Shown piece after piece: positions 1 to 64,000 of a stretch of DNA of 64,000 bases. Position 1 is the first letter of the stretch. The number at the start of each line of letters is the position of its first letter. The position numbers were made by a program, and so were the translations under genes. Under the pieces are notes generated by a model. The model did no database searches. It saw only the letters and a program-made list of their open reading frames with translations, and was not told the DNA's origin. This DNA comes from Phycisphaerae bacterium RAS1. Its GTDB lineage: Bacteria > Planctomycetota > Phycisphaerae > UBA1845 > Fen-1342. The stretch spans positions 248,001-312,000 of the forward strand of contig SMLU01000001.1 of NCBI GenBank assembly GCA_007859745.1. Direction: 5' to 3'.

Positions 1-286
1 GCCCGGCAACGTGCGGCAGCTCCAATCGGTCCTGGAGCGGGCCCTGCTTCTCTCAGGCGGCGAGACCATCACCGAGCGGCTGCTGCCCGACGAAATCGCG
101 AGCGGATTTGTCCCACCCCAGAAGGGCGAGTCCGCCACGTCGCTGTCCTACGCCCAGCGCCTGATGGTGGCCCGGGCGCTGCACGAGCAGCACTGGAATT
201 TCTCAAAGGCCGCAACCCAGCTTGGCATTTCGGTGCACATGCTGCGGCAGATCACGCAGCGATTGCAGCTTCGCCGCGCGGATTGA
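1..286 (+). CDS. Sigma-54-dependent transcriptional activator, C-terminal fragment (cut by window edge)
   Basis: The reading frame is open from base 2 and starts inside the gene. The first residues, PGNVRQLQ, match the end of the sigma-54 AAA+ domain (usually WPGNVREL). ERALLLSGGETI and a linker follow. The tail (residues about 55-95) looks like a Fis-type helix-turn-helix, with AATQLGISVHMLRQ as the probable helix pair. Proteins of this family bind enhancer-like sites and use ATP to open sigma-54 promoters. The signal-sensing and ATPase parts lie outside the window, so the stimulus cannot be named. A second, complete member of the family is at 13.6 kb. Confidence 0.8.
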   Translation, partial: PGNVRQLQSVLERALLLSGGETITERLLPDEIASGFVPPQKGESATSLSYAQRLMVARALHEQHWNFSKAATQLGISVHMLRQITQRLQLRRAD

Positions 287-308
287 CGGCGGGCGGCGCC
301 CGGCCTGG

Positions 309-2003
309 CTACAACCGGCCGTGCCGCAGGATCGCCAGCAGCAACGCGCAGCCCATCAGCCCCGCGATGACATAGCCCAGTACGCCGATCAGCGGCACGC
401 CCTGCCACACGGGCGGAATGCGCGAGTGCACGATCAGCGACGACGCGATCACCAGCGCCGAGACCACGATCGCAAACGAGACGCGGTTGGCGATGCGCTC
501 GTTGCTTTCGATCAGCTTGTCCAGGCCGTGGTGCTCGAAGCCGATGTTCAGCCGGCCGCGCTTCGCCATTCGCAACAGGTCGCGCACGCCGCCCGGGATT
601 TCGCTCAGGAGGTGAACGAGCTGCTCGGCCGCGTCCACCGCCGCTCCAATCAGCCGCCGCGGGCCGAAGCGGTTCATGCGGATGCGGGCGACATAGGGCT
701 GGGCGATCGAAACCATGTCGAGCGTCGGGTCGAGCCGGGCCGCGAGCCGCTCGACCGTGGCGGCGGCCTTGAGCATGGTGACGATGTCGGGCGGGATGCG
801 CAGGCGGTGGCGATTCACGAGCGTCAGCAGCTCGCTCAGCAGCCGGCTGAAATCCAGCCGCGAAAGCTGCGAGACGACGTGCAGATCGAGGAACTCGGAC
901 ACGTCGCGCTCGATCCGCCGCGGGTCGGGCTCAACGTCGTCGTCCCACTCAGTCAAGCGAAGCAGGGCGGCGGCCGCCGCCGGGGCGTCGCGCTGACCGA
1001 CGGCGGCGACCAGGCCGGCGAAGTCCTCGCGCGTCAGCGCGTCGATGCGGCCCATCATGCCGAAATCCAGCAGGCAAATCACCTCGCCGGGCAGCACGAA
1101 GATGTTTCCGGGGTGCGGGTCGGCGTGAAAGAACCCGTGCTCAAAGATCTGCTTGAGCGTCAGCTCGGCGCCGCGCTGCGCGATACGCGGCAGGTCCAGG
1201 CCGGCCGCCCGCAGCGCGTCGAGGTCGCTGGCCCGCACGCCGTCGATGTACTCCAGCGTCAGCACGTGCGGCGAGAGCCGGTCGTGGAAGACGCGCGGGA
1301 CGTAGATGGACTTGTCGCCGGCGAACTGGACCGCGAAGCGCTCGAGTTGCGCGGCTTCGTGCGTGAAGTCCAGCTCGCGCTCGATCAGTCGCGTGAACTC
1401 CCCGACGATTCGCGTCGGCCGCTGCACGCGCCAGCCGTCGAAATGCCGCTCCGCCAGCGTCGCCAGGTGCAGCAGGATTTCCAGGTCGGTCTCGACGACG
1501 CGGCGGATGTCGGGCCGCTGGACCTTTACGACGACTTCCGAGCCGTCGGGCAGGGCGGCCCGGTGCACCTGCGCCATCGACGCGGCGGCCAGCGCATGAT
1601 CGTCGAATCGCGCGAACGCCTTGTCGATCGGCCGGCCCAGCTCGCGCTCGACGATTTCGCGCACCTGCCGCAGTGGAAACGGCCGCGCTTCGGATTGCAG
1701 GCGGGCCAGCTCATCGGCGAACTCGGCCGGGAGCAGGTCGGGACGCGTCGAGAGCATCTGGCCCAGCTTGATGAACGTCGGCCCGAGCTCCTCCATCGCC
1801 CGCCGCAGTCGCTGCGGCGGCGTGTGCGGCCCGGCGCTATCGGCGTGTCCGTCGCGGACGGCGCCGGCGTGATGACGGAGGCGCAGGCGGTCGACGACGT
1901 CGCCGAATCCGTGCTTGATGAGCACGGTCAGAATCTGCCGGTAGCGATTGAAGTGCCGGTAGGTTCGCGATCCGACGGCGAGCTGCTTGAGCAGGTGGGC
2001 CAC
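309..2003 (-). CDS. UbiB/AarF-family (ABC1) atypical kinase
   Basis: Encodes about 564 residues, a usual length for the family. Visible motifs are KLGQMLSTRPDLLP near residue 80 (the KxGQ motif), VVVKVQRPD (nucleotide-binding lysine), HADPHPGNIF (catalytic loop) and CLLDFGMMG (metal-binding DFG). Two hydrophobic segments close the C-terminus, as in membrane-bound UbiB. Family members support quinone biosynthesis or lipid homeostasis through an atypical kinase or ATPase activity. The frame stays open to an ATG at 2264, but that extension translates a dispersed palindromic repeat (2053-2127). The GTG at 2003, giving VAHLLKQLAV, is therefore preferred. nuoH is divergent upstream, which fits a link to quinone metabolism but does not prove one. 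Confidence 0.85.
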   Translation of the reverse strand: MAHLLKQLAVGSRTYRHFNRYRQILTVLIKHGFGDVVDRLRLRHHAGAVRDGHADSAGPHTPPQRLRRAMEELGPTFIKLGQMLSTRPDLLPAEFADELARLQSEARPFPLRQVREIVERELGRPIDKAFARFDDHALAAASMAQVHRAALPDGSEVVVKVQRPDIRRVVETDLEILLHLATLAERHFDGWRVQRPTRIVGEFTRLIERELDFTHEAAQLERFAVQFAGDKSIYVPRVFHDRLSPHVLTLEYIDGVRASDLDALRAAGLDLPRIAQRGAELTLKQIFEHGFFHADPHPGNIFVLPGEVICLLDFGMMGRIDALTREDFAGLVAAVGQRDAPAAAAALLRLTEWDDDVEPDPRRIERDVSEFLDLHVVSQLSRLDFSRLLSELLTLVNRHRLRIPPDIVTMLKAAATVERLAARLDPTLDMVSIAQPYVARIRMNRFGPRRLIGAAVDAAEQLVHLLSEIPGGVRDLLRMAKRGRLNIGFEHHGLDKLIESNERIANRVSFAIVVSALVIASSLIVHSRIPPVWQGVPLIGVLGYVIAGLMGCALLLAILRHGRL

Positions 2004-2052
2004 GGGGTCATTGTATCGCAGGGAAGCGGAACTCACCGAGCAGGGGTCCGGT

Positions 2053-2127
2053 TTGGGGGACCGGCCTCTGGCCGGTCTTCGCCTCCTTTTCGGAAGGAAC
2101 GAGACCGGCCGGAGGCCGGTCCCCCAC
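2053..2127. repeat. Palindromic repeat, family C (GGGGGACCGGCC type)
   Basis: Near-perfect inverted arms GGGGGACCGGCCTCTGGCC and its complement surround a short loop rich in GGAAGGAACG. The element lies between the divergent UbiB-like gene and nuoH. A related copy is inside the coding sequence at 38940-39013 and a half copy is near 41983-42006. Confidence 0.85.
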
Positions 2128-2266
2128 CAGAGAGTCACTACCACTTCCCTGGGCTGCGCTGGCCGCACGTGAGCGGCATCGATAGAATTCGGCGTCTCGC
2201 GGAAAACGCCGCGCCTTCGCGCGGCGAGGAAGACTGAGTCGTCCGGCTTCAGTGGAAGAGGCAACG

Positions 2267-3601
2267 ATGCCCGACAAGAACGCCGACCCGCTCTCGCAGA
2301 AGATTGAACGCATCCTGGGCGACTGGCGCGTGTACGTCGCGCTGGGCGCAGGCGGCGGAATCGCGACGGTCGTGCTGGCGGCGGCGGTCTGGTACTTCTT
2401 TTCTGACGCGATCAAGTGGGCCCTGGCCAACCAGTTCGCGTTCTCGCTCATCATGCTGGTGGTCGTGCTGAACGTGATCGTGAACGGCTGCGCTTTGTGT
2501 ATTCTGGCGGAGCGGAAAATCGCGAGCTGGATGCAGGACCGCATGGGGCCCAACCGGGTCGGATTCTGGGGATTGCTCCAGCCCTTGGCCGACGGGCTGA
2601 AGTTCCTGCTTAAAGAGGACATCATCCCCGGCAACGTCGATAAGCCGCTCTTCATCCTCGCGCCAGCGCTGGCGCTGACGATCTCGCTGCTGACGTTCTC
2701 GGTGATTCCGTGGGCCGGCGTCGTGCACTTCCCCTGGATGGAAGCCGGGAAAACCGTCACCACGCAGGTCGCCAGCATCGACATCGGCGTGCTCTATTTG
2801 CTGGCGCTGGGTTCGCTGGGCGTTTACGGCGTGGTGCTGGCGGGCTATGCCAGCAACAACAAATATGCGTTCTACGGCGGCATGCGCGCCACGGCGCAGA
2901 TGCTCAGCTATGAGGTCCCGCTGGGTTTGGGCCTGTTGGTCATGATTCTGACCTGCGGCTCGCTGCGGCTGGAGAACATGGTCGATGCGCAGGCCTCCGG
3001 CGGCGTCTGGTACGTCTTCTATCATCCGATCGCGTTCATGCTGGTGCTGATCAGCGCCTTCGCCGAGACCAACCGCACGCCCTTCGACCTGGCGGAGGCG
3101 GAGCAGGAGCTGGTGGGCGGCTACCACACCGAGTACAGCGCGATGAAGTTCGCGCTGTTCTTCCTCGCCGAGTACGCCCACATGGTGGTGAACAGCGCTC
3201 TGCTGACGGCTGTTTTCTTCGGCGGCTGGCACATCTGGTTCGGGCCGAACGTGAATGACACGTCGTGGGTCGCGATGCTGATCAAGTTCGCGATCTTCTG
3301 GGCCAAGGTCATGGTGCTGCTGGGCTTCTACATGGCGATCCGCTGGACGATTCCGCGTTTCCGCTTCGACCAGCTCATGCGGCTGGCGTGGAAGGGTCTG
3401 GTGCCGATGGGCATGGCGGCGGTGGTCGCCACCGGCCTGCTGACGGCCTTCGGACTTCAGAAAGTCTGGTGGATCAGCCTGATTGCGAACGTCGTGCTGA
3501 TCGCCGCGGCGATGGCGATCGGGGCGTTTCTGAAGGCGCCGATCACCGGCCGGCAGGAGTCGATGACGCCGCAGGAGATGGTCATCGGCGCGGCGCGTTA
3601 G
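2267..3601 (+). CDS. nuoH: NADH-quinone oxidoreductase subunit H
   Basis: This is the membrane subunit of complex I that forms much of the quinone-binding chamber at the junction with the peripheral arm. The protein has about 444 residues and at least eight hydrophobic segments. It carries the family signatures LAERKIASWMQDRMGPNRVG near residue 83 and AETNRTPFDLAEAEQELVGG near residue 265, followed by YHTEYSAMKFALFFLAEY. The ATG at 2267 is chosen because GGAAGAGG lies just upstream; a GTG at 2252 would overlap that ribosome-binding site. It is followed by nuoI after about 100 bases. No other complex I genes lie in this window. Confidence 0.95.
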   Translation: MPDKNADPLSQKIERILGDWRVYVALGAGGGIATVVLAAAVWYFFSDAIKWALANQFAFSLIMLVVVLNVIVNGCALCILAERKIASWMQDRMGPNRVGFWGLLQPLADGLKFLLKEDIIPGNVDKPLFILAPALALTISLLTFSVIPWAGVVHFPWMEAGKTVTTQVASIDIGVLYLLALGSLGVYGVVLAGYASNNKYAFYGGMRATAQMLSYEVPLGLGLLVMILTCGSLRLENMVDAQASGGVWYVFYHPIAFMLVLISAFAETNRTPFDLAEAEQELVGGYHTEYSAMKFALFFLAEYAHMVVNSALLTAVFFGGWHIWFGPNVNDTSWVAMLIKFAIFWAKVMVLLGFYMAIRWTIPRFRFDQLMRLAWKGLVPMGMAAVVATGLLTAFGLQKVWWISLIANVVLIAAAMAIGAFLKAPITGRQESMTPQEMVIGAAR

Positions 3602-3613
3602 TTCGCCTCAGTC

Positions 3614-3679
3614 GGGGAGCATCGGCGTCTCGCCGGTGCGCCCGCGGCTGGTCGCACCGGCGAGACGCCGATGCTCCCC
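3614..3679. repeat. Palindromic repeat, family B (GGGGAGCATCGGCGTCTCGC type)
   Basis: Inverted arms of about 26 bases (GGGGAGCATCGGCGTCTCGC and complement) sit between nuoH and nuoI. Related copies are at 32650-32698 and 41862-41929. It could form a strong RNA hairpin in the nuoH-nuoI transcript, but no T-tract follows, so a terminator role is doubtful. Confidence 0.85.
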
Positions 3680-3705
3680 GCGGTTCGCGTATCGGAGTGA
3701 ATGCG

Positions 3706-4296
3706 ATGCGAGAAGAGGACATCGTTTGCCTCGAAGAGCCGGTCCTGACGCCCTCCGAGCGGTTGTATCTGCCGCAAATCGTCGCCGGCCTCAAGACCAC
3801 GCTGCGTCACATGTTCAGCCTGAAAAAGCGGCTGGACACCTGCGTGCAATATCCGGAGCAGAAGCGCGAGCTGCGCGTCGCGAATTACCGCGGCGTGCAC
3901 CGGCTGAACAAAGACCCGGACGGGCGCGTGGCGTGCGTCGCATGTTTCATGTGCAGCACCGCCTGCCCGGCCAATTGCATTCACATCGAGGCCGGCGAAT
4001 CGCCCTGGCCCGACCGGGAGAAGTACCCGGTCAAGTTCGACATCGACGAACTGCGCTGCATCTACTGCGGCATGTGCGAAGAGGCGTGCCCCTGCGACGC
4101 AATCGAGCTGACGCCGCACTACGAACTGGTCGGCCAGACACGCGACGAGATGATCTTTGACAAGCAAAAGCTGCTGCAGGTGTTCGATCGCACCGTAGAC
4201 GTGAAGCCGCGCAAGAATCCGCCCGTGACCGACTACGGCCTGACCGGCGGGCAGAGCAGGGATGTCGCCTCGCCCAACGCCGAGCGGAAGATATAG
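3706..4296 (+). CDS. nuoI: NADH-quinone oxidoreductase subunit I (two 4Fe-4S clusters)
   Basis: Encodes 196 residues. Two ferredoxin-type motifs are clear: CVACFMCSTACPANC (about residues 75-89) and CIYCGMCEEACPCDA (about residues 115-129), binding the two 4Fe-4S clusters that pass electrons towards quinone in complex I. GGAG at 3694-3697 sits eight bases before the ATG; a GTG at 3697 is a weaker alternative. It follows nuoH, the usual H-I order, but the rest of a nuo operon is absent on either side, so complex I genes are split in this genome or the pair is duplicated. Confidence 0.95.
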   Translation: MREEDIVCLEEPVLTPSERLYLPQIVAGLKTTLRHMFSLKKRLDTCVQYPEQKRELRVANYRGVHRLNKDPDGRVACVACFMCSTACPANCIHIEAGESPWPDREKYPVKFDIDELRCIYCGMCEEACPCDAIELTPHYELVGQTRDEMIFDKQKLLQVFDRTVDVKPRKNPPVTDYGLTGGQSRDVASPNAERKI

Positions 4297-4362
4297 GGCG
4301 CGCCGAGCTCAACGCAGGCTCGGCGGCGGGTATGTGTTTTGGCAGTCTCGTGGGCTGTTCTG

Positions 4363-4461
4363 TCCGAACCCGCCGCGCCAAGCGGCGGGTTGACGTCCGT
4401 AAGCGATTGGGGCCACACAGGCCGGAGGCGTCAACCCGCTGCTTGGCGCGGCGGGTTCGGA
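4363..4461. repeat. Palindromic repeat, family A (TCCGAACCCGCCGCGCCAAG type)
   Basis: Arms of about 34 bases begin TCCGAACCCGCCGCGCCAAG and close with its complement ending GGCGGGTTCGGA. The loop is about 30 bases of unrelated sequence. Other copies are at 11253-11371, 21879-21977 and 25605-25701, with a half copy in coding sequence at 46860-46893. Together with short unremarkable flanks it fills the nuoI-trpD gap. Confidence 0.9.
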
Positions 4462-4525
4462 AAAGCGGCCCGGCCGCGGAGCTGTGCACGCCGCCGCCGC
4501 TTCTCAGCCGATATCATCTGCCGCC

Positions 4526-5581
4526 ATGACGCCAATGCCCGGATCGCCTGCGGCATTCGACGCGCGCCCGGCGCTCGCGCTGCTCACGCAGCGGCAAGAC
4601 CTGTCGCGCAGCACCGCGGACGAGCTGTTCGGCGCGATCATGGAGGGGCGCGTCGAGCCGCTGCTGCTCGCGGCGCTGCTGGCGGCCTTTGCCACAAAAG
4701 GTGAAACCATCGACGAACTCGCCGCTGCGGCCGCCGCGATGCGCGCTCGCGTGCGGAAGGTGGCTCTGCCCGCCGGCGTCGCCGCAGTCGACACCTGCGG
4801 CACGGGCGGCGACGGCAAGCCCACGTTCAACATCTCCTCCGCCGTCGCGATCGTCGCGGCTGCCGCCGGCGCGACCGTCGCCAAGCACGGCAACCGCAGC
4901 TTCAGCCGGCCCAGCGGTTCGGCCGAGGCGCTGGCGGCCCTGGGGATTAACGTCGAGGCCGACGTGCCGACGCTAGAGGCCTGCCTGGCGCAGGTCGGCC
5001 TCGCGTTTCTCTACGCCCCCCAGCTTCACCCGGCGATGCGTTACGCCGCTGACGTCCGCCGCAGCCTCGGCGTCCGCACGCTGTTCAACCTGGTCGGCCC
5101 GTTAACGAATCCGGCCGGCGTTCGGCGGCAACTGCTGGGCGTGCCGCGGATCGAACTGGTGGAGAAACTGGCGGCGGTGCTGGCGGCGCTGGGCGTCGAG
5201 CGGGCGATGGTCGTCTGCGGACACGAGGGTTTGTGCGACCTGAGCGTCTCCGGGTTGACGCGCGTGGCGCGGGTCGAGGGCGACTCCGTGCAGGTCGAGG
5301 ACGTGTCGCCAGAGGTGATTGGCTGTCGGCCTCAGCCGCTGGACTCGGCGTTCGTCGGCTCGCCCGCGGAGAGCGCGGCGCTGATTCGCGACGTACTGTC
5401 AGGCCGGGGCGGCGCCGCGCGAGACATCGTGGTCTATAACGCGGCCGCGACATTGTGGGTGGCAGGGCTGGCGGAGGACTGGGCCGACGGCGCCGCCCGG
5501 GCGCGGCGAGCGATCGAGAGCGGGGCGGCGGCGGCGAAGCTGGAGCATTGGCGACGGGCGTCGCACGGCGTGGCCGGTTGA
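4526..5581 (+). CDS. trpD: Anthranilate phosphoribosyltransferase
   Basis: Transfers the phosphoribosyl group of PRPP to anthranilate, the second committed step of tryptophan synthesis. About 351 residues, normal length. Diagnostic motifs are CGTGGDGKPTFNISSAVA (PRPP binding, about residues 92-109), KHGNRS (about 120), and FNLVGPLTNPA (about 193). The first residues (MTPMPGSP) precede the all-alpha N-terminal domain that begins LALLTQRQDLS. The start at 4526 avoids extra N-terminal sequence from a further upstream codon at 4484. No other trp genes are adjacent, so the pathway appears scattered. Confidence 0.95.
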   Translation: MTPMPGSPAAFDARPALALLTQRQDLSRSTADELFGAIMEGRVEPLLLAALLAAFATKGETIDELAAAAAAMRARVRKVALPAGVAAVDTCGTGGDGKPTFNISSAVAIVAAAAGATVAKHGNRSFSRPSGSAEALAALGINVEADVPTLEACLAQVGLAFLYAPQLHPAMRYAADVRRSLGVRTLFNLVGPLTNPAGVRRQLLGVPRIELVEKLAAVLAALGVERAMVVCGHEGLCDLSVSGLTRVARVEGDSVQVEDVSPEVIGCRPQPLDSAFVGSPAESAALIRDVLSGRGGAARDIVVYNAAATLWVAGLAEDWADGAARARRAIESGAAAAKLEHWRRASHGVAG

Positions 5582-5631
5582 TCTGGTTCAGGGAGTGGGG
5601 ACGGGAGTGGGGAGCGCGGGCGTCCGGGCCT

Positions 5632-5695
5632 TTCGGATGGAACGGACATCTTGCCCGTTCCGGAGACCGCGGGGACGCGCGAGACGCCCGTCCCA
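5632..5695. repeat. Palindromic repeats, family G (GGGACGGGCGTCTCGCCCG / GGAACGGGCATCTTGCCC type)
   Basis: Two short adjacent palindromes: GGAACGGACATCTTGCCCGTTCC followed by GGGACGCGCGAGACGCCCGTCCC (shown here as types; each is an inverted repeat of about 10 bases per arm). The same motif recurs at 44911-44975 and in frame inside a gene at 60217-60403. The trailing ACCCAAATGTTCACA is also shared with the 44.9 kb copy. Confidence 0.8.
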
Positions 5696-5759
5696 CCCAA
5701 ATGTTCACAGCCTCCGACGCCGGTCCCACCAAGATGCTGACTTGCACGCGAGCCCGGCT

Positions 5760-8123
5760 TCACTCTTTTCCGCCCGAAAGCCGCGCCTTGTCGACCGTGG
5801 GCAGCTCTGCATACAGCAACATATTGCGGGCGATGCGCAGCACGCCATCCGGGTCATATCCTTTCAATCCGTACACCGGCGTGCCGAGCAGGCCGACGCT
5901 CACGTCCAGCGGCGCGTAAATCACCGCCATCCGCTGGCGCGTCGAAAACGCCTTCAGCGGGGGGACGCGGCGCTCGCGCGTGTCCACGCGCGCGGAGCGA
6001 CGATAACCCACGACGCTCAGATCGGCGGCGTCGGGAATGCCCTGGCCGCTAAAGAACGCCGAGCCGGATTCGATCAGGTGCGGCGGCTCCTTCAGCGCGT
6101 CGCCTATCTCGCGCTCGAAGGCCTCCAGAAACTCCGGCGAGGCCATGGCGGCGTCTGCCAGGAGCGTCCCGCCGGCGGCCAGGAATTTGCGCATCCCGGC
6201 CCGCTCATCCTCGTTCAGCACAAACGCCTTCGTACCCGTCATCCACGCGATCTTGAAGTCATTCAGGTCCGGCGAGGCCCACGACACCCCGGAGGTGACC
6301 AGCAGCCGCGTCCGGGCGGCGTTGTTCATGTAGGTGGCCAGGCGCGTCCAGCCATAAGGCTCGATGTCCCAGTCGCCGTCGTAACGGATGCGGGCGATGT
6401 TGATCGTGCGGGCGATCTCGACCGACTCGGCGGCCAGCGCGACCGTGTCGAGCTTGCTGCCGACGCGCGTCTTGTCGGTGGCGTAGACGTACACATTGCA
6501 GCCCAGTTGAAACTGCGGCAGCCGGCTGCGCGTAGGCCCCTCGTGCCAGGCCGCCGCGACGTCCTCGGTGCACAGGAGCATCAGCGTCCGCCGGCCGTTG
6601 CTCACCTCGAACATCGCCGGCGGCTTGTCGATGGGAAACTGCACTTCGCCGGTGAAGAGCGGATGCGTCGGCGGGAGCGACCTCATCGGCAGGCCGGGAA
6701 AGGCCGCCTTGGCCAGCTCGCGCATCGAGAGCGTGAACTCGGCGTTGCCCTCGCCGGCGACGGCGAGGATCAGCCCGCCGCGCAGCGCGTACTCGCGCAG
6801 CCGGTCGGCCTGCACCTCGTCGAATTCCCAGCGCGACGCGCCGCGGAGATAGAGCACGGGCGCTTCGAGCAGGTCGTCGATCGGGCCGGAGAAGTTGACG
6901 ATCTGCCAGTTGAGCAGCGTTTCGAGCGACTGCTCCGCGAAATGCGCCAACTGCGCCGCGTCGCGCAGCCGGTCGTTCCAGTCCTTGGCGTGCTCGAGCT
7001 TATTGAACATGATCGGCGCCCGGCCATGGCACAGGAACATCAGCGCGAAGGCCGTGTTGCGCAGGTCGCCCATGTTCCCGGCTGACCCGCGCCAGTGACC
7101 GGCCTGCTGCTGCTCGCGCAGCAAGGCGGCGGCGCCCTCGCGGAACCAGTCGCGGTTGCGGAAGTACTTATACCCGCTCGCCCGGCCCACGCGCTCGACG
7201 CCGTACAGGTAGTAGTAGCGCCATTGCGACTCGCCTCCGGGATTAGCGGGCGAGTATTCGCGGGCGAACCACCACAAGCCGGCGTCCACGCCGCCCACCA
7301 GCCGCTCGTACTCCTTGTTTCTCGCGCTGTGCAGGCGATCGAGCGCGACAAAGAGCGTGGCCAGTCCGGCGGCGCTCATGCTGCCGGTGCTTTTGTGCGA
7401 CTCGCGGTTGTACCCCCAGCCGCCGTCGGTCAGTTGCGTATCGAGCCAGTGATCGCGGACCACTTCCCAATATTCGGTGGGCACGCCGATGCCGGCGTCG
7501 GAGCCCATCCAGACACCCAGCACGCCGAACTGGGAGTTCGAGTTATCCCACCAGCCGGATTTCACGCCGCTGGGGACGGCCTCATAACCATAGGCGCCGG
7601 GCCGCTCGGCGCCGCGCGCGAACGGGGCCTTGATGAGCCACTCGACGTCGTCTCCCAGCCGCGCCCGGAGGCTCTTGTCGCGCGTCAGGGCCAGGACGTG
7701 CGCCCGCACGCCGTGCGTGTACGTGCCGGTGAGCTTCTGCGCCGCCAGCCAGCGCAGGCTGGATTCCATGTACTCCTGATGCTCGTCCTCGCCGGCGTAA
7801 AGCAGGGCCAGGAGCGCCAGCCCCGAGTCGCCGCCCCATTCGCGGCTTTCGCGGGCGCCGTCGTCACTGCCCGACTCCCAGTGACCGCCGTCGTTGCGCT
7901 GCGCCTTGAGCCAGGTGACGCCGCGGGCGATGGCGACGTCCACGCTGCCGGTGTTGACGGAAACCGGCCCGTCGGCGAAGGTAATAGGCGATGCGGCCCC
8001 CAGCCCGAGGAGAGCGCACATCGTCAGTGCCGGGCCGCAGTTTGCCCGTCGCCGGCCCGCGCGGCGCGGGACGAGCGGCAGGGCATGGCCACGAGCCGTG
8101 GAAATCGCTTGTCGTCCTTGCAT
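5760..8123 (-). CDS. Secreted DUF4159 protein with N-terminal alpha/alpha-toroid (terpene-cyclase-like) region
   Basis: Encodes about 787 residues. An arginine-rich N-terminus and a hydrophobic stretch (ALTMCALLGLGAASPITFA) form a likely signal peptide. Residues about 60-340 have the repeating pattern of prenyltransferase/squalene-cyclase toroids (GVTWLKAQRNDGGHW, GGDSGLALLALL, TDGGWGY). From about residue 565, ARIRYDGDWDIEPYGW opens a DUF4159-like domain that continues through WMTGTKAFVLNEDERA and FLAAGGTLLADA. The combination is seen in planctomycete exported proteins; the function is unknown. No catalytic DxDD of cyclases was seen, so an enzyme role is not claimed. The divergent neighbour is a Ser/Thr kinase. 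Confidence 0.75.
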   Translation of the reverse strand: MQGRQAISTARGHALPLVPRRAGRRRANCGPALTMCALLGLGAASPITFADGPVSVNTGSVDVAIARGVTWLKAQRNDGGHWESGSDDGARESREWGGDSGLALLALLYAGEDEHQEYMESSLRWLAAQKLTGTYTHGVRAHVLALTRDKSLRARLGDDVEWLIKAPFARGAERPGAYGYEAVPSGVKSGWWDNSNSQFGVLGVWMGSDAGIGVPTEYWEVVRDHWLDTQLTDGGWGYNRESHKSTGSMSAAGLATLFVALDRLHSARNKEYERLVGGVDAGLWWFAREYSPANPGGESQWRYYYLYGVERVGRASGYKYFRNRDWFREGAAALLREQQQAGHWRGSAGNMGDLRNTAFALMFLCHGRAPIMFNKLEHAKDWNDRLRDAAQLAHFAEQSLETLLNWQIVNFSGPIDDLLEAPVLYLRGASRWEFDEVQADRLREYALRGGLILAVAGEGNAEFTLSMRELAKAAFPGLPMRSLPPTHPLFTGEVQFPIDKPPAMFEVSNGRRTLMLLCTEDVAAAWHEGPTRSRLPQFQLGCNVYVYATDKTRVGSKLDTVALAAESVEIARTINIARIRYDGDWDIEPYGWTRLATYMNNAARTRLLVTSGVSWASPDLNDFKIAWMTGTKAFVLNEDERAGMRKFLAAGGTLLADAAMASPEFLEAFEREIGDALKEPPHLIESGSAFFSGQGIPDAADLSVVGYRRSARVDTRERRVPPLKAFSTRQRMAVIYAPLDVSVGLLGTPVYGLKGYDPDGVLRIARNMLLYAELPTVDKARLSGGKE

Positions 8124-8189
8124 AGAATTTTTCGAGTGTCACTGCCCGGGTGAGGACGTTCGCAGCCGCTCCACAGGAAGGTTCGACCC

Positions 8190-9410
8190 TTGGCGGACAG
8201 CGCCGAAGATACACAGATTTCACGGCTGGTGGTAGAGCGGCAGTACGCCACCGACCAGGAAGTGAAGGCGGCCAGCGAGCAGCAGAAAAAACTGGCCGCG
8301 GGCGGGTCGCCGCGTCCGCTGGCCGACGTGCTGGTCGATCTCGGTTTCCTGACGCGCACGCAGCTCGGGCGGCTGATGGGGGCGAATGACGACTCGGGCG
8401 GACGGCCGGCGCAGCAGATTCCCGGCTACCAGATCCAGAAGAAGGTCGGGGCGGGCGCGATGGCGGTGGTCTACAAGGGGCGGCAGCTCAGCCTGAACCG
8501 CACGGTCGCGATCAAAATTCTCCCGAAGCGCATGAGCAAGAACGCCGAGTTCGTCGAGCGCTTCTACCGCGAGGGGCGGGCCGCGGCGCAGCTCAACCAC
8601 AACAACATCGTGCAGGCGATCGACGTCGGCGAGGCGGGCGGGTTTCACTACTTCGTGATGGAGTTCGTCGAAGGCTGCACGGTCTACGACGAGCTGGCTC
8701 AGAACCTGGTGTACGCCGAGAAAGAAGCCATCGGGATCATCACGCAGATTGCCAACGCCCTGTCGCACGCCCACGAGCGCGGCTTCATTCACCGCGACGT
8801 GAAGCCCAAGAACATCATGCTGACCAAGGAGCGCGTGGCGAAGCTGGCCGACATGGGTCTGGCGCGCGAAACCACCGATCTCGATGCGGCCATGGCCGAG
8901 GCCGGCCGGGCCTATGGCACCCCCTACTACATCAGCCCGGAGCAGATTCGCGGCGAGGTGGATATCGACGCGCGCGCCGATCTCTACTCGCTGGGCGCGA
9001 CGTTCTACCACATGGTGACCGGCCGCGTGCCGTTCGAGGGCGCCACGCCCTCCACCGTCATGCACAAGCATCTCAAGGAAGCCGTCACGCCGCCGGATCA
9101 TCTGAACACGCGCCTGACGGCCGGGTGCGGAGCGATGATCGAGAAGCTGTTGGCGAAGAACCGGGAGGAGCGCTATCCGAGCGCGCGCGAGCTGCTGGAG
9201 GACCTCGACCTGCTGGAGCACGGGCAGTCGCCGCGGTACGTCACCTCGACGCACATGGAACACAGCGCGTTCGAGCGGCTGGCCGCTGGCCGCGCGCTGG
9301 AGCCGGAGGCGCCGCCCCCGCCGCCGAGCACCAACAACACGTGGGTGGTGATTCTCTCGATCATCTGCGGGGTGAGCATTCTCATCAATATCGTGCAGGC
9401 GCTGGCGTAA
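8190..9410 (+). CDS. Membrane-anchored Ser/Thr protein kinase
   Basis: Encodes 406 residues and starts at TTG, preceded by AGGAAGG eight bases upstream. Residues 1-75 form a small domain resembling the N-terminal region of GspE/PilB-type ATPases (LADVLVDLGFLTRTQLGRLM). The kinase domain follows: GAGAMAVVYKG (glycine loop), VAIKIL (lysine), HRDVKPKNIM (catalytic loop near residue 200), ADMGLAR (DMG in place of the usual DFG) and GTPYYISPEQ (activation segment). A proline-rich linker leads to a C-terminal membrane segment (VVILSIICGVSILINIV), so the kinase domain should face the cytoplasm. There is no extracellular sensor domain. Confidence 0.9.
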   Translation: MADSAEDTQISRLVVERQYATDQEVKAASEQQKKLAAGGSPRPLADVLVDLGFLTRTQLGRLMGANDDSGGRPAQQIPGYQIQKKVGAGAMAVVYKGRQLSLNRTVAIKILPKRMSKNAEFVERFYREGRAAAQLNHNNIVQAIDVGEAGGFHYFVMEFVEGCTVYDELAQNLVYAEKEAIGIITQIANALSHAHERGFIHRDVKPKNIMLTKERVAKLADMGLARETTDLDAAMAEAGRAYGTPYYISPEQIRGEVDIDARADLYSLGATFYHMVTGRVPFEGATPSTVMHKHLKEAVTPPDHLNTRLTAGCGAMIEKLLAKNREERYPSARELLEDLDLLEHGQSPRYVTSTHMEHSAFERLAAGRALEPEAPPPPPSTNNTWVVILSIICGVSILINIVQALA

Positions 9411-9457
9411 CTCCGGCAGTGATCTGGTAGATAGAAGGTAGGCTGCACCCTACGCAT

Positions 9458-10645
9458 ATGGGCGATGAAATGAAGCTGGGCGACGTACTTCACCAGACAT
9501 CCGCCGTCTCCCTGCTGCGCCGCGCACTGCGCAGCGGACGCATGCCGCATGCCTACCTGTTCGACGGCCCCGAAGGCGTCGGCAAGGAGCGGGCCGCCCT
9601 CGCGCTCGCCGCGCGGCTTCTGTGCGAGGCGGAGCAGCCGGCGCCCGACGCCGACGCCTGCGGCGAATGCACGGCTTGCCGGCTGATGGCGGTGGGGAAC
9701 CACCCCGATTTTCACTTGGTCCACCGCGGGCTGCACAAGGTGCATCCAGAGCGCTCGGTTCGCGTCAGCAAGGGGCTGTTCCTGGTCGTCGATCTGATCC
9801 GCTACTTCGTCATCGAGCCGGCCGCCCGCACGCCGCAGCTTGGCCGCCGCCGCGTCTTTGTGATCCGTGACGCGGAGCGAATGAACGACGAAGCCCAGAA
9901 TGCGCTGCTCAAGACGCTGGAAGAGCCGCCGGGGGAGGCGTGTCTCGTTCTCATCACGTCCTCGGCGTCGCGGCTGCTGCCGACGATCCGCTCGCGCTGC
10001 CAGCGCGTGCCCTTCGGGGGGCTGCCGCGGACGTTCGTGGAGGCCGAATTGGCGCGGCAGTGCCGCGTGGATGCGGCCTCGGCGACGGCGCTGGCGGCGC
10101 TGGCCGATGGGCGGCTGGGAGCGGCGATTCGCTGGCAGCAGATGGGCGTGCTCGACGCACTGCGGGATCTCGCCGCGCTCGTACCTCAGTTCGAATCCGA
10201 CGCCCCGGACGCCGCCGCGACCCGGCTGGTCGAGATCGCGACGGCCCTGGGACAGCGGGCCAGCGGCGACGTGGCGCCGGACGACGACGACGAGGCGGCG
10301 GGCGAAGAGGCTGACGATGCGGACTCGCCTCGTAGCGGCCGCGGCAGCGCCAAGACGATCGCAACCGACGTCCTGCGCGACGCGCTCAAGTTGATTCTCA
10401 CGCTGGTCTCAGCCATCTATCGCGACGCACTGGTGGCGCAATCGGCCGCGGCAGAGCTTCGAAACCTGGCGGCATTCACGCGCCTGACCGACCGGCTCGC
10501 CGCGGAGTGGCCGCAGGAGCGGCTTGACGCAGCCGTGCGAGCGGCGGCGGAAGCGGAATCGATGCTGGACCGCAACGTCGCGGCCCAACTCGTCTGCGAA
10601 CGGCTTGTCTTGACGATCTCGGGGCGGGTGGCGGCGACGGCGTAG
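9458..10645 (+). CDS. holB: DNA polymerase III subunit delta' (clamp-loader component)
   Basis: About 395 residues. The AAA+ fold is visible: LFDGPEGVGKERAA (Walker-A-like), a zinc-binding cysteine group (CGECTAC) near residue 65, RRRVFVIRDAERMNDEAQNA (Walker B region), LLKTLEEPP and the sensor segment TSSASRLLPTIRSRCQ. These are typical of the HolB/DnaX group. An acidic stretch (DDDDEAAGEEADDADS, about residues 275-290) interrupts the C-terminal part and is probably a flexible linker. The ATG at 9458 lacks a good Shine-Dalgarno sequence; the ATG at 9470 is an alternative. Confidence 0.88.
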   Translation: MGDEMKLGDVLHQTSAVSLLRRALRSGRMPHAYLFDGPEGVGKERAALALAARLLCEAEQPAPDADACGECTACRLMAVGNHPDFHLVHRGLHKVHPERSVRVSKGLFLVVDLIRYFVIEPAARTPQLGRRRVFVIRDAERMNDEAQNALLKTLEEPPGEACLVLITSSASRLLPTIRSRCQRVPFGGLPRTFVEAELARQCRVDAASATALAALADGRLGAAIRWQQMGVLDALRDLAALVPQFESDAPDAAATRLVEIATALGQRASGDVAPDDDDEAAGEEADDADSPRSGRGSAKTIATDVLRDALKLILTLVSAIYRDALVAQSAAAELRNLAAFTRLTDRLAAEWPQERLDAAVRAAAEAESMLDRNVAAQLVCERLVLTISGRVAATA

Positions 10646-10660
10646 CAGCCCGCGCGGCGC

Positions 10661-11170
10661 TCAGTTGTTGAGGGCACCCTCGGCGATCCAGCGGCGGATC
10701 AGTTCTATCTGGGCGGCATCGAGCGGGGTTCGGTTCAGCGGCATGCGCGACCCGACCGGCGGGTCATCCTCGGAAACCTTGTGGTAAAGCAGGCTGTTGA
10801 GCGGATCGCCGGGGACGACGCGCGTCCAGTCCGGCGACTGTGAGCTGGGCTGATTGACCAGGCTGGCGTAGGCCTCTTCTTCGTTGAATCGGAGCGAGAT
10901 GCCCGAACGGTCGGCCAACCCGTTGCGCCGGTGGCATTCGAAGCAGCGAGCCGTGAAGAGCGGCACGAGATCGGCGGCAAACGAAATCCGCTGAGCGTCG
11001 TTCGAGCCGCCGGAATTTTCGTTCGTATTGCCGTTGGTGCTGTCGCTGGCGTCGCCGGCGAGCATGGTGCTCGGCGGAACACAGGAAATGAGCAGCAGCA
11101 GAGCCGCCGCGCTACTTCCGGCGCGCGTGCAGCGGCGCCGTTTCGACCCTGTCTGGCGCGTCTGCGGCAT
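10661..11170 (-). CDS. Cytochrome-c-like lipoprotein with single CxxCH heme motif
   Basis: Encodes 169 residues. After a basic start, AAALLLLISC forms a lipobox-ended signal peptide, then a low-complexity NGNTNENSGGSND spacer, then ADLVPLFTARCFECHRR with a CxxCH heme-binding motif near residue 80. The C-terminus (MPLNRTPLDAAQIELIRRWI) resembles planctomycete cytochrome domains found with DUF1549/DUF1553 proteins. It is probably an outer or periplasmic electron carrier or sensor. The frame is open upstream to 11437 but that part is a palindromic repeat, so the ATG at 11170 is used. It lies tail to tail with holB. Confidence 0.8.
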   Translation of the reverse strand: MPQTRQTGSKRRRCTRAGSSAAALLLLISCVPPSTMLAGDASDSTNGNTNENSGGSNDAQRISFAADLVPLFTARCFECHRRNGLADRSGISLRFNEEEAYASLVNQPSSQSPDWTRVVPGDPLNSLLYHKVSEDDPPVGSRMPLNRTPLDAAQIELIRRWIAEGALNN

Positions 11171-11252
11171 CCGACTTCTCCGCCGAGCTACCCTGTTCCT
11201 ATCGGACGATTGACGCCGTGGCGTGAGCCCGGGGTCGCCGCCCATCGGCATG

Positions 11253-11371
11253 TCCGAACCCGCTTCGCCAAGCGGCGGGGTGAGCTGCGCACGGCGAACG
11301 GCGTCGATCCACGATGAGCCGCCGCGAGCGCGCCCGGACGTCACCCCGCCGCTTGGCGCGGCGGGTTCGGA
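11253..11371. repeat. Palindromic repeat, family A
   Basis: Arms TCCGAACCCGCTTCGCCAAG and complement GGCGCGGCGGGTTCGGA are separated by a loop of about 50 bases. It sits in the 311-base gap between the divergent cytochrome-like and oligopeptidase genes. The remainder of the gap holds no gene. Confidence 0.9.
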
Positions 11372-11481
11372 CAGATGGGGACAGATGGGCCCGCCGAGAA
11401 GCGCGCCCTGTAAAGTCGGCGGACGCGTCGTTAACATGGGTTGTCCCTTTACCGACCGAAATCGACTGGAGAACCCTGCTC

Positions 11482-13584
11482 ATGCTGCGCAAGCCCTTCC
11501 TGGCCATCTCGCTGGTCGTGATTTCGTTCCAGGCAATCGCCGAAATGAAACCGCCCGTGGCGCCGGTCGCGGCAAAGGAGTTCAGCGAGCACGGCTCGAA
11601 GCGCGTCGACAACTACTACTGGCTGCGGCAGCGCGACAATCCCGAGGTCATCACCTACCTCGAAGCGGAAAACGCCTACGCCGACGAAATGCTGAAGCAC
11701 ACGGCTGCGCTTCAGGAGAAGCTCTATCAGGAAATGAAGGGCCGCATCAAGGAGACCGACCTGAGCGTGCCGGTGCGGCGCGACGAATTCTACTACTACA
11801 CGCGCACCTTCGAAGGCAAGCAGTATTCCGTCTCCTGCCGCAAAAAGGGCGGCCTCGACGCCGCCGAAGAGGTGATCCTCGATCAGAACGAGCTGGCGGC
11901 CGGGAAGAGCTACTTCCGGCTGGGCGGCAGCGAAGTCAGCCCGAATCACCAGTTGCTGGCCTACTCGACCGACACCAACGGCAGCGAGGTCTACACGCTG
12001 GTCGTCAAGGACCTTGCGACCGGCAAGCTGTTGGCTGACGAGATCCCGAACACGTACTACGGGACCGAGTGGGGCAACGACAACAAGACGCTGTTCTACA
12101 CGACGCTGGACGCCGCCAAGCGGCCATACAAGCTCTGGCGGCATGTGCTCGGCACGGCGACGGCGCAGGACGTGTGCGTTCACGAGGAGAAGGATGAGAC
12201 GTTCTCGGTCGGCGTCGGAAAAACGCGCAGCCGAAAATTCCTGCTGCTGACGCTGCACAGCACGATGACGACCGAGGTGCGTTTCCTTGATGCGGATCAG
12301 CCGGGCGGGGCGTTCGCCGTGATCCAGCCGCGGACGAAGGACCTCGAGTACAGCGTCGATCATCGCGACGGCAGTTTCTACATCGTCACGAATGATTCGG
12401 CCCGGAATTTCCGGGTGATGACGGCGCCGATCGAGCATCCCGGCAAAGAGAACTGGAAGGAGCTGATCTCGCATCGGCCCAGCGTGAAGGTCGAGGACGT
12501 TGATCTCTTCGCCAGGTGGCTGGTGGTGCACGAGCGTGATCAGGGGCTCAAAAAGCTCTACGTGCGCAACCTCGAATCCGGCAAGGACCACTACGTCGAC
12601 TTCAACGAGGCGGTTTACACCTACTTCGCCGGCGGCAACGAGGAGTTCAACACGAACATGCTGCGCTTCACGTTCTCGTCGATGACCACGCCGCCGTCGG
12701 TCTACGACTACAACATGGAGACGCACAGCCGCGAATTGCTGAAGCAGGAGGAAGTGCTGGGCGGTTTCGACGCCAGCCGCTACACGTCGGAGCGGATTTT
12801 CGCCAAGGCGCCCGACGGGACGAACGTCCCGATGTCGCTGGTCTACCGCAAGGGGATGCAGCGCGACGGGAAGAACCCGACGCTGCTCTATGGCTACGGT
12901 TCCTACGGCGCGCCGATGGACCCGGGCTTCTCCTCCGGCCGCGTCAGCCTGCTGGATCGCGGGTTCATCTACGCCTTGGCGCACATTCGCGGCGGCGGCG
13001 ACATCGGCCGGCCGTGGTACGAGGACGGCAAGCTCCTGAAGAAAAAGAACACGTTCACCGATTTCATCGCGTGCGGCGAGCACCTCGTGGCCGAGAAGTA
13101 CACCAACCCGGGCAGGCTGGCGATCATGGGCGGCAGCGCCGGCGGATTGCTGATGGGCGCGGTGACGAACATGCGGCCGGACCTGTTCAAGGCGGTCGTG
13201 GCGCAGGTGCCTTTCGTGGACGTGATCAACACCATGCTCGACGCGAGCATTCCGCTGACCACGCTGGAGTACGACGAGTGGGGCAATCCGAACGACAAGG
13301 CGTACTACGACTACATGCTGAGCTATTCGCCATATGACAACGTCGCGAAGAAGCCCTATCCGAATCTGCTGATCCGGGCCGGACTGAACGACCCGCGCGT
13401 CGCGTACTGGGAGCCGGCCAAGTGGTGCGCCAAGCTGCGGGCGATGAAAACCGACGACAACCTGCTGCTGCTGAAGACCAACATGGGCGCCGGCCATGGC
13501 GGGGCGTCGGGCCGCTTCGACCGGCTGCGCGAGGTGGCGCTGGACTATGCGTTCATTCTGGATCGCGTGGGAATCACGGAGTAG
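11482..13584 (+). CDS. ptrB: Oligopeptidase B (S9A serine peptidase), exported form
   Basis: Encodes 700 residues. An N-terminal signal peptide (LRKPFLAISLVVISFQAIA) suggests a periplasmic location, whereas the classical enzyme is cytosolic. The beta-propeller region begins RVDNYYWLRQRDNPEV. The hydrolase domain has the nucleophile motif GGSAGG (serine near residue 551), GLNDPRVAYWEPAKW (catalytic Asp near 636) and GAGHGGASGR (catalytic His near 671). The family cleaves short peptides after basic residues. GGAGAA upstream supports the ATG at 11482. An antisense open frame covers much of this gene and the next and is not considered coding. Confidence 0.93.
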   Translation: MLRKPFLAISLVVISFQAIAEMKPPVAPVAAKEFSEHGSKRVDNYYWLRQRDNPEVITYLEAENAYADEMLKHTAALQEKLYQEMKGRIKETDLSVPVRRDEFYYYTRTFEGKQYSVSCRKKGGLDAAEEVILDQNELAAGKSYFRLGGSEVSPNHQLLAYSTDTNGSEVYTLVVKDLATGKLLADEIPNTYYGTEWGNDNKTLFYTTLDAAKRPYKLWRHVLGTATAQDVCVHEEKDETFSVGVGKTRSRKFLLLTLHSTMTTEVRFLDADQPGGAFAVIQPRTKDLEYSVDHRDGSFYIVTNDSARNFRVMTAPIEHPGKENWKELISHRPSVKVEDVDLFARWLVVHERDQGLKKLYVRNLESGKDHYVDFNEAVYTYFAGGNEEFNTNMLRFTFSSMTTPPSVYDYNMETHSRELLKQEEVLGGFDASRYTSERIFAKAPDGTNVPMSLVYRKGMQRDGKNPTLLYGYGSYGAPMDPGFSSGRVSLLDRGFIYALAHIRGGGDIGRPWYEDGKLLKKKNTFTDFIACGEHLVAEKYTNPGRLAIMGGSAGGLLMGAVTNMRPDLFKAVVAQVPFVDVINTMLDASIPLTTLEYDEWGNPNDKAYYDYMLSYSPYDNVAKKPYPNLLIRAGLNDPRVAYWEPAKWCAKLRAMKTDDNLLLLKTNMGAGHGGASGRFDRLREVALDYAFILDRVGITE

Positions 13585-13596
13585 CGGCGCGCCAAA

Positions 13597-15705
13597 GTGA
13601 ATCAGCGGTCGCGAAAAAGCCGGCCCTCGCCCGTCGCACCGCCGGTCGCGCCGCCGGGTGCTTCGACGCAGCGTCTGCTCCGGGTCGCGATGGACCTGGC
13701 GGGTGAGAACCAGCTCGAACCGCTCGTTGCTCGTCTGTGCACGATCGTTTCGGCCTCGGGCGGCGTGGCCTGCGGCGTCATCGTCAACGACGACGAGCGC
13801 GACCTGGCCCACATCCTGTATTCCGCCGTCGACGCGCCCGGTGCGTGCGCACGAGAATCGGTCAGCCAGCGATTGCCGGAGCTGCGCGACGTGGCCGGCG
13901 CCGTGGATCGCGACCTGCAAAGCTGGCGGCCGCTGCCCTTCCTCGCGGAGCTGCATCGCCGCGGGGCGCGCCGGTTCGATGCGTTCCCGCTCACGATCGC
14001 CGAGCGCGCGTTCGGCTCGTTTTTCGTGGTTACAGCAACCGGCCAGCCGCTCGCCGACGAGGAGCGTTCCTTTTACTCCCGGCTGGCCGTGCTGGCGGCG
14101 CCGATCGCCTGGAACTGCGTTTCGACTGAGCGATTCTCGCGCGGCGACCGGCGGCGCGATTCGCTGATCGAGCTGATGCGCTCGCTGAATACGACCTTGC
14201 GGCCGGAGGCGGTGATCGATTCGGCGTGCAAGGCGCTGCGCGGCCTGGAGGCGCACGCGTCGAGCGCCATCATGCTGATCGAGCCGGATGGGCGTCACTT
14301 TCGAAACTACCGCCTGGCCGACGACGTCGAATCCGGCGCCGCCGAGATGCACGCCGTGGACGGTTCGGCGGTCGAGCGCATCGCGCAACTGGGCGCGACC
14401 TATCAATCGGACGATCTGCGCGCGGCGCGCGCGTTCGCGCATGACGAGCGGCTGCTGGCGGACGGCGTGCGGCGCTACGTGGCGACGCCGCTGCAGGCCC
14501 GCTCGCGGCTGCTGGGGGCGCTGCTCATCGCATCGACCGATCCGCACCCGGCGCGGCGCATTGACCTGTGGCTGTTCGACAACATCGCCATTCAACTGGG
14601 GCTGGCGATCGACAACGCCGTGCAGCACGAGCAGGTGCGCCAGCTCTCGGACAAGCTGCGGCAGCAGAACGTCTATCTTCGCGAGGAGATTCAGAGCGAG
14701 CACGATTTCGGCGAGATGATCGGTGAATCGCCGGCCATGCGGCGTCTGCATGAGAGCGTCAGCCGCGTCGCCGCCACGCCCGCGATCGTGCTGGTGACGG
14801 GCGAGACGGGCGCGGGCAAGGAGCTGGTCGCGCGGGCCATTCACGCCGCCAGCCCGCGCTGCCACCAGCCCATGGTCAAGGTGAATTGCGCCGCGATCCC
14901 CGAGGGCACGGTGGAAAGCGAGCTGTTCGGACATGAGCGCGGGGCGTTCACGTCCGCCGTCGAGCGCCGCATCGGCCGCTTCGAGCTCGCCAGCGACGGC
15001 ACACTCTTTCTAGACGAGATCGGCGAACTTCCCGCCGCCGTGCAGGCCAAGCTGCTGCGCGTGCTGCAGGACGGCGACTTCGAGCGCGTCGGCGGCAGCC
15101 GCACGCTGCACACCCATGCGCGCGTCATCGCGGCGACCAACCGCAATCTGCTGGCGGCGTGCGACGCGGGCACGTTTCGGCGCGACCTGTACTACCGGCT
15201 GAACGTCTTTCCGATTCACGTGCCGTCGCTGAGCGAGCGGCGCGAGGACATTCCGCTGCTGGTGCAGGCGTTCGTCGGGCAGTTTTCACGGCGGATGGGT
15301 AAACGGGTGGAGTCGATCGCGCCCGAGTCGCTGGCGTCGCTCATGGAACGCGACTGGCCGGGAAATATCCGCGAACTGAAGCACGTGATTGAGCGAGCCA
15401 TGATTCTCTGTGACGGGACTGTGCTGGCGGTGGAGGACGCGCCGCGCCGGACGCCGGCTGCCTCGCCGGTTGCGATGTATGCCCCGAGGGTTGAGACGGC
15501 GACAGCGGCGCCGTTCCTGCTCCCGGCCGCGGCCCCGGCCGGAATCTCTGACCTGTCGCTGAACTCCGTGCAGGCCGAGCACATCCGCCGCGTGCTGATC
15601 CAGACGCGTTGGCGGATCGACGGCCCGCGCGGCGCCGCGCGCATACTGGGATTGAAGCCCTCAACGCTTCGTTTTCGAATGAAGCGCCTGGGAATCGAGC
15701 GCTGA
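13597..15705 (+). CDS. GAF-domain sigma-54-dependent transcriptional activator (FhlA-like)
   Basis: About 702 residues. Residues 25-160 and 185-345 look like two GAF-type sensor regions. The AAA+ domain then shows GETGAGKE (Walker A, near residue 408), LFGHERGAFTSA (the sigma-54 loop, GAFTSA in place of GAFTGA), GTLFLDEIGELP (Walker B) and RDLYYRLNVFPIHVP. The C-terminus has RDWPGNIRELKHVIERAM and a Fis-like helix-turn-helix (RGAARILGLKPSTLRFRM). Such regulators bind upstream sites and activate sigma-54 promoters on sensing a small molecule. It starts at GTG 13597, twelve bases after the peptidase stop, so the two may be co-transcribed. Confidence 0.9.
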   Translation: MNQRSRKSRPSPVAPPVAPPGASTQRLLRVAMDLAGENQLEPLVARLCTIVSASGGVACGVIVNDDERDLAHILYSAVDAPGACARESVSQRLPELRDVAGAVDRDLQSWRPLPFLAELHRRGARRFDAFPLTIAERAFGSFFVVTATGQPLADEERSFYSRLAVLAAPIAWNCVSTERFSRGDRRRDSLIELMRSLNTTLRPEAVIDSACKALRGLEAHASSAIMLIEPDGRHFRNYRLADDVESGAAEMHAVDGSAVERIAQLGATYQSDDLRAARAFAHDERLLADGVRRYVATPLQARSRLLGALLIASTDPHPARRIDLWLFDNIAIQLGLAIDNAVQHEQVRQLSDKLRQQNVYLREEIQSEHDFGEMIGESPAMRRLHESVSRVAATPAIVLVTGETGAGKELVARAIHAASPRCHQPMVKVNCAAIPEGTVESELFGHERGAFTSAVERRIGRFELASDGTLFLDEIGELPAAVQAKLLRVLQDGDFERVGGSRTLHTHARVIAATNRNLLAACDAGTFRRDLYYRLNVFPIHVPSLSERREDIPLLVQAFVGQFSRRMGKRVESIAPESLASLMERDWPGNIRELKHVIERAMILCDGTVLAVEDAPRRTPAASPVAMYAPRVETATAAPFLLPAAAPAGISDLSLNSVQAEHIRRVLIQTRWRIDGPRGAARILGLKPSTLRFRMKRLGIER

Positions 15706-15750
15706 GCGGCTCGCCGCGCGGACCATCCCGAGCGCCCACCCGCGGGCGGT

Positions 15751-15756
15751 TATACT
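15751..15756 (+). promoter_or_regulatory. Possible -10 element upstream of nadK
   Basis: TATACT is a good match to a -10 hexamer in GC-rich surroundings. No convincing -35 is visible 16-18 bases upstream. If used, transcription would begin near 15763, which argues against a GTG start for nadK at 15764. Confidence 0.3.
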
Positions 15757-15847
15757 ACGTGAAGTGTCACGATCGCCATGGCTCACAATCCCGCGCCCCG
15801 AGGACGGCCCCGAAACGGCGCCAGGACTAACAGGACCGCCTGAACGC

Positions 15848-16681
15848 ATGACGCGCGTCGCCATCATCGGCTCGCCCAGCAAACCGCACACGCCCGAGAA
15901 GCTCGCGCGCCTGCTGCAGTTCCTGAAAGGCCGGGCTGAGGTCGTCTTCGCCGAACGCACCTACGACGCCGGCGGCCTCCCGGCCGCGCGGCCCGATCTC
16001 GTCATTGTGCTCGGCGGCGACGGCACGCTCATTTCCGCCGTTCATGCGCTCGGCCAGGCGCAGGCGCCGATCATCGGCATCAACCTGGGCAAGCTCGGAT
16101 ACCTGACCGATTTCACGGTCGAAGATGTGGAGCACTACGCCGCCGAGCTGCTCAGTTCGTCGCCGCCCGTGACCCGCCGGCTGATGCTGGCCGTCAGCGT
16201 CGAGCACAACGGCAGCAGCTTCGTCTCGCCGGCGGCCAACGACTGCGTGGTTCTGGCCGGGCCGCCCTTCCGCATTGTGGATCTCGAAGTCCGCGTCGAC
16301 GGCGACGAGGTGGCCCAGATTCGCGGCGACGGTCTGATCGTCGCCACGCCGACCGGTTCGACAGCCCACAACCTCTCCGCGGGCGGACCAATCCTGGAGC
16401 CGACGGCTGAGTCGTTCGTCCTGACGCCCATGTGCCCGCACGCGCTGACGTTCCGGCCGGTCGTTCTCGACGCTCGCCGGGAAATCGCGATCCGCATCAA
16501 TGATTCCAACGAAAGCACGAACGCGGTCGTCGACGGGCGCATCGTCCACGCGCTTCAGCCCGGCGACCGGGTCGTGATCCGCCGCTACCCGGCGGACTTT
16601 CTGCTCGTCCGGCACCCGCGGCACAGCGCTTGGTCGACGCTGCGGCGAAAGCTGATGTGGGGCGCCCCGCCGGAACGATGA
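15848..16681 (+). CDS. nadK: NAD kinase
   Basis: Phosphorylates NAD to NADP. The protein has 277 residues. The diagnostic GGDGT is near residue 56 within LVIVLGGDGTLISAVHALG, followed by GINLGKLGYLTDF and RGDGLIVATPTGSTAHNLSAGGP, which holds the conserved NAD- and metal-binding segment. The C-terminal beta-domain is complete. The ATG at 15848 gives the usual family start (TRVAIIGSPSK); an in-frame GTG at 15764 would add 28 residues without family resemblance. It is convergent with polA. Confidence 0.93.
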   Translation: MTRVAIIGSPSKPHTPEKLARLLQFLKGRAEVVFAERTYDAGGLPAARPDLVIVLGGDGTLISAVHALGQAQAPIIGINLGKLGYLTDFTVEDVEHYAAELLSSSPPVTRRLMLAVSVEHNGSSFVSPAANDCVVLAGPPFRIVDLEVRVDGDEVAQIRGDGLIVATPTGSTAHNLSAGGPILEPTAESFVLTPMCPHALTFRPVVLDARREIAIRINDSNESTNAVVDGRIVHALQPGDRVVIRRYPADFLLVRHPRHSAWSTLRRKLMWGAPPER

Positions 16682-16726
16682 AGGGGCGGCGCTCGCCCGC
16701 GCGGAGCATCTTCGGCCGACGCAAAG

Positions 16727-19705
16727 TCACTTGGCGTCCAGCCAATTCTCCGCGCACTCGACGTCCACGCGTAGCGGCACGCTGAGGGGCAACGCCGTGC
16801 TCATGACGTCCGCGACGATGCGCCCCAGCGCCTCGGCCTCGCCGCGCGGCGCTTCACACACCAGCTCATCGTGCACCTGGAGCAGCATCCGTAGCGGCAG
16901 CTTCTCATCTCGAACGCGATTGTGAAGCTGGATCATCGCCGTTTTTATCAAATCGGCCGCCGACCCCTGAATCACCGTGTTCACCGAGAGCCGTTCCGCC
17001 AGCGCCCGGGCCGCGCGGTTGCGGGAGTCGATGTCCGTGATCGGCCGGCGGCGGCCGAGGATCGTCCGCACCGCCCCGTCGCGCCGCGCCGTCTCGATGC
17101 ACTGGTTGATGAACCCGCGGATGCGGCTGTAGCGGGCGAAATAGGCGTCGATGAATTTCTGCGCCTCGGTGCGGCTCATTCCGGTGGTCTGCGCCAAGCC
17201 GTGCGCCGTCTGGCCGTAGATGATGCCGAAATTCACCGCCTTGGCCTTGGCCCGCATTTCCTTGGTGACGGCGTCGAGTGCGACGTTGTTCACCTGAGAC
17301 GCGACAAAGGCGTGAATGTCCAGGTCGTCGGCGAACGCCCGCTTGAGCGCCTCATCCTGGCAGAAGTGCGCGAGGATGCGCAGCTCGACTTGTGAATAGT
17401 CCGCGACGATCAGCAGTTCGTCGTCCCCGCGGGCGCGGAACGCCCGGCGAATCTGCCGGCCCATCTCCGTCCGCACCGGGATGTTCTGCAGGTTCGGCTC
17501 ACTGCTGGAGAGCCGGCCGGTGACGGCGCCGGTCTGGTGGAAACTGGTGTGAATCCGGCCGGTGCGGCGGCTGACGGCCCGCGGCAGCGCGTCCACGTAC
17601 GTCCCGCGCAGCTTCTGAATCTCGCGATGCTCCAAGAGCAGCTTCAGCAGCGGATGTCCGGTTTCTTCGGCCAGGATTTCGAGCGTCTCGGCGTCGGTAG
17701 AGCGGGCGGTCTTGGTGCGCTTCACCACGCGAAGCTGCATCCGGTCGAAGAGAACCTCGCCCAACTGCTTGGGCGAGTCCAGGTTGAACGGCCCGCCGGC
17801 GAGCTGGTGGCATTCGACCACGATCTGCTCGATGCGGGCTGACATCCGCCGGCCCATGTCGCGCAGGTAGTCCAGATCGACGCGGATGCCATGGTGCTCC
17901 ATGTTCGCCAGCACGCGCACCAGCGGCATCTCGACCTCGTGCGCGAGCGTGCCCAATCCGAGCGGTTCCACCGACGGCTCGAACAGCTCCTTGAGCCGCC
18001 AGGTATAGTCGGCGTCTTCCGCGGCGTACTCGGCGACGCGCTCGAGCGGCACCTGGTCCATCACGAGCTGGTCGCGGCCGGCGCCGATCAGGTCGGTAAG
18101 CGGGATCATCTCGTGCGCGAGGTAGGTGCGCGCCAGCGGGTCGAGGCCATAGGAATTCCGCGTCGGCTCGACCAGAAACGCCGTGATCATGGTGTCAAGA
18201 ATCGGCCCGCGGACGGTCATGCCGGCGTTTTCGAGCACGATCAGGTCGTACTTGATGTTGTGGCCGATCTTCCGCTTCGTGTCGTCGGCGAGAATCGGCG
18301 CCAGGCGGGCGCGGACCTCATCAAGCGGCAGCGCCCCGCCGAAAATGCATCGCACCGGTATGTAAACGCCCCAGCTGGGCCGCCAGGAAAACGACAGGCC
18401 GACCAGTTCGGCATCGACCGGGTTTACGCCGGTGGTTTCGGTGTCGAGCACGAATTCAGGCCGCTTCGCCAAGTCTGCGACGAACGCATCCAGCGCGGCG
18501 GGCGTGTTGACGAGCACGTATTCGCCGCCGTCGGGCGCGCTCAGCGCTGCCGAACGTTGCGCAAACGCGGCGGGGTCCTGTTTTGTAGGGTGGGCCGTGC
18601 CCACCTCCTCTGCGGCGTCGGCGGCGCCCGACGCCACTTGCCCGGCGAGCGCGGCAGGCGAATGGTGGGCACGGCCCACCCTACGTTCCGCATCCCCGGC
18701 CGAGGGCGGCCGGGCCACAGAATCGGCCGAGGGCGGCCGGGCCACAGAATCGGCCGAGGGCGGCCGGGCCACAGAATCGGCCGAGGGCGGCCGGGCCACA
18801 GAATCGGCCGAGGGCGGCCGGGCTACACGATCGGCGGCGTCCGCTGCGCGATTCGCCGGCAACTGATCGGTCAATCGGCGGATGCCCAGCTCTTCGAAAA
18901 TAGGTCGGACCGCGGACCAGGTGAATTGGTCTGGTTGGGCCGCGGAGAGGTCAAGTTCGATCGGCACGTCATCGCGCAGCGTTACGAGCTTGCGCGTGAC
19001 CGGGGCGAGCGCCGCAAACGCCTTCACGTTGTCGCGCTGCTTGGGCGTGAGCTTGTCGGCGTTGTCGATCACGCCCTGAGCCGAGCCGTACTGCTGAATC
19101 AGTTTGGCCGCCGTTTTCGGCCCGATTCCAGGAACGCCGGGCACATTGTCCACGGTGTCGCCGATCAGCGTCTGCGCCTCAACCGCCTGCTGCGGCCACC
19201 AGCCCTTGGTCGCAAAGAGCACGTCCGGCGTGATGACTTCGTCTTTGCCGGGGTCGTAGAGCGAGACGTGCGGCCCGAGCAGTTGCTCCAGGTCCTTATC
19301 CTTGCTCACGAGGTAGACGTGCAGGTCGTCGCTCGATAGCCGCCGCGCCAGCGTCGCCATGATGTCATCCGCCTCGAAGCCGTGCATCCGCAGGATCGGC
19401 AGCCGGGCGGCGTTCAGGATTGAGAGGATGCGGTTGAACTGCGGCTCCATGTCCTCCGGCGCGGGGTCGCGATGGGCTTTGTATTCCGGGTAGATTTCCT
19501 TGCGAAACACGGTCTCGTCGGAGACGTCCAGCACGGTCACGAGATAATCCGGCTTCTTGTCACGCAGCAGGTTCAGGATCATCTGGCAGAAGACGTGCAC
19601 CGCCCGCGTCGGCTCGCCCCGCGGCGAGGTGAGGTTCCCGAACGGGGCGTAATAGGCGCGGTATATCTGTGCGTGGCCGTCGATCAGGTAGAGCGTCTTC
19701 GGCAT
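16727..19705 (-). CDS. polA: DNA polymerase I with repeat-derived insert in the interdomain linker
   Basis: Encodes 992 residues. Residues 1-280 form the 5'-3' exonuclease (LYLIDGHAQIYRAYYA, DADD-type acidic sites such as MHGFEADDIMA). A proofreading exonuclease follows with DTETTG near residue 418, HNIKYDLIVL and YAAEDADYTWRL, so the DEDD residues are kept and proofreading is probably active. The polymerase domain has DYSQVELRILAH (motif A), RAKAKAVNFGIIYGQ (motif B) and QVHDELV (motif C). Residues about 292-374 are unlike any polymerase. They translate a palindromic repeat of family E and five 9-residue units (RPPSADSVA), and lie between the first two domains. The frame is intact, so the gene is judged functional. 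Confidence 0.95.
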   Translation of the reverse strand: MPKTLYLIDGHAQIYRAYYAPFGNLTSPRGEPTRAVHVFCQMILNLLRDKKPDYLVTVLDVSDETVFRKEIYPEYKAHRDPAPEDMEPQFNRILSILNAARLPILRMHGFEADDIMATLARRLSSDDLHVYLVSKDKDLEQLLGPHVSLYDPGKDEVITPDVLFATKGWWPQQAVEAQTLIGDTVDNVPGVPGIGPKTAAKLIQQYGSAQGVIDNADKLTPKQRDNVKAFAALAPVTRKLVTLRDDVPIELDLSAAQPDQFTWSAVRPIFEELGIRRLTDQLPANRAADAADRVARPPSADSVARPPSADSVARPPSADSVARPPSADSVARPPSAGDAERRVGRAHHSPAALAGQVASGAADAAEEVGTAHPTKQDPAAFAQRSAALSAPDGGEYVLVNTPAALDAFVADLAKRPEFVLDTETTGVNPVDAELVGLSFSWRPSWGVYIPVRCIFGGALPLDEVRARLAPILADDTKRKIGHNIKYDLIVLENAGMTVRGPILDTMITAFLVEPTRNSYGLDPLARTYLAHEMIPLTDLIGAGRDQLVMDQVPLERVAEYAAEDADYTWRLKELFEPSVEPLGLGTLAHEVEMPLVRVLANMEHHGIRVDLDYLRDMGRRMSARIEQIVVECHQLAGGPFNLDSPKQLGEVLFDRMQLRVVKRTKTARSTDAETLEILAEETGHPLLKLLLEHREIQKLRGTYVDALPRAVSRRTGRIHTSFHQTGAVTGRLSSSEPNLQNIPVRTEMGRQIRRAFRARGDDELLIVADYSQVELRILAHFCQDEALKRAFADDLDIHAFVASQVNNVALDAVTKEMRAKAKAVNFGIIYGQTAHGLAQTTGMSRTEAQKFIDAYFARYSRIRGFINQCIETARRDGAVRTILGRRRPITDIDSRNRAARALAERLSVNTVIQGSAADLIKTAMIQLHNRVRDEKLPLRMLLQVHDELVCEAPRGEAEALGRIVADVMSTALPLSVPLRVDVECAENWLDAK
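18585..18684. repeat. Palindromic repeat, family E, in frame inside polA
   Basis: Arms GTAGGGTGGGCCGTGCCCAC and complement flank about 58 bases. The same element is intergenic at 34119-34183 and 58415-58478. Here it is translated as part of the polA linker without a stop codon. Confidence 0.9.
18698..18832. repeat. Five 27-base tandem repeats inside polA (family H)
   Basis: Unit GGCCGAGGGCGGCCGGGCCA plus CAGAATC, starting at 18698, 18725, 18752, 18779 and 18806; the last unit diverges (GGCTACACGATC). Each unit is 9 codons, read as RPPSADSVA on the polA strand. The GGCCGAGGGCGGCCGGGCTA core also occurs alone in intergenic sequence at 58287-58308. Confidence 0.95.
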
Positions 19706-19752
19706 GGCGGCGTATTAGAAGCTATTGAGAGGCTCGTCGCACGCGGCCGGCC

Positions 19753-20751
19753 CTACCGCCGCAGCAGCGCCCGCAGACGCGGCCAGTTCGCCAAGCTGAT
19801 CGCGCTCATGATCAGGGCCGCCCCCGCCAGCAGCCAGCTCGTGAGCGGCTCGTCGCGAAGTTGATGAGCCAGGATAACGGTAAAGACCGGAGCCGCATTG
19901 GCGGCGACCGACAGGCGGTTCACGTCCATGCGCGTCAGCGCGACGAACCAGAGCATGTAATTCACGAAGCTCGTCGCGATCGCGATGAACAGGAAACCAC
20001 GCAGCGCCCGGCCGGAAAGCGCCGCGACATCCAGCCGGTGGGCATCCAGCAGCGCCGCGGGCGCGTAGAGGAGCACGCCGAGAACCATGACATACGTCGC
20101 CGCCCGGACCGTGCCGTATCGCTGCCCCAGCGGGATAACGACCACCGAGTAGACCGACCACGTGGCGACGGCTCCCAGCAGCAGCATGTCACCGACGAAC
20201 ATGTTTCGTCCGGCGACCGAGGCCAACCCATCCACGGCCAGCACGCCCGCGCCGCCGAACGCCAGCAGCGCCGCCGCGGCCATGCGCGCTGACCACGTCG
20301 CCTGCCCCAGCAGCAGCGTGAGCATGTAGACCAGCACCGGATTCAGCGCATACATCAGCCCGGCGTGCGAGGCGTTGGCCTTGCTGACGCCGGTGAGAAA
20401 GCAGAACTGGTTCAGCGGAACACAGAGCAAGGCGGCCAGTAGAAAGCGGCCGTAATCCTCGCGCGCGATCGGTTGGGGCGCGCTTCCGCCCAGGGACCGC
20501 CACACTCGCAACACCGCCAGCAGCAACGCCGACGCGATGGCGAAGCGGATGACGCCGGTGGACACCGGCGGCAGTTCGATCAACGCATCGCGGGCGGCCA
20601 GGGGCGTGAAGGAAGAGATGGCGACATAACCGACCAGCAGCGCGACATTGAGCGCGGCCACACGATCGCCGCCGGAGGCTGCGATCGGCTCCGATTCGAC
20701 GCACGCGACAACGTCCGCGGCGAGTGATTCGTTGGCACGTCCGTTGTTCAT
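19753..20751 (-). CDS. DMT-superfamily (EamA-type) transporter
   Basis: Encodes 332 residues with about ten hydrophobic helices arranged in two similar halves, as in EamA permeases. The first half contains FLLAALLCVPLNQFCFLTGV and SHAGLMYALNPVLVYMLTLL, a typical EamA repeat; the second contains NYMLWFVALTRMDVNRLSV. Substrates of this family are metabolites or amino acids; the sequence does not identify one. The first 35 residues are hydrophilic. The next gene on the same strand is polA, after 47 bases, without obvious functional connection. Confidence 0.82.
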   Translation of the reverse strand: MNNGRANESLAADVVACVESEPIAASGGDRVAALNVALLVGYVAISSFTPLAARDALIELPPVSTGVIRFAIASALLLAVLRVWRSLGGSAPQPIAREDYGRFLLAALLCVPLNQFCFLTGVSKANASHAGLMYALNPVLVYMLTLLLGQATWSARMAAAALLAFGGAGVLAVDGLASVAGRNMFVGDMLLLGAVATWSVYSVVVIPLGQRYGTVRAATYVMVLGVLLYAPAALLDAHRLDVAALSGRALRGFLFIAIATSFVNYMLWFVALTRMDVNRLSVAANAAPVFTVILAHQLRDEPLTSWLLAGAALIMSAISLANWPRLRALLRR

Positions 20752-20806
20752 GCAGCCTTAAGAAACGTGGTCGCGAGGGAACCGCGGGGCCGGCGACTGG
20801 TTTTGC

Positions 20807-20872
20807 GATCGGAGCCGCGCGCGTAAGCGGGCGGCGCTTGCCGGCTCCGCTCCCTTACGGTCGCGGCTCGGA
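20807..20872. repeat. Palindromic repeat, family D (CGAGCCGCGACCGTGAGGGA type)
   Basis: Outer arms GGAGCCGCG and CGCGGCTCG with inner GCGTAAG...CTTACGG-type pairing. It fills the gap between dapA and the transporter gene. Related copies are at 28128-28193, 35476-35530, 53347-53412 and 59489-59609, with a half copy near 51019-51052. Confidence 0.85.
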
Positions 20873-20878
20873 CTGCGT

Positions 20879-21757
20879 CTAACCCAGATCGCGCTCTTCC
20901 AGCAGCGCGACCAGCTTCGCCCGGGCTTCCGGCGCCAGCGGGCACATCGGCAGCCGAAATTCCTCGGCGCACCAACCCTTGATCGCCGCGGCCGACTTGA
21001 TCGGGATGGGGTTGATGTCCAGCCCCAGCAGCCGCTTGGAGAACCCGTAGGCTTCGCGATGCGCAAGCTGTGCGTCGATCCAGCGGCTCTCCAGCGCCGC
21101 CTGCGTCAAGCGCTTCACCGTTTTCGGGATCAGGTTCGACATCACGCTGACCACGCCCACAGCGCCCTGGCTCATCAGCGGCAGCGTGATCGGATCGTCG
21201 CCTGACAAAATCGCGATATCGGAGACGTCCGCCAGGTCTGCCGCGCCGGACACGCTGCCGGTGGCGTGCTTCACCGCCGTGATGCTCGGAAACTCCCGGT
21301 GTAGCCGGGCGATGGTGTCGATCGCGATTTCCACGCCGCAGCGGCCGGGGATGTTGTAGAGCATGATCGGCAGCCGCACGGCGCGGGCGACGGCGGCGAA
21401 ATGCTGAAAAAGGCCGACCTGCGACGGGCGATTGTAATAGGGCGCGACGAGCAGCAATCCGTCGGCGCCGGCGTCGGCGCAGCGGCGGGACAGCTCGACG
21501 GTCTTGGCGGTGCAGTTCGTCCCGGCGCCGGCGCAGACTGGGACGCGCTGGCGTGCGACCCGCACCGTGGTTGCGACGACCTCAACATGCTCCTCGACGC
21601 TGAGCGTGGGAGATTCGCCGGTCGTGCCGCAAGGCACCAGACCATCGACACCGGCGGCGATTTGCCGCTCGACGTGCTGCTCCAGCGCAGGCCGATCGAG
21701 CTGACCGCCGCGAAAGGGCGTCACGATCGCGGTCCACATACCACGGAACGGATTCAT
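20879..21757 (-). CDS. dapA: 4-hydroxy-tetrahydrodipicolinate synthase
   Basis: Condenses pyruvate with aspartate semialdehyde in the lysine and diaminopimelate pathway. The 292-residue length is standard. Motifs are CGTTGE near residue 46 (substrate carboxylate binding), LYNIPGR with the catalytic tyrosine near residue 134, and AVKHATG with the Schiff-base lysine near residue 163. GGAGAATCC precedes the ATG at 21757; the frame is open further upstream but adds only arginine-rich sequence. The presence of dapA fits a diaminopimelate-containing peptidoglycan or lysine synthesis. Confidence 0.95.
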   Translation of the reverse strand: MNPFRGMWTAIVTPFRGGQLDRPALEQHVERQIAAGVDGLVPCGTTGESPTLSVEEHVEVVATTVRVARQRVPVCAGAGTNCTAKTVELSRRCADAGADGLLLVAPYYNRPSQVGLFQHFAAVARAVRLPIMLYNIPGRCGVEIAIDTIARLHREFPSITAVKHATGSVSGAADLADVSDIAILSGDDPITLPLMSQGAVGVVSVMSNLIPKTVKRLTQAALESRWIDAQLAHREAYGFSKRLLGLDINPIPIKSAAAIKGWCAEEFRLPMCPLAPEARAKLVALLEERDLG

Positions 21758-21831
21758 GCGGATTCTCCAGGACAGTCCGGCGTTCGGCGCGATTATTCTA
21801 CGCGGTCGGCGCGCGGCGGGCATGTATGCTC

Positions 21832-22020
21832 AAGGGCGCGTGCCACTGGGGGTGCATGCGGTCTTGGGCGGCGATCCGTCCGAACCCGCCGCGCCAAGCG
21901 GCGGGGCGACGTCCGCGGCCCGAGGGGCGCCGATCGCTAACGACCGTCAACCCGCCGCTTGGCGCGGCGGGTTCGGACGGATCGCCGCTGAATCGCAACC
22001 CCCATCGGGATGCGCCCTGC
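21832..22020. repeat. Extended palindrome containing a family A repeat
   Basis: The family A core (21879-21977) is flanked by outer sequences that are also imperfect inverted repeats of each other: GGGCGCGTGCCACTGGGGGT on the left pairs with the complement of the segment ending GGGATGCGCCC on the right. The whole element is about 190 bases and ends about 45 bases before the ATG at 22065. Together with short flanks it fills the 307-base gap after dapA. Confidence 0.75.
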
Positions 22021-22064
22021 CGCCGGCTATTCCGTCACTCCAGCGGCGGTTACGCTCGCCGCGC

Positions 22065-24185
22065 ATGACCCCGGTGGAATCGCCACGTCGCGCGCCATTC
22101 GCACTCGCCGGCGTCGCACTGCTGCTTCTCGCATGCTCCGTGCAGAAAATCTGGTCGGCGGACATCTGGTGGCAGCTCGCCACGGGGCGCTGGATTGTCG
22201 AGAACGGCCGGCTGCCATCGACCGACGTCTTCTCCTTCACCGCTGCAGGCCACGAGTGGATCGAGCTTCGCTGGGTGTACTGCGTCCTGGCCTACCTGGG
22301 CTGGGAACTGGGCGGGCCCGGGCTGCTGATCACGCTGCAGGTGCTGGCGCTTGCGGCCACGTTCGTGCTGCTGGCGTGGCCGTGGCGGGCGGTCGTCGGT
22401 ACGACCGCCGGCGCACTCGCGCTGGGAATGGGCGTCGCGGGCGCCATGTCCCGGTTCAGCGTGCGGCCTGAGCTGACGACCTACCTGCTGATCGCCGTAT
22501 TCCTCAAGGTGTTTGGCGCGCGAAGTTGCCGGCGCGACGGGTCGGGCGCAGGAAACCGAGCCCTCTGGCTGCTGCCGTTGCTGCAGATCATCTGGGTCAG
22601 CGCGCACACCATGTTCATCTTCGGGCCGCTGCTGGCGTGGCTCGCGTTCGCCTGTGACGCCATGTCGCGCATCGCCGACCGCGTGGGCAGCGCCTCAGGA
22701 AACCCGCCCCGCCCGAACGCACCGCTGATCAACCTGTCGCTGCTGCTGACGGCCGCGGCAACTACGGCTGCGTGCCTGCTGAACCCGTATGGTCTGCGCG
22801 GAGCGCTGTTTCCTTTTCTGCTCCTGCGCGAGATGGGAAAGGACCACATTCTTGGCCGCACGATCACCGAGTTCCTCAGCCCGCTGCAAAGCGGGCTGCG
22901 CTGGTCGGAAGACATGTACGTCGCCGCGCTGCTGGCGGGGATGTGCCTTGCGACGTTCATGCTCAACCGGCGGCGCTTCAATCTGTTCCGGTTCGCGTTC
23001 TGGGCAGCGTGCCTGTACCTGGCCGTGATGGCCGTGCGGAACCAGGCGCTGCTGGCGATTGCGTCCACGTGGGCGACGCTGGGCAACTTGCGCGACTTGC
23101 ATGCCGCCCTCGCGCGCCAACCGATCGAGCGTCGAGGGTCGCCAGGCGCCTCCGTCGCCGGCCGGCTGGCCGTCACGCTCGGTCTGCTCGCCGCCGCGTG
23201 GTACGTGGCAAGCGACCGGTTCTTCGTGCGGCAATCCGCCCCGCGTCGATTTGGCGTCGGCGTGGTCGAGTGGTTCACGCCGCGGCAGGCGGTCGAGTTT
23301 CTCCGGACGGCTCGACCAAAGGGCAATCTGCTGCACAGCATGGACGACGGGGCGTATTTCTCCTGGGCCCTGCGCGATCTGTATCCCGTCTGCGTAGATG
23401 GCCGGCTGGAGGTCTACGGCGGGCAGACGCTGGCTGAGTACCTGAACAATCACGCCGACTGGCGCGGCTATGTCGAGAAGCACAGCATCAACACGCTCGT
23501 GCTGGAGCGCCGTTTCTTTGAGCCGATCATCCCGCAGGTCGCGGCCTCGCGCGGCTGGAAGCTGGTGCACCTCGATCCGCGCGACCTGATCTTCGTGCGC
23601 GACATCCCCGAGCACGCCGAGCTGATCGCCCGCAACCGTATCGAACCGAGCGCCCCGTGGACGCCGCGGACGGTCGAGCCGGACGAGCGACCGACCGGCT
23701 GGCGGCGCTGGCTGGGCTCGGTCGAGCTGCCCTGGCACGATCTGGAACTGGCGCAAAATTTCATCTGGCTGGATTCGCTGCGCAACGCGGCGGTGCTGCT
23801 GACGCGCTGCGTTGAGCGGTTCCCGGAAAACGAGCAAGCGGAGCAGTTGCTGCGTTGCATTCGACTGTCGGAGGAGGGGGTTTCGCCGCAGGGGCCGGCA
23901 GGACCGGCCGCTCGGGCGTCGCCGGCGACGCGCGTGTGGGCGGCGGGCGTCGTCGGCGAGTCGCTGATCCGCAGCGGGCGGCCGCGCGAGGCCGTCGTCG
24001 TGCTGCGCGACGGCGTGGCCGCCGATCCAAGCAACGTCGCGTTTCACCGGGCGGTCGCGTCACTGAGCACGTCGCTGGGTGATTTCGCGGCGGCGCGCGA
24101 GCATCTGGAGGCGGTGCTGGCGCTGCGGCCCGGCGACGCCGAGGCCCGCCGCGGATTGGAGCTACTTCGCGGGCGGCAGCCCTGA
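22065..24185 (+). CDS. Large integral membrane protein with C-terminal TPR-like region
   Basis: Encodes 706 residues. It begins with a membrane segment (APFALAGVALLLLACSV) followed by IWWQLATGRWIVENGRLPS, a pattern seen at the luminal loop of GT39/GT87-like membrane proteins. Around ten further hydrophobic segments follow to about residue 390. A soluble periplasmic part comes next (GNLLHSMDDGAYFSWAL, VDGRLEVYGG), then about 150 residues of helical repeats resembling TPRs (AVVLRDGVAADPSNVAFHRA). It may be a glycosyltransferase-like enzyme of the envelope; no catalytic aspartate pair could be confirmed. The stop overlaps the convergent folP end by 24 bases. Confidence 0.7.
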   Translation: MTPVESPRRAPFALAGVALLLLACSVQKIWSADIWWQLATGRWIVENGRLPSTDVFSFTAAGHEWIELRWVYCVLAYLGWELGGPGLLITLQVLALAATFVLLAWPWRAVVGTTAGALALGMGVAGAMSRFSVRPELTTYLLIAVFLKVFGARSCRRDGSGAGNRALWLLPLLQIIWVSAHTMFIFGPLLAWLAFACDAMSRIADRVGSASGNPPRPNAPLINLSLLLTAAATTAACLLNPYGLRGALFPFLLLREMGKDHILGRTITEFLSPLQSGLRWSEDMYVAALLAGMCLATFMLNRRRFNLFRFAFWAACLYLAVMAVRNQALLAIASTWATLGNLRDLHAALARQPIERRGSPGASVAGRLAVTLGLLAAAWYVASDRFFVRQSAPRRFGVGVVEWFTPRQAVEFLRTARPKGNLLHSMDDGAYFSWALRDLYPVCVDGRLEVYGGQTLAEYLNNHADWRGYVEKHSINTLVLERRFFEPIIPQVAASRGWKLVHLDPRDLIFVRDIPEHAELIARNRIEPSAPWTPRTVEPDERPTGWRRWLGSVELPWHDLELAQNFIWLDSLRNAAVLLTRCVERFPENEQAEQLLRCIRLSEEGVSPQGPAGPAARASPATRVWAAGVVGESLIRSGRPREAVVVLRDGVAADPSNVAFHRAVASLSTSLGDFAAAREHLEAVLALRPGDAEARRGLELLRGRQP

Positions 24186-25022
24186 CGGGTCCGCCGCCGC
24201 GCGAATCGCTGCGAACATCCTGAGCGCGAGGCGCAGCGGGCGGACGTCATGCGTCCGAATGAACGCGACGCCGTGCTGGATGCACCACATTTCGGTCGCA
24301 AGTGTTCCGGCGCCGCGCTGGCTCACCGGTTGCGGGGCGCCGTCTGTCGCCAGCACCGCGCCGATGAACGACTTGCGCGACGTGCAAACGCACAGGGGGA
24401 AGCCAAACTCGAGCAGCCGCGGAATTCCCGCGAGGACGTTCAGGCTGGCGACCGGTGAGTCGCCGAGGAAGAACCCCATTCCGGGATCGAGGACGATGCG
24501 ATCGCAAGCCACGCCGGCGCGCTGCAGCGTTGTCACGCGCTCGTCAAAGAACTCCAGGATGCGATCGACGATTACGGTCGGGTCTGAGGCCGCGCGGCGC
24601 GCCCGCGGCGAAGACGACGCCTTATCCATATCGCTCCAGACGGAATGCATGACGATCAAATTGGCGCGACACTCCGCCGCCGCGTCGATCGCCCCCGCCG
24701 CGCGAAATCCGTTCACGTCGTTCAGCCAGGTCGCTCCCAGCGCCGCCATCCGTCGCATCACCGCCGGCTTGCTGGTGTCGATCGACACGGTTGCGGCTTC
24801 CGCCAGCAGCGCACCGACCACCGGCTCCAGCCGCCGAAGTTCCTCATCGGCGCTGACATCTTCGCTGTCGGGATGCGTCGATTCGGCCCCGACGTCGATG
24901 ATGTCGGCTCCGTCACGCCGCAGGCCGGCGGCGTGCTCGAGCGCGGCGGCCGGCGCAAGACATCGGCCGCCGTCCGAAAACGAATCGTGCGTCAGGTTGA
25001 GAATGCCGAGAATGCGCGTCAC
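24162..25022 (-). CDS. folP: Dihydropteroate synthase
   Basis: Makes dihydropteroate from p-aminobenzoate and the pterin pyrophosphate in folate synthesis. Family motifs are ILGILNLTHDSFSDGG (usually GILNVTPDSFSDGG), GADIIDVGAESTHP, VSIDTSKPAV, LNDVNGF and DPGMGFFLGDS, all in order. The conserved proline of the first motif is replaced by histidine (NLTHDSF). The GTG at 25022 gives the typical start (TRILGILNL); an ATG at 25070 would add sixteen low-complexity residues. The next gene upstream is divergent. Confidence 0.9.
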   Translation of the reverse strand: MTRILGILNLTHDSFSDGGRCLAPAAALEHAAGLRRDGADIIDVGAESTHPDSEDVSADEELRRLEPVVGALLAEAATVSIDTSKPAVMRRMAALGATWLNDVNGFRAAGAIDAAAECRANLIVMHSVWSDMDKASSSPRARRAASDPTVIVDRILEFFDERVTTLQRAGVACDRIVLDPGMGFFLGDSPVASLNVLAGIPRLLEFGFPLCVCTSRKSFIGAVLATDGAPQPVSQRGAGTLATEMWCIQHGVAFIRTHDVRPLRLALRMFAAIRAAADPSGLPPAK

Positions 25023-25090
25023 GGCTATGATCGTATCACAAGCGGCCGGCGACGCCGGTCGGCGGGCCATACGTAACCTGAGGACGAAAC

Positions 25091-25579
25091 ATGACGACCA
25101 AGGACCTTCTGAAGCACAACATCAACCAGGCTCATTTCATCGCGAACGCGTATCTGAAGGACCTGAGCGATTCCGATCTGCTGACGCGCCCGGCGCCGGG
25201 CGCGAATCACATCGCCTGGCAACTGGGGCACCTGATCGCCTCGGAGCGACAGATGATCGAAGCGATCGGCTGCCGGATGCCCGAGCTGCCGGCCGGGTTC
25301 GTCGAGAAGCACAGCAAGGAGACGGCCGCCTCGAACGGCCCCGCCGGCTTCGCGACGAAATCGGAGTACCTGGCCCTGTTCGCTCGCATGCACGAGGCGA
25401 CGCTGCGCGCGATCGACGCGACGGCGGATGCGGACATGGACCGCCCGGGTCCGGAGTCGATGCGCGCCTACGCGCCGACGGTTGGGGCCATCTTCGCGAT
25501 GATTGCGACGCATGAGGTGATGCACGCGGGCCAGTTTGCCGTGCTGCGGCGCAAGCTGGGCAAGCCGGTCGTTATCTGA
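25091..25579 (+). CDS. DinB-family protein
   Basis: Encodes 162 residues. The DinB four-helix fold is suggested by HNINQAHFIAN, NHIAWQLGHLIASE and HEVMHAGQFAVLRRKLGKP, which supply three histidines at spacings typical of a metal site. DinB proteins are thiol-dependent or stress-related metalloproteins; their substrates are often unknown. GAGGACGAAAC precedes the ATG. A second DinB-type protein is at 62988-63491 but the two share only the fold motifs. Confidence 0.85.
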   Translation: MTTKDLLKHNINQAHFIANAYLKDLSDSDLLTRPAPGANHIAWQLGHLIASERQMIEAIGCRMPELPAGFVEKHSKETAASNGPAGFATKSEYLALFARMHEATLRAIDATADADMDRPGPESMRAYAPTVGAIFAMIATHEVMHAGQFAVLRRKLGKPVVI

Positions 25580-25604
25580 GCGGAGGATGCCGCCGGGCAC
25601 TTTT

Positions 25605-25701
25605 TCCGAACCCGCCGCGCCCAGCGGCGGGGTGGCGCCGGCGGTAATCGGCGATCCTCGTGATGGAAGGTCACCCCGCCGCTTGGCGCGGCGGGTTCGG
25701 A
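25605..25701. repeat. Palindromic repeat, family A
   Basis: Arms TCCGAACCCGCCGCGCCCAG and complement, preceded by TTTT. It lies directly downstream of the DinB gene. The remaining 130 bases to the next gene hold no feature I can identify. Confidence 0.9.
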
Positions 25702-25832
25702 AACACGCTACGCGCCCACCCCGTACCAACACCTGCGGGCGGCGGCGTTTGACAAACGCCGTCAGCCTACAAAGAATCACCCGCGTCTTGATTGGGCGCG
25801 TCGAGCCGGGCGAAACGACGGGCAGGACCCAC

Positions 25833-26585
25833 ATGCGACCTCTTCTGGCCATCCCCGTATTCAATGAGCAACTGCACCTTCCGCGCGTACTGGAAGCCGT
25901 CGCGAATTACCCGGTCGACGCGCTCGTCATCGACGACGGCTCGACCGACGCGACGCCTGAGCTGCTGCGAAAACGGCGCGGCATCCACGTGATTACGCAC
26001 CCCGAGAACCGCGGTTACGGCCAGAGTCTGATCGACGCCTTCCACTTCGCCGCCGCCAGGCGCTATCGCTGGATCATCACCATGGACTGCGACGAGCAGC
26101 ACGAGCCGGCCCAGATTCCGGAGTTCCTGGCTGAAATCGAGCGCGACCGGGCCGACGTCATCAGCGGCTCACGCTATCTGCGCGACTTCGCCGGCGATGA
26201 CAGTCCGCCGCGCGACCGCCGCCGCATCAACCAGGCCGTCACCGACCTGCTCGCCCAGATACTCAGCCTGCGCCTGACCGACTCGTTCTGCGGCTTCAAG
26301 GCGCACCGCGTGTCCGCCATGTCGCGCCTGCGGCTCGACGAGCCGGGCTATGCCTTTCCCCTTCAATTCTGGGTGCAGTGCGTCCGCCAGCGGCTGCGCA
26401 TTCGCGAGTGGCCCGTCCGCCGCATCTATCGCGACCTCAGCCGCGAGTTCGGCGGGACGCTGGACGACCCCGCGGCGCGGCTCCAGCACTACCTCGAAGT
26501 GCTGGTGCGCGAGCTGCGGCGCGAACCGGCCGACGCGGGGTGCGGCGAGGATGCGATCCGTTGCGGTTGTCCGCTGGAAACATGA
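25833..26585 (+). CDS. Family 2 glycosyltransferase (dolichyl-phosphate-sugar-synthase-like)
   Basis: Encodes 250 residues. GT-A motifs are IPVFNEQLHLPRVLEA at the N-terminus, ALVIDDGSTDATPELL, and TMDCDEQHEPAQIPEF (DxD metal site near residue 88). No membrane segments follow, so it resembles the soluble type that charges a lipid or transfers a single sugar. It ends in ATGA overlapping the start of the next gene by four bases, so the two are translationally coupled. The acceptor is unknown. Confidence 0.85.
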   Translation: MRPLLAIPVFNEQLHLPRVLEAVANYPVDALVIDDGSTDATPELLRKRRGIHVITHPENRGYGQSLIDAFHFAAARRYRWIITMDCDEQHEPAQIPEFLAEIERDRADVISGSRYLRDFAGDDSPPRDRRRINQAVTDLLAQILSLRLTDSFCGFKAHRVSAMSRLRLDEPGYAFPLQFWVQCVRQRLRIREWPVRRIYRDLSREFGGTLDDPAARLQHYLEVLVRELRREPADAGCGEDAIRCGCPLET

Positions 26586-28126
26586 TCTACGAGCGGCTGG
26601 TCGCGCCGCGCGAGCATCTGGGCCTGCTGATCGAGCCGGACGCGGCGGCGATTCGCGCCGCGCTTCAGTCGCCGCCGCCCGAGCCGCGCGTGATGATTCT
26701 GGACCAGCCGCTGGACGAGCTGCGCGCGTCGCTGCGAAGCCGGCTGGAGCTGGGCGGGCCGGTCGTTCTCACCGGACACCAGGTGGAGTTCTTCCACGCG
26801 GGAGTTTTCGCCAAGAACATCGCCGCGGCGCTGCTGGCGCGGCGCGCCGGCGGCAGCGGCGTTTTTCTGAGCGTCGACGAAGACGTGCCAAAATCCGTTC
26901 GATTGTCGTTGCCGCAGCGCACGGCGGCGGGATTGCGGCGGATCGAGGTCGAGCTGCCGGACGTCGATCCGCGGCTCCCGGCCGAGTCGCAGCCGCCGGC
27001 CAGCCGCGAGCACTGGCTGCAGTTTTTTACGCGCATCGCCTCGATCTACGCGTCGTACGAGAACACGCCGCTGCGCGATTTCTGGACCGCGTGGCTGGCG
27101 GGCGCGGAGCAGCGGATCGCCCTGGTTGACGCATTCGGGCGGGCGCGCGAGGCGGTCGAGCGCAGCCTCGGAGTCTCCCCGCTGCGCGAGCTGCGCGTCT
27201 CGCAGCTAGCGGCGACGCCGGAGTTCCGCGCGTTCGCGGCGCATCTGATGCTGAACGCGAGCGCACTGGCGGCGCACTATAACGCGGCGCTGGAGTCCTA
27301 TCGCCGGCGACATCGCGTGCGCGCGCGGCTGCGGCCGATGCCGCCGCTGCGCGTCGAGGCGGGGCGGGTTGAGCTGCCGTTGTGGCTCAGCCGGCCGGGC
27401 GGGGTCCGGCAACGGCTGCAGGTCGAGCCGCCTGCGGACGCCGCAGTCGTGCTCTATGCCGACGGAGAGGCGGTCGAGCGGCTGCCGGCGTCGTCGCTGG
27501 CCACCGCCGCCGCCGCTGACGACGCGCTGGCGCGGCTCGACGAGCGCGGTTGGCGGCTGCGGCCGCGGGCCCTGGCACTATCCGGATTCGCGCGGGTTGC
27601 GCTGGCCGACCTCTTCATTCACGGCGTCGGCGGCGCGAAGTACGACGAGGTGACCGCAGAATTTCTGCCGGCGTTTCTCGGATGCGACCTGCGGCCGGCA
27701 TGTTGCGTGTCGGCGACGCTGCGTCTTCCGCTGGAGCGCGACTTGCCGCCCGACGCCGCGCTTCGCGGCGCCCGCCGGGAGAGCCGTGACCTGCGATTCA
27801 ACCCGCAGCGATACGTGCGCGGTGCATCGGCGGAACTCCTGGCACGGCGCGAGGCGCTGATTGCGCTGTCGCGCAGCCTTCGCGAGCAGCGCCCGAGCGA
27901 GCGGCCCGCGCGACGGCAGGTCTTCGACGGCATTCGCCGGATCAACAGCGAGATTCTCCGGTGCGATCCCTGGCGGCCGGCGGAGTTGGATCAGCGCGTG
28001 GCGGAGCTGGAGCAGTTGGAGGCGCAGCGGCGGATCGCGCAGGACCGCGAGTACTTTTTTGCGCTGCACCCGCGCGAGCACCTGATCGAGCTGGCTTCGC
28101 GGATCGCGGCGCGCCTGGCGCCGTGA
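26582..28126 (+). CDS. Conserved planctomycete protein, distantly BshC-like
   Basis: Encodes 514 residues. GPVVLTGHQVEFFHAGVFAK near residue 60 recalls the VVTGQQPGLLGGPLY region of BshC, the ligase that adds cysteine to glucosaminyl-malate in bacillithiol synthesis. The later segment LSGFARVALADLFIHGVGGAKYDEV (written here as two overlapping motifs ARVALADLFIHGVGG and GGAKYDEVTAEF) matches my memory of uncharacterised planctomycete proteins. A coiled C-terminus is rich in Arg and Glu. The BshC assignment is a guess; cysteine ligase activity is not shown. It begins inside the stop of the glycosyltransferase gene. Confidence 0.45.
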   Translation: MIYERLVAPREHLGLLIEPDAAAIRAALQSPPPEPRVMILDQPLDELRASLRSRLELGGPVVLTGHQVEFFHAGVFAKNIAAALLARRAGGSGVFLSVDEDVPKSVRLSLPQRTAAGLRRIEVELPDVDPRLPAESQPPASREHWLQFFTRIASIYASYENTPLRDFWTAWLAGAEQRIALVDAFGRAREAVERSLGVSPLRELRVSQLAATPEFRAFAAHLMLNASALAAHYNAALESYRRRHRVRARLRPMPPLRVEAGRVELPLWLSRPGGVRQRLQVEPPADAAVVLYADGEAVERLPASSLATAAAADDALARLDERGWRLRPRALALSGFARVALADLFIHGVGGAKYDEVTAEFLPAFLGCDLRPACCVSATLRLPLERDLPPDAALRGARRESRDLRFNPQRYVRGASAELLARREALIALSRSLREQRPSERPARRQVFDGIRRINSEILRCDPWRPAELDQRVAELEQLEAQRRIAQDREYFFALHPREHLIELASRIAARLAP

Positions 28127-28127
28127 C

Positions 28128-28193
28128 GATCCGAGCCGCGCGCGTAAGCAAGCGGTTGTCAAGCGTCCGCTCCCTCACGGTCGCGGCTCGGAA
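28128..28193. repeat. Palindromic repeat, family D
   Basis: Arms CCGAGCCGCGCGCGTAAGC and complement TCCCTCACGGTCGCGGCTCG. It lies between convergent genes, where it could work as a bidirectional transcription stop, although T-tracts are short. Confidence 0.85.
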
Positions 28194-28211
28194 AAAGCAC
28201 TGGGTTTGTTT

Positions 28212-28874
28212 CTATGCTTCGACGATCTTTTCCCGGATGGCGTAGCGCGCCAGCTCCACGCGGTCGCGCACGCCCAGCTTGCGCAGCAGGCTCGTTCGGT
28301 ATGAATCGGCGGTCTTGTAGCTGACGGTCATGCGCGTCGCCGCCTCGCGCAGCGTCAGCCCGCGCGCCAGCAGCGGCAGCAGTTCGGACTCGCGCCGCGA
28401 GAGCTGCCGATGGGGCGTCGCCGACGCGGCGCGGCCGGGCCGGGCCCCCTCGCTGAAATACTGGCCGCCGCGCAGGATTGCGTCGAACGCCTGCTTCAGC
28501 TCCGCCAGTCCGCCGTCCTTTACGACGTAACCGCTGAGCCGGCAGTCGGACCAGACGCTGAGCGACGCGGGATCGACCGCGGCGCTGAGGACGACGATCC
28601 GCGCATCCGGACGGAGCCGGGGGATCATCTCCACGGAGTCGATCACGTCCGACGTGGCCTGGTCGGCCACCACCAGCACCAGGTCCGGCTTGCGCCGCAT
28701 GGCGTCCCACACGGCCGGCGGTGCGAACCCCGATTCGACCGCTACCGACAACCCCAGTGAGTCGCGCAGCAGAATGCCATACGCCAGGCGATCCAGCGCG
28801 CTGCGCGCCATGAGATAAACGCCTGATGCGGCGTGTGCCTCAGTTGGATTGCCTGCGTGCACTAGCTCGCTCAC
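28212..28874 (-). CDS. LuxR/NarL-type response regulator with degenerate receiver
   Basis: Encodes 220 residues. The C-terminal LuxR helix-turn-helix is clear (LSRRESELLPLLARGLTLRE, then MTVSYKTADSYRTSLLRKL). The receiver keeps the conserved lysine (SGYVVKDGG), but the usual acidic pair near the start is absent and the position of the phospho-acceptor aspartate (PDLVLVVAD) holds valine, with an aspartate two residues later. Phosphorylation-independent control is therefore likely. No histidine kinase is adjacent. Confidence 0.82.
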   Translation of the reverse strand: MSELVHAGNPTEAHAASGVYLMARSALDRLAYGILLRDSLGLSVAVESGFAPPAVWDAMRRKPDLVLVVADQATSDVIDSVEMIPRLRPDARIVVLSAAVDPASLSVWSDCRLSGYVVKDGGLAELKQAFDAILRGGQYFSEGARPGRAASATPHRQLSRRESELLPLLARGLTLREAATRMTVSYKTADSYRTSLLRKLGVRDRVELARYAIREKIVEA

Positions 28875-29181
28875 TCGTCAAACTCCGGCTGCCGCTGTGA
28901 AACCGGCGGCGACGGCCCCGGGCCAAGGGCGTACTTTAGTTCTGTTCGTGGCGATTGATACCGGGCAAATACCCTAGCCTTGCGGTTCACGCCGTTCGGG
29001 TATACCCCACCGGGCGTGACGGGCGCCGCGTACCGGTAGTCGCCTCGGGGCTGTGCGCACGCACATCGCATCAATCCCGCCCGCCGATCGCCCACGAGCG
29101 GTGAAAATCGGCTATAGTCGCCCGCCTTCGCGGTCGGCGGGCAGACAGCCGTTTGCGAGCAGCGCTTGCCAAGGAACGCCA
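28875..29181. other. 307-base intergenic region between divergent genes
   Basis: No gene or palindromic family was recognised here. CTATAGTC near 29109 could be a -10 element for the following plus-strand gene, but no -35 is convincing. The region CGGGTATACCCCACC near 29000 is a short self-complementary stretch. Confidence 0.3.
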
Positions 29182-30303
29182 ATGAACGATGCTCATAAAC
29201 ACCGTCCGCCGGGCCACCCGCGCGGGCACGACGCGCCCAAGGACGCCTCCTACGGCGGCGTGCGGCCCGATGGGCAATTGGCCGACGGCTTCTCCCACAA
29301 TTTCAAGCCGCTTGAACCCATGGACGTTACCAAGGCCGGCACTTTTTCCGACATGCTCTCCGCCATGTCGAAAACGGCGTTCGGCGGGCGAAATCTCGGC
29401 GAGGCGGCGGACGTTCTTTACGAAATGGTCACCGATCCGGACTGCATGGTGGTCGGCACCTTTTCGGGGGCGATGACCATCGCCAAGCAGGGGCTGCTCA
29501 TCACCGAGATGATCGACCAGGGCATGCTGAACGCCATCGTCAGCACCGGCGCGCTCATGTGCCATGGCGTGATCGAGCAGACCGGGCACATGCACTTCCG
29601 CCACGATCCGGCCTGGGACGACGAAAAGCTCTACGAGGCCGGCTACTGCCGCGTGTATGACACGCTGGAGCTGGAAAAAAGCCTCGACGAAGCCGCCGAA
29701 ATCGTCAACCAAGCCCTGGCCTCGATCAAGTTCTCGCATCCGGTCGGCTCGCACGAGCTGCTCAGCTCGATCGGCGGCTACTTGCGGCAGCACTTCCAGG
29801 GCCGCGGCATCCTGCAATCGGCCAGCGCAAAAGGCGTGCCGGTCTATGTCCCGGCCTTGCACGACAGCGAGCTGGGGCTGGATGTCTACTCGTTCAATGC
29901 CATGTCGCCCCATCGCGGTACGACTCCGATCCAGTTCGACCCGATGCGCGAACTCCAGGATTACCTCGATCGCTGCCTGAAGGCCAAGCGGCTCGGCATT
30001 TTCACCATCGGCGGCGGCGTCCCGCGCAACTGGGCTCAGCAGGTCGGCCCCCTGGCCGAGCTGCTGCACCGCCGCAGCGGCGGAAAATTCGGCGGGATGG
30101 TGCGCTTCACGTACGCGCTGCGCATCTGCCCCGAACCGGTGCATTGGGGCGGGCTTTCGGGCTGCACCTATTCGGAAGGCGTGTCGTGGGGCAAGTTCAT
30201 CCCGCCGGAGGAGGGCGGGCGCTTCGCCGAGGTGCACTGCGATGCGACCATCGCGTGGCCAATCCTGGTGCGCGGGGTGCTGGAGAGGATGGGACGGGTG
30301 TAG
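29182..30303 (+). CDS. Deoxyhypusine synthase-family protein
   Basis: Encodes 373 residues. The DHS family pattern is visible: MTIAKQGLLITEMIDQGMLN, VSTGALMCHGVIEQ, IFTIGGGVPRNWAQQV and GLSGCTYSEGVSWGKF, the last holding the active-site lysine (near residue 336) that forms the enzyme-butylamine intermediate. DHS normally transfers the aminobutyl group of spermidine to a lysine of eIF5A/aIF5A, which bacteria lack, so another acceptor such as putrescine (giving homospermidine) is more likely. AAGGAA precedes the ATG. No polyamine genes are adjacent, though a spermidine-synthase-like fusion lies at 45-47.6 kb. Confidence 0.9.
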   Translation: MNDAHKHRPPGHPRGHDAPKDASYGGVRPDGQLADGFSHNFKPLEPMDVTKAGTFSDMLSAMSKTAFGGRNLGEAADVLYEMVTDPDCMVVGTFSGAMTIAKQGLLITEMIDQGMLNAIVSTGALMCHGVIEQTGHMHFRHDPAWDDEKLYEAGYCRVYDTLELEKSLDEAAEIVNQALASIKFSHPVGSHELLSSIGGYLRQHFQGRGILQSASAKGVPVYVPALHDSELGLDVYSFNAMSPHRGTTPIQFDPMRELQDYLDRCLKAKRLGIFTIGGGVPRNWAQQVGPLAELLHRRSGGKFGGMVRFTYALRICPEPVHWGGLSGCTYSEGVSWGKFIPPEEGGRFAEVHCDATIAWPILVRGVLERMGRV

Positions 30304-30334
30304 CGTGTCGCGGCGTCGCGAGCCGCGTAGCCAC

Positions 30335-30443
30335 GTGGGTTGAGCCAGTAGGGTGGGTTGAGCCAGTAGGGTGGGTTGAGCGAAGCGAAACCCACCGCCG
30401 GCGCGCGGAATCGGTGGGTTTCGCTGCGCTCTACCCACCCTAC
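30335..30443. repeat. Palindromic repeat with tandem duplication (GTAGGGTGGGTTGAGC type)
   Basis: GTGGGTTGAGCCAGTAGG is repeated in tandem at the left edge. The element then forms an inverted repeat GGTGGGTTGAGCGAAGCGAA against TTCGCTGCGCTCTACCCACC. It is a variant of family E and lies just before gltX. Confidence 0.85.
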
Positions 30444-30468
30444 CCGGCTCTCCCCATAATCCCGGCCT

Positions 30469-32151
30469 ATGACACAAGTCGTCCGCACCCGCTTCGCCCC
30501 CTCCCCCACCGGCTACCTCCACGTCGGCGGCGCCCGCACCGCGCTTTTCAATTACCTGCTCGCCCGGCGTCTCGGCGGCAAGTTCATCCTCCGCATCGAA
30601 GACACCGACCAGACCCGCAACATCGAACGCGCCGACGCCAAGCTCATGGATGACCTGCGCTGGCTCGGCCTGCAGTGGGACGAAGGCCCGGGCGTCGGCG
30701 GGCCGTGTGAGCACTACCACCAGAGCAAGCGGCTCGATCGCTACCGCGCCGTCGGCCGCGAGCTGATCGCCGCCGGCAACGCCTACTACGCCTTCGAGAC
30801 GCCCGCCGAGCTGGACGCCCTCCGCGAAGCCGCACGCCGCGAGAAGCGGAACTTCCGTTATCCGCGGCCGGCCGGCTTCCCATCCGAGGCGCAGGCTCAG
30901 TCGGCGCGCGACGCCGGCCGCCCGGTCGTGGTGCGCATGAAAGTCCCCGAGCAAGAGTGCATCATCGCCGACCAGATTCTCGGCGACGTGCGCGTGGCTC
31001 CCGGCGAGCTGGACGATTTCGTCATCCTCAAAGCAGACGGCTGGCCCACCTATCACTTCGCCGTGGTCGTGGACGACCAGGACATGCTCGTCACGCACGT
31101 GCTTCGCGGGCAGGAGCACCTGCTCAACAGCGCCCGGCACATGGCCCTCCAGAACGCCCTTGGCTACCGCCGGCCGGTCTACGCCCACCTGCCGATCATC
31201 CAGAACATGGACGGCAGCAAGATGAGCAAGCGCGAGAAGCCGGCGGCCGTCCGGGCGGCGCTCGACGCCGTGCGAAAGCTGGCGGCCGCCGCCGGGCCGG
31301 GACGCGAGGCCGCCGCGGCGAAGCTGGAGGAAGTTCGGACCATCGCCGGCGGCGACGCCGTGCTCGCCGCTTTGGCCGAAGGTGTGTCGCCCGAGCAGGA
31401 CGTGCTGCGGCGGATGGCGGCGGCGCTGCGGGTCGAGCTGCCGGAAATAGAAATTCATGACTTCCGCGTGAGCGGCTACTTGCCCGAGGCGCTGCTGAAC
31501 TTCATCGCCCTGCTGGGCTGGTCGCCGGGAAACGACCTTGAGAGAATGAGCGTCGCCGAAATGTGCGCCCTCTTCGGCCTGGAGCGAATCGGAAAGACCA
31601 ACGCCCGCTTCGACCGGGCCAAGCTGCTGAATTTCAACACCACGGCGGCGGCGGCGGCGACGCCCGAGCGGCGCCTGGCCGGATTGAAGGACTACCTGGC
31701 GGTGAACGACACCAGCCCGCTTCACGGCCTCGACGACGCCGCGCTGTCGAAGCTGCTCGATCTGTGCGCCGGCTTCCGCGTCTTCCGCGACATCGAGGTC
31801 AAATGCGGCGCGATATTCGTCGCCGATGACGCGCTTGAATTCGACATGGACGCCGTCCAGAAGAACCTGCTGAAAGCCGACGCCGCGGGCCTGAAGACGC
31901 TCGCCGAGCTGCGCGATATCCTCGCGACCCAAACCGACTGGTCGGCCGCGGCCCTGGAGCAGACGCTGCGACAATTCGGCGAGCAGCGCGGCCTGGGCCT
32001 GGGCAAAGTCGCCCAGCCGCTGCGCATCGCCGTCACCGGCGGCACGATCAGTCCGCCGATCTTTGACACGCTGGCGCTGCTGGGGAGAGAGCGGGCGATG
32101 GGGCGTGTGGCGCGGGCGGCGGAACAGTTCAGAGCAGCGAGTCGCGAGTAG
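30469..32151 (+). CDS. gltX: Glutamyl-tRNA synthetase with extra segment after KMSK
   Basis: Charges tRNA-Glu. Encodes 560 residues, compared with about 470-490 in most bacteria. The class I signatures are FAPSPTGYLHVGGARTALFN (HIGH-type) and SKMSKREK (KMSK-type, near residue 255). About 75-95 extra residues (alanine-rich, from about residue 260 to 340) separate KMSKR from the usual GYLPEALLNFIALLGW. The C-terminal anticodon-binding part is complete. The last residues and the TAG stop fall in a short repeat (CGCGAGTAGCGAG) that pairs with 32220-32246. Confidence 0.95.
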   Translation: MTQVVRTRFAPSPTGYLHVGGARTALFNYLLARRLGGKFILRIEDTDQTRNIERADAKLMDDLRWLGLQWDEGPGVGGPCEHYHQSKRLDRYRAVGRELIAAGNAYYAFETPAELDALREAARREKRNFRYPRPAGFPSEAQAQSARDAGRPVVVRMKVPEQECIIADQILGDVRVAPGELDDFVILKADGWPTYHFAVVVDDQDMLVTHVLRGQEHLLNSARHMALQNALGYRRPVYAHLPIIQNMDGSKMSKREKPAAVRAALDAVRKLAAAAGPGREAAAAKLEEVRTIAGGDAVLAALAEGVSPEQDVLRRMAAALRVELPEIEIHDFRVSGYLPEALLNFIALLGWSPGNDLERMSVAEMCALFGLERIGKTNARFDRAKLLNFNTTAAAAATPERRLAGLKDYLAVNDTSPLHGLDDAALSKLLDLCAGFRVFRDIEVKCGAIFVADDALEFDMDAVQKNLLKADAAGLKTLAELRDILATQTDWSAAALEQTLRQFGEQRGLGLGKVAQPLRIAVTGGTISPPIFDTLALLGRERAMGRVARAAEQFRAASRE

Positions 32152-32246
32152 CGAGTTGAAGCCAATGCGTCGCATCGTCGCCGCCCTATTAGCCACCAGC
32201 CATTGGCGAGTCTCTATTTCACTCGCTACTCGCTACTCGCTACTCT
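32130..32246. repeat. Inverted pair of CGCTACT 7-base repeats
   Basis: GAGTCGCGAGTAGCGAGTTG (32138-32157) is the complement of the tandem CGCTACT units at 32224-32244. The pair brackets the gltX stop codon and the first 20 or so codons of the next gene. The same 7-base unit is tandem at 37042-37076. Confidence 0.75.
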
Positions 32247-32605
32247 TAACTCTCGCCTCCTGCCGCGCCGGTCTCCACGGCGACTGGCACATGGTCGAGT
32301 GCAACCCCAACCCGCAGGTCTTCTGCATTGACGACGCAGCATTTCACGGCGACGGCACCTACGCCGCGACCACAACCCGCGGCGGTCGGACGCTGCGCGA
32401 GATCGGATCGTACCAGTACAACGGCTTCCGCCTGACGCTGCTGCCACAGGCGGGCGGGGCGTATCGCTACCAGGCGGCGCTGCGGCTCAGCGGGCTGGAG
32501 ATCACCGATAACGAGAAGCGCGTCCTGTTGCAGAAGGGGCGCAACCCGCGGCGCGCGGAAGCTGGAGAGAACGGCGCCGCCCCTGGCGCGGCCCCACACG
32601 AATAG
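32165..32605 (+). CDS. Small lipoprotein of unknown function with repeat-derived signal peptide
   Basis: Encodes 146 residues. A lipobox (LLLTLASC) ends the signal peptide, and most of the hydrophobic region before it (ATRYSLLLT) is the translation of the CGCTACT tandem repeats. The mature part begins RAGLHGDWHMVECNPN and contains TYAATTTRGGRTLREIGSYQ, a lipocalin-like or copper-resistance-like small beta pattern, but no family was recognised. Its start lies 13 bases after gltX stop. The C-terminal 20 residues are low complexity. Confidence 0.55.
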   Translation: MRRIVAALLATSHWRVSISLATRYSLLLTLASCRAGLHGDWHMVECNPNPQVFCIDDAAFHGDGTYAATTTRGGRTLREIGSYQYNGFRLTLLPQAGGAYRYQAALRLSGLEITDNEKRVLLQKGRNPRRAEAGENGAAPGAAPHE

Positions 32606-32649
32606 CACCCCTGTGTCCGCACAAGGGCCGCGTCGCGCACTCTGTTTCT

Positions 32650-32698
32650 GGGAACATCGGCGTCTCGCCGGTGCTCCGGCGGGACGCCGATGCTCCCC
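32650..32698. repeat. Palindromic repeat, family B
   Basis: Arms GGGAACATCGGCGTCTCGCC and complement GGGACGCCGATGCTCCCC with a very short loop. It lies in the 201-base gap before the next plus-strand gene; the rest of that gap shows no gene. Confidence 0.85.
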
Positions 32699-32806
32699 AC
32701 GGAAAAACCGAATCTCCCGCTCCCGGAACTTCCGCGCACCTCCGGCGTCCAACTCTCCGCCGGGGTCGTCGCCCCGCCGCCCGATTCCCCACCAGGAGAG
32801 TGAGCC

Positions 32807-33604
32807 ATGCTTCGCGCAACGCCCGCCGCCGTGCTGCTGATCGCGTTGCTGCACCTCGCCGTGCCTGCTGCCGCCCTGGCCCAGTCTCCCCTTCGCTCGC
32901 CGCTGCGCCCGCCGACGGCGCGCGTGCCCGAGACGCGGGCTCTGCTGAACCAGAAAATGATCGATGTGAGCTTCGGCGATGCCTCGCTCGAAGCGGCGAT
33001 CGACTGGCTCCGCAGCGCGACCGGCGCCGACTTCGTCGTTCGCTGGCAACCGCTCGAAGACGCCGGCGTTCGCCGCGACACGGCCGTATCGCTGAACGTG
33101 CGTAACCTGCCGCTCTCGCAGGTGCTCTGGCTGCTGTTGACGGAAGCCGGCGGGCCTGACGTGCGGCTGGCATATCGTGCGTCGGGACGGCTGATCCTCA
33201 TCTCGACGGAAGAAGACTTGGACCGCGAAATGGTGACGCGCGTCTATGACGTGTCCGACCTGCTCTTCGCCGCGCCCAGATTTCGCAATGCGGCGCAGAT
33301 CGACCCGACGCAGGCGCTTCAGGCGGCGACGCAATCCGGACAGTCCCGCCCGGGGAGTTCCGGGGGTTCGTCTTCCGGCGGGGCGATTTTCAATGCCGGC
33401 CGCGGGGCGGAGGAGGGCGACGACGCCGCCCGCGACGACCGGGCCGAGCTGGTCGCCCTGATCCGGCAGGTCATCGAGCCGGAGTCCTGGGCCGACGGCA
33501 ACGCCGGCGGGCGGGGGACAATCGTCGCCTTCCGCGACGCGCTCGTGATTCGCAGCACGCTGCGGGTTCATCAGCAGATCGGCGGATTTTTGGGCGACGA
33601 GTGA
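32807..33604 (+). CDS. Secreted protein with secretin/STN-like N-terminal domain
   Basis: Encodes 265 residues. A signal peptide (AVLLIALLHLAVPAAALA) is followed by KMIDVSFGDASLEAAIDWLR and LSQVLWLLLTEAG, which look like a secretin/TonB short N-terminal domain (beta-alpha-beta unit). A glycine/serine-rich linker near residue 180 separates this from a second small alpha/beta segment (IRQVIEPESWADGNAGGRGT). Proteins of this pattern are common in Planctomycetes; they may bind other envelope proteins. GGAGAGTGAGCC precedes the ATG. No catalytic residues were seen. Confidence 0.6.
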   Translation: MLRATPAAVLLIALLHLAVPAAALAQSPLRSPLRPPTARVPETRALLNQKMIDVSFGDASLEAAIDWLRSATGADFVVRWQPLEDAGVRRDTAVSLNVRNLPLSQVLWLLLTEAGGPDVRLAYRASGRLILISTEEDLDREMVTRVYDVSDLLFAAPRFRNAAQIDPTQALQAATQSGQSRPGSSGGSSSGGAIFNAGRGAEEGDDAARDDRAELVALIRQVIEPESWADGNAGGRGTIVAFRDALVIRSTLRVHQQIGGFLGDE

Positions 33605-33699
33605 GGCGCGATGCGCGGGGAGTGCGGCCCCTGACCCGCCCCCGACGGGCGAGCCCGGGTTTCTGGACATACTCACCGCGCACGGCCAACCCACCGGTA

Positions 33700-33727
33700 T
33701 TGCCGCAAGTCGGGAATCTGGTACACT
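33700..33727 (+). promoter_or_regulatory. Sigma-70-type promoter for the small basic protein gene
   Basis: TTGCCG at 33700-33705 and TACACT at 33722-33727 are separated by 16 bases. The ATG at 33756 is 28 bases after the -10 element, with GGAGG at 33743-33747. The arrangement is one of the cleanest in the window. Confidence 0.6.
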
Positions 33728-33755
33728 GCGTGGCTTACGTCGTGGAGGCCGAGTA

Positions 33756-34022
33756 ATGTCGATGGACCGTTCGCTTCGGTTGAAAACCTCGCTGGCCCGG
33801 CACCGGAACGTGCTCAGCCGCGCGGAGCGCGTGCTCCTGCTCCAGGAACAGGAGAAATGGCGCAACGACATGAGCCCGCTGGGCATGCCCAAGGTCGGAA
33901 ACCGAAAGGTCCGCGCCGCAGCCAAAAAGAAAGAAGAGAAGGCCGAGGAGGGAGCGGCGGCGGCCCCAGGCGCAGCAGCCCCTGCGGCGGCGGCGGCGCC
34001 GGCCCCGGCCGGCAAGAAGTAG
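33756..34022 (+). CDS. Small basic protein of the PVC superphylum (TIGR04137-like)
   Basis: Encodes 88 residues. The first 52 match the pattern I know for a protein shared by Planctomycetes, Verrucomicrobia and Chlamydiae: MSMDRSLRLKTSLARHRNVL, then SRAERVLLLQEQEKW, and LGMPKVGNRKVRA. The tail is Lys/Glu then Ala/Pro-rich and looks like a lineage-specific extension. The family has been proposed to act with ribosomes or RNA, but its exact role is not settled. A good promoter and Shine-Dalgarno sequence suggest strong expression. It is a useful taxonomic marker for this window. Confidence 0.88.
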   Translation: MSMDRSLRLKTSLARHRNVLSRAERVLLLQEQEKWRNDMSPLGMPKVGNRKVRAAAKKKEEKAEEGAAAAPGAAAPAAAAAPAPAGKK

Positions 34023-34118
34023 CACGGCGACGCCGCGGCGAGGGCACGACCGCGCCGTGCCGCCGCGACGGGCAGTCGGAACGCGAAGCGCAAGCGAGCG
34101 CGACGGGAGTAGTTTCTT

Positions 34119-34183
34119 ATGGTGGGCCGTGCCCACCTTCGTTGGCCAGCCGCGCGCAAGAGCGGTGGGCACGACCCACCCCA
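34119..34183. repeat. Palindromic repeat, family E
   Basis: TGGTGGGCCGTGCCCACC pairs with GGTGGGCACGACCCACC. The element lies between convergent genes; the same element is translated inside polA. Confidence 0.85.
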
Positions 34184-34221
34184 CACGCTGTCACACTTGA
34201 CGAGCACTCGATTTCCAATAT

Positions 34222-35421
34222 TTACTTCGCCTTCGCCTGAATGCGGTTGTTCTTCAAATCGACAACCTCCAGCATCTCCGCGAACGGCCTGCCCACCAGC
34301 AATTCGGCGAACGTCTCCGCCGTCATCGCCGCACGGATGCGATACGTCGCAATGCCCTTCGTGAAATCGCCGTCAATCGACTTGACCCGCTCCCCGCCGG
34401 CCTCCGCCAGCGCGCTCTTCAGCTTCAGGTAGTTCTTGAACTCGACCCCCTCGACCTCCAGCAGAATCTCGCCCCCCGCCGTGATCTGCGTCGACCACTG
34501 CTCCATCACCGCGTTGAACAGGCGCATCCCCAGCGCCGTCGTCTGAATGTCATTCTCGCGCTCCGGGAACGTCGCCGCGATCAGCGCCGCCCGCGCCGCC
34601 TGCGGACTGTGCTCCTTCTGCGAGCGCACGCCGCGGCGGACGGCGGGGATCGACTCGCTCGCCAGCAGCCGGCCGGTGTCGGTGTAGTACACGCGCGCCT
34701 GCACGTCGCAGTTGTAGAATGCGGCCAGAATGCCGTAGAGATCTTCTCGCCCGGCGGCGTCCGCATTGGCCGAGCCGCGGATCAGAAGGTGCGCCCCGGC
34801 GTTCTTGGCGAGCGCCGCCAGCTTGGCGTGGTTCTTCTCGTCCCGCGCGTCGGCCACCTCGCGCCGCCTGATCTCGTCGATCGCCGTGCGATCAACCATG
34901 TCAAACCCGCTCTTGACGAAAAGCTGCTGCAGCCGCGTCTGTACGACCGAATCTTCCTGCACCCGCCCGTCGATCTTCTCATCGATCCACACCATGATCT
35001 TCGGCCGGCCAATCTGGTCGAGGACGTTCTGCACCTCGCCCCAGGCCGCGGCAACCACGCTCGGACGCACGACCGCCTCGACCGTCACGCGCCACGACCC
35101 GCCGGCGATTTCCTTCTCTTCGAGCACGCGGTAGTCGGAGACCAGCCCGGCCGCCCGGCTGTAGATTGTCTGCCGCATCAGCATGTAGTTTTCGACGCTC
35201 GAAAAGGCGGCAATCTGCAATTCGGCGCCCTCTTCGAGCGCCTTGCGCAGGGCCTGCTTCACGGCGTCGTCACGCGAGAGCCCCTCAGCCGTCACGCGGA
35301 CGGCCTTCGGCTCGTCGCTGGGCGCGGCCGTGGAGGCGGCGCCGGCGGGCGGCGTGGAGCCGGGTTGCTGTGCGACGCAACCAACGCTGATAAACAGGAG
35401 CATCGTAATTCGAGTGATCAT
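34222..35421 (-). CDS. FlgT-like lipoprotein of unknown function
   Basis: Encodes 399 residues. TMLLFISVGC is a lipobox-ended signal peptide. The segment from about residue 45 to 130 (AEGLSRDDAVKQALRKALEE, then RAAGLVSDYRVLEEKE and WRVTVEAVV) matches the FlgT N-terminal / LPP20 pattern. A middle region (KIMVWIDEKIDGRVQ, FVKSGFDMVDR, LAKNAGAHLLIRGSA) resembles the CsgG/FlgT middle domain. The ATG at 35421, preceded by GAGG, is used; the frame is open further upstream through repeat sequence. It is the last gene of a four-gene minus-strand cluster with related modules. Confidence 0.7.
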   Translation of the reverse strand: MITRITMLLFISVGCVAQQPGSTPPAGAASTAAPSDEPKAVRVTAEGLSRDDAVKQALRKALEEGAELQIAAFSSVENYMLMRQTIYSRAAGLVSDYRVLEEKEIAGGSWRVTVEAVVRPSVVAAAWGEVQNVLDQIGRPKIMVWIDEKIDGRVQEDSVVQTRLQQLFVKSGFDMVDRTAIDEIRRREVADARDEKNHAKLAALAKNAGAHLLIRGSANADAAGREDLYGILAAFYNCDVQARVYYTDTGRLLASESIPAVRRGVRSQKEHSPQAARAALIAATFPERENDIQTTALGMRLFNAVMEQWSTQITAGGEILLEVEGVEFKNYLKLKSALAEAGGERVKSIDGDFTKGIATYRIRAAMTAETFAELLVGRPFAEMLEVVDLKNNRIQAKAK

Positions 35422-35475
35422 CACATCCTCAGCAGACTGAACTTCGAGTTGTTCCATGAACGCCGGACCAGCGCG

Positions 35476-35530
35476 GCGACGGTGAGGGAGCGGGATGCTG
35501 ATGACCGCTTGTTCACGGTCGCGGCTCTGA
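35476..35530. repeat. Palindromic repeat, family D, overlapping the end of a gene
   Basis: GCGACGGTGAGGGAGCGG and CGGTCGCGGCTCTGA are recognisable parts of family D. The stop codon of the gene ending at 35513 lies inside it, so the final residues of that protein are repeat-derived. Confidence 0.75.
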
Positions 35531-36823
35531 TGTGGGCTGCGACGCCGGCGGATCAACTTCGACCAACTCCATCGCGCGGCGGACAATCAGCCACAACCGA
35601 TGCAGCGGCAGCTCCACCGTGACCTCGACCGCGCCGTCCTCGCGTTTGCGCGGCGGCCCGATCGGCCGGGCGCTGCTCAGAAACGTGACGACGTCGTCCT
35701 TCATCTCGCCGTGCTCGGCAAGGAGCGCCGCCACCGTCACGCCGTTCTGAATGACGAGCGCTTCGACCTGCCGCCGCAGCTCATCGACGCCTTCCAGGCG
35801 GGCGCGTTCCGCGGTGAGCTTTTCATCCGCCGGCGCACCCTCGAATTGAAAACGACCCAGCGCCGTGAGACGCGCCTCCGCCCAGGGCGGGGCGCTCAAT
35901 TCCAGCGGCGCGTAGGGCGATTTCACAATGGTTCGCGACGGCGGCGCGGCCAGCCCCTCCGCCGACAGCTCGGCAAAATCCGTGAGAAGCGCCATCTCGC
36001 GGAAGTCGGCGGCGTGAAAAGCGTCGCCCTGATAATGTTCCTTGTGCACATCCGTCAGCAGCCGGATGAAATCGGTCATCTTCATCGACGCATGACCGAC
36101 GCCGACCTGGTCGGGCTCAAAATCGACGCGGACGGTTGCGATGGTCTCGACGCCCGTGCGCAGCGCGTCGCGAACGGGGTCGCTGCAATCGATAAACTCG
36201 GCCAGCCGCCGGGCGTTCGTCACTTTCAACCGACCGGCGTCCGACAGCAGCGCGTTACGGGCGTCTGCGGCGGCGGCGCGGCGGACAATCTCGATCCCGT
36301 CGATCGATACATCCTCCCAGCCGGCCGGCTTTTTCGATCCGCCGCTGTCCGCCGGCGAGGCGGCGCCGCTGCACCAGATTTCCGGCCAGGTCCGCGCGGC
36401 GCGCTTGAGCAGCGATTCGTCGTCCGCACGCGCGCCGGCCGCGCCGTCCCCAAGCAGACCCAACAGCGCGGCGAGAAGCTCCTCGGCCGTGACGTGCACG
36501 TCCATTTCGCAGTCGCCATCCGAGTAGAAGCGCGGCATGCCGCTGCGTGGCAGCGAGCGCACCCAGCGGCGGAAACGCCGATCCAACTCGGCATCGCGGC
36601 CGGCCCACGCCGCCAGGCAGACCCCCTCCTGCACCGGCAGCTCGCTCAGCCGCGCCATCAACTTCGACCGCGCCCGCGCCAGTGCCACGCGCTCCAGCAC
36701 ACTTCGGGTCTCGGCGGAAAGGGCGGCCGGTTGCGACGAATTCGATTGCGCGCAGGCCGTGGCCGCGCCGATCACGGCCAGCAGCAACGCAACGCGACGA
36801 GTCCGGCGTGAGGCTGATTTCAT
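35513..36823 (-). CDS. LPP20-module secreted protein (degenerate paralogue)
   Basis: Encodes 436 residues. A signal peptide (RVALLLAVIGAATACAQ) may end in a lipobox (ATAC). Two modules of the type seen in the 37083-38390 gene are present. One spans about residues 45-130 (ERVALARARSKLMARLSELP, DGDCEMDVHVTAEELLAAL). The other spans about residues 185-300 (RRAAAADARNALLSDAG, FIRLLTDVHKEHYQGDAFHA). The helical part is divergent. It probably belongs to the envelope with its neighbours; no enzymatic motif was found. The last residues come from a dispersed repeat. Confidence 0.65.
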   Translation of the reverse strand: MKSASRRTRRVALLLAVIGAATACAQSNSSQPAALSAETRSVLERVALARARSKLMARLSELPVQEGVCLAAWAGRDAELDRRFRRWVRSLPRSGMPRFYSDGDCEMDVHVTAEELLAALLGLLGDGAAGARADDESLLKRAARTWPEIWCSGAASPADSGGSKKPAGWEDVSIDGIEIVRRAAAADARNALLSDAGRLKVTNARRLAEFIDCSDPVRDALRTGVETIATVRVDFEPDQVGVGHASMKMTDFIRLLTDVHKEHYQGDAFHAADFREMALLTDFAELSAEGLAAPPSRTIVKSPYAPLELSAPPWAEARLTALGRFQFEGAPADEKLTAERARLEGVDELRRQVEALVIQNGVTVAALLAEHGEMKDDVVTFLSSARPIGPPRKREDGAVEVTVELPLHRLWLIVRRAMELVEVDPPASQPTSEPRP

Positions 36824-36828
36824 CGAGG

Positions 36829-36993
36829 CTATTCTACTTGCATCTCGCCGGGTCGCTGCTCTTCATACTGCGTCTCTTCCTGCCGCTCGCGCACCGTCGT
36901 CTTCTTGACGTCGCGCTGGGCGCAGCCGAGCATGAATCCAAGCGTCAGCATCCCAAGCAGGCTCAGTGCGACGCCTCGCGTCAGAATCTTCAT
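36829..36993 (-). CDS. Small lipoprotein, 54 residues
   Basis: A signal peptide (LSLLGMLTLGFMLGC) ends in a clear lipobox, leaving a mature peptide of about 30 charged residues (QRDVKKTTVRERQEETQYEE). GAGGAGCG lies upstream of the ATG at 36993. It is placed between two LPP20-module genes, 5 bases from one and 89 bases from the other, so it is probably part of the same operon. Function unknown. Confidence 0.7.
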   Translation of the reverse strand: MKILTRGVALSLLGMLTLGFMLGCAQRDVKKTTVRERQEETQYEEQRPGEMQVE

Positions 36994-37041
36994 GAATCGC
37001 TCCTCGGCGGACGGCACGACATGGCCGCCGTACGCACCATT

Positions 37042-37076
37042 CGCTACTCGCTATTCGCTATTCGCTATTCGCTATT
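37042..37076. repeat. Five tandem 7-base repeats (CGCTATT/CGCTACT)
   Basis: CGCTACT followed by four CGCTATT units in direct tandem, in the gap between two genes. Length variation by slippage would be expected. It belongs to the same 7-base family as 32224-32244. Confidence 0.9.
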
Positions 37077-37082
37077 CGATCA

Positions 37083-38390
37083 CTACCGCCGCGCGTCGCG
37101 CTGCATCTCTTCCGTCACGCTGCCCCACACACGCATCCCCGGCAGCGTCAGCCGAATCACCACGCGATCGCCGACCACGCGGTCATCCGCCACCACGGCG
37201 TCCAGCACGATCTTGTCCACGCGCGACGACAACGTCTCATGCGCCTCGGCGAACACGCCGAACGTCGCGCCGCCCTCCAGCGGCAGGCCCAGCAGCTTCT
37301 CCTTCAGCTTCCGCCGCGCATCCGCCTCCGCCAGCCGATACGCCCGCAGCCGGCCGATCGAGGTTGAGACCTCGGGATCTGTTCCCTCCCCGTCGATCTC
37401 GAACACGATCATGGCCCACTCGGGCATCGCCGGCGCGAACTGCTCCTGGTATTTCTTGATGAACTTCGGGTTCGGCACCCCCATGCCGGTTTCCTGGAAT
37501 TCATCCTTGACGACCGTGCGTACGGCGGTTTCGATGTCCGTGCCGCGTACGTCGTCGCCCTTGTAGTGCCGCGTGTGCAGCTCTTTGATCGTCGTGATGA
37601 CCTTCTCCACCGGCACGGCCATGGTCACCTCGGCGATCAACTCGTCGTGGTGCAGATAGGTCGTCACCTCGCGGGCGCCGATCAGCGTCGCGTTCAGCTC
37701 GGTGTTGATCGTGTCCGACTCGACCGCGAAATCGCGCACCTGCGTCCGCGCCGTCAACCGCAGCCCCTTGATCCGCTCCGCCAGGCGCCGCTGGGCGTCC
37801 TTGCGGGCCGCCTCGACCGCCATCAGCCGCGCCTGCGGACCGATCTTCTTCCAGATGTCCGGAATCGCCGGCGGCGGGGGCGACGCCGGCGGCGGGAGCA
37901 TCTCCGCCACGCCCTGCGGCAGGTCCGGCGGCAAATCCACGCGCGGCGCGCCCATGCCCACCACCTTGATAATCTGCTTCTCCGTCCGTTGCGTCACCGA
38001 CTCGAAATCGGTCGATTTCACCCGGTCGCCGTTGTAGTGCCGGCTGTGCGCCTCGCGGATCGTGTCGATCACCTTGGCGACCGTCACCTCCGCCGGCACC
38101 TCGCACGAGCCATCGTCATACCACGTCGGCGTACCCAGCCGGATGCCGCGGATGAAGCTGTCCACCATGCCGCGAATCTGGTCCGACTCAGCCACGAAGT
38201 CCTGAACGTGCGTGGTCGAATTCAACTGCACGCCGTAAACCGCCTCGGCCAGCTTTCGATAAGCGTCCGCCTCGGCGGCCCGCTTGGCCAGAAGTTTCTG
38301 CTGCTCCGGCAGCGTCTGGGCGATTGCGGCGGGTGCGAGCATCAGGATGGCGAAGGTCACGTGAAAGCAGCGCAAGTAGCGTCGATACAT
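37083..38390 (-). CDS. Secreted protein with three tandem LPP20-like modules
   Basis: Encodes 435 residues. After a signal peptide (CFHVTFAILMLAPAAIAQ), three related modules follow. Module 1 has RAAEADAYRKLAEAVYGVQL and HSRHYNGDRV, module 2 has AARKDAQRRLAERIKGLRL and HTRHYKGDDV, and module 3 has RLAEADARRKLKEKLLGLPL. The pattern helix, G-[IVL]-x-L-x3-T-x-V-x-D, then AEVT and HYKGD is the LPP20-like pattern. Modules 1 and 2 are closest to each other. The ATG at 38390 is preceded by AGGGAACCTC. It is the first gene of the cluster and likely sets its expression. Confidence 0.72.
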   Translation of the reverse strand: MYRRYLRCFHVTFAILMLAPAAIAQTLPEQQKLLAKRAAEADAYRKLAEAVYGVQLNSTTHVQDFVAESDQIRGMVDSFIRGIRLGTPTWYDDGSCEVPAEVTVAKVIDTIREAHSRHYNGDRVKSTDFESVTQRTEKQIIKVVGMGAPRVDLPPDLPQGVAEMLPPPASPPPPAIPDIWKKIGPQARLMAVEAARKDAQRRLAERIKGLRLTARTQVRDFAVESDTINTELNATLIGAREVTTYLHHDELIAEVTMAVPVEKVITTIKELHTRHYKGDDVRGTDIETAVRTVVKDEFQETGMGVPNPKFIKKYQEQFAPAMPEWAMIVFEIDGEGTDPEVSTSIGRLRAYRLAEADARRKLKEKLLGLPLEGGATFGVFAEAHETLSSRVDKIVLDAVVADDRVVGDRVVIRLTLPGMRVWGSVTEEMQRDARR

Positions 38391-38579
38391 GAGGTTCCCT
38401 CGTATTGCCAGGTTGCGCGGCAAGCCCGCCGCGCTCCGGTCAGACACGCGCCGGCCGGCGACGTTTGCCGCGCGTTGCAGATCACTGCCGCTCTCGGCGT
38501 GTGCCGCCTGGTCGAGATTATAGTGCGATTTGCAGCGCGCGATTAGGCGGCCTCGACTCGGAACCCTATCATCCGCCAC

Positions 38580-40106
38580 ATGCTGCCTCGCGTGCCGGCG
38601 ATTCTCGCCGTCCTGGCCGGCGTCTCGGCCGTGTCCATACTCGCCGCTCTTGTGATCTTCCTGCCCGTGGACGCCGAAACCACCACCGGCGAAGGCGCGC
38701 CGCTGGCGGTTTGCTGGCGCGTGCGCAGCGGCGAGGTCGTCTATGACGATTGGCGCCGCGGGCCGATCTACCTCGCGATCTACGGACCGCTGTACTACCA
38801 GTTGATCGGTCGCACGGCGGCGCTGCTCGATGCAGACCGTTACGGCGCGGTCGTGATCGCGCGCGGGTTGAGCGTCGCCGCGACGGCGTTTCTGGGGCTG
38901 TTGCTTGTCATTTCCGGCCGGCGCGCGAGTAGCGGGTCAGCTTGGGGGACCGGCCCCTGGCCGGCCTTTGGCTCTTCGGCCGGAACGAGACCGGCTGGAG
39001 ACCGGTCCCCCAAACTGGCTCTGGTCGCGCTCCTGCCGCTGACCTGGATGCCGACCGAAGCGCTCCGCTTCCTTTCCAGCGCCCGTCCGGATGCGGCGGC
39101 AATTGCTGCATCGCTAGCCGCCGTGGTCTGCCTGCTCGGCCAGAGGCCGCGCTGGGCCGCCGCGACGGCGCTCGCGCTGACGGCCGTGTGGCTCAAGCCG
39201 ACCGCAGTCGCCGCGCTGCTGTCGGTCGTCGTCGCCGCGGCGACCGTGCGCCCGCCGCGCACGACGTGGTTTTGGATCGGCGGCATCATCGTCTTGGGCG
39301 GCGGCGGCGCGCTGGCGCTGAATTCCTGCACTAGCGGCGGACTGGCGCAGCACCTGCTCGCGAGCCGATTCGCTCCGCAGAGCTGGTCGAACGCGCTGGG
39401 CCTGGTTCATCGCGACTTCGGCGCGGCGGCGGTTATCGCCGGAGCACTGCTTTGTGCGTTCATTCTCTTCCGCGCCGGGCAGATATCGCACTTCACGCGG
39501 CGCCACACGTCGTCAGTGCTCTCGATCTACTGCATAGTCGCACCGCTGTCGGCGATCCTGTTTTCCCGCCGCGAAGGAGGCGACCTCAACTACTTTCTTG
39601 AATCCGCCGCGGCGCTCGGACTGGCCCTTCCAACGCTCATCGATCGAATGGCCGCGGCGCGCGGCAGGGCTGCCGTTCAGATCCTGCTGCTGGCGGTCAC
39701 CTGTTTCGCGCTTCCGCCGGCGCGGATTGCCGATGCACTCACGCTGTCGCGCGCCCCGCTCACCGCGCTCACGCCGCCGCTGGCCGAGTGGACAGCCGCC
39801 CAGCCGCAGCCGGTGCTCTGCCTCGAACCCTGGCTGGCCTATCGCAGCGGCGCCGGCGGCTATCTCGCCGATCGCATCGCCTACACATCGCTCGTCCGCG
39901 CCCGGCCCGACCTTGACACACTCACGCCGCTGGTCGCCAGGCGCCGCTTCGCGTCAATTATCCTCTACGGTCCCGTCGAAGATGCCGGCCGCCCAATTTA
40001 CGGCGACGTACCCTACTGCTGGCCGGAGCTGGTAGAAGCGATGCGCGCCAACTACCGTGCGCGCGAAATTCGGTTCGGCTGGCGCGCGTACGAACCGATT
40101 CCGTAG
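38580..40106 (+). CDS. Integral membrane glycosyltransferase-like protein (GT39/GT87-like)
   Basis: Encodes 508 residues. The first hydrophobic segment (LAVLAGVSAVSILAALVIF) is followed by RGPIYLAIYGPLYYQLIGR, a loop seen in GT39/GT87-type membrane enzymes that use polyprenyl-phosphate sugars. About nine further membrane segments follow. Residues about 120-145 (WGTGPWPAFGSSAGTRPAGD) are the translation of palindromic repeat family C. Without them the protein would be about 25 residues shorter and the surrounding helix-loop would join. The catalytic aspartate could not be assigned. It is divergent from the LPP20 gene cluster. Confidence 0.65.
   Translation: MLPRVPAILAVLAGVSAVSILAALVIFLPVDAETTTGEGAPLAVCWRVRSGEVVYDDWRRGPIYLAIYGPLYYQLIGRTAALLDADRYGAVVIARGLSVAATAFLGLLLVISGRRASSGSAWGTGPWPAFGSSAGTRPAGDRSPKLALVALLPLTWMPTEALRFLSSARPDAAAIAASLAAVVCLLGQRPRWAAATALALTAVWLKPTAVAALLSVVVAAATVRPPRTTWFWIGGIIVLGGGGALALNSCTSGGLAQHLLASRFAPQSWSNALGLVHRDFGAAAVIAGALLCAFILFRAGQISHFTRRHTSSVLSIYCIVAPLSAILFSRREGGDLNYFLESAAALGLALPTLIDRMAAARGRAAVQILLLAVTCFALPPARIADALTLSRAPLTALTPPLAEWTAAQPQPVLCLEPWLAYRSGAGGYLADRIAYTSLVRARPDLDTLTPLVARRRFASIILYGPVEDAGRPIYGDVPYCWPELVEAMRANYRAREIRFGWRAYEPIP
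38940..39013. repeat. Palindromic repeat, family C, in frame inside a membrane-protein gene
   Basis: TTGGGGGACCGGCCCCTGGC and complement GACCGGTCCCCCAA form the arms. The element length is compatible with the reading frame and introduces no stop. The intergenic relative is at 2053-2127. Confidence 0.9.
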
Positions 40107-40171
40107 CGTCGGACCTCCGCGTCCGACGGCGACCCAATCTTCGCCGTCGGACACGGAGGTCCGACGCTACG
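40105..40171. repeat. Palindromic repeat, family F (GTAGCGTCGGACCTCCGCGT type)
   Basis: Arms CGTAGCGTCGGACCTCCGCG and complement. It lies between a plus-strand stop and the minus-strand pyrB stop, and contains the last codons of pyrB. Relatives are at 54852-54914 and 56587-56705. Confidence 0.85.
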
Positions 40172-41105
40172 CCGCCTGCTGGCAGAGGAACAGCACCGCC
40201 ATCCTCACCGCCAGCCCGTTGGTCACCTGCCGCAGGATGCTGCTGTTGGGCCCGTCGGCCACGTCCGCCGCCAGCTCGATCCCGCGGTTCACCGGGCCGG
40301 GGTGCATGATCAGCACGTTCTTCTTGCAGCGCGCCAGCCGCTCGCGGTTCATCCCGAAGAGCTGCACATACTCGCGGATCGACGGAAACACCTGCGACGT
40401 GATCCGCTCCTTCTGAATCCGCAGCATGTTGATCACGTCCATCTGCGGCAGCACCGACTCGAAATCGTGCGTCACGCGGGCGCCCAGCTTCTCGAACGCC
40501 GCCGGCACCAGCGTCGGCGGGCCGACCAGCGTCACTTCCGCGCCGAGCTTGAGCAGCGCGTCCAGGTCGCTGCGCACGACGCGCGAGTGGTTCACGTCGC
40601 CGACGATCGCCACCTTCAGCCCCTCGATCCGCCCCTTCAACTCGCGGATCGTGAACACGTCCAGCAGCCCCTGCGTCGGATGCGCGTGCGAGCCGTCGCC
40701 GGCGTTAATGACGCAGCAGTTCGTCGCCGCCGCCAGATGATGACACGCTCCGGCCGCCGGGTGGCGCAGGATCATGATGTCGACGCCCATGGCCTCGATG
40801 TTTCGCGCGGTGTCGAGCAGCGTCTCGCCCTTCTGCGTCGAAGACACCTTCTCGGAAAAATCGATCACGTCCGCCGACAGCCGCTGGGCCGCCAGCTCGA
40901 AACTCATCCGCGTACGCGTGCTGTCCTCGAAGAACATGTTGACGACCACGCGGCCTCGCAAGGCGGGCACCTTCTTCACGCTGCGGGTGGAGACCTCCTT
41001 GAATCCCTCGGCGGTGTCGAGCACGTAGAGGATTTCCTCGCGCGAAAGGTCTTCGAGGCAGAGCAGGTGCTTGCGCGTCCAGCGGGAGTCGGGTGTTGAA
41101 GTCAT
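40167..41105 (-). CDS. pyrB: Aspartate carbamoyltransferase, catalytic subunit
   Basis: Catalyses the first committed step of pyrimidine synthesis from carbamoyl phosphate and aspartate. The 312-residue length is standard. Motifs are FFEDSTRTRMSFE (carbamoyl-phosphate binding, near residue 57), DGSHAHPTQGLLD near residue 138, VGDVNHSRVVRS and MHPGPVNRGIE. The ATG at 41105 is used; upstream codons fall in an inverted repeat. The TAG stop is inside a dispersed palindrome (40105-40171). pyrR is 149 bases upstream on the same strand. Confidence 0.95.
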   Translation of the reverse strand: MTSTPDSRWTRKHLLCLEDLSREEILYVLDTAEGFKEVSTRSVKKVPALRGRVVVNMFFEDSTRTRMSFELAAQRLSADVIDFSEKVSSTQKGETLLDTARNIEAMGVDIMILRHPAAGACHHLAAATNCCVINAGDGSHAHPTQGLLDVFTIRELKGRIEGLKVAIVGDVNHSRVVRSDLDALLKLGAEVTLVGPPTLVPAAFEKLGARVTHDFESVLPQMDVINMLRIQKERITSQVFPSIREYVQLFGMNRERLARCKKNVLIMHPGPVNRGIELAADVADGPNSSILRQVTNGLAVRMAVLFLCQQAA

Positions 41106-41120
41106 TTCGCGCTCGAAAAC

Positions 41121-41230
41121 AACCACGGAGTCACGGAGTCACGGAGAAATGCAGAGGCGTCTACGGGTCGGGCGTTCTCGAACTCACTTCCCCGGACTGT
41201 CTTTCTCCGTGTCTCCGTGACTCCGTGGTT
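41121..41230. repeat. Inverted repeat between pyrR and pyrB (ACGGAGTCACGGAG type)
   Basis: Arms AACCACGGAGTCACGGAGTC (41121-41149) and ACTCCGTGGTT-ending complement (41202-41230) enclose about 52 bases. In the pyrR-pyrB transcript it could fold into a long hairpin just before pyrB. It resembles a dispersed repeat more than a PyrR-binding loop, and no other copy was found in the window. Confidence 0.75.
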
Positions 41231-41254
41231 CAATTCTATTTTCCTTGGCGGCGA

Positions 41255-41791
41255 CTACTTCTCGCGCGTGTCCACCAGCTCCACCTCGTCCACCCCGTCC
41301 ACTTCGACCAGCTTCACCTTCACGATGTGGTGGTCCTGCGTCGGCGTCGTCAGGCCGACAAAGTCGCCCTGGATCGGCAGTTCGCGATGGCCGCGGTCGA
41401 CCAGCACCGCCAGCTTGATCGACCGCGGCCGGCCCAGGTCGATCAGCGCATCCAGCGCCGCGCGCACCGACCGGCCGGTGTACAGCACGTCGTCCACCAG
41501 CACCAGCCACGTCCCGGTCGGGTCGAATTCGATCTCCGTCCCGCGAATGACCGCCTGGGGGCCGATCGTCGTCAGGTCGTCGCGATACAGCGTGATGTCC
41601 AGCGCCCCGTAGTGCTGCACCGTCAGCCCGGACTTCTTGAGCAGCGGAAGCATCCGCTGCGCCATCGTCTCGCCGCGGCGGCGAATTCCAACGACGGCCA
41701 CGGGCAGATCGGGCGGAGCCTCGGCGGCGATGGCGCGGGCCATGTGTTCGAGCGTTTCGGCGAGTTCGGCCTTGTCGAGCAGCAGTGTCAT
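41255..41791 (-). CDS. pyrR: PyrR bifunctional pyrimidine operon regulator / uracil phosphoribosyltransferase
   Basis: Encodes 178 residues. The PRPP-binding motif VLVDDVLYTGRSVRAA near residue 100 is diagnostic for PyrR-type phosphoribosyltransferases. It is followed by LVDRGHRELPIQGDFVG, also typical. PyrR proteins bind pyr mRNA in Gram-positive bacteria and attenuate transcription in response to UMP; in other phyla the regulatory role is less certain. It lies directly upstream of pyrB, the normal order, supporting its role in pyrimidine control. Confidence 0.95.
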   Translation of the reverse strand: MTLLLDKAELAETLEHMARAIAAEAPPDLPVAVVGIRRRGETMAQRMLPLLKKSGLTVQHYGALDITLYRDDLTTIGPQAVIRGTEIEFDPTGTWLVLVDDVLYTGRSVRAALDALIDLGRPRSIKLAVLVDRGHRELPIQGDFVGLTTPTQDHHIVKVKLVEVDGVDEVELVDTREK

Positions 41792-41861
41792 GTGAGGCGT
41801 TAGCGTATCAGAATGCCGCGCGCCAGCAAGCCGTAGCGTCGGACCAGTCCTGGTCAAGTTT

Positions 41862-41929
41862 GCGGGGAGCATCGGCGTCCCGCCGGTGCGATTCTGCTCT
41901 CGCACCGGCGGGACGCCGATGCTCCTCGC
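41862..41929. repeat. Palindromic repeat, family B, nested in a larger composite palindrome
   Basis: The family B element GCGGGGAGCATCGGCGTCCC with its complement is flanked by ACTGGTCAAG-type sequences (CCTGGTCAAG at 41848 and CTTGACCAGT at 41942) that are inverted repeats of each other. Family F-like bases (GTAGCGTCGGACC near 41832) and a half family C element (GGGGGACCGGCCTCCGG near 41983) lie further out, showing nesting of repeats. No gene lies in the rest of the 277-base gap. Confidence 0.75.
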
Positions 41930-42068
41930 GCCGGGATTAATCTTGACCAGTATCGTCGTACCGCCGTGTCCGACGGCGAATGGGGGACCGGCCTCCGGCT
42001 GGTCCGTCGGAAAGACCGCGCGCAGGCCCCGCAATGCCGATATCATCAGAACAAACCAAGGAGCTTGC

Positions 42069-43340
42069 GTGGTCCCCCTGTGCTGCCGCCTCGCACTCGT
42101 TGCGCTCTACCTCCTCAGCGTGTCTGTCGCGCGGGCGGCCGACACCCCGCCGGCCGACCTGCATGGCCGGCTCACCGCCCAGGACGGCATCTCCATCGTC
42201 GAAATCTGGGGCACGCCCGAAAAGGCCGGGTTCGCCTATGGCTGGCTGGTTGCGACGGACGTGGTCGAACTGTTTGACGAATTCGTGTTGCACCCGCGCA
42301 TCACGCCGTCGCCGGCGCTCTACGAGTCGTCAATTCTGCCCGCCGCGTGCGGGCGGTTCGAGTGGCCCGAGGCGTATCGCGCCGAAATTGAAGGCGTCTT
42401 CGCCGGCGCGGTCGCGCGGCTGGGCGCGTCCAAGGTCTATTCGAAACGGCTGGAGCGCGCGCTGCGCGTCGAAGACTTGCTGGTGGCCAACTCCATGGCC
42501 GATTGGTTCGGGCTGATGTGCTCCAGTTTCTCGGCTTGGGGGTCGCTCAGCGAAGGCGGCCAGACCATCACCGCTCGAAACCTGGATTTCCCCTTCACGC
42601 CAACCATGCGCAAGGCGCAGCTCGTCCTCGTCCGCCGGGCTGACGATTCGAAACACGCCTGGGCGACGGTGACCTGGCCCGGGCTGATCGGCGTCTACAC
42701 CGGCATGAACGACGCGGGCGTCACGATGCTCATGCACGACTCGAACGGGCTGCCGATGTCGGCCGGGCTGCCGTTTACGCCGCGCTCGCTCGTGCTGCGC
42801 GAAGCCCTGGAGGCGGCGTCCGCGGCGACGTTCATCGACGACGTGCGCGGCGTCTTCGAGAAGCGGCGCGTGATGGTGGGCAACAACATCCATGTCAGCC
42901 GCCCGGCCGACGAGTCGAGGCCCGCCGCGGACGGACCGAATGCTGCGATCTTTGAGTATGACGCGAACAAACAGGGCCACGGCGTCACGCTGCGGCTGGG
43001 AGACGCCAAGGACGCGGCGTCGACGAACGGCGCGCCGCCGGCGTCGCTGGCCATCTGCACCAATCACATGCGCAGCCGCCGCGATCCGCAGCGCTGCGAA
43101 CGCTACGAGCGCCTCTCAGCCGAACTGGCGAAACTCGCGAAGGACGGCCGCCGGCTCGACGGCCGCGGCGCCCTGGACCTGCTCCGCTGCGTCACGCGTG
43201 ATGACACGTTGCACAGCATCGCCCTGCTGCCCGCAACACAGACGATCCTGCTTCGCCTGCCGAAGGTGCGTGACGAGCCGGTGGAAATCCGTCTCGCGCC
43301 GCTGTTCCAGAGTCCCAATCCCGAATCAACTCGCCGCTAA
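42069..43340 (+). CDS. Secreted C45-type Ntn-hydrolase (acyltransferase/amidase)
   Basis: Encodes 423 residues. Start GTG 42069 is preceded by AAGGAG and gives a signal peptide (CRLALVALYLLSVSVARA). MCSSFSAWG near residue 150 holds the likely nucleophile cysteine, followed by GQTITARNLDFP, as in C45 acyltransferases related to isopenicillin-N acyltransferase and phospholipase-B-like hydrolases. TGMNDAGVTMLMHDSN is also typical. No cleavage site before the cysteine was established, so autoprocessing is not shown. The substrate is unknown; the export signal suggests a periplasmic acyl-amide or lipid. Confidence 0.75.
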   Translation: MVPLCCRLALVALYLLSVSVARAADTPPADLHGRLTAQDGISIVEIWGTPEKAGFAYGWLVATDVVELFDEFVLHPRITPSPALYESSILPAACGRFEWPEAYRAEIEGVFAGAVARLGASKVYSKRLERALRVEDLLVANSMADWFGLMCSSFSAWGSLSEGGQTITARNLDFPFTPTMRKAQLVLVRRADDSKHAWATVTWPGLIGVYTGMNDAGVTMLMHDSNGLPMSAGLPFTPRSLVLREALEAASAATFIDDVRGVFEKRRVMVGNNIHVSRPADESRPAADGPNAAIFEYDANKQGHGVTLRLGDAKDAASTNGAPPASLAICTNHMRSRRDPQRCERYERLSAELAKLAKDGRRLDGRGALDLLRCVTRDDTLHSIALLPATQTILLRLPKVRDEPVEIRLAPLFQSPNPESTRR

Positions 43341-44819
43341 CCACGCCAGCGGCCGCCGCACGATCTCCACCGCCGCGCGCCATCCGCCGCGACCGCCGAA
43401 AAAGATCAGCAGCGAAAACACGAATGCATGCATCGTCAGCAGCCAGGCGCACACCTGCGGCAGCGGCCAGAGCCGCAGCCAGGCGCGCCGCACCGCCGGC
43501 AGCACTCCGTCGGGGGTCTTGTCGACGCGTTCCATCCAGTGCGCCCACCAGCCGTTCACTGCGAGCATGAAGCCCATCAGCACGCCCCACACGGCCATGC
43601 GCCCATTCGGCACATGCCAGATGCCGCAGACAAAGAACGTGAAGCAGAGATTGAACGTCTGGTGGCGGCGGTTGCCGCCGAGCGCGATGTAGACGTAATC
43701 GCGCAGCGCCAGCGACAGGCTGATATGCCAGCGCCGCCAGAGATCGCGCAGGCTGGTCGCAAACCAGCACCAGTTGAAATTCTCGACCTGCCGATAGCCC
43801 AGCAGCCGGGCGATCCCGGCTGACACGTCGCAGTAGCCGCTGAATTCCAGATACAACCAGTAGATCTGGATGAACACGGAGAAATACAGCAGCGCGTAGC
43901 TGTCGATCTTCTCCGGCGACAGCCAGATGAGATTCGTGTTCCCGATCCCCAGCCCCTCCCACGCGAGCGGCCGGAAATACCACCACCCCACCAGCGCCTT
44001 GCCCACGCCCAAGTTCATCCGCAAGAGCGCCGGCGGCAGGTTCAGCCATGAACGCCGCTCGTGGCAGGTGTCCATCTCCTCCTGAAAGGAGTTGAAGCGC
44101 TCGATCGGCCCCTGGATCAAGTTCGGTGCGTAGCACACGTACGCCAGGAAGTTCAGCAGCGTCCGCCGCTCGCGCGGGATGCCGTCGCGCTTGATCTCGG
44201 CAAAGTAGTGGCACATCCGCACGGTGAAATAGGCCACGCCGATGTTGTGCGGATTGGTCAACAGATAGCGGAACAGGTCCGGCGGCGTGCCCGTGACCGC
44301 GAACGAGTGCACGCCCAGCCAGTCCGGCTCGGCCGGCAGGGCGCGCATTCCGAGCGGGTAGATGAACCGCGCGTGATGAAACAGCCACACCTCCCAGTGC
44401 GGCGGCAGATCGAGATGTTGAAGCGCCTGAACGACGAGATACCAGCCGAAAATCGCAAAGCCCGCCGCCAGCGGCGGGCCGATCCGCAGCACGTCGGTAC
44501 GTTTGCACTCGATCGCGAAGCGCTCGGCCAGCGCGTAGAACGCCAGGCAGGTGAGCAGCCAGAAGAGGGCATAGAGCGCGCCGAAAACGTAGGCCAGAAA
44601 CGCCAGTCCGGTGAGGATGATCCCCGGCCGAAACCAGCGCCGCGGGGCGGCGAGCAAGATCGGGAGAAGCAGCAGGCAATACGCGACCACAAACCGGTCG
44701 TCGAAGACCTGCTTCAGCCAGAATCCGCGCCAGTCGGTCCACGGCGTGTCCGCGATCGGCTGCCAGAGGTAGCGGCCGAGGGCGTCGCAGAGGTCGGCAG
44801 CGCGGGAAACGAGCGACAC
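43326..44819 (-). CDS. MBOAT-family membrane-bound O-acyltransferase
   Basis: Encodes 497 residues with about ten or eleven membrane segments. The MBOAT signature is clear: NLIQGPIERFNSFQEE, YCDVSAGIARLLGYR, SLRDLWRRWHISLS and GGNRRHQTFNL, with the catalytic histidine in FFVCGIWHVPN near residue 402. Such proteins (AlgI/DltB/PatA type) transfer acyl groups across the membrane to polysaccharides or teichoic acids. No second-step acetylesterase (AlgJ/PatB) gene is next to it. It starts at GTG 44819 and its 3' end overlaps the convergent hydrolase gene by 15 bases. Confidence 0.88.
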   Translation of the reverse strand: MSLVSRAADLCDALGRYLWQPIADTPWTDWRGFWLKQVFDDRFVVAYCLLLLPILLAAPRRWFRPGIILTGLAFLAYVFGALYALFWLLTCLAFYALAERFAIECKRTDVLRIGPPLAAGFAIFGWYLVVQALQHLDLPPHWEVWLFHHARFIYPLGMRALPAEPDWLGVHSFAVTGTPPDLFRYLLTNPHNIGVAYFTVRMCHYFAEIKRDGIPRERRTLLNFLAYVCYAPNLIQGPIERFNSFQEEMDTCHERRSWLNLPPALLRMNLGVGKALVGWWYFRPLAWEGLGIGNTNLIWLSPEKIDSYALLYFSVFIQIYWLYLEFSGYCDVSAGIARLLGYRQVENFNWCWFATSLRDLWRRWHISLSLALRDYVYIALGGNRRHQTFNLCFTFFVCGIWHVPNGRMAVWGVLMGFMLAVNGWWAHWMERVDKTPDGVLPAVRRAWLRLWPLPQVCAWLLTMHAFVFSLLIFFGGRGGWRAAVEIVRRPLAWLAAS

Positions 44820-44910
44820 GGTGGCGGGCAGCGTAGCGGAGCGAATTGGTTAGTCAAATTCTCGCCAGCCAGACCGCCGCCCCCGCACCTCGCCGCGCAG
44901 GCACGGTCAC

Positions 44911-44975
44911 GGGTGGGACGGGCGAGACGCCCGTCCCACCCAAATGTTCACAAGCTCAGACGCCCGTCCCACCCA
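44911..44975. repeat. Palindromic repeat, family G
   Basis: GGTGGGACGGGCGAGACGCC with ACGCCCGTCCCACCCAA repeated twice. The ATGTTCACA stretch and the partial duplication match the copy near 5695. It lies in the gap upstream of the MBOAT gene. Confidence 0.85.
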
Positions 44976-44998
44976 ATGCACTCGTTCACGCCCCGCCA

Positions 44999-47587
44999 TC
45001 AACGACTCAGCGATCGCAAGAGCTCCCGACTCGGACCGAACTCGGGGCTGTTTTCGACGCTGCGCCGCAATCGGGCGACCGCTTCGGCCTGGCGCCCCTC
45101 GCTCTGCGCAACCCTGGCGCGGAAGAATTCATCCCGCGCCGCCCAATACGCCGAGAGCCGGACCGTCGCGGCCGGCTGCGTCTGGCCCGATTCCAACTCC
45201 AACAGTTCGTCCGGCGCCGGTTGAAGAGCTGCAATCAGCGCCTCCAGCCGTTCGTGCGCCGGCCGCTTCGCGGAATATGCGAATCGCGGCGCCAGGTAAG
45301 TCACCAGCGGCCGATCATCCGTGTTCAGCAGTCCCGGCCCCGAAAACGCCCGCAGCCGCTCCGCCGAGCCGAGAAAGCAGCCCATCAGTTGCATATCGCT
45401 CCGCAGCGCGAGTCGCGTCAGCGCCTGCGCGAGCGGACCCGCGGCCACGCGCCGCTCGCACCAGTCGGCCGGCAGCCGCACCGGCCGGTCCACGCCGGAA
45501 ATGAGGGCGACCATCGGCGTTTCGACGTTGAAGTGCGCCAGCCAGGCCTGCGCGTGCGGAAACACGGCCAGGTAACTGCGCAGGATCATGCGCAGCGAAT
45601 CGAGATCAAGCTGGTACAGCGGCAGCCACTGGCAGAACAGCCCGCCGGGGGCCAGCCGCGAGCGGATCGCCTCGAAGTGCTCGCGGGTGTAGAGCATCCC
45701 CGCGCCGTCCTCGTGCGGGTGGAACAGGTCGGCCACGACCACGTCGTAGTGCTCGCGCCGCGCCCGAACGAATCGCCGCGCGTCGGCGACGTATACGCGC
45801 AGCCGCGGATTTCGCCCCAGGTCGCCGGTCGCGGCTGCGAACAGCGGCAGCACGTCGACGACGTCGGGCACCAGCTCGACACCGTCCGCCTCGAGGTCTG
45901 CGTGCAGCCCGGCGGTCGCCAGGGCCACACCCGTGCCGACTCCCAGGAAAAGCGCCCGCCGCGGCGCGGCATGCAGCAGCAGCGGCAGATGCCCCTGGCG
46001 GCCGTGGGCGAACTCGCCGCGGCCCGTGCCGCCCTGCTGAAAGCGGTCGTTGATTTTCAGAATTCGCTCGCGCTCCGCGGTTTCGAACACCACGGTGGCG
46101 CCCATCACGCCTTCCCGAAACGCCAGCTCGCGCGACCCCGGCGCCGTCCGCACGAGCGCCAGCCGCGCGGGCGTGAGGACAATCAGAATCGGGACGGCGA
46201 CCAGCGCCGGCGCCAGGCGTCTCACTTGCGCTCGGGTCACGAGCGCCACGTAGCCAAGCGCCACCAGCGTCAGCGCCCATTTCGAGCCGATCGCCGGCAG
46301 AAGCACGACACCCAGGAGCCACGGCGTAAGCGCTCCGCCGAGCGTGTTGGCGGCCAGGATCCGACCTACGCCGCCGCGCGCCGTTCGGGCCGCCTGGGCG
46401 AGCAAGCTGAACGTCGCCCCCATGCTGACCGTGGGGACGAAGAACACGAGCATTGCAAGGGCGGCTTCGGCGAGGATCGCTCCGGTCATTCCGCCGCCCA
46501 GCGCCGCACGCGTGCTCTCGAACATTGTGGACGCGGTCGCCAGCACGAGGATGCCGCACAGGATCGCGATGGTCGTGACCTGAAGCAGCACGGCCAGTGT
46601 CAGATGGAATTCGCGCTCCCGCAGCCAGCGCTGAAAGATCGCTCCGCCGACAGCCGTTCCCAAAAGAAAAACCGCGAGCGCGACCGCGAATGTGTAAACC
46701 GTGTTCTCCAGCGCCTGCGCCATGACGCGCACGCCGAGCACTTCGTATCCAATGCCCAGCAGGCCCGTCGCAGCGGCGATCAGCAGCAACCGCGCGCGCG
46801 ACGCAGGTTCCGGCGACAGCCGTTCCGGCGATGTGCGATGCGAACGCGCGTCGGCCTTTTCCGAACCCGCCGCGCCGAGCGGCGGGTTGACGTTCGTTCG
46901 CCGTGCGGGCGTCGCGCGGTGCGGGGACGCCTGCGCCGCGTCAACCTCCTGCTGCGGGCCTGCGCCCGCGAAGCGCAGAAGCACCAGCAGCGCACACGCG
47001 CCGTTGCCCCCCGCCAGCACCAACGTCGTCGCGCGCTGCCCGAACGCGGGCAGCAGCCAGAACGTCGCCCCCAGCGTTCCGCACACCGCGCCCAGCGTGT
47101 TCGCCGCATAGACCGCGCCCACGACGCGCGGCGCCGGCGCGTGAATCGCCAGCAGCCGGTCCATCGCCGTCAGCGTCGCCCCCATCGCCGCGGTCGCCGG
47201 CAGCAGCGCCAGGAGCGGCAGCCCGAACGCGATCGACCAGTGCCGCAGCGGCGACGGATCGATGCCGATCCAGCCGGGCGCAGCGTCATTCAGCCGCGGC
47301 AGCAGCAGCGTCGTCGCCAGCCCCCACACAGCGATGGTCAGTTCGAGCCCCGCGTACCAGCGTCCGGGCCGGCGGCTGCCGCTGATCGCGGCGTCGAGCG
47401 TCCACGCGCCCAGCGCCAGACCGCCCATGAACGCCGCCACCACCGCCAGCACGCTGGGCAGCTCATGCCCCAACCCGACCGCGAGCACGCGCGTCCAGAC
47501 AATCTGGTAGCCAAGCCCCGCCACGCCGGACAGCATGAATATCACCAGCAGCACGGGCGACAGGCGAATGGCCGGCGGCGAGTTCAC
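44999..47587 (-). CDS. Membrane-fused spermidine-synthase-like protein (MFS-like N-terminus, SpeE-like C-terminus)
   Basis: Encodes 862 residues. The N-terminal 540 have about twelve hydrophobic segments, with a repeated pattern (YAANTLGAVCGTLGA and LAANTLGGALTPWLLG) typical of fused spermidine synthases. The C-terminal part has the methyltransferase-like glycine loop (ALFLGVGTGVALATAG), YDVVVADLFHPHEDG and LYTREHFEAIRSRL. A final helical region (residues about 770-862) looks like TPR-type repeats. The polyamine-binding residues were not verified, so an aminopropyltransferase function is not established. Around residue 235 a repeat-derived stretch (VNPPLGAAGSEK) interrupts the loop between two membrane halves. 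Confidence 0.8.
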   Translation of the reverse strand: MNSPPAIRLSPVLLVIFMLSGVAGLGYQIVWTRVLAVGLGHELPSVLAVVAAFMGGLALGAWTLDAAISGSRRPGRWYAGLELTIAVWGLATTLLLPRLNDAAPGWIGIDPSPLRHWSIAFGLPLLALLPATAAMGATLTAMDRLLAIHAPAPRVVGAVYAANTLGAVCGTLGATFWLLPAFGQRATTLVLAGGNGACALLVLLRFAGAGPQQEVDAAQASPHRATPARRTNVNPPLGAAGSEKADARSHRTSPERLSPEPASRARLLLIAAATGLLGIGYEVLGVRVMAQALENTVYTFAVALAVFLLGTAVGGAIFQRWLREREFHLTLAVLLQVTTIAILCGILVLATASTMFESTRAALGGGMTGAILAEAALAMLVFFVPTVSMGATFSLLAQAARTARGGVGRILAANTLGGALTPWLLGVVLLPAIGSKWALTLVALGYVALVTRAQVRRLAPALVAVPILIVLTPARLALVRTAPGSRELAFREGVMGATVVFETAERERILKINDRFQQGGTGRGEFAHGRQGHLPLLLHAAPRRALFLGVGTGVALATAGLHADLEADGVELVPDVVDVLPLFAAATGDLGRNPRLRVYVADARRFVRARREHYDVVVADLFHPHEDGAGMLYTREHFEAIRSRLAPGGLFCQWLPLYQLDLDSLRMILRSYLAVFPHAQAWLAHFNVETPMVALISGVDRPVRLPADWCERRVAAGPLAQALTRLALRSDMQLMGCFLGSAERLRAFSGPGLLNTDDRPLVTYLAPRFAYSAKRPAHERLEALIAALQPAPDELLELESGQTQPAATVRLSAYWAARDEFFRARVAQSEGRQAEAVARLRRSVENSPEFGPSRELLRSLSR
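46860..46893. repeat. Single arm of palindromic repeat family A, in frame inside the spermidine-synthase fusion
   Basis: TCCGAACCCGCCGCGCCGAG and GGCGGGTTGACG match one arm of the family A element. The opposite arm is missing. It is translated as part of the loop between the two membrane halves. Confidence 0.85.
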
Positions 47588-47700
47588 GCGAGAACTGTGG
47601 GCGGCCCGCAGCGCAGGGTCAAGCGCACGTCACGGAAGCCAATAATTCAGAATGTCCCCTTTATTCCCGAATATCGGAGAGAGACGGGCTGGGCATCTAC

Positions 47701-47728
47701 TTGACTCCGCAGGCGCGCGAGATAAACT
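47701..47728 (+). promoter_or_regulatory. Sigma-70-type promoter upstream of the Asp-rich secreted protein gene
   Basis: TTGACT at 47701-47706 and TAAACT at 47723-47728 with a 16-base spacer. The ATG at 47766 is 37 bases further, with GAAAGGGG before it. The whole 47.59-47.77 kb stretch is more AT-rich than its surroundings. Confidence 0.6.
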
Positions 47729-47765
47729 ACCAAGAGGTCTAAAGATCGTATTGAAAGGGGCAGAC

Positions 47766-49797
47766 ATGCGAACCTCAATTCATGCTCAGAAGATCTGCGG
47801 ATATGTCTTGCTTGCTCTGGGATCGGCCGTTTTCGCTACTCGGCAGCTAAACGCCCAGGGCACGGGCGTTTGGGGATGTCTGGATGAGATTCCCGTGAAC
47901 CCGGCGCTGGCCCAGTTCAGCTCGACCTTCCTGGACGACCACTGACCGGCGGCTACCTGTTTCTCGGATGGTCCACGGAAGGAGCGCGCATCGACGGGGC
48001 ATATGCCGCGTTCATTGTGACGCAGGAGCTAGACGGTCGAATTGTCCTTTGGGGGGCGACCCAGAGCGCCGGGAGCGGAGCGCTCGCGATCGAGAATGAG
48101 TGGGGTGCGGACGTCGGAAACGCTGAGGATTCCGACCCGCGTTTCGCGGAGCTCATCGACGCTTGGTTCCACACCAACGGCTACCCGGTGCCGGGCGAGA
48201 CATGGGAGGTCATCGGGGAGGGCGCGGGCGTCGAAGATCTGCTGCTGACGGTCGGTCAGCTGCCGCCAAGCGGCTACGGCCCCGGCTGGCGTGACGTGCT
48301 TGCCTGGTTGAAACGCCTCTTTTGTTGTCTGTTCGGGAACTGCCGACCTCCCGGCGATCCGCATGGCGACGACGATGGCGACGGGATTCCCAATAACCGC
48401 GACAACGACGACGACAATGACGGAGTTCCCGATGGCGAGGAGGACGACGACGGGGACGGAATTCCAAACAACCGCGACCTTGATGACGACAACGATGGGA
48501 CTCTCGACGTGAACGAGGACGACGACGGAGACGGCCAGCCAAACAATCGCGACGGAGATGATGACGACGACGGGATTCCCGACCACGAAGACGATGACGA
48601 TGGCGATAACGTCCCCAACAACAACGACAACGATGATGACGGGGACAGCGTTCCAGACGATCAAGAAGATGATGACGGCGACGGCGCGACGAATGCGAAC
48701 GACAACGACGACGACGGTGACGGTACGCCCGACGGGCAGGAGGACGATGACGGCGACGGACTTCCGAGCGACGCGGACTCCGATGACGACGGCGATGGCG
48801 ATGATGACGATGACGACGATGATGGGGGCGGCGGCGGCGGCGGAAGTGGCGGGAACGCGTTCACCATTTCCGTGGGAGCCGTCGCGATTGATACGCGCCC
48901 GCTTCTGGCTTGGCCGAACAGAACGGAAATCGCTCCACCCCCGACGGGCTTCCAGTGGAGCCGGGCGCGCGGCGGCATGTTTCCGGTGGTAAGCGGTTTC
49001 GACGAGCTGGTCGGCGTCGCGATGGGATTCCGCGTAAGCCGTTCAACCTCGTCAGCGAGCTTGGATTGCGCGCGATCTACGGGACGACGGTATTGGCTGC
49101 GAACTCCGTCCAGTTTGATGCGAGCGTGCCGGATCCATGGGACATGAGTATCTATCTCCCACCCATCGCGCCGCTGCCGGTGTCGACGATCGGAAAGGCC
49201 TACACGCCGCTCCGCCTGGAATGGACGAGCGACGGGGTCATCTGGCGCGTGTTCTGTATCGCACAACCGAGCGTTTGGTACTTTGTGACAGCCGCGCCGC
49301 CTCTCTGTCCAGACCCGTTCGACGGCGGTATGGAGGCGCTGGCAGAGTACGCGTCAGCTTGCCATTCAAGTGAGTCGATCGCAACTTCTCTAGCAACCGG
49401 CCTCGGCACGTTGACATACCGCCCCGCCGACGGGGAACCGTTCGCACAGCTCCCGCGAATCGCGAGTACGGGACTTCCCGCAACGCTCCGGATCGGCGAG
49501 TCGCTTGAGCTGCAGCCGGTGGTTGAGGGCATGGGCGTCCCGAGCTACGTCACACTTCGCATAGACTCGTCCTACGGACACGTGGGCGCCGTACCGCGCA
49601 CCGGCGGTCGGCTCTCATTGAAAGCGCCCGCTCGACTGCCATCGGCCGGGGGCAGAATCGAATTCGACGCTGAAGGTCGGGGGACTCGAATCCCCGACAC
49701 CAGGCCCGTGGTCCCGACCGTCACCTATGTCGTTACCGCCCTAAACGACGACAACGTACTCGCACGGCACTCGACGACTGTCGAATTGCGCGAATGA
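47766..49797 (+). pseudogene. Secreted Asp-rich (thrombospondin-type-3-like) protein, split by two frameshifts
   Basis: Three overlapping reading frames together make one protein. The first (47766-47945) has a signal peptide (GYVLLALGSAVFATRQLNA) and stops at 47945. The second continues after a one-base shift (LTGGYLFLGWSTEGARIDG) through 49147 and holds the Asp-rich repeats. The third, in another frame, covers about 49040-49797 (FNLVSELGLRAIYGTTVL) and ends in TVELRE. Two missing bases would explain both shifts, one of them possibly in the CC run near 47940. Its C-terminal 115 residues resemble the next gene's. Either sequencing error or recent decay is possible; the coding pattern on both sides is preserved. 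Confidence 0.7.
48361..48850. repeat. Degenerate Asp-rich repeats, about twelve half-units of 36-39 bases
   Basis: Translated as alternating DDDGDGxPNNxDN and DDDGDGxPDxxE units (examples DDDGDGIPNNRDN, DDDNDGVPDGEE, DDDGDGTPDGQE). Spacing and aspartate positions match thrombospondin type 3 calcium-binding repeats. They end in a GGGGGGGSGG linker. An antisense reading of this stretch gives a spurious valine-rich ORF. Confidence 0.9.
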
Positions 49798-49811
49798 GCT
49801 AGAATCGGGAC

Positions 49812-50660
49812 ATGCGCCTGAACCTCATCGCAGCCGTAATAGGCCTACTGTCCATCTCCGCCGGATCTGCACGTTGCCTGGCCGACGAATCGACCGTAAC
49901 CGCGATTCGCTCCAAGCGCCTCTTCGCGCAGTTGGGTTTCCACCTGCCCGAGCCCCGGATTCATCCACAGGGACAGTACTACGACGTTCGGGATCGCTGG
50001 AAGTCCACTTCCATTTCCCAGCTACTGCTGGCTGTGCATGCCACGGTTGCAGACGCGGAACAAACGCTTGTCGAGCACCTGCTGTTTAGCGAGATTCCGT
50101 CCACGCCAACCACGGCCGCTTACGGGGACAAGCGTCTGCTCTTCATGACCGAATCCCAAACAACGGGTTCGATCGTCTTCCGCCGCGCTAACGTGGTTGT
50201 GGCGTTCTCGTGGAAGGGCCGGCTGGAAGATGGAACCGGCCTCGCCGTGCGGGTCGACGATCTGATTCAGAACGACCTGGAGGTGGCTCCACGCGGGACA
50301 ATGACTCCGTCGCCTCGAATCGTCTCCACCAACGCGCCGGATCAGATTCGCCTGCGGGAGTCCATCGAAATCACGCCGATCCTCGAAGGGCTGGGGCCGT
50401 CGGAATCTGTCCAGATGCGGATGAGCGAAGTCGGCCGCATTCAGGCGATCTCCAGGCCCGTGGCCGGCGGCAAGCTGTTGCTGACCGGTCCTCACGCGCT
50501 GCCATCGCCCGGCGGCGAGGTTGTCACTCACGCTGACGGCAGCCGAACCATCATTCCGGCCACGCAGCCGGGCGCTCCGACCAAGCGATACGTGCTCGTG
50601 GCCGCTAATACGGATAACGTGTTCGTGCGCCAGTACGTGACGATCGAACTCCGCGAGTAA
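49812..50660 (+). CDS. Secreted protein sharing a C-terminal domain with the preceding gene
   Basis: Encodes 282 residues. A signal peptide (LIAAVIGLLSISAGSARC) is followed by about 150 residues of unknown fold (AYGDKRLLFMTESQTTGSIV). From about residue 165 (RIVSTNAPDQIRLRESIEIT) the sequence parallels the preceding protein's end: ILEGLGPSESVQMRM against VVEGMGVPSYVTLRI, LPSPGGEVVTHADG against LPSAGGRIEFDAEG, and YVTIELRE against STTVELRE. It starts 14 bases after that gene, so the two form an operon. Function unknown. Confidence 0.7.
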   Translation: MRLNLIAAVIGLLSISAGSARCLADESTVTAIRSKRLFAQLGFHLPEPRIHPQGQYYDVRDRWKSTSISQLLLAVHATVADAEQTLVEHLLFSEIPSTPTTAAYGDKRLLFMTESQTTGSIVFRRANVVVAFSWKGRLEDGTGLAVRVDDLIQNDLEVAPRGTMTPSPRIVSTNAPDQIRLRESIEITPILEGLGPSESVQMRMSEVGRIQAISRPVAGGKLLLTGPHALPSPGGEVVTHADGSRTIIPATQPGAPTKRYVLVAANTDNVFVRQYVTIELRE

Positions 50661-50695
50661 GCCGCTGGCGTGGCGGGCGGTGCCTATCTGAAGTT

Positions 50696-50737
50696 AGAAG
50701 TCAACGAACCTCTGCGCGAACGCGCCCGGTTGACTTC
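50696..50737 (+). terminator. Hairpin after the secreted-protein operon (possible terminator)
   Basis: AGAAGTCAAC pairs perfectly with GTTGACTTCT around a loop of about 20 bases. It lies 36 bases after the stop at 50660. No T-tract follows, so a terminator function is uncertain; the stem could instead belong to a dispersed repeat. Confidence 0.4.
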
Positions 50738-50877
50738 TGACGGGGGGTCCATGCATACGGTCGAGCTGCGCCGGGCTCCGAGCGGTGCTTTTTCTTTTCT
50801 GCGGGCTGGCGCGCGGGGCTACGTTCCCTCGCCCCTGACGGGGTTGAGGGAGGCGGCTCCAATCGTGAGTGGACGAT

Positions 50878-50967
50878 CAGGGCAGGTCGCGGCTTTATTG
50901 CGACCCGGCCTAGCTCGGGCGGAGTTTGCCTGCGCGGCAGGTCGCGAAACGGCCGCGACCTGCCCTA
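50878..50967. repeat. Palindromic repeat (CAGGGCAGGTCGCGGC arms)
   Basis: Arms CAGGGCAGGTCGCGGC and GGCCGCGACCTGCCCTA flank an inner region that also contains a smaller inverted repeat. A half family D element (GCTCCCTCACGGTCGCGGCT) follows at about 51022-51042. Together with the hairpin at 50696 these fill most of the 416-base gap; no gene was seen there. Confidence 0.8.
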
Positions 50968-51076
50968 CTGGCTGTAACCGGGCCGCACCCGTGAGGAAGC
51001 GCTTGTGACTACCGTACCCTCTCCGCTCCCTCACGGTCGCGGCTCGGATAAGACACAAACTGTGTGAGGCACGACA

Positions 51077-53245
51077 TTAGCCCGTCAGCAAGGCGATGAA
51101 CGGATTAATGTCGAGCACATCCACCGAACCGTCGCCGTTGACGTCCCCCAGGTCGATGGCGCAGGCTGGATAGGCGGACGCGTACGCCGCCGAATCGGCC
51201 AGTGCCAGCGTGAACGCGTTGATGTCGAGGATGTTCGTCGCCCCATCGCAATTCAGATCGCCGAGCAGCGCGCCGCCGTAGAGAATCCTCACGGTCGCAA
51301 CACCTGAGTCGCCCGCCGCGCTGGTCACGCGAAACGTCAGTCGGTCGCTGCCGACCGGCGTCCCAATCGGACGGTACAGGCGAAACGGGCCGCCGTAGCC
51401 GAACGCCGGCGAACACTTGGTCGGAGCGGTCAGCAACTCGTAGGTCAGCGGAGTTCCCGCGTCTGCGAACGTCGTGGGCAACTCCAGCAGAAACGGCTTG
51501 TCATTCCTGACGCGCTTCTGATAGCCGAACGCCGCCGGCGCCGCGCCGTCGGGCGTGCCGCTCGAATAGGCGATCGCGAGCGTCGTCGGCGGGCTGCGGA
51601 CAACACGACCGTCGGCGAAAACGGCCTCTGCCTGCAGGCGCGACGTGCCGCCGCCGATCGTGCGGCCGTAAACATCCAGCATGGCGCTGCCGCCGGCTTC
51701 CGCGGCGATGACGCGGCCGTTCTGCACCAGCCGCATCTCGATCGGCGACCCGCCGGCGGAGGTCAGGTCGAACGTGAAGAGCGTCTGAAGATCGCCGCCG
51801 GAGAGCGAAGCGGCCAGCGTCGCGGCCCGGCCGTCATTGGCGACCGTCATGGACCCGATCCAGCGGCCGACTGATTTCACGAGCGTGCTGTCATAGGCCA
51901 GGACGCGCAGCTCGTGCCAGCCGTCGGCGATCGTGGCCGTGTCGATCATGAAGGAGCCGCCGGGCGTGATGAGGCCGCGCGACACGCCGTCCAGCAGCAT
52001 CTCGAGCTGCGCGATGGTCGCGGTCGGATGCGACGTGGACGCGGTGGGCGTGAGCGTCACGGTCCCGGCAACCGGCGCGACCGGAGCATCCGGCACGCTG
52101 ACCGTCGGGATGTGTGCGAATGGCCGCGTTAGCGGGTCGCCGTAGAACAGCATCTGAAACGGCACGTAGGCGGCGGCGCGGTAGATGGCTTCACCCAGCG
52201 AGAGTCCCTGCTGATAGAACGAAAACGCGCGGGCGTTGGGAAACTTGCCCGCGTAGTTGCAGGGTTCCTGCACGGCGCCCCACGATGCGCTGGCGCCCTT
52301 GGCGATCCAGCGCGACACCTTCGTCTGATCGGCGATGTCGAACGTCGCCGCCCAGCTCGTGAGGTGATCGCCATAGGCGCCGGGCAGCAGCGTCATGCTC
52401 GTGCCGTCGATGTCGGGCGCCGCCCAGCCGGTCATCACGCCGATGGCGGCCGTGGCGCCCCCGGGAAGCACGCCCGACTGCACCTCGGCCAGGCCGCCGT
52501 CGACATTCACGATCCGGTCGCGGACCTGCGCGAACAAGTCGTCACGCGGGCCGCTGCGGTCCACGTCGCTGGTCTGCATGAAGTAGAACGTGCCGGCCGG
52601 CCGCGTGCCGTCCGCCGCCACGCTGCGGTCAATCATGGCCGTGATCTCGGCCGGCGTATTGCCGAGCTCGCCCGTGTATCCCAGCATGGCGGCCAGGAAG
52701 TAGCGGCGGGCGCTGGTGGAGGTGCTCGGCGATCCCGACAGCCAGGCGGTGGAACTGTCGAACGCGCGCGCGGTGTAGTCGCCGCGGTAATAGCGGCTGA
52801 TCGCGGTGGACGGGTAGTTGCCGGCGAGCACTTCGTTGCGAATGAACGACATGAAGTAGCACGCGCTCGTCGAGAATCGGAAGACCGGTGCGCAGCCGTC
52901 GGTCACGATTCCGGAAGCGGCGATCCAGTAGCTCCCGCCCGACGGAACGATGATGTAGTCGACATGATCCTCGATCGCGGCGTTGGCCAACTGGCCGAAA
53001 AGCGCGTCGTAGCTGTTCACGCCGAACGTGCTGTAGTTCGGCGCAAGCGGATCCATGTAGATGACGTTGGCATCCGGGATATTGCGGGCGTTCTTGTAGT
53101 AGTTGCCGATGTAGAGCGATTCGGCGTTGGTCGGGTCAATAATCAGCAGCGCGTTCTCCGGCGTGCCGCCCGCATAAAGCGATGGCGGCGCTGCCATGAG
53201 CGTCAGAAGTACGGGAATCAACCAGAGAATGAGCCGTTTCGACAT
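51077..53245 (-). CDS. Secreted TIGR03790-family protein with C-terminal dockerin-like domain
   Basis: Encodes 722 residues. A signal peptide (LILWLIPVLLTLMAAPPSLYA) precedes ALLIIDPTNAESLYIGNYYK and RNIPDANVIYMD, the TIGR03790 pattern, and a region with GDYTARAFDSSTAWLSG. Further segments resemble Ig-like/BIG domains. The end has two calcium-loop repeats: LLGDLNCDGATNILDINAF and LGDVNGDGSVDVLDINPF, typical for Planctomycetes. The domains suggest a cell-surface or secreted protein. The ATG at 53245 is used. Function unknown, though TIGR03790 is often next to similar exported proteins. Confidence 0.85.
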   Translation of the reverse strand: MSKRLILWLIPVLLTLMAAPPSLYAGGTPENALLIIDPTNAESLYIGNYYKNARNIPDANVIYMDPLAPNYSTFGVNSYDALFGQLANAAIEDHVDYIIVPSGGSYWIAASGIVTDGCAPVFRFSTSACYFMSFIRNEVLAGNYPSTAISRYYRGDYTARAFDSSTAWLSGSPSTSTSARRYFLAAMLGYTGELGNTPAEITAMIDRSVAADGTRPAGTFYFMQTSDVDRSGPRDDLFAQVRDRIVNVDGGLAEVQSGVLPGGATAAIGVMTGWAAPDIDGTSMTLLPGAYGDHLTSWAATFDIADQTKVSRWIAKGASASWGAVQEPCNYAGKFPNARAFSFYQQGLSLGEAIYRAAAYVPFQMLFYGDPLTRPFAHIPTVSVPDAPVAPVAGTVTLTPTASTSHPTATIAQLEMLLDGVSRGLITPGGSFMIDTATIADGWHELRVLAYDSTLVKSVGRWIGSMTVANDGRAATLAASLSGGDLQTLFTFDLTSAGGSPIEMRLVQNGRVIAAEAGGSAMLDVYGRTIGGGTSRLQAEAVFADGRVVRSPPTTLAIAYSSGTPDGAAPAAFGYQKRVRNDKPFLLELPTTFADAGTPLTYELLTAPTKCSPAFGYGGPFRLYRPIGTPVGSDRLTFRVTSAAGDSGVATVRILYGGALLGDLNCDGATNILDINAFTLALADSAAYASAYPACAIDLGDVNGDGSVDVLDINPFIALLTG

Positions 53246-53346
53246 CCCAGCAGCCCTCTCGCGCCCTGCGGTTGCGTCCGTCGCAAGATGATCATCGCCA
53301 TTCAGTGCGGCTGCGCCAAGACAAATGCGGCAATCGCAGCGCTCTT

Positions 53347-53412
53347 TCCGAGCCGCGACCGTGGGGGAGCGGAGCCTGCAGAACCGCTTGCTTACGCGCG
53401 CGGCCCGGATCG
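53347..53412. repeat. Palindromic repeat, family D
   Basis: CCGAGCCGCGACCGTGGGGG and the complement CTTACGCGCGCGGCCCGGA. It lies in the 316-base gap between two minus-strand genes, together with a hairpin at 53502. Confidence 0.85.
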
Positions 53413-53501
53413 AAACGGCGGTTACGCGATAGGCTCTTGCCAAACGTCGCGGCGGGGTTGCCAGACGAGTTGTTAGCGGACGCGCGCAGAACAGAAACCG
53501 A

Positions 53502-53534
53502 CGCGGGCGGGCCGGAGGGAAGCCCTGCCCGCGC
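53502..53534 (-). terminator. Possible terminator after the DUF1559-motif lipoprotein gene
   Basis: On the minus strand, GCGCGGGCAGGGC pairs with GCCCGCCCGCG, with TTT within the following ten bases (TCGGTTTCTG). It is placed 28 bases after the stop codon at 53562. The T-tract is imperfect, so confidence is modest. Confidence 0.4.
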
Positions 53535-53561
53535 CGTGCTCCCAGCGTCCGGGAACGTTGC

Positions 53562-54662
53562 TTAGTTGCAGGGCTGGCTCGTCACCTGGGCCGGCGTGTT
53601 CTCCAGCACAATGCCGGTCGGACCGTCACGCGACACGCCGAAGACGTTGCTGCTGAATGTGGACCCCTCCAACGGTTCCAGTTGAATCACCGCGCCGACC
53701 AGCGCATCCAGCGCCACCGTCCAGCGGCCCGTCTGCTGCCCCTCGCTCGGATTGAACGGCGGGCGATCCTCGAACTGCCGCCGGGCATACTCGCCTGACG
53801 CACACAGGATCAGCGTTTCGTCCACCAGGAACGGCCGCCGGGCGTCCGGAGCCGACTCGAAGCGCACATCGTAGCGCTTCTCGGCGAGGACGATCGGATC
53901 GGCCGCGATTTCTTCCGCGTCGCGACGGAGGCGCGCCAGGTCGGCGCAAACGTCGACGCGATCTTCGCTGATGAGCACCGGGTCACCGGCGATGAACAGC
54001 TTGCCGGCGGCGTCCGTCTCAACCGCGAAGCGCCGCGTCCCCGGCTGCGGCGTGGCCAGCGACGGCTCCTCGCTCAGCACCAGCACCGCCAATCCGTCCG
54101 GCTGAATCTCAACGTTCCACGTGCCGGCCGAGCGCTCGCGCGAGTCGCCGCCGCCGACATCGGAACTGAAGAAGCTCTGACGATCGAAGACGAACCGACC
54201 GAACTTGCACAGGTGCAGCTCCGTGCGGGCGCTCAGGAACGCGTCGCGATCGCTGTTGCCGAGGTTGCTGTCGAGGCTGAAAAACTTGTCGCCCAGCAGC
54301 TCGGTGAACCGCTCAGCGGACGGCGCGTCGTCTGTGCCGGCGTCGCCCGCATCGGCGCCCGACCCGCCGCCTCCCAGCGGCGTGCCGCCGTTGGCGTTGG
54401 TGGCAGGCTGCGACGGATCGCTGCCGTCGGCTGGAGGCGGTTCTCCGCCGATCGGGTCGCGGCCCGAAACGACGCCGTCGTCGCCGTCGTCGCGTCCGCC
54501 TGCATCCGCCTCACTGACGAGAATCGTGTTGCTGGTGCCATCGGTGATGTCGGCAAGACGAACTCCGGCGAGCCGGCCGAGATCGACATTGACTTCGTCC
54601 GGGCATCCGGCGACGCAGGCGAGCGTCAGAAGAGTGGTTGTGGCGGCGACGATTCGCTTCAT
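53562..54662 (-). CDS. Lipoprotein with a DUF1559-like motif
   Basis: Encodes 366 residues. TTLLTLACVAGC is a lipobox-ended signal peptide. ITDGTSNTILVSEA near residue 38 matches the DGTSNTI motif of planctomycete DUF1559 proteins, but the pilin-like N-terminus of that family is missing. A low-complexity Gly/Asp/Pro-rich spacer (residues about 50-125) follows. The C-terminal 230 residues (FFSLDSNLGNSDRDAFLSAR, FGRFVFDRQSFFSSD) form an unrecognised domain. The ATG at 54662 has GAGGAG upstream; a longer frame exists but adds only alanine-rich sequence. Confidence 0.65.
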   Translation of the reverse strand: MKRIVAATTTLLTLACVAGCPDEVNVDLGRLAGVRLADITDGTSNTILVSEADAGGRDDGDDGVVSGRDPIGGEPPPADGSDPSQPATNANGGTPLGGGGSGADAGDAGTDDAPSAERFTELLGDKFFSLDSNLGNSDRDAFLSARTELHLCKFGRFVFDRQSFFSSDVGGGDSRERSAGTWNVEIQPDGLAVLVLSEEPSLATPQPGTRRFAVETDAAGKLFIAGDPVLISEDRVDVCADLARLRRDAEEIAADPIVLAEKRYDVRFESAPDARRPFLVDETLILCASGEYARRQFEDRPPFNPSEGQQTGRWTVALDALVGAVIQLEPLEGSTFSSNVFGVSRDGPTGIVLENTPAQVTSQPCN

Positions 54663-54851
54663 GGAATGCTCCTCAGCGCGGGCGGCGGCGGCCGACATGG
54701 CCGGGCGAGCCGGACTGCTGCGAACCTGTCACGCACGAAGAACCGGCGCGGACCGGGAAATTCGCGCGGGGCGTATCTTCGATCGGCCGCATGAGCACGC
54801 TCGCCGGGAGCCGCGCGCCGGCGTAGGCTGCGCGAGGGTTCTCATTCGTCC

Positions 54852-54914
54852 GTAGCATCGGACCGCTGCGTCCGACGCTGAAATCGCCGTCGGACGCAGA
54901 GGTCCGACGCTACT
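54852..54914. repeat. Palindromic repeat, family F
   Basis: CGTAGCATCGGACCGCTGCG pairs with CGTCGGACGCAGAGGTCCGA. It lies between divergent genes, directly before the sialate O-acetylesterase gene. The remaining bases of the 277-base gap hold no recognised feature. Confidence 0.85.
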
Positions 54915-54939
54915 GGCGGCGTCCCAGGAGACTCAGCAC

Positions 54940-56511
54940 ATGCAGCGTTTCGTTCGACGTGCGTCGATGTTCGTCGTGGCCACAGCGCTGATCGCGCCGC
55001 GGCCGGCCGGCGCCGACGTGTCGCTCAATAACCTGTTCGGCGATCACATGGTGCTCCAGCAGGGCGCCCGCAATAAGGTGTGGGGAAAGGCCGCGCCGGG
55101 CGAGGCTGTCACCGTGAAGCTCGGTCCGCAGACGCATTCGACCGTGGCCACAGCCGACGGCACGTGGCAGGTGCTGCTCGACCCGCTGAGTGAGTATGGC
55201 GGCCCGCACACGCTCACCATCGCCGGCAAAAACACGCTCGCGTTTACCGATGTGCTGATCGGCGAGGTGTGGATCTGCGCCGGCCAATCGAACATGCAGT
55301 GGAGCGTGAACCAGTCGAAGGACGCGGATATCGAAAAGGCGGCGGCGAAGTTCCCCGACATCCGACTGCTCACCGTGCCGAACGTGGGCACGCAGGAGCC
55401 GCAGTGGAATTTTGAAGGCCGCTGGCAGACCTGCTCGCCGGAGACGGTCGGGGAGTTCTCGGCCGTCGGCTACTTCTTCGGCCGCCGGCTGCACGAGACG
55501 CTGGGCGTGCCGATCGGGCTGATCGACAACGCCTGGGGCGGAAGCGCCGCCGAAGCCTGGGTGAGACGGGACAAGCTCGCGGCCCACGCGCCGCTGAAGG
55601 CGCTGCACGAGCGCTGGGTGAAAGTCGAGCAAGGCGACGCGACGGTGAGGGCGGAGTACGAAAAAAGAATGGCCGAGTGGCGGGCCGCCGTCGAGAAGGC
55701 CAAAGCCGAAGGCAAGCCGGCGCCGTGGGAACCCGCCAGCATTGAAGCCCTGCTCAAGGGCAACGCGCGACCGGGCAACATCCACGCCGGCGTGCTTGCG
55801 CCGTCGATCGGATACGGGATTCGCGGCGTCATCTGGTATCAGGGCGAGTCGAACGCGGACCGGGCGTACCAGTATCGCGAGCTGTTCCCGTTCATGATCA
55901 AGTCGTGGCGCGAGGAATGGGGCCTGGGCGATTTTCCCTTCTACTGGGTGCAACTGGCCGATTTCATGTCCCAGGCGACTGAGCCGGGAGAGAGCGCCTG
56001 GGCCGAGCTGCGCGAGGCGCAGACGATGACCATGAAGGCGCTGCCGAACACGGGCGAGGCCGTGATCATCGACCTCGGCGAAGGCAAGGACATTCATCCG
56101 AAGAACAAGCAGGAAGTGGCCAGCAGGCTCGCGCGCTGGGCGTTGGCGGAAACCTACAAGCTGCCGGCAGTCGCGTGCCGCAGCCCGCTCTACAAAACAA
56201 TGGAGAGGCAGGGCGACAAGATCGTTCTCTCGTTCGAGCACGTGTCGAGCGCCGCCGACTGGCGGCCGTTCGACGTGAACGAGCCGGTCGGGTTCACGAT
56301 CGCCGGGGCAGACAGGAAGTTCGTCGCGGCGAAGGCGACAATCCTGCCGGACGGCCGAATCGAGGTGTCGAATCCCGCGGCGGCGAAGCCGGTGGCGGTG
56401 CGCTATGCTTGGGCGGACAATCCGGTCTGCAATATGTACTCCGCGGTGGGGCTTCCGCTGACGCCGTTTCGGACGGACGATTTTCCGGGTACGACGATGG
56501 GGAAGGACTGA
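54940..56511 (+). CDS. Sialate O-acetylesterase (SGNH-type), secreted
   Basis: Encodes 523 residues. A signal peptide (ASMFVVATALIAPRPAGA) leads into LNNLFGDHMVLQQGARNKVW, the conserved start of these esterases. The nucleophile motif AGQSNMQW is near residue 115. GFTIAG and a C-terminal beta region follow DIHPKNKQEV (catalytic Asp/His near residue 384). A helical insert with charged residues (residues about 225-260) separates the two halves of the catalytic domain. It probably removes acetyl groups from host or environmental sugars. AGGAG lies upstream of the ATG. Confidence 0.92.
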   Translation: MQRFVRRASMFVVATALIAPRPAGADVSLNNLFGDHMVLQQGARNKVWGKAAPGEAVTVKLGPQTHSTVATADGTWQVLLDPLSEYGGPHTLTIAGKNTLAFTDVLIGEVWICAGQSNMQWSVNQSKDADIEKAAAKFPDIRLLTVPNVGTQEPQWNFEGRWQTCSPETVGEFSAVGYFFGRRLHETLGVPIGLIDNAWGGSAAEAWVRRDKLAAHAPLKALHERWVKVEQGDATVRAEYEKRMAEWRAAVEKAKAEGKPAPWEPASIEALLKGNARPGNIHAGVLAPSIGYGIRGVIWYQGESNADRAYQYRELFPFMIKSWREEWGLGDFPFYWVQLADFMSQATEPGESAWAELREAQTMTMKALPNTGEAVIIDLGEGKDIHPKNKQEVASRLARWALAETYKLPAVACRSPLYKTMERQGDKIVLSFEHVSSAADWRPFDVNEPVGFTIAGADRKFVAAKATILPDGRIEVSNPAAAKPVAVRYAWADNPVCNMYSAVGLPLTPFRTDDFPGTTMGKD

Positions 56512-56556
56512 CCCGGAGCGATCTATTCGTACGCCGTTGGCCCGGGCGGGATAGAT

Positions 56557-56705
56557 GTAGCCCGGCCGCCCCCGGCCGGGTCGCCCGTCGTAGCGTCGGC
56601 CCTCGGTGGCCGACGACGATGTGGTATGGGCTTCCAGCCCGTTCGATATCTGTTTTCACGGGCTTCCAGCCTGTCGTCGTAGCGGCCGACCTCCGAGTCG
56701 GCCGC
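56557..56705. repeat. Cluster of short palindromic repeats (families H and F)
   Basis: GTAGCCCGGCCGCCCCCGGC is followed by CGTAGCGTCGGCCCTCGGTG with its complement, then two copies of GGGCTTCCAGCC and CGTAGCGGCCGACCTCCGAG with its complement. Together with about 225 bases of unremarkable sequence to the ATT start this fills the 418-base gap after the esterase gene. A TATACT at 56735 could be a -10 element. Confidence 0.75.
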
Positions 56706-56914
56706 CCGCGCTTCGCGCGCCGCGTCGCCCCGGCTATACTACTCGCGAAGCCGCGGCACACGCGAAGCGCGATCGATCAACGTGGAATAGTGCCACCGGC
56801 CCTTGCCCCGAACGACGAATGAGAATCCCGTCGGCGGCAACGATCTCGCGCGACAAACGGGTAAGATACCTATTGGTTTCGGCCCCCTGGGATGACGAGC
56901 GACGTCGCCGGGCG

Positions 56915-56932
56915 AAAGGAGTTTAGGCCATT
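56915..56932 (+). promoter_or_regulatory. Strong Shine-Dalgarno sequence before an ATT start
   Basis: AAAGGAG at 56915-56921 is a perfect Shine-Dalgarno match. ATT begins eight bases later. A TAG stop in the same frame lies at 56924-56926, so translation cannot come from further upstream, and no ATG, GTG or TTG is available before the conserved sequence begins. Confidence 0.65.
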
Positions 56933-58226
56933 TCACGTCGGGCGCCGCTGAATCTCCTCGCCACCGCGCTGACCGGGGCCGTCGCTCCTGCGATCGGCAC
57001 CGGACAATCATGCGACCCTGCGCCTTGTTTCCAGGGCCTTGATAGCCTCCAGATCGGCGGTGTTTATGCTTCCGCGGGCCGGTTCTCTGCGGACGGCTCG
57101 TCGGTTATTGGAGTCGTATCGCCTACTTCCGGTACCTATCTGCCGTTTCGCTGGCGCCACAACACGGGCATGACACTGCTCGGATCGGCGCCCGGCACGA
57201 ACATCACGTTCGCGACGGGCGTTTCGGGCGATGGCGCACTGGTCGCCGGGTACGGATACCAAACCAGCGCCAGTGATTGCACTGTCCTGAGACATCGCGC
57301 CTTCCTCTGGACCGAAGCCATGGGCCTGCAGCTCCTTGCGGATCTTCCGGGCGGATGTACTGGATCAAGCGCGTACGACGTCTCGCCGGACGGGCAGATT
57401 CTCGGAGCGTCGGTTGCGCTTGACACAACGTACCCGCCTTTCTACCCGACTATCTGGATCGACGGAGTACCGCGGCAGTTGGATCCAGACCTGCTTGGCG
57501 GCGCGCAGGTTATCTCAAACAACAAGACCTGGATTGCAGGAAGCCCCGGTTACGCGCCATTCGCCTGGCGCTGGTCTGAGGTGACTGGACGACAGATGTT
57601 TTCGACCTCCGGGAAGCACACGTCGACCAATGGCGTTTCGAACGGTGGAAAGGTGGTCGGCAGTACTTTCCAGCCGCCCCAGGGGGGTCAGACGGCATGG
57701 GTTTGGACTCCGGAGAGCGGAACAGTGTTTCTGCAGCGGCTGCCGCCGACCGGGATTCATGCTGGAGCGGCCGGGGTCAGCGCGGACGGGTCAATTGTCG
57801 TGGGCTGGGGGACGGGAACGGGCCTGGTATGGAGCGGACCGACTCACGCTGTTCAAACGGTTGCGAGTTTCCTCGAGGCTCACGGTGTGCAGATCCCGGT
57901 CGGCTGGGCACTCTACTCTGCAAATGACGTTGTCATCGCAAATGGGAGTGTCAATCTGCGGCCGGGGTGGCAACCCGCAAGGTCGGGAAGAGCCTTGGCT
58001 CGCACGTTTCTCGGTGGCTGCATCGGACTTGCCCGGGGACATGAACTGCGACGGCGAGCTCAACATGATGGACGTTCAACCCTTCATCGGTGCATTGGTT
58101 TCGCCTCTGAACTACTACGATGAGTTCCCGACCTGCCCGATTGGCAACGGCGACATGAACGGCGACTCAAGAATCGACATTCTGGACATCAACCCGATTG
58201 TTGCGCTGCTGATGGACGGTGGCTAG
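56930..58226 (+). pseudogene. Secreted HAF-repeat protein with dockerin-like C-terminus, frameshifted; apparent ATT start
   Basis: From ATT 56930 the frame reads SRRAPLNLLATALTGAVAPA (a signal peptide) and continues with repeated GVSGDGALVAGYG, AFLWTEAMGLQLL, AYDVSPDGQILGAS and GVSADGSIVVGWG units, typical of HAF-type extracellular repeats. Near 57950 the frame shifts: the upstream frame reads VVIANGSV and the shifted frame reads ICGRGGNPQGREEPWLARFS. It then runs into DMNCDGELNMMDVQPFIG and GDMNGDSRIDILDINPIV, the planctomycete calcium-loop tail. One extra base would account for the shift. The TAG stop lies in a palindromic repeat. Presumed cell-surface protein; whether it is expressed is uncertain. 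Confidence 0.7.
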
Positions 58227-58328
58227 CAGCCCGTTGAAAAACGCGACGAAGCCGCGCGAAGTAGGCGAATTCCCCGACCAAGACCCGGCCGAGGGCGGCC
58301 GGGCTACACTTTTTCAACGGGCCGCTAG
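58223..58328. repeat. Palindromic repeat with CCCGTTGAAAAA arms, containing a family H core
   Basis: CTAGCAGCCCGTTGAAAAA (58223-58241) pairs with TTTTTCAACGGGCCGCTAG (58310-58328) with one mismatch. Inside is GGCCGAGGGCGGCCGGGCTA. The left arm supplies the TAG stop of the HAF protein. The T-tract makes it also a plausible terminator. Confidence 0.85.
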
Positions 58329-58414
58329 GGTGGCCATCGGGACTCGCCCATCGACGCGATTGGGACTCGGATGTCGCCGCGCGCTGGCGCTTGGGGCTCG
58401 GATTGCGTTTCGTA

Positions 58415-58478
58415 CGGTGGGCCGTGCCCACCATCCGGCGCGTCCGAGCGCAAGAAGAGGTGGGCGCGGCCCACCCTA
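58415..58478. repeat. Palindromic repeat, family E
   Basis: TGGGCCGTGCCCACC pairs with GGTGGGCGCGGCCCACCCTA. It lies immediately upstream of the transposase remnant. Together with the previous repeat it fills most of the 336-base gap after the HAF gene. Confidence 0.85.
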
Positions 58479-58491
58479 ATGTCATGACAAA

Positions 58492-58560
58492 GCTGTCTCC
58501 CTCGGTACGGTGTACCGTACCAACGGCCTTGTTTCGGGCCAACATGGAAAGGGAGACAGC
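58492..58560 (+). promoter_or_regulatory. Hairpin covering the Shine-Dalgarno of the transposase remnant
   Basis: GCTGTCTCCCT (58492-58502) pairs perfectly with AGGGAGACAGC (58550-58560), around an inner palindrome GGTACGGTGTACCGTACC. The right arm contains the GGGAG that would serve the ATG at 58563, so the stem would hide the ribosome-binding site. This could be a relic of an IS110-type noncoding end. Confidence 0.6.
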
Positions 58561-58562
58561 CA

Positions 58563-58742
58563 ATGATTCTTGTAGGCGCAGACGTGCACGTTCGCAACAG
58601 TTTTTTGTATTCGACGGATTTCGACGGGAAGCGGTTGGGACACGGACGTGTCTCGCACCAGGGGAAAGATTCCTTGGAATCACGGCGCGTGGCCGGGGAC
58701 ACGGAGCGCTTTGTCATGGATACGCGGCTGCAACGTGTTTGA
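58563..58742 (+). mobile_element. IS110-family transposase remnant (N-terminal 59 codons)
   Basis: MILVGADVHVRNSFLYSTDF followed by DGKRLGHGRVSH has the layout of the N-terminus of DEDD-type (IS110) transposases, with the first catalytic aspartate in VGADVH. The frame stops after 59 residues, and no continuation in another frame could be recognised. Inverted termini are not expected for this family and none was found. It is probably an inactive fragment, positioned between repeats and a nucleotidyltransferase pair. Confidence 0.6.
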
Positions 58743-58807
58743 CACGCGCAGTTTCGTCGCCCTACTCTCCGGCGGTTGACGCCCCTCGCCCCCGTAAGGA
58801 CGCAAGC

Positions 58808-59101
58808 GTGAAACCGCGCCGCAGCTTCAAATTCGACCGCTCGGCGATTTCGTTCGCCAACCTCGGCGACGACGATTCGCTCGAATTCTGGCTCAGCCGT
58901 CCGCCGCAGGAGCGCATGGCTGCGCTCGAGTTTCTCCGCCAGCAGGTGTTTGGCTATGATCCAGCTTCTGCCAGAGTTCAGAGAGTTCTTGAGTTTGCTG
59001 AACTCGAACCGCGTCCGGTGCCTGCTCATCGGCGGGTACGCCGTCGCGTTTCACGGTCATCCGCGAACCACCGGCGATCTGGACGTGTGGATCGCGGCTG
59101 A
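58808..59101 (+). CDS. Small protein paired with a nucleotidyltransferase (antitoxin-like)
   Basis: Encodes 97 residues, starting at GTG after AAGGACGC. KFDRSAISFANLGDDDSLEF, then WLSRPPQERMAALEFLRQ and GYDPASARVQRVLEF, match a small protein often found next to single-domain nucleotidyltransferases. Homologues as I remember them end near RVLEFAEL, but here the frame runs on 35 residues with arginine-rich sequence that overlaps the next gene. That tail is probably the result of a lost stop codon. Its role as antitoxin is an inference from the pairing. Confidence 0.6.
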   Translation: MKPRRSFKFDRSAISFANLGDDDSLEFWLSRPPQERMAALEFLRQQVFGYDPASARVQRVLEFAELEPRPVPAHRRVRRRVSRSSANHRRSGRVDRG

Positions 59102-59453
59102 CCCGGCAAACATCAACGGCCTGCGCCGCGCCCTGCTTCAATTTGGGTTCCCCGAGTCGTCGATTCCCGCCGGCGTGTTCATCGAGCCGCGCACGACGCT
59201 GCGAATGGGCTTCGAGCCGCATCGAATCGAGGTTCTCAAGACCATCGCCGGGGTCGAGTTCGAGGCCTGCTGGGCGCGGGCTGACAAGGTCCGCCTTGAC
59301 GGCGTCGACGTGCGGATCATCGGTCGGGCCGATCTCGTGACCAACAAGCGCGCCGCCGGGCGACTGAAGGACCTGGCTGACGTGGAGGCGCTCGAAACGC
59401 CGAAGCGAAAACCGCGCCGCACCGCCGCCCGAAAACGCCGGCCGAAACGATAG
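58956..59453 (+). CDS. Single-domain nucleotidyltransferase (MNT/AbiEii-like)
   Basis: Encodes 165 residues. LLIGGYAVAFHGHPRTTGDL followed by DVW is the GG...DxD catalytic pattern of small nucleotidyltransferases; the second acidic motif (DGVDVRIIG) is also present. The C-terminus is basic (TPKRKPRRTAARKRR). Related proteins act with partner proteins in toxin-antitoxin or abortive-infection pairs, transferring nucleotides to RNA or protein. A TTG at 58950 is an alternative start. It overlaps the end of the upstream small ORF by 146 bases. Confidence 0.75.
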   Translation: MIQLLPEFREFLSLLNSNRVRCLLIGGYAVAFHGHPRTTGDLDVWIAADPANINGLRRALLQFGFPESSIPAGVFIEPRTTLRMGFEPHRIEVLKTIAGVEFEACWARADKVRLDGVDVRIIGRADLVTNKRAAGRLKDLADVEALETPKRKPRRTAARKRRPKR

Positions 59454-59488
59454 GCGCGCGCTTCCGTTCAAGGGATGAGCGGGCTCGA

Positions 59489-59609
59489 TCAGAGCCGCGA
59501 CCGTGCGGGAGCGGTGCGTAGAGAACCGCTTGCTCACGCGCGCGGCTCGGATTCCGCTTGCTCACGCGCGCGGCTCGGATTCCGCTTGCTCACGCGCGCG
59601 GCTCGGATG
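59489..59609. repeat. Palindromic repeat family D with three tandem 28-base units
   Basis: The family D left arm (AGAGCCGCGACCGTGCGGGA) starts the element. Its right arm, CCGCTTGCTCACGCGCGCGG plus CTCGGATT, is present three times in tandem (59526-59553, 59554-59581, 59582-59609). Arm duplication of this kind suggests slippage or repeated copying. Confidence 0.9.
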
Positions 59610-59621
59610 TGACGCCGGACG

Positions 59622-60674
59622 TTACGTGCCGGTTTCGAGCCGGCTCAGCAAGTCCGCGTCGCGGGCGGCGAGGCTGGGGATTGCCTCGCCCGCGTAAGTC
59701 GCGACGTCGATCGGAAACACCTCGCCGCCGTCCAGGCGGCGCATCGCTCCGCCCGCCTCGCACACCAGCAGCCAGCCAGCGGCGATGTCCCAGAGCTTGC
59801 TGTCGGAAATCAGCGCCGCGTCCATGCGGCCTTCGGCCACGAGCGCGAGGTGCAGCGCCGTCGAGCCGAGATTCCGCACGACGACGCGGTCCACCCACGA
59901 GTGAATGAGGTCGAACGCCGGCCCGCGGCTCGTGCTCGGAATTCCCGCGACGGGTTTCTGGCTGATCGCGCCGCCGGCGCGCTCGTGCGACCAGCGCGCG
60001 GCGGGCTGAGCGTTGACGAGAAGTCCGCCGCCGGTGCGGGCGGAAAACATCTCGTCCAGATCAGGCCAGTAGATCGCGCCGGCCACGGGAAAGCCGCCGT
60101 GCATGACGGCGACGGAACACGCGTAGAGCGGGACGCCGCGAAGAAAACTGCGCGTACCGTCGATCGGGTCGATGATCCAGCAGTAGCCCTCGTCGCGGCG
60201 CGGCGGCGTTGGGAACGATCCGGGTGGAACGGGCGTCTCGCCCGATCCGGGTGGGACGGGCGTCTCGCCCGATCCGGGTGGGACGGGCGTCTCGCCCGTC
60301 CTGTCCGAGCCAGGAACGGGCAAGATGCCCATTCCACCCGACGCAACGGGCAAGATGCCCATTCCACCCGACGCAACGGGCAAGATGCCCGTTCCACCCG
60401 ACGAGTTTCTCCGGGTCGGCGCTGGGATGTCCTCTTCCGCAATGATCGCATCCCCCGGCCGCTGCGCCAGAACCGCGACGATCGCGGCCGCCTGCGCCGC
60501 TTCGTCGGCGTCGGTGACTTCGCTGCCGTCGGCCTTTCGCCGCGCGTGAAGCTCGGTTTTGAACGCGGCCCGCGCCACACTGCCGCCGGCGCGGGCGGCG
60601 GTTTCGGCGAGAAGCCGCAGCGAATCCAGAAACGCGGCGTTAAGGGCGTTAGGCGCGGGGCGCGGCGCGTTCAT
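59622..60674 (-). CDS. Inositol-monophosphatase-family enzyme with repeat-derived insert
   Basis: Encodes 350 residues. The metal-binding motifs are AIIAEEDIPAP near residue 77, WIIDPIDGTRSFLRGVP near 168 (DPIDGT, with catalytic Asp), and KLWDIAAGWLLVCEAGG near 300 (WDxAAG). These are typical of inositol monophosphatase and HisN/CysQ phosphatases. Between the first two motifs (residues about 90-152) is a stretch not found in the family, made of repeated GGMGILPVAS and TGETPVPPGS units. These are translations of palindromic repeats (60217-60403). The ATG at 60674 overlaps the yidC stop by four bases. Substrate not predictable. Confidence 0.85.
   Translation of the reverse strand: MNAPRPAPNALNAAFLDSLRLLAETAARAGGSVARAAFKTELHARRKADGSEVTDADEAAQAAAIVAVLAQRPGDAIIAEEDIPAPTRRNSSGGTGILPVASGGMGILPVASGGMGILPVPGSDRTGETPVPPGSGETPVPPGSGETPVPPGSFPTPPRRDEGYCWIIDPIDGTRSFLRGVPLYACSVAVMHGGFPVAGAIYWPDLDEMFSARTGGGLLVNAQPAARWSHERAGGAISQKPVAGIPSTSRGPAFDLIHSWVDRVVVRNLGSTALHLALVAEGRMDAALISDSKLWDIAAGWLLVCEAGGAMRRLDGGEVFPIDVATYAGEAIPSLAARDADLLSRLETGT
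60217..60403. repeat. Tandem family G palindromes in frame inside the IMPase-family gene
   Basis: Three 27-base units of GATCCGGGTGGGACGGGCGT type (60217-60297) are followed by three 30-base units of ACGGGCAAGATGCCCATTCC type (60315-60403). Each unit is a palindrome of the family seen at 5632 and 44911, and both unit lengths are multiples of three, so the frame is kept. Confidence 0.9.
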
Positions 60675-62773
60675 CGCGTTTTCTTCGGCGCCTTGCCGGA
60701 GGCCTGGTCGGCCGAGCGCTGCAACTCGTCGTACTGGGCGGCCATCCGTTTCAGAAAGCGCGCCACGATGCCGGGCGAACGCGGCTTGTTCGCCGCCGGT
60801 CCGAGCAGCTCGCGCCGCGCCTTGTCGCGGTCGATCTGCCGGCGGATGCGGAGCGACTCGAAAATGCCGAAGACGTTGGTCGAGAGCCAGTACAGGTTCA
60901 GCCCCGATGGCATGTAATAGAACATGAACGGAAACATGATGCTCATCATGGTCGCGATCATCTGCTGCTGGCGGAGCTGCTCCTCGGGCGACATGCCGCC
61001 GCCGGGCTTGTGCTGGCCGGCGCGGGCCGCGTCCATCTTGGCCTGCATCTGCGGCTTGGGCATGTACTTCTGCTGCAGGTACATGCTCACGCCCATCAGG
61101 ATCGGCAGCACGTTCAGCGACGGGACGTTCGTGAAGATCGTCCCGATCAGCGGCAGCCAGCCCAGGATCGGAATCGTGATCGGCTGCGCGAAGTGAATCA
61201 GCGCGTCGGGGCTGGACAGGTCCTTGATCCACCAGCCGTCGAATGGCGCCAGGCGCATGTGCACGTCGGTGTTCAGCCCCTGCCACAGCGCCACCAGGAT
61301 CGGCATCTGGATAAACAGCGGCACCATCGCCACCAGCGACGCCGCCGGGTTTACGTTCTCCTCGGCGTACAGCCGCATCATTTCCTGCTGCTGCTTGACC
61401 TTGTCGTCGGCCAGGCGCTCCTTGATTTCGTTCATCTTCGGCTGGATGCGGACCATCGCCTCCTGCATCTTGAACATCGATTTCTGCTGGAAGACGGCCA
61501 GCGGGTGCAGCAGGCCGCGGACGATGATGACCAGCACGATGATCGCTATGCCGTAGTTGCCGACGACGAACTTGATGCCGCGCAGCAGCTCGGTCATCAG
61601 GTAAGGCAGCGGCTGAAAAGTGCACATGCAGGTCTGATCGATGCCCTGGGTCAGGTGATACCCGACCTTGGCCGCATCGTCGAATTCCGGATTCACGCGC
61701 GCGAGAATGTCCGAGTCCTTGGGGCCGGCGTAGATTTCGAAGCGCTGCGACGCGCTGCCGCCGGCGGGGATCGGGACGGCGGTCGTGTAAATCCGTGCGA
61801 GCAGATCGCCGGGGTCCGTCTCCGGCGACGCGACCGTTCCGAGCCGTCCCTCGACGCGCTGGATCAGCTTGCCGGCGCCGTCGCCCAGCGGGCGGGTGAA
61901 GACGCCGAAATAGCGATCCGTCAGCGCGGTCCAGACAAAGTCTCCGGCGTCGGCGCCGAGCAGCTTGGCGGCTTCTCCGGCGTCCATCGACTTTTTCAAG
62001 CCGGCGCGCTGCTGCGGATGAGCGATGGCGACGTTCGCGCCCGGCTTGTGCTGGGCCGCCATCACGCGGCGCATGTCATACTGCGGGCTTTCGCGGCGGA
62101 TGCCGATCGGACCGTCGTGCCCGATGATGACGGAGAGCGTGCGCTCGCTGAGATTCTCGATTCCCAGCGACAGCTCGATCAGCGGAGCGCCGCGCTTCAC
62201 TTCGTAGGTCTTCGTCAACCGCAGCACGCCGCCGCCGGCCGGATCGTGCAGGGTGGATGTGAAATCAACGCGGTCCGTACTGTGCGACGCGACTCCCCAG
62301 ATCAGGTCATCCAGCAGCCACGAGCGGTTGTCGAACTCGCGCACCACGATCTGGTAGGTGGCGAACGACGTGCGCTCGCGGTCGCGGTCGGCGACCGGGC
62401 GAATCAGCTCGTAAGGGCGCTTCGCATCGGCCGCGTCCTTGTGAACGAAGCGGTTCTTCTTGTCACGCTCCGTCAGGTGAATCCGCCGGATGGCGGCGCC
62501 GCGCGGCGACAGCTCCACCTCCAACCGCTCCTGCCCGTCGCGGCCGCCGAGCGTCAGCAGCTCTTCGCTCTGGCCGGCCGAGAACGCCAGCGCCGGCCCG
62601 GGTTGCGAGCCGGCCGGGCTCTCGGCCACGGGCGGAGCGCCCGGGGCGCTGGACCCGGCGGGCGTCGTCTGAGCCGGCGGACGTGGGGGAAAAAAGCGGT
62701 TGAGAATGAACGTATAGGCGACGTAGACCAGCAACGCGACCAACAGAGCCTGGACTAACTGCTTACTATCCAT
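60671..62773 (-). CDS. yidC: Membrane protein insertase YidC
   Basis: Inserts and folds proteins in the cytoplasmic membrane. Encodes 700 residues. An N-terminal membrane anchor (LVQALLVALLVYVAYTFIL) and a proline-rich linker precede the periplasmic beta-domain (residues about 75-400). The conserved Oxa1/YidC core follows, with FQQKSMFKMQEAMVRIQPKM, MVPLFIQMPILVALWQGL and FPFMFYYMPSGLNLYWL. The beta-domain and long C-terminal hydrophilic tail are typical of Gram-negative YidC. The TGA overlaps the ATG of the phosphatase-like gene (ATGA), so the two are translated together. rnpA, rpmH and other usual yidC neighbours are missing here. Confidence 0.95.
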   Translation of the reverse strand: MDSKQLVQALLVALLVYVAYTFILNRFFPPRPPAQTTPAGSSAPGAPPVAESPAGSQPGPALAFSAGQSEELLTLGGRDGQERLEVELSPRGAAIRRIHLTERDKKNRFVHKDAADAKRPYELIRPVADRDRERTSFATYQIVVREFDNRSWLLDDLIWGVASHSTDRVDFTSTLHDPAGGGVLRLTKTYEVKRGAPLIELSLGIENLSERTLSVIIGHDGPIGIRRESPQYDMRRVMAAQHKPGANVAIAHPQQRAGLKKSMDAGEAAKLLGADAGDFVWTALTDRYFGVFTRPLGDGAGKLIQRVEGRLGTVASPETDPGDLLARIYTTAVPIPAGGSASQRFEIYAGPKDSDILARVNPEFDDAAKVGYHLTQGIDQTCMCTFQPLPYLMTELLRGIKFVVGNYGIAIIVLVIIVRGLLHPLAVFQQKSMFKMQEAMVRIQPKMNEIKERLADDKVKQQQEMMRLYAEENVNPAASLVAMVPLFIQMPILVALWQGLNTDVHMRLAPFDGWWIKDLSSPDALIHFAQPITIPILGWLPLIGTIFTNVPSLNVLPILMGVSMYLQQKYMPKPQMQAKMDAARAGQHKPGGGMSPEEQLRQQQMIATMMSIMFPFMFYYMPSGLNLYWLSTNVFGIFESLRIRRQIDRDKARRELLGPAANKPRSPGIVARFLKRMAAQYDELQRSADQASGKAPKKTR

Positions 62774-62869
62774 GCCAACCTGCGTGGGTTCGGTCGGATC
62801 CTCGACGCGCCGGCCGCGCACTTGCCGCGGCCGCCCGGGTAAAGCCGGATCGGCGATTGTAGACGCTCG

Positions 62870-62987
62870 CTACGCGCGTGCAAACGCGATGTCACGGACC
62901 GTGAAGTTGTCGAACTCGTTGGCCGAGTCGTGGCGGCACCAGAGGCCGACCACGGACACGGTCGCGGGCCCGATCGTGCGTCTGCTT
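62870..62987 (-). pseudogene. C-terminal fragment of a laminin-G/DUF1080-like domain protein
   Basis: On the minus strand an open segment without start reads RTIGPATVSVVGLWCRHDSA then NEFDNFTVRDIAFARA and stops at TAG (62870-62872). GLWCRHDS and FDNFTVRD resemble the last strands of concanavalin-like (LamG/DUF1080) domains common in Planctomycetes. Nothing upstream continues it, because the DinB gene occupies that position. It is probably a remnant of a gene that was otherwise deleted. Confidence 0.4.
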
Positions 62988-63491
62988 TCATGTGGCGACC
63001 GGCCGCCGCACGCGCACCATGTAGTCCAGCTCGGGCGCCTCCGCCCCGACCTGCCGGAGCATGTTGACCGCCTGCGCCCGGTGATGCGCCGAGTGGTGCA
63101 GCGCTTGCAGGAGCATGTCGCCCAGCGTCGCCGTAAAGAGGCCGCCCTTCGAGTCGCGATAGACCTGCGCGCGGGCCACGTCCGCCGGCGTCAGCGTTGC
63201 GAGGAACGCGTCTCGCTCCTGGTATTGCCGCGTGAAGCGGCTGGACAGGTCGGCCATGGCCACGAGTTCGTCCTCAGACGGCCAGGGAGTCTCGCTCTGC
63301 CGCCGCCAGCGCTGCAGCCAGACGTGCTCGCCGTTGTAGATGTGCAGCAGCGTTCGCCGCAGGCTTCCCACGCCCATGTCGATCGGCCGGTCGAGCGGCG
63401 CGGCTGGCAGCGGCGCGGCGCAGCGAAGCAGCTCGCCGTTGGCCCAGTCGTTGTGAACCAGCAACGTGCGTACGGTGGTTAAATCGACCAT
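62988..63491 (-). CDS. DinB-family protein
   Basis: Encodes 167 residues. HNDWANGELLRCAA near the start, LLHIYNGEHVWLQRWR near residue 50 and LLQALHHSAHHRAQAVNMLR near 130 provide the three histidine groups of a DinB metal site and are close to the damage-inducible DinB pattern. GGGAG upstream supports the start at 63491. Unlike the DinB-like protein at 25.1 kb, this one has the HHSAHHRAQ segment typical of the classical family. The physiological role is unknown. Confidence 0.88.
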   Translation of the reverse strand: MVDLTTVRTLLVHNDWANGELLRCAAPLPAAPLDRPIDMGVGSLRRTLLHIYNGEHVWLQRWRRQSETPWPSEDELVAMADLSSRFTRQYQERDAFLATLTPADVARAQVYRDSKGGLFTATLGDMLLQALHHSAHHRAQAVNMLRQVGAEAPELDYMVRVRRPVAT

Positions 63492-63526
63492 CGAGTTACT
63501 CCCTGGAATACTCGCGCGCGCTCAGC

Positions 63527-63678
63527 ATCGCAGTCGTAGTCGTAGTCGGCTGCGCTGAGCCTGCGAAGTCGTAGTCGTAGGCTGGGCTGAGCTTGCGAAG
63601 CCCAGCCCGGGCTGTCGCTGGGCTTCGAGTACTCAGCCCAGCCTACCTAACTTCGAGTACTCAGCCCAGCCTACCTAA
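63527..63678. repeat. Complex repeat region with tandem and inverted copies
   Basis: GTAGTCGTAGTCGTAGTCGG opens the region. GTAGGCTGGGCTGAGCTTGC with its complement then forms a palindrome (about 63578-63647). The right part, CTTCGAGTACTCAGCCCAGC plus CTACCTAA, is duplicated in tandem at 63623-63650 and 63651-63678. Confidence 0.85.
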
Positions 63679-63695
63679 CTAACTACATAACTTGA

Positions 63696-64000
63696 CTAAG
63701 TGCGCGTCGACGGCGCAGCGGACGACGCGTCCAGCGCGACGCGCCGGTCGACGCCGGGCCGGCGTCGGAGCAGTCCGCCCAGCGCGGCGTAGAGCAGCCG
63801 CGCCGCGAGCAAAAGCACAATCGCAATCTGGATGATGACGATCTGCACGGGCGTCAGGCGCAGTTGCACGGACAAGCCCGCCAGCAGCGCGTATCTCGCG
63901 CAGCGGCCGGCAAAATAGGCGGCGGCGAAGCGCAGCCGCGGGTAACGCCGCAGGATCGCCAGCCAGCGGACGGCGTCGATGGGAATGGGAACGAATGAGA
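63696..64000 (-). CDS. Membrane protein fragment (VTT/SNARE-associated-like), cut by window edge
   Basis: The minus-strand frame is open from base 64000 to TAG at 63696-63698. It reads FVPIPIDAVRWLAILRRYPR, then LRFAAAYFAGRCARYALLAG and VIIQIAIVLLLAARLLYAAL, a hydrophobic end typical of VTT-domain (SNARE-associated) membrane proteins. The N-terminal part is outside the window, so the assignment is tentative. It ends with a hydrophilic tail (DASSAAPSTRT). Confidence 0.5.
   Translation of the reverse strand, partial: SFVPIPIDAVRWLAILRRYPRLRFAAAYFAGRCARYALLAGLSVQLRLTPVQIVIIQIAIVLLLAARLLYAALGGLLRRRPGVDRRVALDASSAAPSTRT

Follow-up and report, generated by a model that had tools for sequence, protein, structure and literature searches.

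GTAG-tagged REP elements in the DNA polymerase I linker of Phycisphaerae bacterium RAS1, and RAYT transposases in frame within housekeeping enzymes

How does a replication enzyme come to carry a block of repeats in the middle of its coding sequence, and is anything gained by keeping it? This question is raised by polA of Phycisphaerae bacterium RAS1, which lies in the window, that is, the whole stretch of 64,000 nucleotides that was analyzed. An insert is located between the 5′ nuclease and proofreading domains of the encoded DNA polymerase I (Pol I), with about 84 of its residues being repeat-encoded (Table 1). An earlier note on this DNA had described a repeat-derived linker of 80 residues, comprising a palindrome and five 27-base units that each code for nine residues, and had placed it correctly to within a few bases; its description agrees with the inverted pair and tandem array found here.

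Table 1. Coordinates of polA and its features, and of the RAS1 enzymes that contain a RAYT. Positions with two dots refer to the window, and the others to the locus named.
Feature	Position	Strand	Source
polA, DNA polymerase I, 992 aa	16727..19705	minus	ORF + Pfam
5′-3′ exonuclease N-terminal domain (5_3_exonuc_N), aa 4-160	19226..19696	minus	Pfam
5′-3′ exonuclease C-terminal domain (5_3_exonuc), aa 170-259	18929..19198	minus	Pfam
Repeat-derived linker, aa 291-374, predicted disordered	18584..18835	minus	repeat mapping + AlphaFold
Tandem array of five family-U REPs, 27-nt period, predicted to encode (VARPPSADS)n	18697..18835	minus	TRF
Family-E REP, GTAG foot + 7-bp hairpin, one arm of inverted pair	18664..18684	minus	
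Spacer of E dimer, 58 nt, GTAG feet outside	18606..18663	no strand	
Family-E REP, second arm of inverted pair	18585..18605	plus	
3′-5′ exonuclease domain, aa 396-579	17969..18520	minus	Pfam
DNA polymerase A domain (DNA_pol_A), aa 612-989	16739..17872	minus	Pfam
gcvP (glycine dehydrogenase) with embedded RAYT, 1228-aa ORF, own domains on both sides	L142:3416-7099		
valS with in-frame RAYT, 1581 aa	L143:2681-7423		
ileS with in-frame RAYT, 1436 aa	L121:1278-5585		
purH with in-frame RAYT, 961 aa	L365		

The arms of the inverted pair were 21 nt long, 100% complementary and 58 nt apart, and TRF assigned the array a period of 27, 5.1 copies, 97% matches and a score of 257. Each repeat belongs to its own family. 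Specifically, family E has an unpaired GTAG foot and a 7-bp stem, and family U has a GTAG or GTGG foot followed by CC and a 6-bp stem, with the hairpin CGGCCG. In polA, the E elements formed an inverted dimer with the feet outside, and the U elements a head-to-tail array in which the unit closest to the start codon had a GTAG foot and the others GTGG. At one mismatch or fewer, the family-E 21-mer had 84 matches in the genome versus none for a reversed control, and hence is not a chance match, while the 27-nt core of U, which is a loose pattern, had 296 matches at two mismatches or fewer versus 97 for its control. Together, the two families formed 95 clusters in the 481 kb of genome stretches examined. 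Both polA repeats are GTAG-tagged REP elements that are dispersed in the genome.

Published GTAG-tagged REPs have stems of 6-9 bp, GTGG variants, feet-outside dimers and tandem groups (PMC3733652). In that study, Di Nocera et al. 2013 characterized 24 REP families and reported REPs within genes of several species, many of them involved in replication or repair and with DNA polymerase I named among them; the intragenic clusters encoded up to 82 residues, and flexible linkers were suggested as tolerant sites (PMC3733652). The RAS1 elements are alike in their GTAG/GTGG foot, 6-7 bp hairpin, feet-outside dimers, tandem groups and in-frame copies, including those in DNA polymerase I. They differ in that the species and the REP sequences come from Phycisphaerae, a class not shown there, and in that two families are stacked in one linker. 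Rickettsia palindromic elements (RPEs) are an older analogue, being palindromic selfish repeats that are translated in frame within unrelated housekeeping proteins. However, REP-overlapping RPEs carry a CGTC tag and have no dedicated transposase, whereas RAS1 has GTAG feet and RAYTs; with feet of GTAG/GTGG rather than CGTC and a host from the Phycisphaerae, an assignment of the polA repeats to RPEs was ruled out. Given the intragenic REPs of Di Nocera et al. 2013 and the RPEs, in-frame insertion of the type seen in polA is already known.

Structure prediction and comparison with related polA genes had both been proposed as checks on the linker; the former gave predicted disorder and the latter high variability. 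AlphaFold2 run with an alignment gave a mean pLDDT of 87 for Pol I, with values below 50 solely at residues 286-374 and mostly around 90 or higher in the adjoining domains, such that the linker is predicted to be disordered. The matching linker in 57 relatives from the same order was hypervariable and at the same place. Its length ranged from 21 to 97 aa, with a median of 45; A, P, G, S, E and D were abundant, and the sequences could essentially not be aligned. The RAS1 linker, at 113 aa, was the longest, and the REP cluster was absent from the linkers of all 57 relatives. Separately, an LF dipeptide was present in 26 of the 57 relatives' linkers compared with 2.5 expected by shuffling, often in a context such as QLSLF or SLFD (e.g., L338, L331, L346, L357), and was not in the RAS1 linker; we take this motif to resemble one that binds the sliding clamp. 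Additionally, polA matches in two Cytophagales (L208 and L213) spanned 3727 and 3466 bases, respectively, far above the usual, and further large Pol I insertions may therefore exist.

We then consider what selection does to REPs inside genes. A cluster was classed as intragenic if the frame stayed open on both sides of it and codon use there was coding-like according to a simple codon model. By this measure, 18 of the 95 clusters were inside coding sequence versus about 49% of random positions (p ~1e-9, 481 kb examined), and insertions into genes are thus mostly removed. Same-strand spacings between REPs were a multiple of three in 17 of 17 cases in coding clusters versus 9 of 20 elsewhere (Fisher p = 2e-4), a test that is helped by the open-frame requirement and that includes non-independent spacings from single arrays; such spacing in coding arrays is what translation predicts. 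In-frame REPs were found in about 16 host genes of the RAS1 genome, including uvrA-, priA-, ABC transporter-, carboxyltransferase-, kinase-, heparinase- and molybdenum hydroxylase-like genes. In these other genes, the same REPs were read from either strand and in several frames, so that the encoded peptides differ and no particular peptide is selected; selection at the peptide level was accordingly rejected. Some of the intragenic insertions were in linkers, and several split folded domains.

An adaptive reading of these data holds either that unstructured linkers are selected as safe landing sites for repeats, as the earlier note had suggested, or that the repeats bring a benefit through changed Pol I activity, a mutator-type advantage that was offered as speculation by Di Nocera et al. 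2013 (PMC3733652). The presence of polA-, uvrA- and priA-like genes among the in-frame hosts is in its favor, matching the published excess of replication and repair genes. However, the depletion of REP clusters from genes, the mixture of frames and strands and the split domains speak against selection for landing sites; moreover, the linkers of relatives vary freely in length and sequence, and many of the hosts are unrelated enzymes. We regard this reading as improbable. The pattern is as expected for insertions that survived purifying selection, and we saw no evidence for a positive role.

A further possibility is that the array is an assembly artefact or that polA is a decaying gene, and copy-number errors are indeed likely in exact repeats. 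However, the assembly consists of just 7 contigs for 5.5 Mb, the array is merely 139 bp with one end unit unlike the others, and the polA ORF is open. In an alignment of 35 sequences, the catalytic residues of the 5′ nuclease (D9, D60, E111, D113, D114, D136, D138, D183, D186), of proofreading (D421, E423, D487, Y560, D564) and of the polymerase (D769, R818, K822, Y830, H945, D946, E947) were all in invariant or nearly invariant columns, and all four Pfam domains were present, in line with the intact catalytic motifs reported before. Moreover, a genome search found no second full-length polA, and this copy is therefore presumably functional; artefact or decay is very unlikely. Less probable still is ordinary linker growth by codon-level slippage with a chance likeness to REPs, since, although the linkers of relatives are likewise of low complexity and variable, the same 21-nt and 22-nt GTAG-foot elements are dispersed genome-wide, inside and outside genes. 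The insert was also considered as an intein; by eye, it has none of the residues expected at the splice junctions (an initial Cys/Ser, a terminal His-Asn and a following Cys/Ser/Thr).

The RAS1 genome contained 20 matches to Y1_Tnp (RAYT-type), many of them located between inverted copies of their own hairpin. U REPs were on both flanks of a RAYT at C1:699246, the sole such case among the 20. Around the 20 listed matches, exact E-type flanks were not seen for any RAYT; the nearest case, at C2:787010, had a longer-loop relative of E. The U-flanked RAYT was within gcvP, where U REP, transposase and U REP formed one frame with no stop. In-frame RAYTs were also present in valS, ileS and purH (Table 1), and some of these were bordered by translated REP repeats such as PLPHGRGSE. 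No further copy of either valS or gcvP turned up in searches of the RAS1 genome, and purH was at a single locus. Two tandem arrays of the 27-/28-nt type were observed in the window as well, of which one (60216-60298) has GGTGGGACGGGCGTCTCGCC in common with the hairpins on the flanks of the RAYT in ileS, and the other (59526-59608) resembles, by eye, the PLPHGRGSE repeat that surrounds the RAYT in valS.

We consider it highly probable that the polA insert consists of clustered GTAG-tagged REPs from two families, which entered the gene and lengthen the normal Pol I hinge by a translated, disordered segment. Judging from sequence, both the mobilization of these REPs by RAYTs and the translation of the insert are putative. 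RAYT-type HuH transposases would have moved the REPs as single strands into polA, and the U family may be served by the gcvP-embedded RAYT, to which it is assigned because no other RAYT has U REP flanks. Replication slippage could have raised the U REP to five copies, and a change in U copy number never shifts the frame because the 27-nt unit is nine codons. Selection on Pol I would have purged every state with a frameshift, a new stop or a disrupted folded domain. No function of the insert would be required, the hinge simply tolerating the extra disordered residues.

The embedding of whole transposases extended to other Phycisphaerae. In-frame RAYTs were found in alaS in eight genomes (L193, L306, L308-L310, L313, L315, L324), in valS in ten including RAS1 (the others being L307, L312, L314, L316, L321, L322, L325-L327) and in purH in 13 of 61, again including RAS1 (L188, L189, L191, L328-L330, L365-L367, L369-L372). 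Additional cases were in DUF1156 proteins (three genomes), ileS (two), leuS (one) and an MmeI-like enzyme (one). HuH motifs were retained in nearly all of the embedded RAYTs, which appear intact at the level of their sequences, and many had the NHVH and YV..xQ motifs, akin to class 3 RAYTs, the class with a Y----Q motif that is reported mainly from Planctomycetes (PMC6006769). The ValRS insert was at one common site in nine of the ten, shortly upstream of the DWCISRQLWWGH motif, and different RAYT lineages occupied this site. The PurH inserts were all just before the xKHxNxCG motif; they belonged to two or more RAYT lineages, which differed in their flanking repeats. PurH was of ordinary length in relatives that do not have the insert. 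At the ends of the purH and valS inserts, no His-Asn of the kind expected for an intein was seen by eye. A single ancient insertion in valS was not supported, at least three label changes being forced on the tree. For the class-3-like copies in purH, one origin fits the tree, and a different RAYT lineage was at the same purH site in other genomes, RAS1 included.

Two observations from another genome (G011) involve repeats of a similar kind. One RAYT (L287) had in-frame repeats GPNARVPKDATT after the HuH motif, like the in-frame REP insertions that subclass 2.4 has in the transposase gene according to the 2018 TnpA_REP/RAYT survey (PMC6006769). The other is a long ORF (L195:1704-3857, minus strand), by eye a UbiD-like decarboxylase, with the nine-residue tandem repeat VAQPPSAVN, which is a near-match to VARPPSADS of polA.

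In the open-licence full texts, we found no description of RAYTs inside aminoacyl-tRNA synthetases or purH, nor any paper that describes RAYTs in frame within housekeeping enzymes. The 2018 survey dropped proteins that were longer than expected, treating them as fused genes or annotation errors (PMC6006769), and RAYTs embedded in housekeeping enzymes would therefore have been excluded from it. One idea, to which we give an even chance of being right, is that RAYT-REP elements have settled in loops that are translated as part of essential single-copy enzymes (alaS, valS, ileS, leuS, purH, gcvP), which would serve them as a standing niche. The whole transposase would then be an in-frame domain, its frame staying open because of purifying selection on the host enzyme, and the same purH and valS sites would be refilled by different RAYT lineages, with the polA REPs being non-autonomous satellites of such an embedded transposase.

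The polA insert is a clean example of selfish palindromes turned into protein sequence in a replication enzyme, the hinge of which apparently tolerates doubled length, and the depletion figure for genes provides a genome-wide estimate of how strongly REP insertions are purged. Transposases inside essential enzymes without splicing would, if true, constitute an intein-like lifestyle without an intein, and annotation filters discard such transposases as fusions.

Follow-up and report, generated by a model that had tools for sequence, protein, structure and literature searches.

The window (the whole 64,000-nucleotide stretch of DNA that was analysed) contains an IMPase-family gene with an array of palindromic repeats between two of its metal-binding motifs, which raises the questions of where such an array came from and whether it forms part of the enzyme. 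In the preliminary description, six palindromic units, three of 27 bp and three of 30 bp, all multiples of three, were placed at 60217-60403, and Tandem Repeats Finder located them in the same interval (3.1 copies of 27 bp at 60216-60298, 3.0 copies of 30 bp at 60315-60403). The proposed in-frame interruption was borne out, as the frame stayed open throughout a protein of 350 residues with a match to Pfam PF00459 (E 9e-46). In the protein, three GGMGILPVAS units (30-bp repeats) precede three TGETPVPPGS units (27-bp repeats), and the insert lies between E80/E81 and the DPIDGT motif (D169/D172), the two metal-binding motifs to which it had been assigned. The residues E80, E81, D169, D172 and W295/D296 were invariant when the protein was aligned with 25 orthologues drawn from its family and order. 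Moreover, the two halves proved to be one DNA element in opposite orientations, in which the palindrome ACGGGCGTCTCGCCCGT or AYGGGCATCTTGCCCGT comes after a GTGG head, and together they constitute an expanded REPIN (inverted REP doublet). On folding, the entire insert formed a single hairpin of -149 kcal/mol with a z score of -12.2. The coordinates of the features discussed here are collected in Table 1.

Table 1. Repeat units, host genes and embedded transposases in the window and elsewhere in the same genome (G000); positions are those of the window unless a locus is named.
Feature	Position	Strand	Remarks
Inverted pair, REP family D (GGGAGCATCGGCGTCYCGCCGGT)	3615..3678	.	singles near 32656 and 41865
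Family A REPIN (inverted pair)	5642..5691	.	outside coding frame
DNA polymerase I gene (polA) with in-frame REP array	16730..19714	-	Pfam 5'-3' exonuclease, 3'-5' exonuclease, DNA_pol_A
Five 27-bp family C units (GTAG/GTGG-headed) in polA	18697..18835	-	reading VARPPSADS; between 5'-3' and 3'-5' exonuclease domains
Single family A REP	44918..44934	-	outside coding frame
Three 28-bp units, second REP family (B, CCGCTTGCTCACGCGCGCGGCTCGG)	59516..59608	-	directly downstream of IMPase stop
IMPase-family gene bearing the insert, 350 aa	59622..60674	-	Pfam PF00459 E 9e-46; ATGA overlap with yidC; 25 orthologues aligned
Three 27-bp REP units	60217..60299	+	GTGG head and palindrome ACGGGCGTCTCGCCCG; coding-strand reading TGETPVPPGS
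Three 30-bp REP units, opposite orientation	60315..60403	-	palindrome AYGGGCATCTTGCCCGT; reading GGMGILPVAS
yidC (membrane protein insertase) open frame	60671..62821	-	stop overlaps IMPase start; identified from sequence, not Pfam
IleRS with RAYT and family A REPs	L257 8474-12730 (C3:128474-132730)		G000
RAYT in ValRS	L291 2681-7423		G000
RAYT in GcvP	L292 1416-5099		G000
RAYT in PurH	L325 3552-6434		G000

The suggestion that the insert, then put at about 60 residues, forms an external loop was supported by two lines of evidence. The insert was missing from all 25 orthologues of the same family and order, which have a short loop of roughly 7-30 residues instead; and in the AlphaFold2 model most of the sequence outside the insert kept the IMPase fold at pLDDT above 90, and residues 88-161 formed a disordered stretch (pLDDT about 29-43). 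The REP-encoded part accounts for approximately 62 residues of this disordered stretch of about 74. The insert was also considered as a conserved domain of the enzyme family, and this candidate was rejected, since 0 of the 25 orthologues carry it. A repeat loop selected as a functional module of the enzyme, for binding or regulation, would fit the uncharged, flexible peptides that the preferred reading frames yield (see below); with its lack in every orthologue, its disorder in the model and the recurrence of the same peptides in unrelated proteins at unrelated sites, such a module has hardly any probability. The reading that we favour is that the insert is a REP array whose translation gives the enzyme a flexible linker of about 62 residues, which it appears to tolerate. 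A second IMPase-family paralogue is present in the genome, so this enzyme may be dispensable.

The scale of the repeat family was not recognised in the preliminary description, in which the repeats were not named as REPs or REPINs and no transposase was traced. In the window, the palindrome ACGGGCRTCTYGCCCGT had 18 matches with up to 3 mismatches, where 2.3 were expected and 100 shuffles never gave more than 7, and the copies described earlier at 5.6 and 44.9 kb were present, neither flagged as lying in a coding frame. In the 5.5-Mb genome, the family A palindrome had 601 matches with up to 2 mismatches, compared with 10 for the reversed pattern. A census covering 2.04 of the 5.5 Mb, for which some later tiles (parts of C2 and C3 and the end of C1) were picked partly for known repeats or hits, counted 212 copies of family A, 181 of family B and 46 of the GTAG-headed family C, with 0, 0 and 2 for the respective reversed controls. 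The commonest family A copy was GGGTGGGACGGGCGTCTCGCCCGT (83 of 212), the head GT(A/G)G was conserved, and 74 of 95 neighbouring pairs were arranged '+-', with only 1 pair in the '-+' order. Related forms of family A were patchily distributed across the family and order, and several genomes had a variant of their own. Family A therefore displays the hallmarks of REPs and REPINs, namely a high-copy dispersed palindrome, a conserved head and inverted doublets, and the IMPase insert is a lineage-specific, in-frame member among hundreds. A fourth REP family, GGGAGCATCGGCGTCYCGCCGGT, was found in 236 copies in this genome and also in a genome of another family (G237). In addition, the window carries at 48367-48583 a tandem repeat with a 75-bp period (GACGACGACGGAGACGGAATTCC...), which codes for an acidic Asp/Asn-rich stretch resembling the calcium-binding repeats of surface proteins.

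These observations bear on the simplest account of the array, namely an ordinary tandem repeat grown by slippage from local sequence with no mobile element involved. The units are near-identical and in tandem within each half, and it is likely that slippage or recombination enlarged the array once it had arrived. As an account of the origin of the array, however, slippage is very improbable, because the same palindrome occurs at about 600 dispersed places, inverted pairs are frequent and relatives offer no seed sequence.

The search for repeats of the GILPV/GETPVPP type in other proteins, which had been proposed earlier, found them in the same genome. Among 224 REP clusters of three families in the 2.04 Mb, 31 lay in an open coding frame on both sides according to a home-made codon-usage model, which underlies the in-gene calls for REP-only inserts and was complemented by a Pfam check of 9 genes besides the IMPase gene. 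The Pfam-confirmed hosts were DNA polymerase I, ArgRS, CarB, gamma-glutamyltranspeptidase, QueG, a tricorn-like protease, a carboxyltransferase, an ABC transporter ATPase and a prolyl oligopeptidase; LeuRS was recognised as a host from its sequence. The polA array lies in the same window and had escaped notice. Moreover, the spacings of units in the same orientation were multiples of three in 28 of 28 cases inside genes and in 16 of 33 elsewhere (Fisher p 4e-6). Family A was read in the frame giving GGTGVSP in 13 of 14 clusters (p 6e-6 against a random 1/3), and in the frame giving TGETPVPP in 9 of 11 (p 0.001 against the same expectation). Spacing in multiples of three and a preferred frame indicate that in-gene REP inserts are probably read as protein.

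The alternative is post-transcriptional or post-translational removal of the inserts, by intein-like splicing, as RNA introns or by ribosomal bypassing, in which case the enzyme would never contain them. Removal would benefit essential enzymes, and the IMPase insert forms the extremely stable hairpin described above (z -12.2). Nevertheless, removal needs neither an open frame nor units in multiples of three nor a preferred frame, all three of which were observed, and no intein or Hint family appeared in the Pfam scans of IMPase, polA and the other RAYT-bearing or REP-bearing proteins scanned; we consider removal quite unlikely. Translated REP arrays have precedents. A previous investigation in 2013 reported in-frame REPs in other bacteria, among them arrays that encode 43-82 residues and cases in polA and in tRNA synthetase genes (PMC3733652), so that the IMPase insert by itself is a further example of a known phenomenon and not new in kind. 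The intragenic REPs of that study (GTAG and CGTC families of Opitutus terrae, Thauera, Xanthomonas and others) are likewise tetranucleotide-headed palindromes in frame in polA and tRNA synthetases, among other genes; in the present case, however, the repeat families and the host lineage are new and the likely cognate transposase itself lies inside a host gene. Rickettsia palindromic elements, as described in the same paper, are also palindromic, in frame in many genes and translated, but they appear to be a different repeat, and no embedded transposase is described for them there.

A transposase that probably serves family A, likewise missed earlier, is embedded in ileS. The genome contains 20 Y1_Tnp matches, and the ileS locus was the only one of these with family A palindromes (up to 2 mismatches) within 1.5 kb; the other 19 Y1 transposase loci, none of which has such palindromes within that distance, were rejected as the mobiliser of family A. 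At ileS, a complete RAYT domain lies in frame within IleRS in one open frame of 1418 codons, preceded by three family A REPs and followed by one in inverted orientation. This RAYT-bearing IleRS was the sole IleRS match found in the genome, and relatives have an empty site, with the flanks exactly adjacent in G023. AlphaFold2 gave pLDDT 40 for the IleRS chimera, too low to be informative, and 56-81 for the RAYT stretch alone. The pairing of transposase and repeat recurred in other genomes: the REP beside the IleRS RAYT in G233, GTGGCACGGGCTTGCAGCCCGTG, occurred 236 times there and was missing from 11 other genomes, and that beside the IleRS RAYTs in G237 and G011, GGGAGCATCGGCGTCYCGCCGGT, had 87 and 36 copies, respectively. 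In these genomes, the REP adjoining the IleRS RAYT is a high-copy REP of its own genome. The RAYTs of G237 and G011 are sisters (98/69 support), and their host organisms belong to different families. The association between family A copy number and an IleRS RAYT (p 0.02) is weak because G004, G013 and G021 have many family A copies and no RAYT detected in IleRS. Taken together, family A was most likely spread by the RAYT embedded in IleRS, which would catalyse the movement of the REPs.

Several further repeats were noticed in the course of this work. The same ileS gene carries more short in-frame repeats later in the gene (GNREQGTE type, and one REP), and loops of IleRS proteins (L374, L257 and others of the group) repeatedly contain another in-frame repeat of low complexity, EQGTGNREQGTG. 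Elsewhere in the genome, three Y1 transposase genes lie exactly 1578 bp apart (C1:2614693, 2616271 and 2617849; L155-L157), which looks like a recent tandem amplification.

The arrangement at ileS is not unique. The same genome has a ValRS RAYT with family B REPs, a GcvP RAYT with family C REPs and a fourth in PurH, i.e. at least 4 embedded RAYTs, and the flanking REPs differ. A query with an embedded RAYT matched 153 of the 298 genomes of the class. In total, 70 loci were inspected in addition to the ValRS and GcvP cases, 30 from the class search and 40 fetched later for their long open frames (all 40 of which proved embedded, a figure that this choice keeps from being a rate), and 69 embedded RAYTs were assembled. 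The hosts were IleRS (two sites), ValRS (at least 4 sites), LeuRS, PurH, GcvP, RdgB, RarA, DinG-like helicases, DUF1156 proteins and DNA methylases, and ThiE carried the RAYT as a C-terminal extension. In most of the interrupted proteins tested, Pfam assigned domains of the host protein both before and after the RAYT. The RAYT itself did not reach the Pfam listing threshold in some chimeras, where it was identified from alignment and motifs. The usual site in ValRS, LeuRS and IleRS is equivalent, namely the start of the CP1 editing domain. Among the matches listed, frames of at least 540 codons made up about 65 of 87 in the class and about 18 of 137 outside it (p 5e-21), a tally made from the match lists of two different queries; outside the class, most RAYT relatives are free-standing. 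RAYT matches in frames of 1000-1540 codons were also seen outside the class (G344, G656, G471, G379, G357, G377, G446 and G559), and these possibly represent the same embedded arrangement.

Embedded RAYTs might be dismissed as decaying insertions, assembly chimeras or annotation fusions without biological meaning, and a 2018 survey of HUH proteins indeed discarded a few unexpectedly long ones as gene fusions or annotation errors (PMC6006769). Against such a dismissal, both HUH histidines, the Lys, the Trp and the catalytic Tyr were invariant in 69 of 69 embedded RAYTs, none of these residues having been a selection criterion. The dN/dS of the RAYT domain was about 0.07-0.25 in most pairs, which argues for purifying selection, but 0.43 in the closest ValRS pair. 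Furthermore, the insertion sites are repeated in many genera, and two embedded cases come from single-contig genomes (G082 and G282). The artefact explanation is consequently left with next to no probability, and the embedded transposases appear to be kept intact. The N-terminal Thr was also invariant (36 of 36 RAYTs), and in the NP(L/V)(R/K)xG motif the NP was present in at least 90%, the rest being variable. The flanking inverted repeats, whose arms were mostly GTGG- or GTAG-headed palindromes, exceeded the 99th percentile of a null built from other loci in 53 of 64 cases. To judge from these sequences, RAYT-REP units in this planctomycete class commonly lie in frame, and apparently unspliced, in housekeeping genes, an arrangement of which we found no account in the open-access papers searched.

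The history of these elements was examined by comparing them with their hosts. Across families, RAYTs from the same host gene clustered together in the tree (23 label changes, compared with 57 in shuffles), and the two insertion sites were intermixed in the IleRS clade. In three close pairs, the RAYT had diverged far less than its host at synonymous sites: ValRS of G310/G148 (host dS 2.40, RAYT dS 0.26), the methylases of G131/G087 (1.42 and 0.16), and the pair G061/G087 (1.15 and 0.36), with the qualification that two of the three belong to one clade and that dS is partly saturated. Along the gene, synonymous identity rose at the border of the element and fell after it, clearly in 2 of the 6 pairs scanned and weakly in a third. 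General codon constraint does not explain this step because the remaining scanned pairs had none. These pairs suggest that an element far younger than its host gene entered the same site laterally, in a homing-like manner. Lateral entry at the same site predicts such a step in dS, whereas published RAYT biology, in which RAYTs are single-copy, vertically inherited and do not copy themselves (PMC8049555), does not.

The embedded elements share features with several known systems. The RAYT/REPtron (PMC2817692, PMC8266576) shares with them the Y1 HUH domain, the N-terminal Thr, the NP motif, the catalytic Tyr and two inverted GT(A/G)G-headed REPs; however, it is a separate gene, whereas here the RAYT is a domain inside IleRS, ValRS, LeuRS, PurH, GcvP and others. 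Likewise, REPINs (PMC8049555) share the inverted REP doublets, the non-autonomous nature and the high copy number, but some RAYTs in the present study are much younger than their host gene. The description of known RAYTs as separate, single-copy and vertically inherited genes, which is not a defining feature of them, does not match what was observed here, namely embedded RAYTs, several of them in one genome, and a lateral signature in three pairs. Inteins, on the other hand, share the in-frame passenger with a DNA-cleaving domain, the essential genes, the recurrent sites and the signs of lateral entry; they differ in that no intein domain was found here by Pfam and nothing pointed to protein splicing.

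From these comparisons, a mechanism can be proposed. The RAYT would recognise the GT(A/G)G-headed hairpin in single-stranded DNA, a mode of recognition that has been established for TnpA-REP (PMC8266576), and would move REPs or entire RAYT-REP units. Insertions that break a gene would be lost, while in-frame ones in permissive loops would persist, since the REP has an open frame that encodes a bland peptide; the arrays could then expand by single units, in multiples of three. In-frame insertion into permissive loops would thereby open essential genes to REPs and RAYTs, and nesting in an essential gene would guard the RAYT against loss, because a stop or a frameshift there would kill the host gene. 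We regard it as probable, from sequence evidence, that the IMPase insert is an expanded family A REPIN in a permissive loop, that the IleRS RAYT is its likely mobiliser and that it belongs to a wider set of RAYT-REP units in housekeeping genes. A broader proposal, to which we give about an even chance, is that RAYT-REP is an intein-like mobile element without splicing, which would home in frame to a few permissive loops of essential genes (chiefly where the editing domain of ValRS, LeuRS and IleRS begins, and in a single PurH loop). It would remain an active domain within the chimeric essential enzyme, shielded from loss, and would give rise to translated REP arrays proteome-wide, including that of IMPase.

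In conclusion, these findings suggest that IleRS, ValRS and LeuRS can tolerate large insertions that are not spliced out. Surveys may have discarded such chimeras as fusions or errors, and the exclusions of the 2018 survey (PMC6006769) may include some of them. How RAYTs and REPs persist over millions of years without obvious self-copying has been an open question (PMC8049555). A direct answer is offered by a transposase that lies in frame in essential enzymes and conserves its active site: RAYTs would persist by sitting within an indispensable gene and by occasional lateral entry at the same site.
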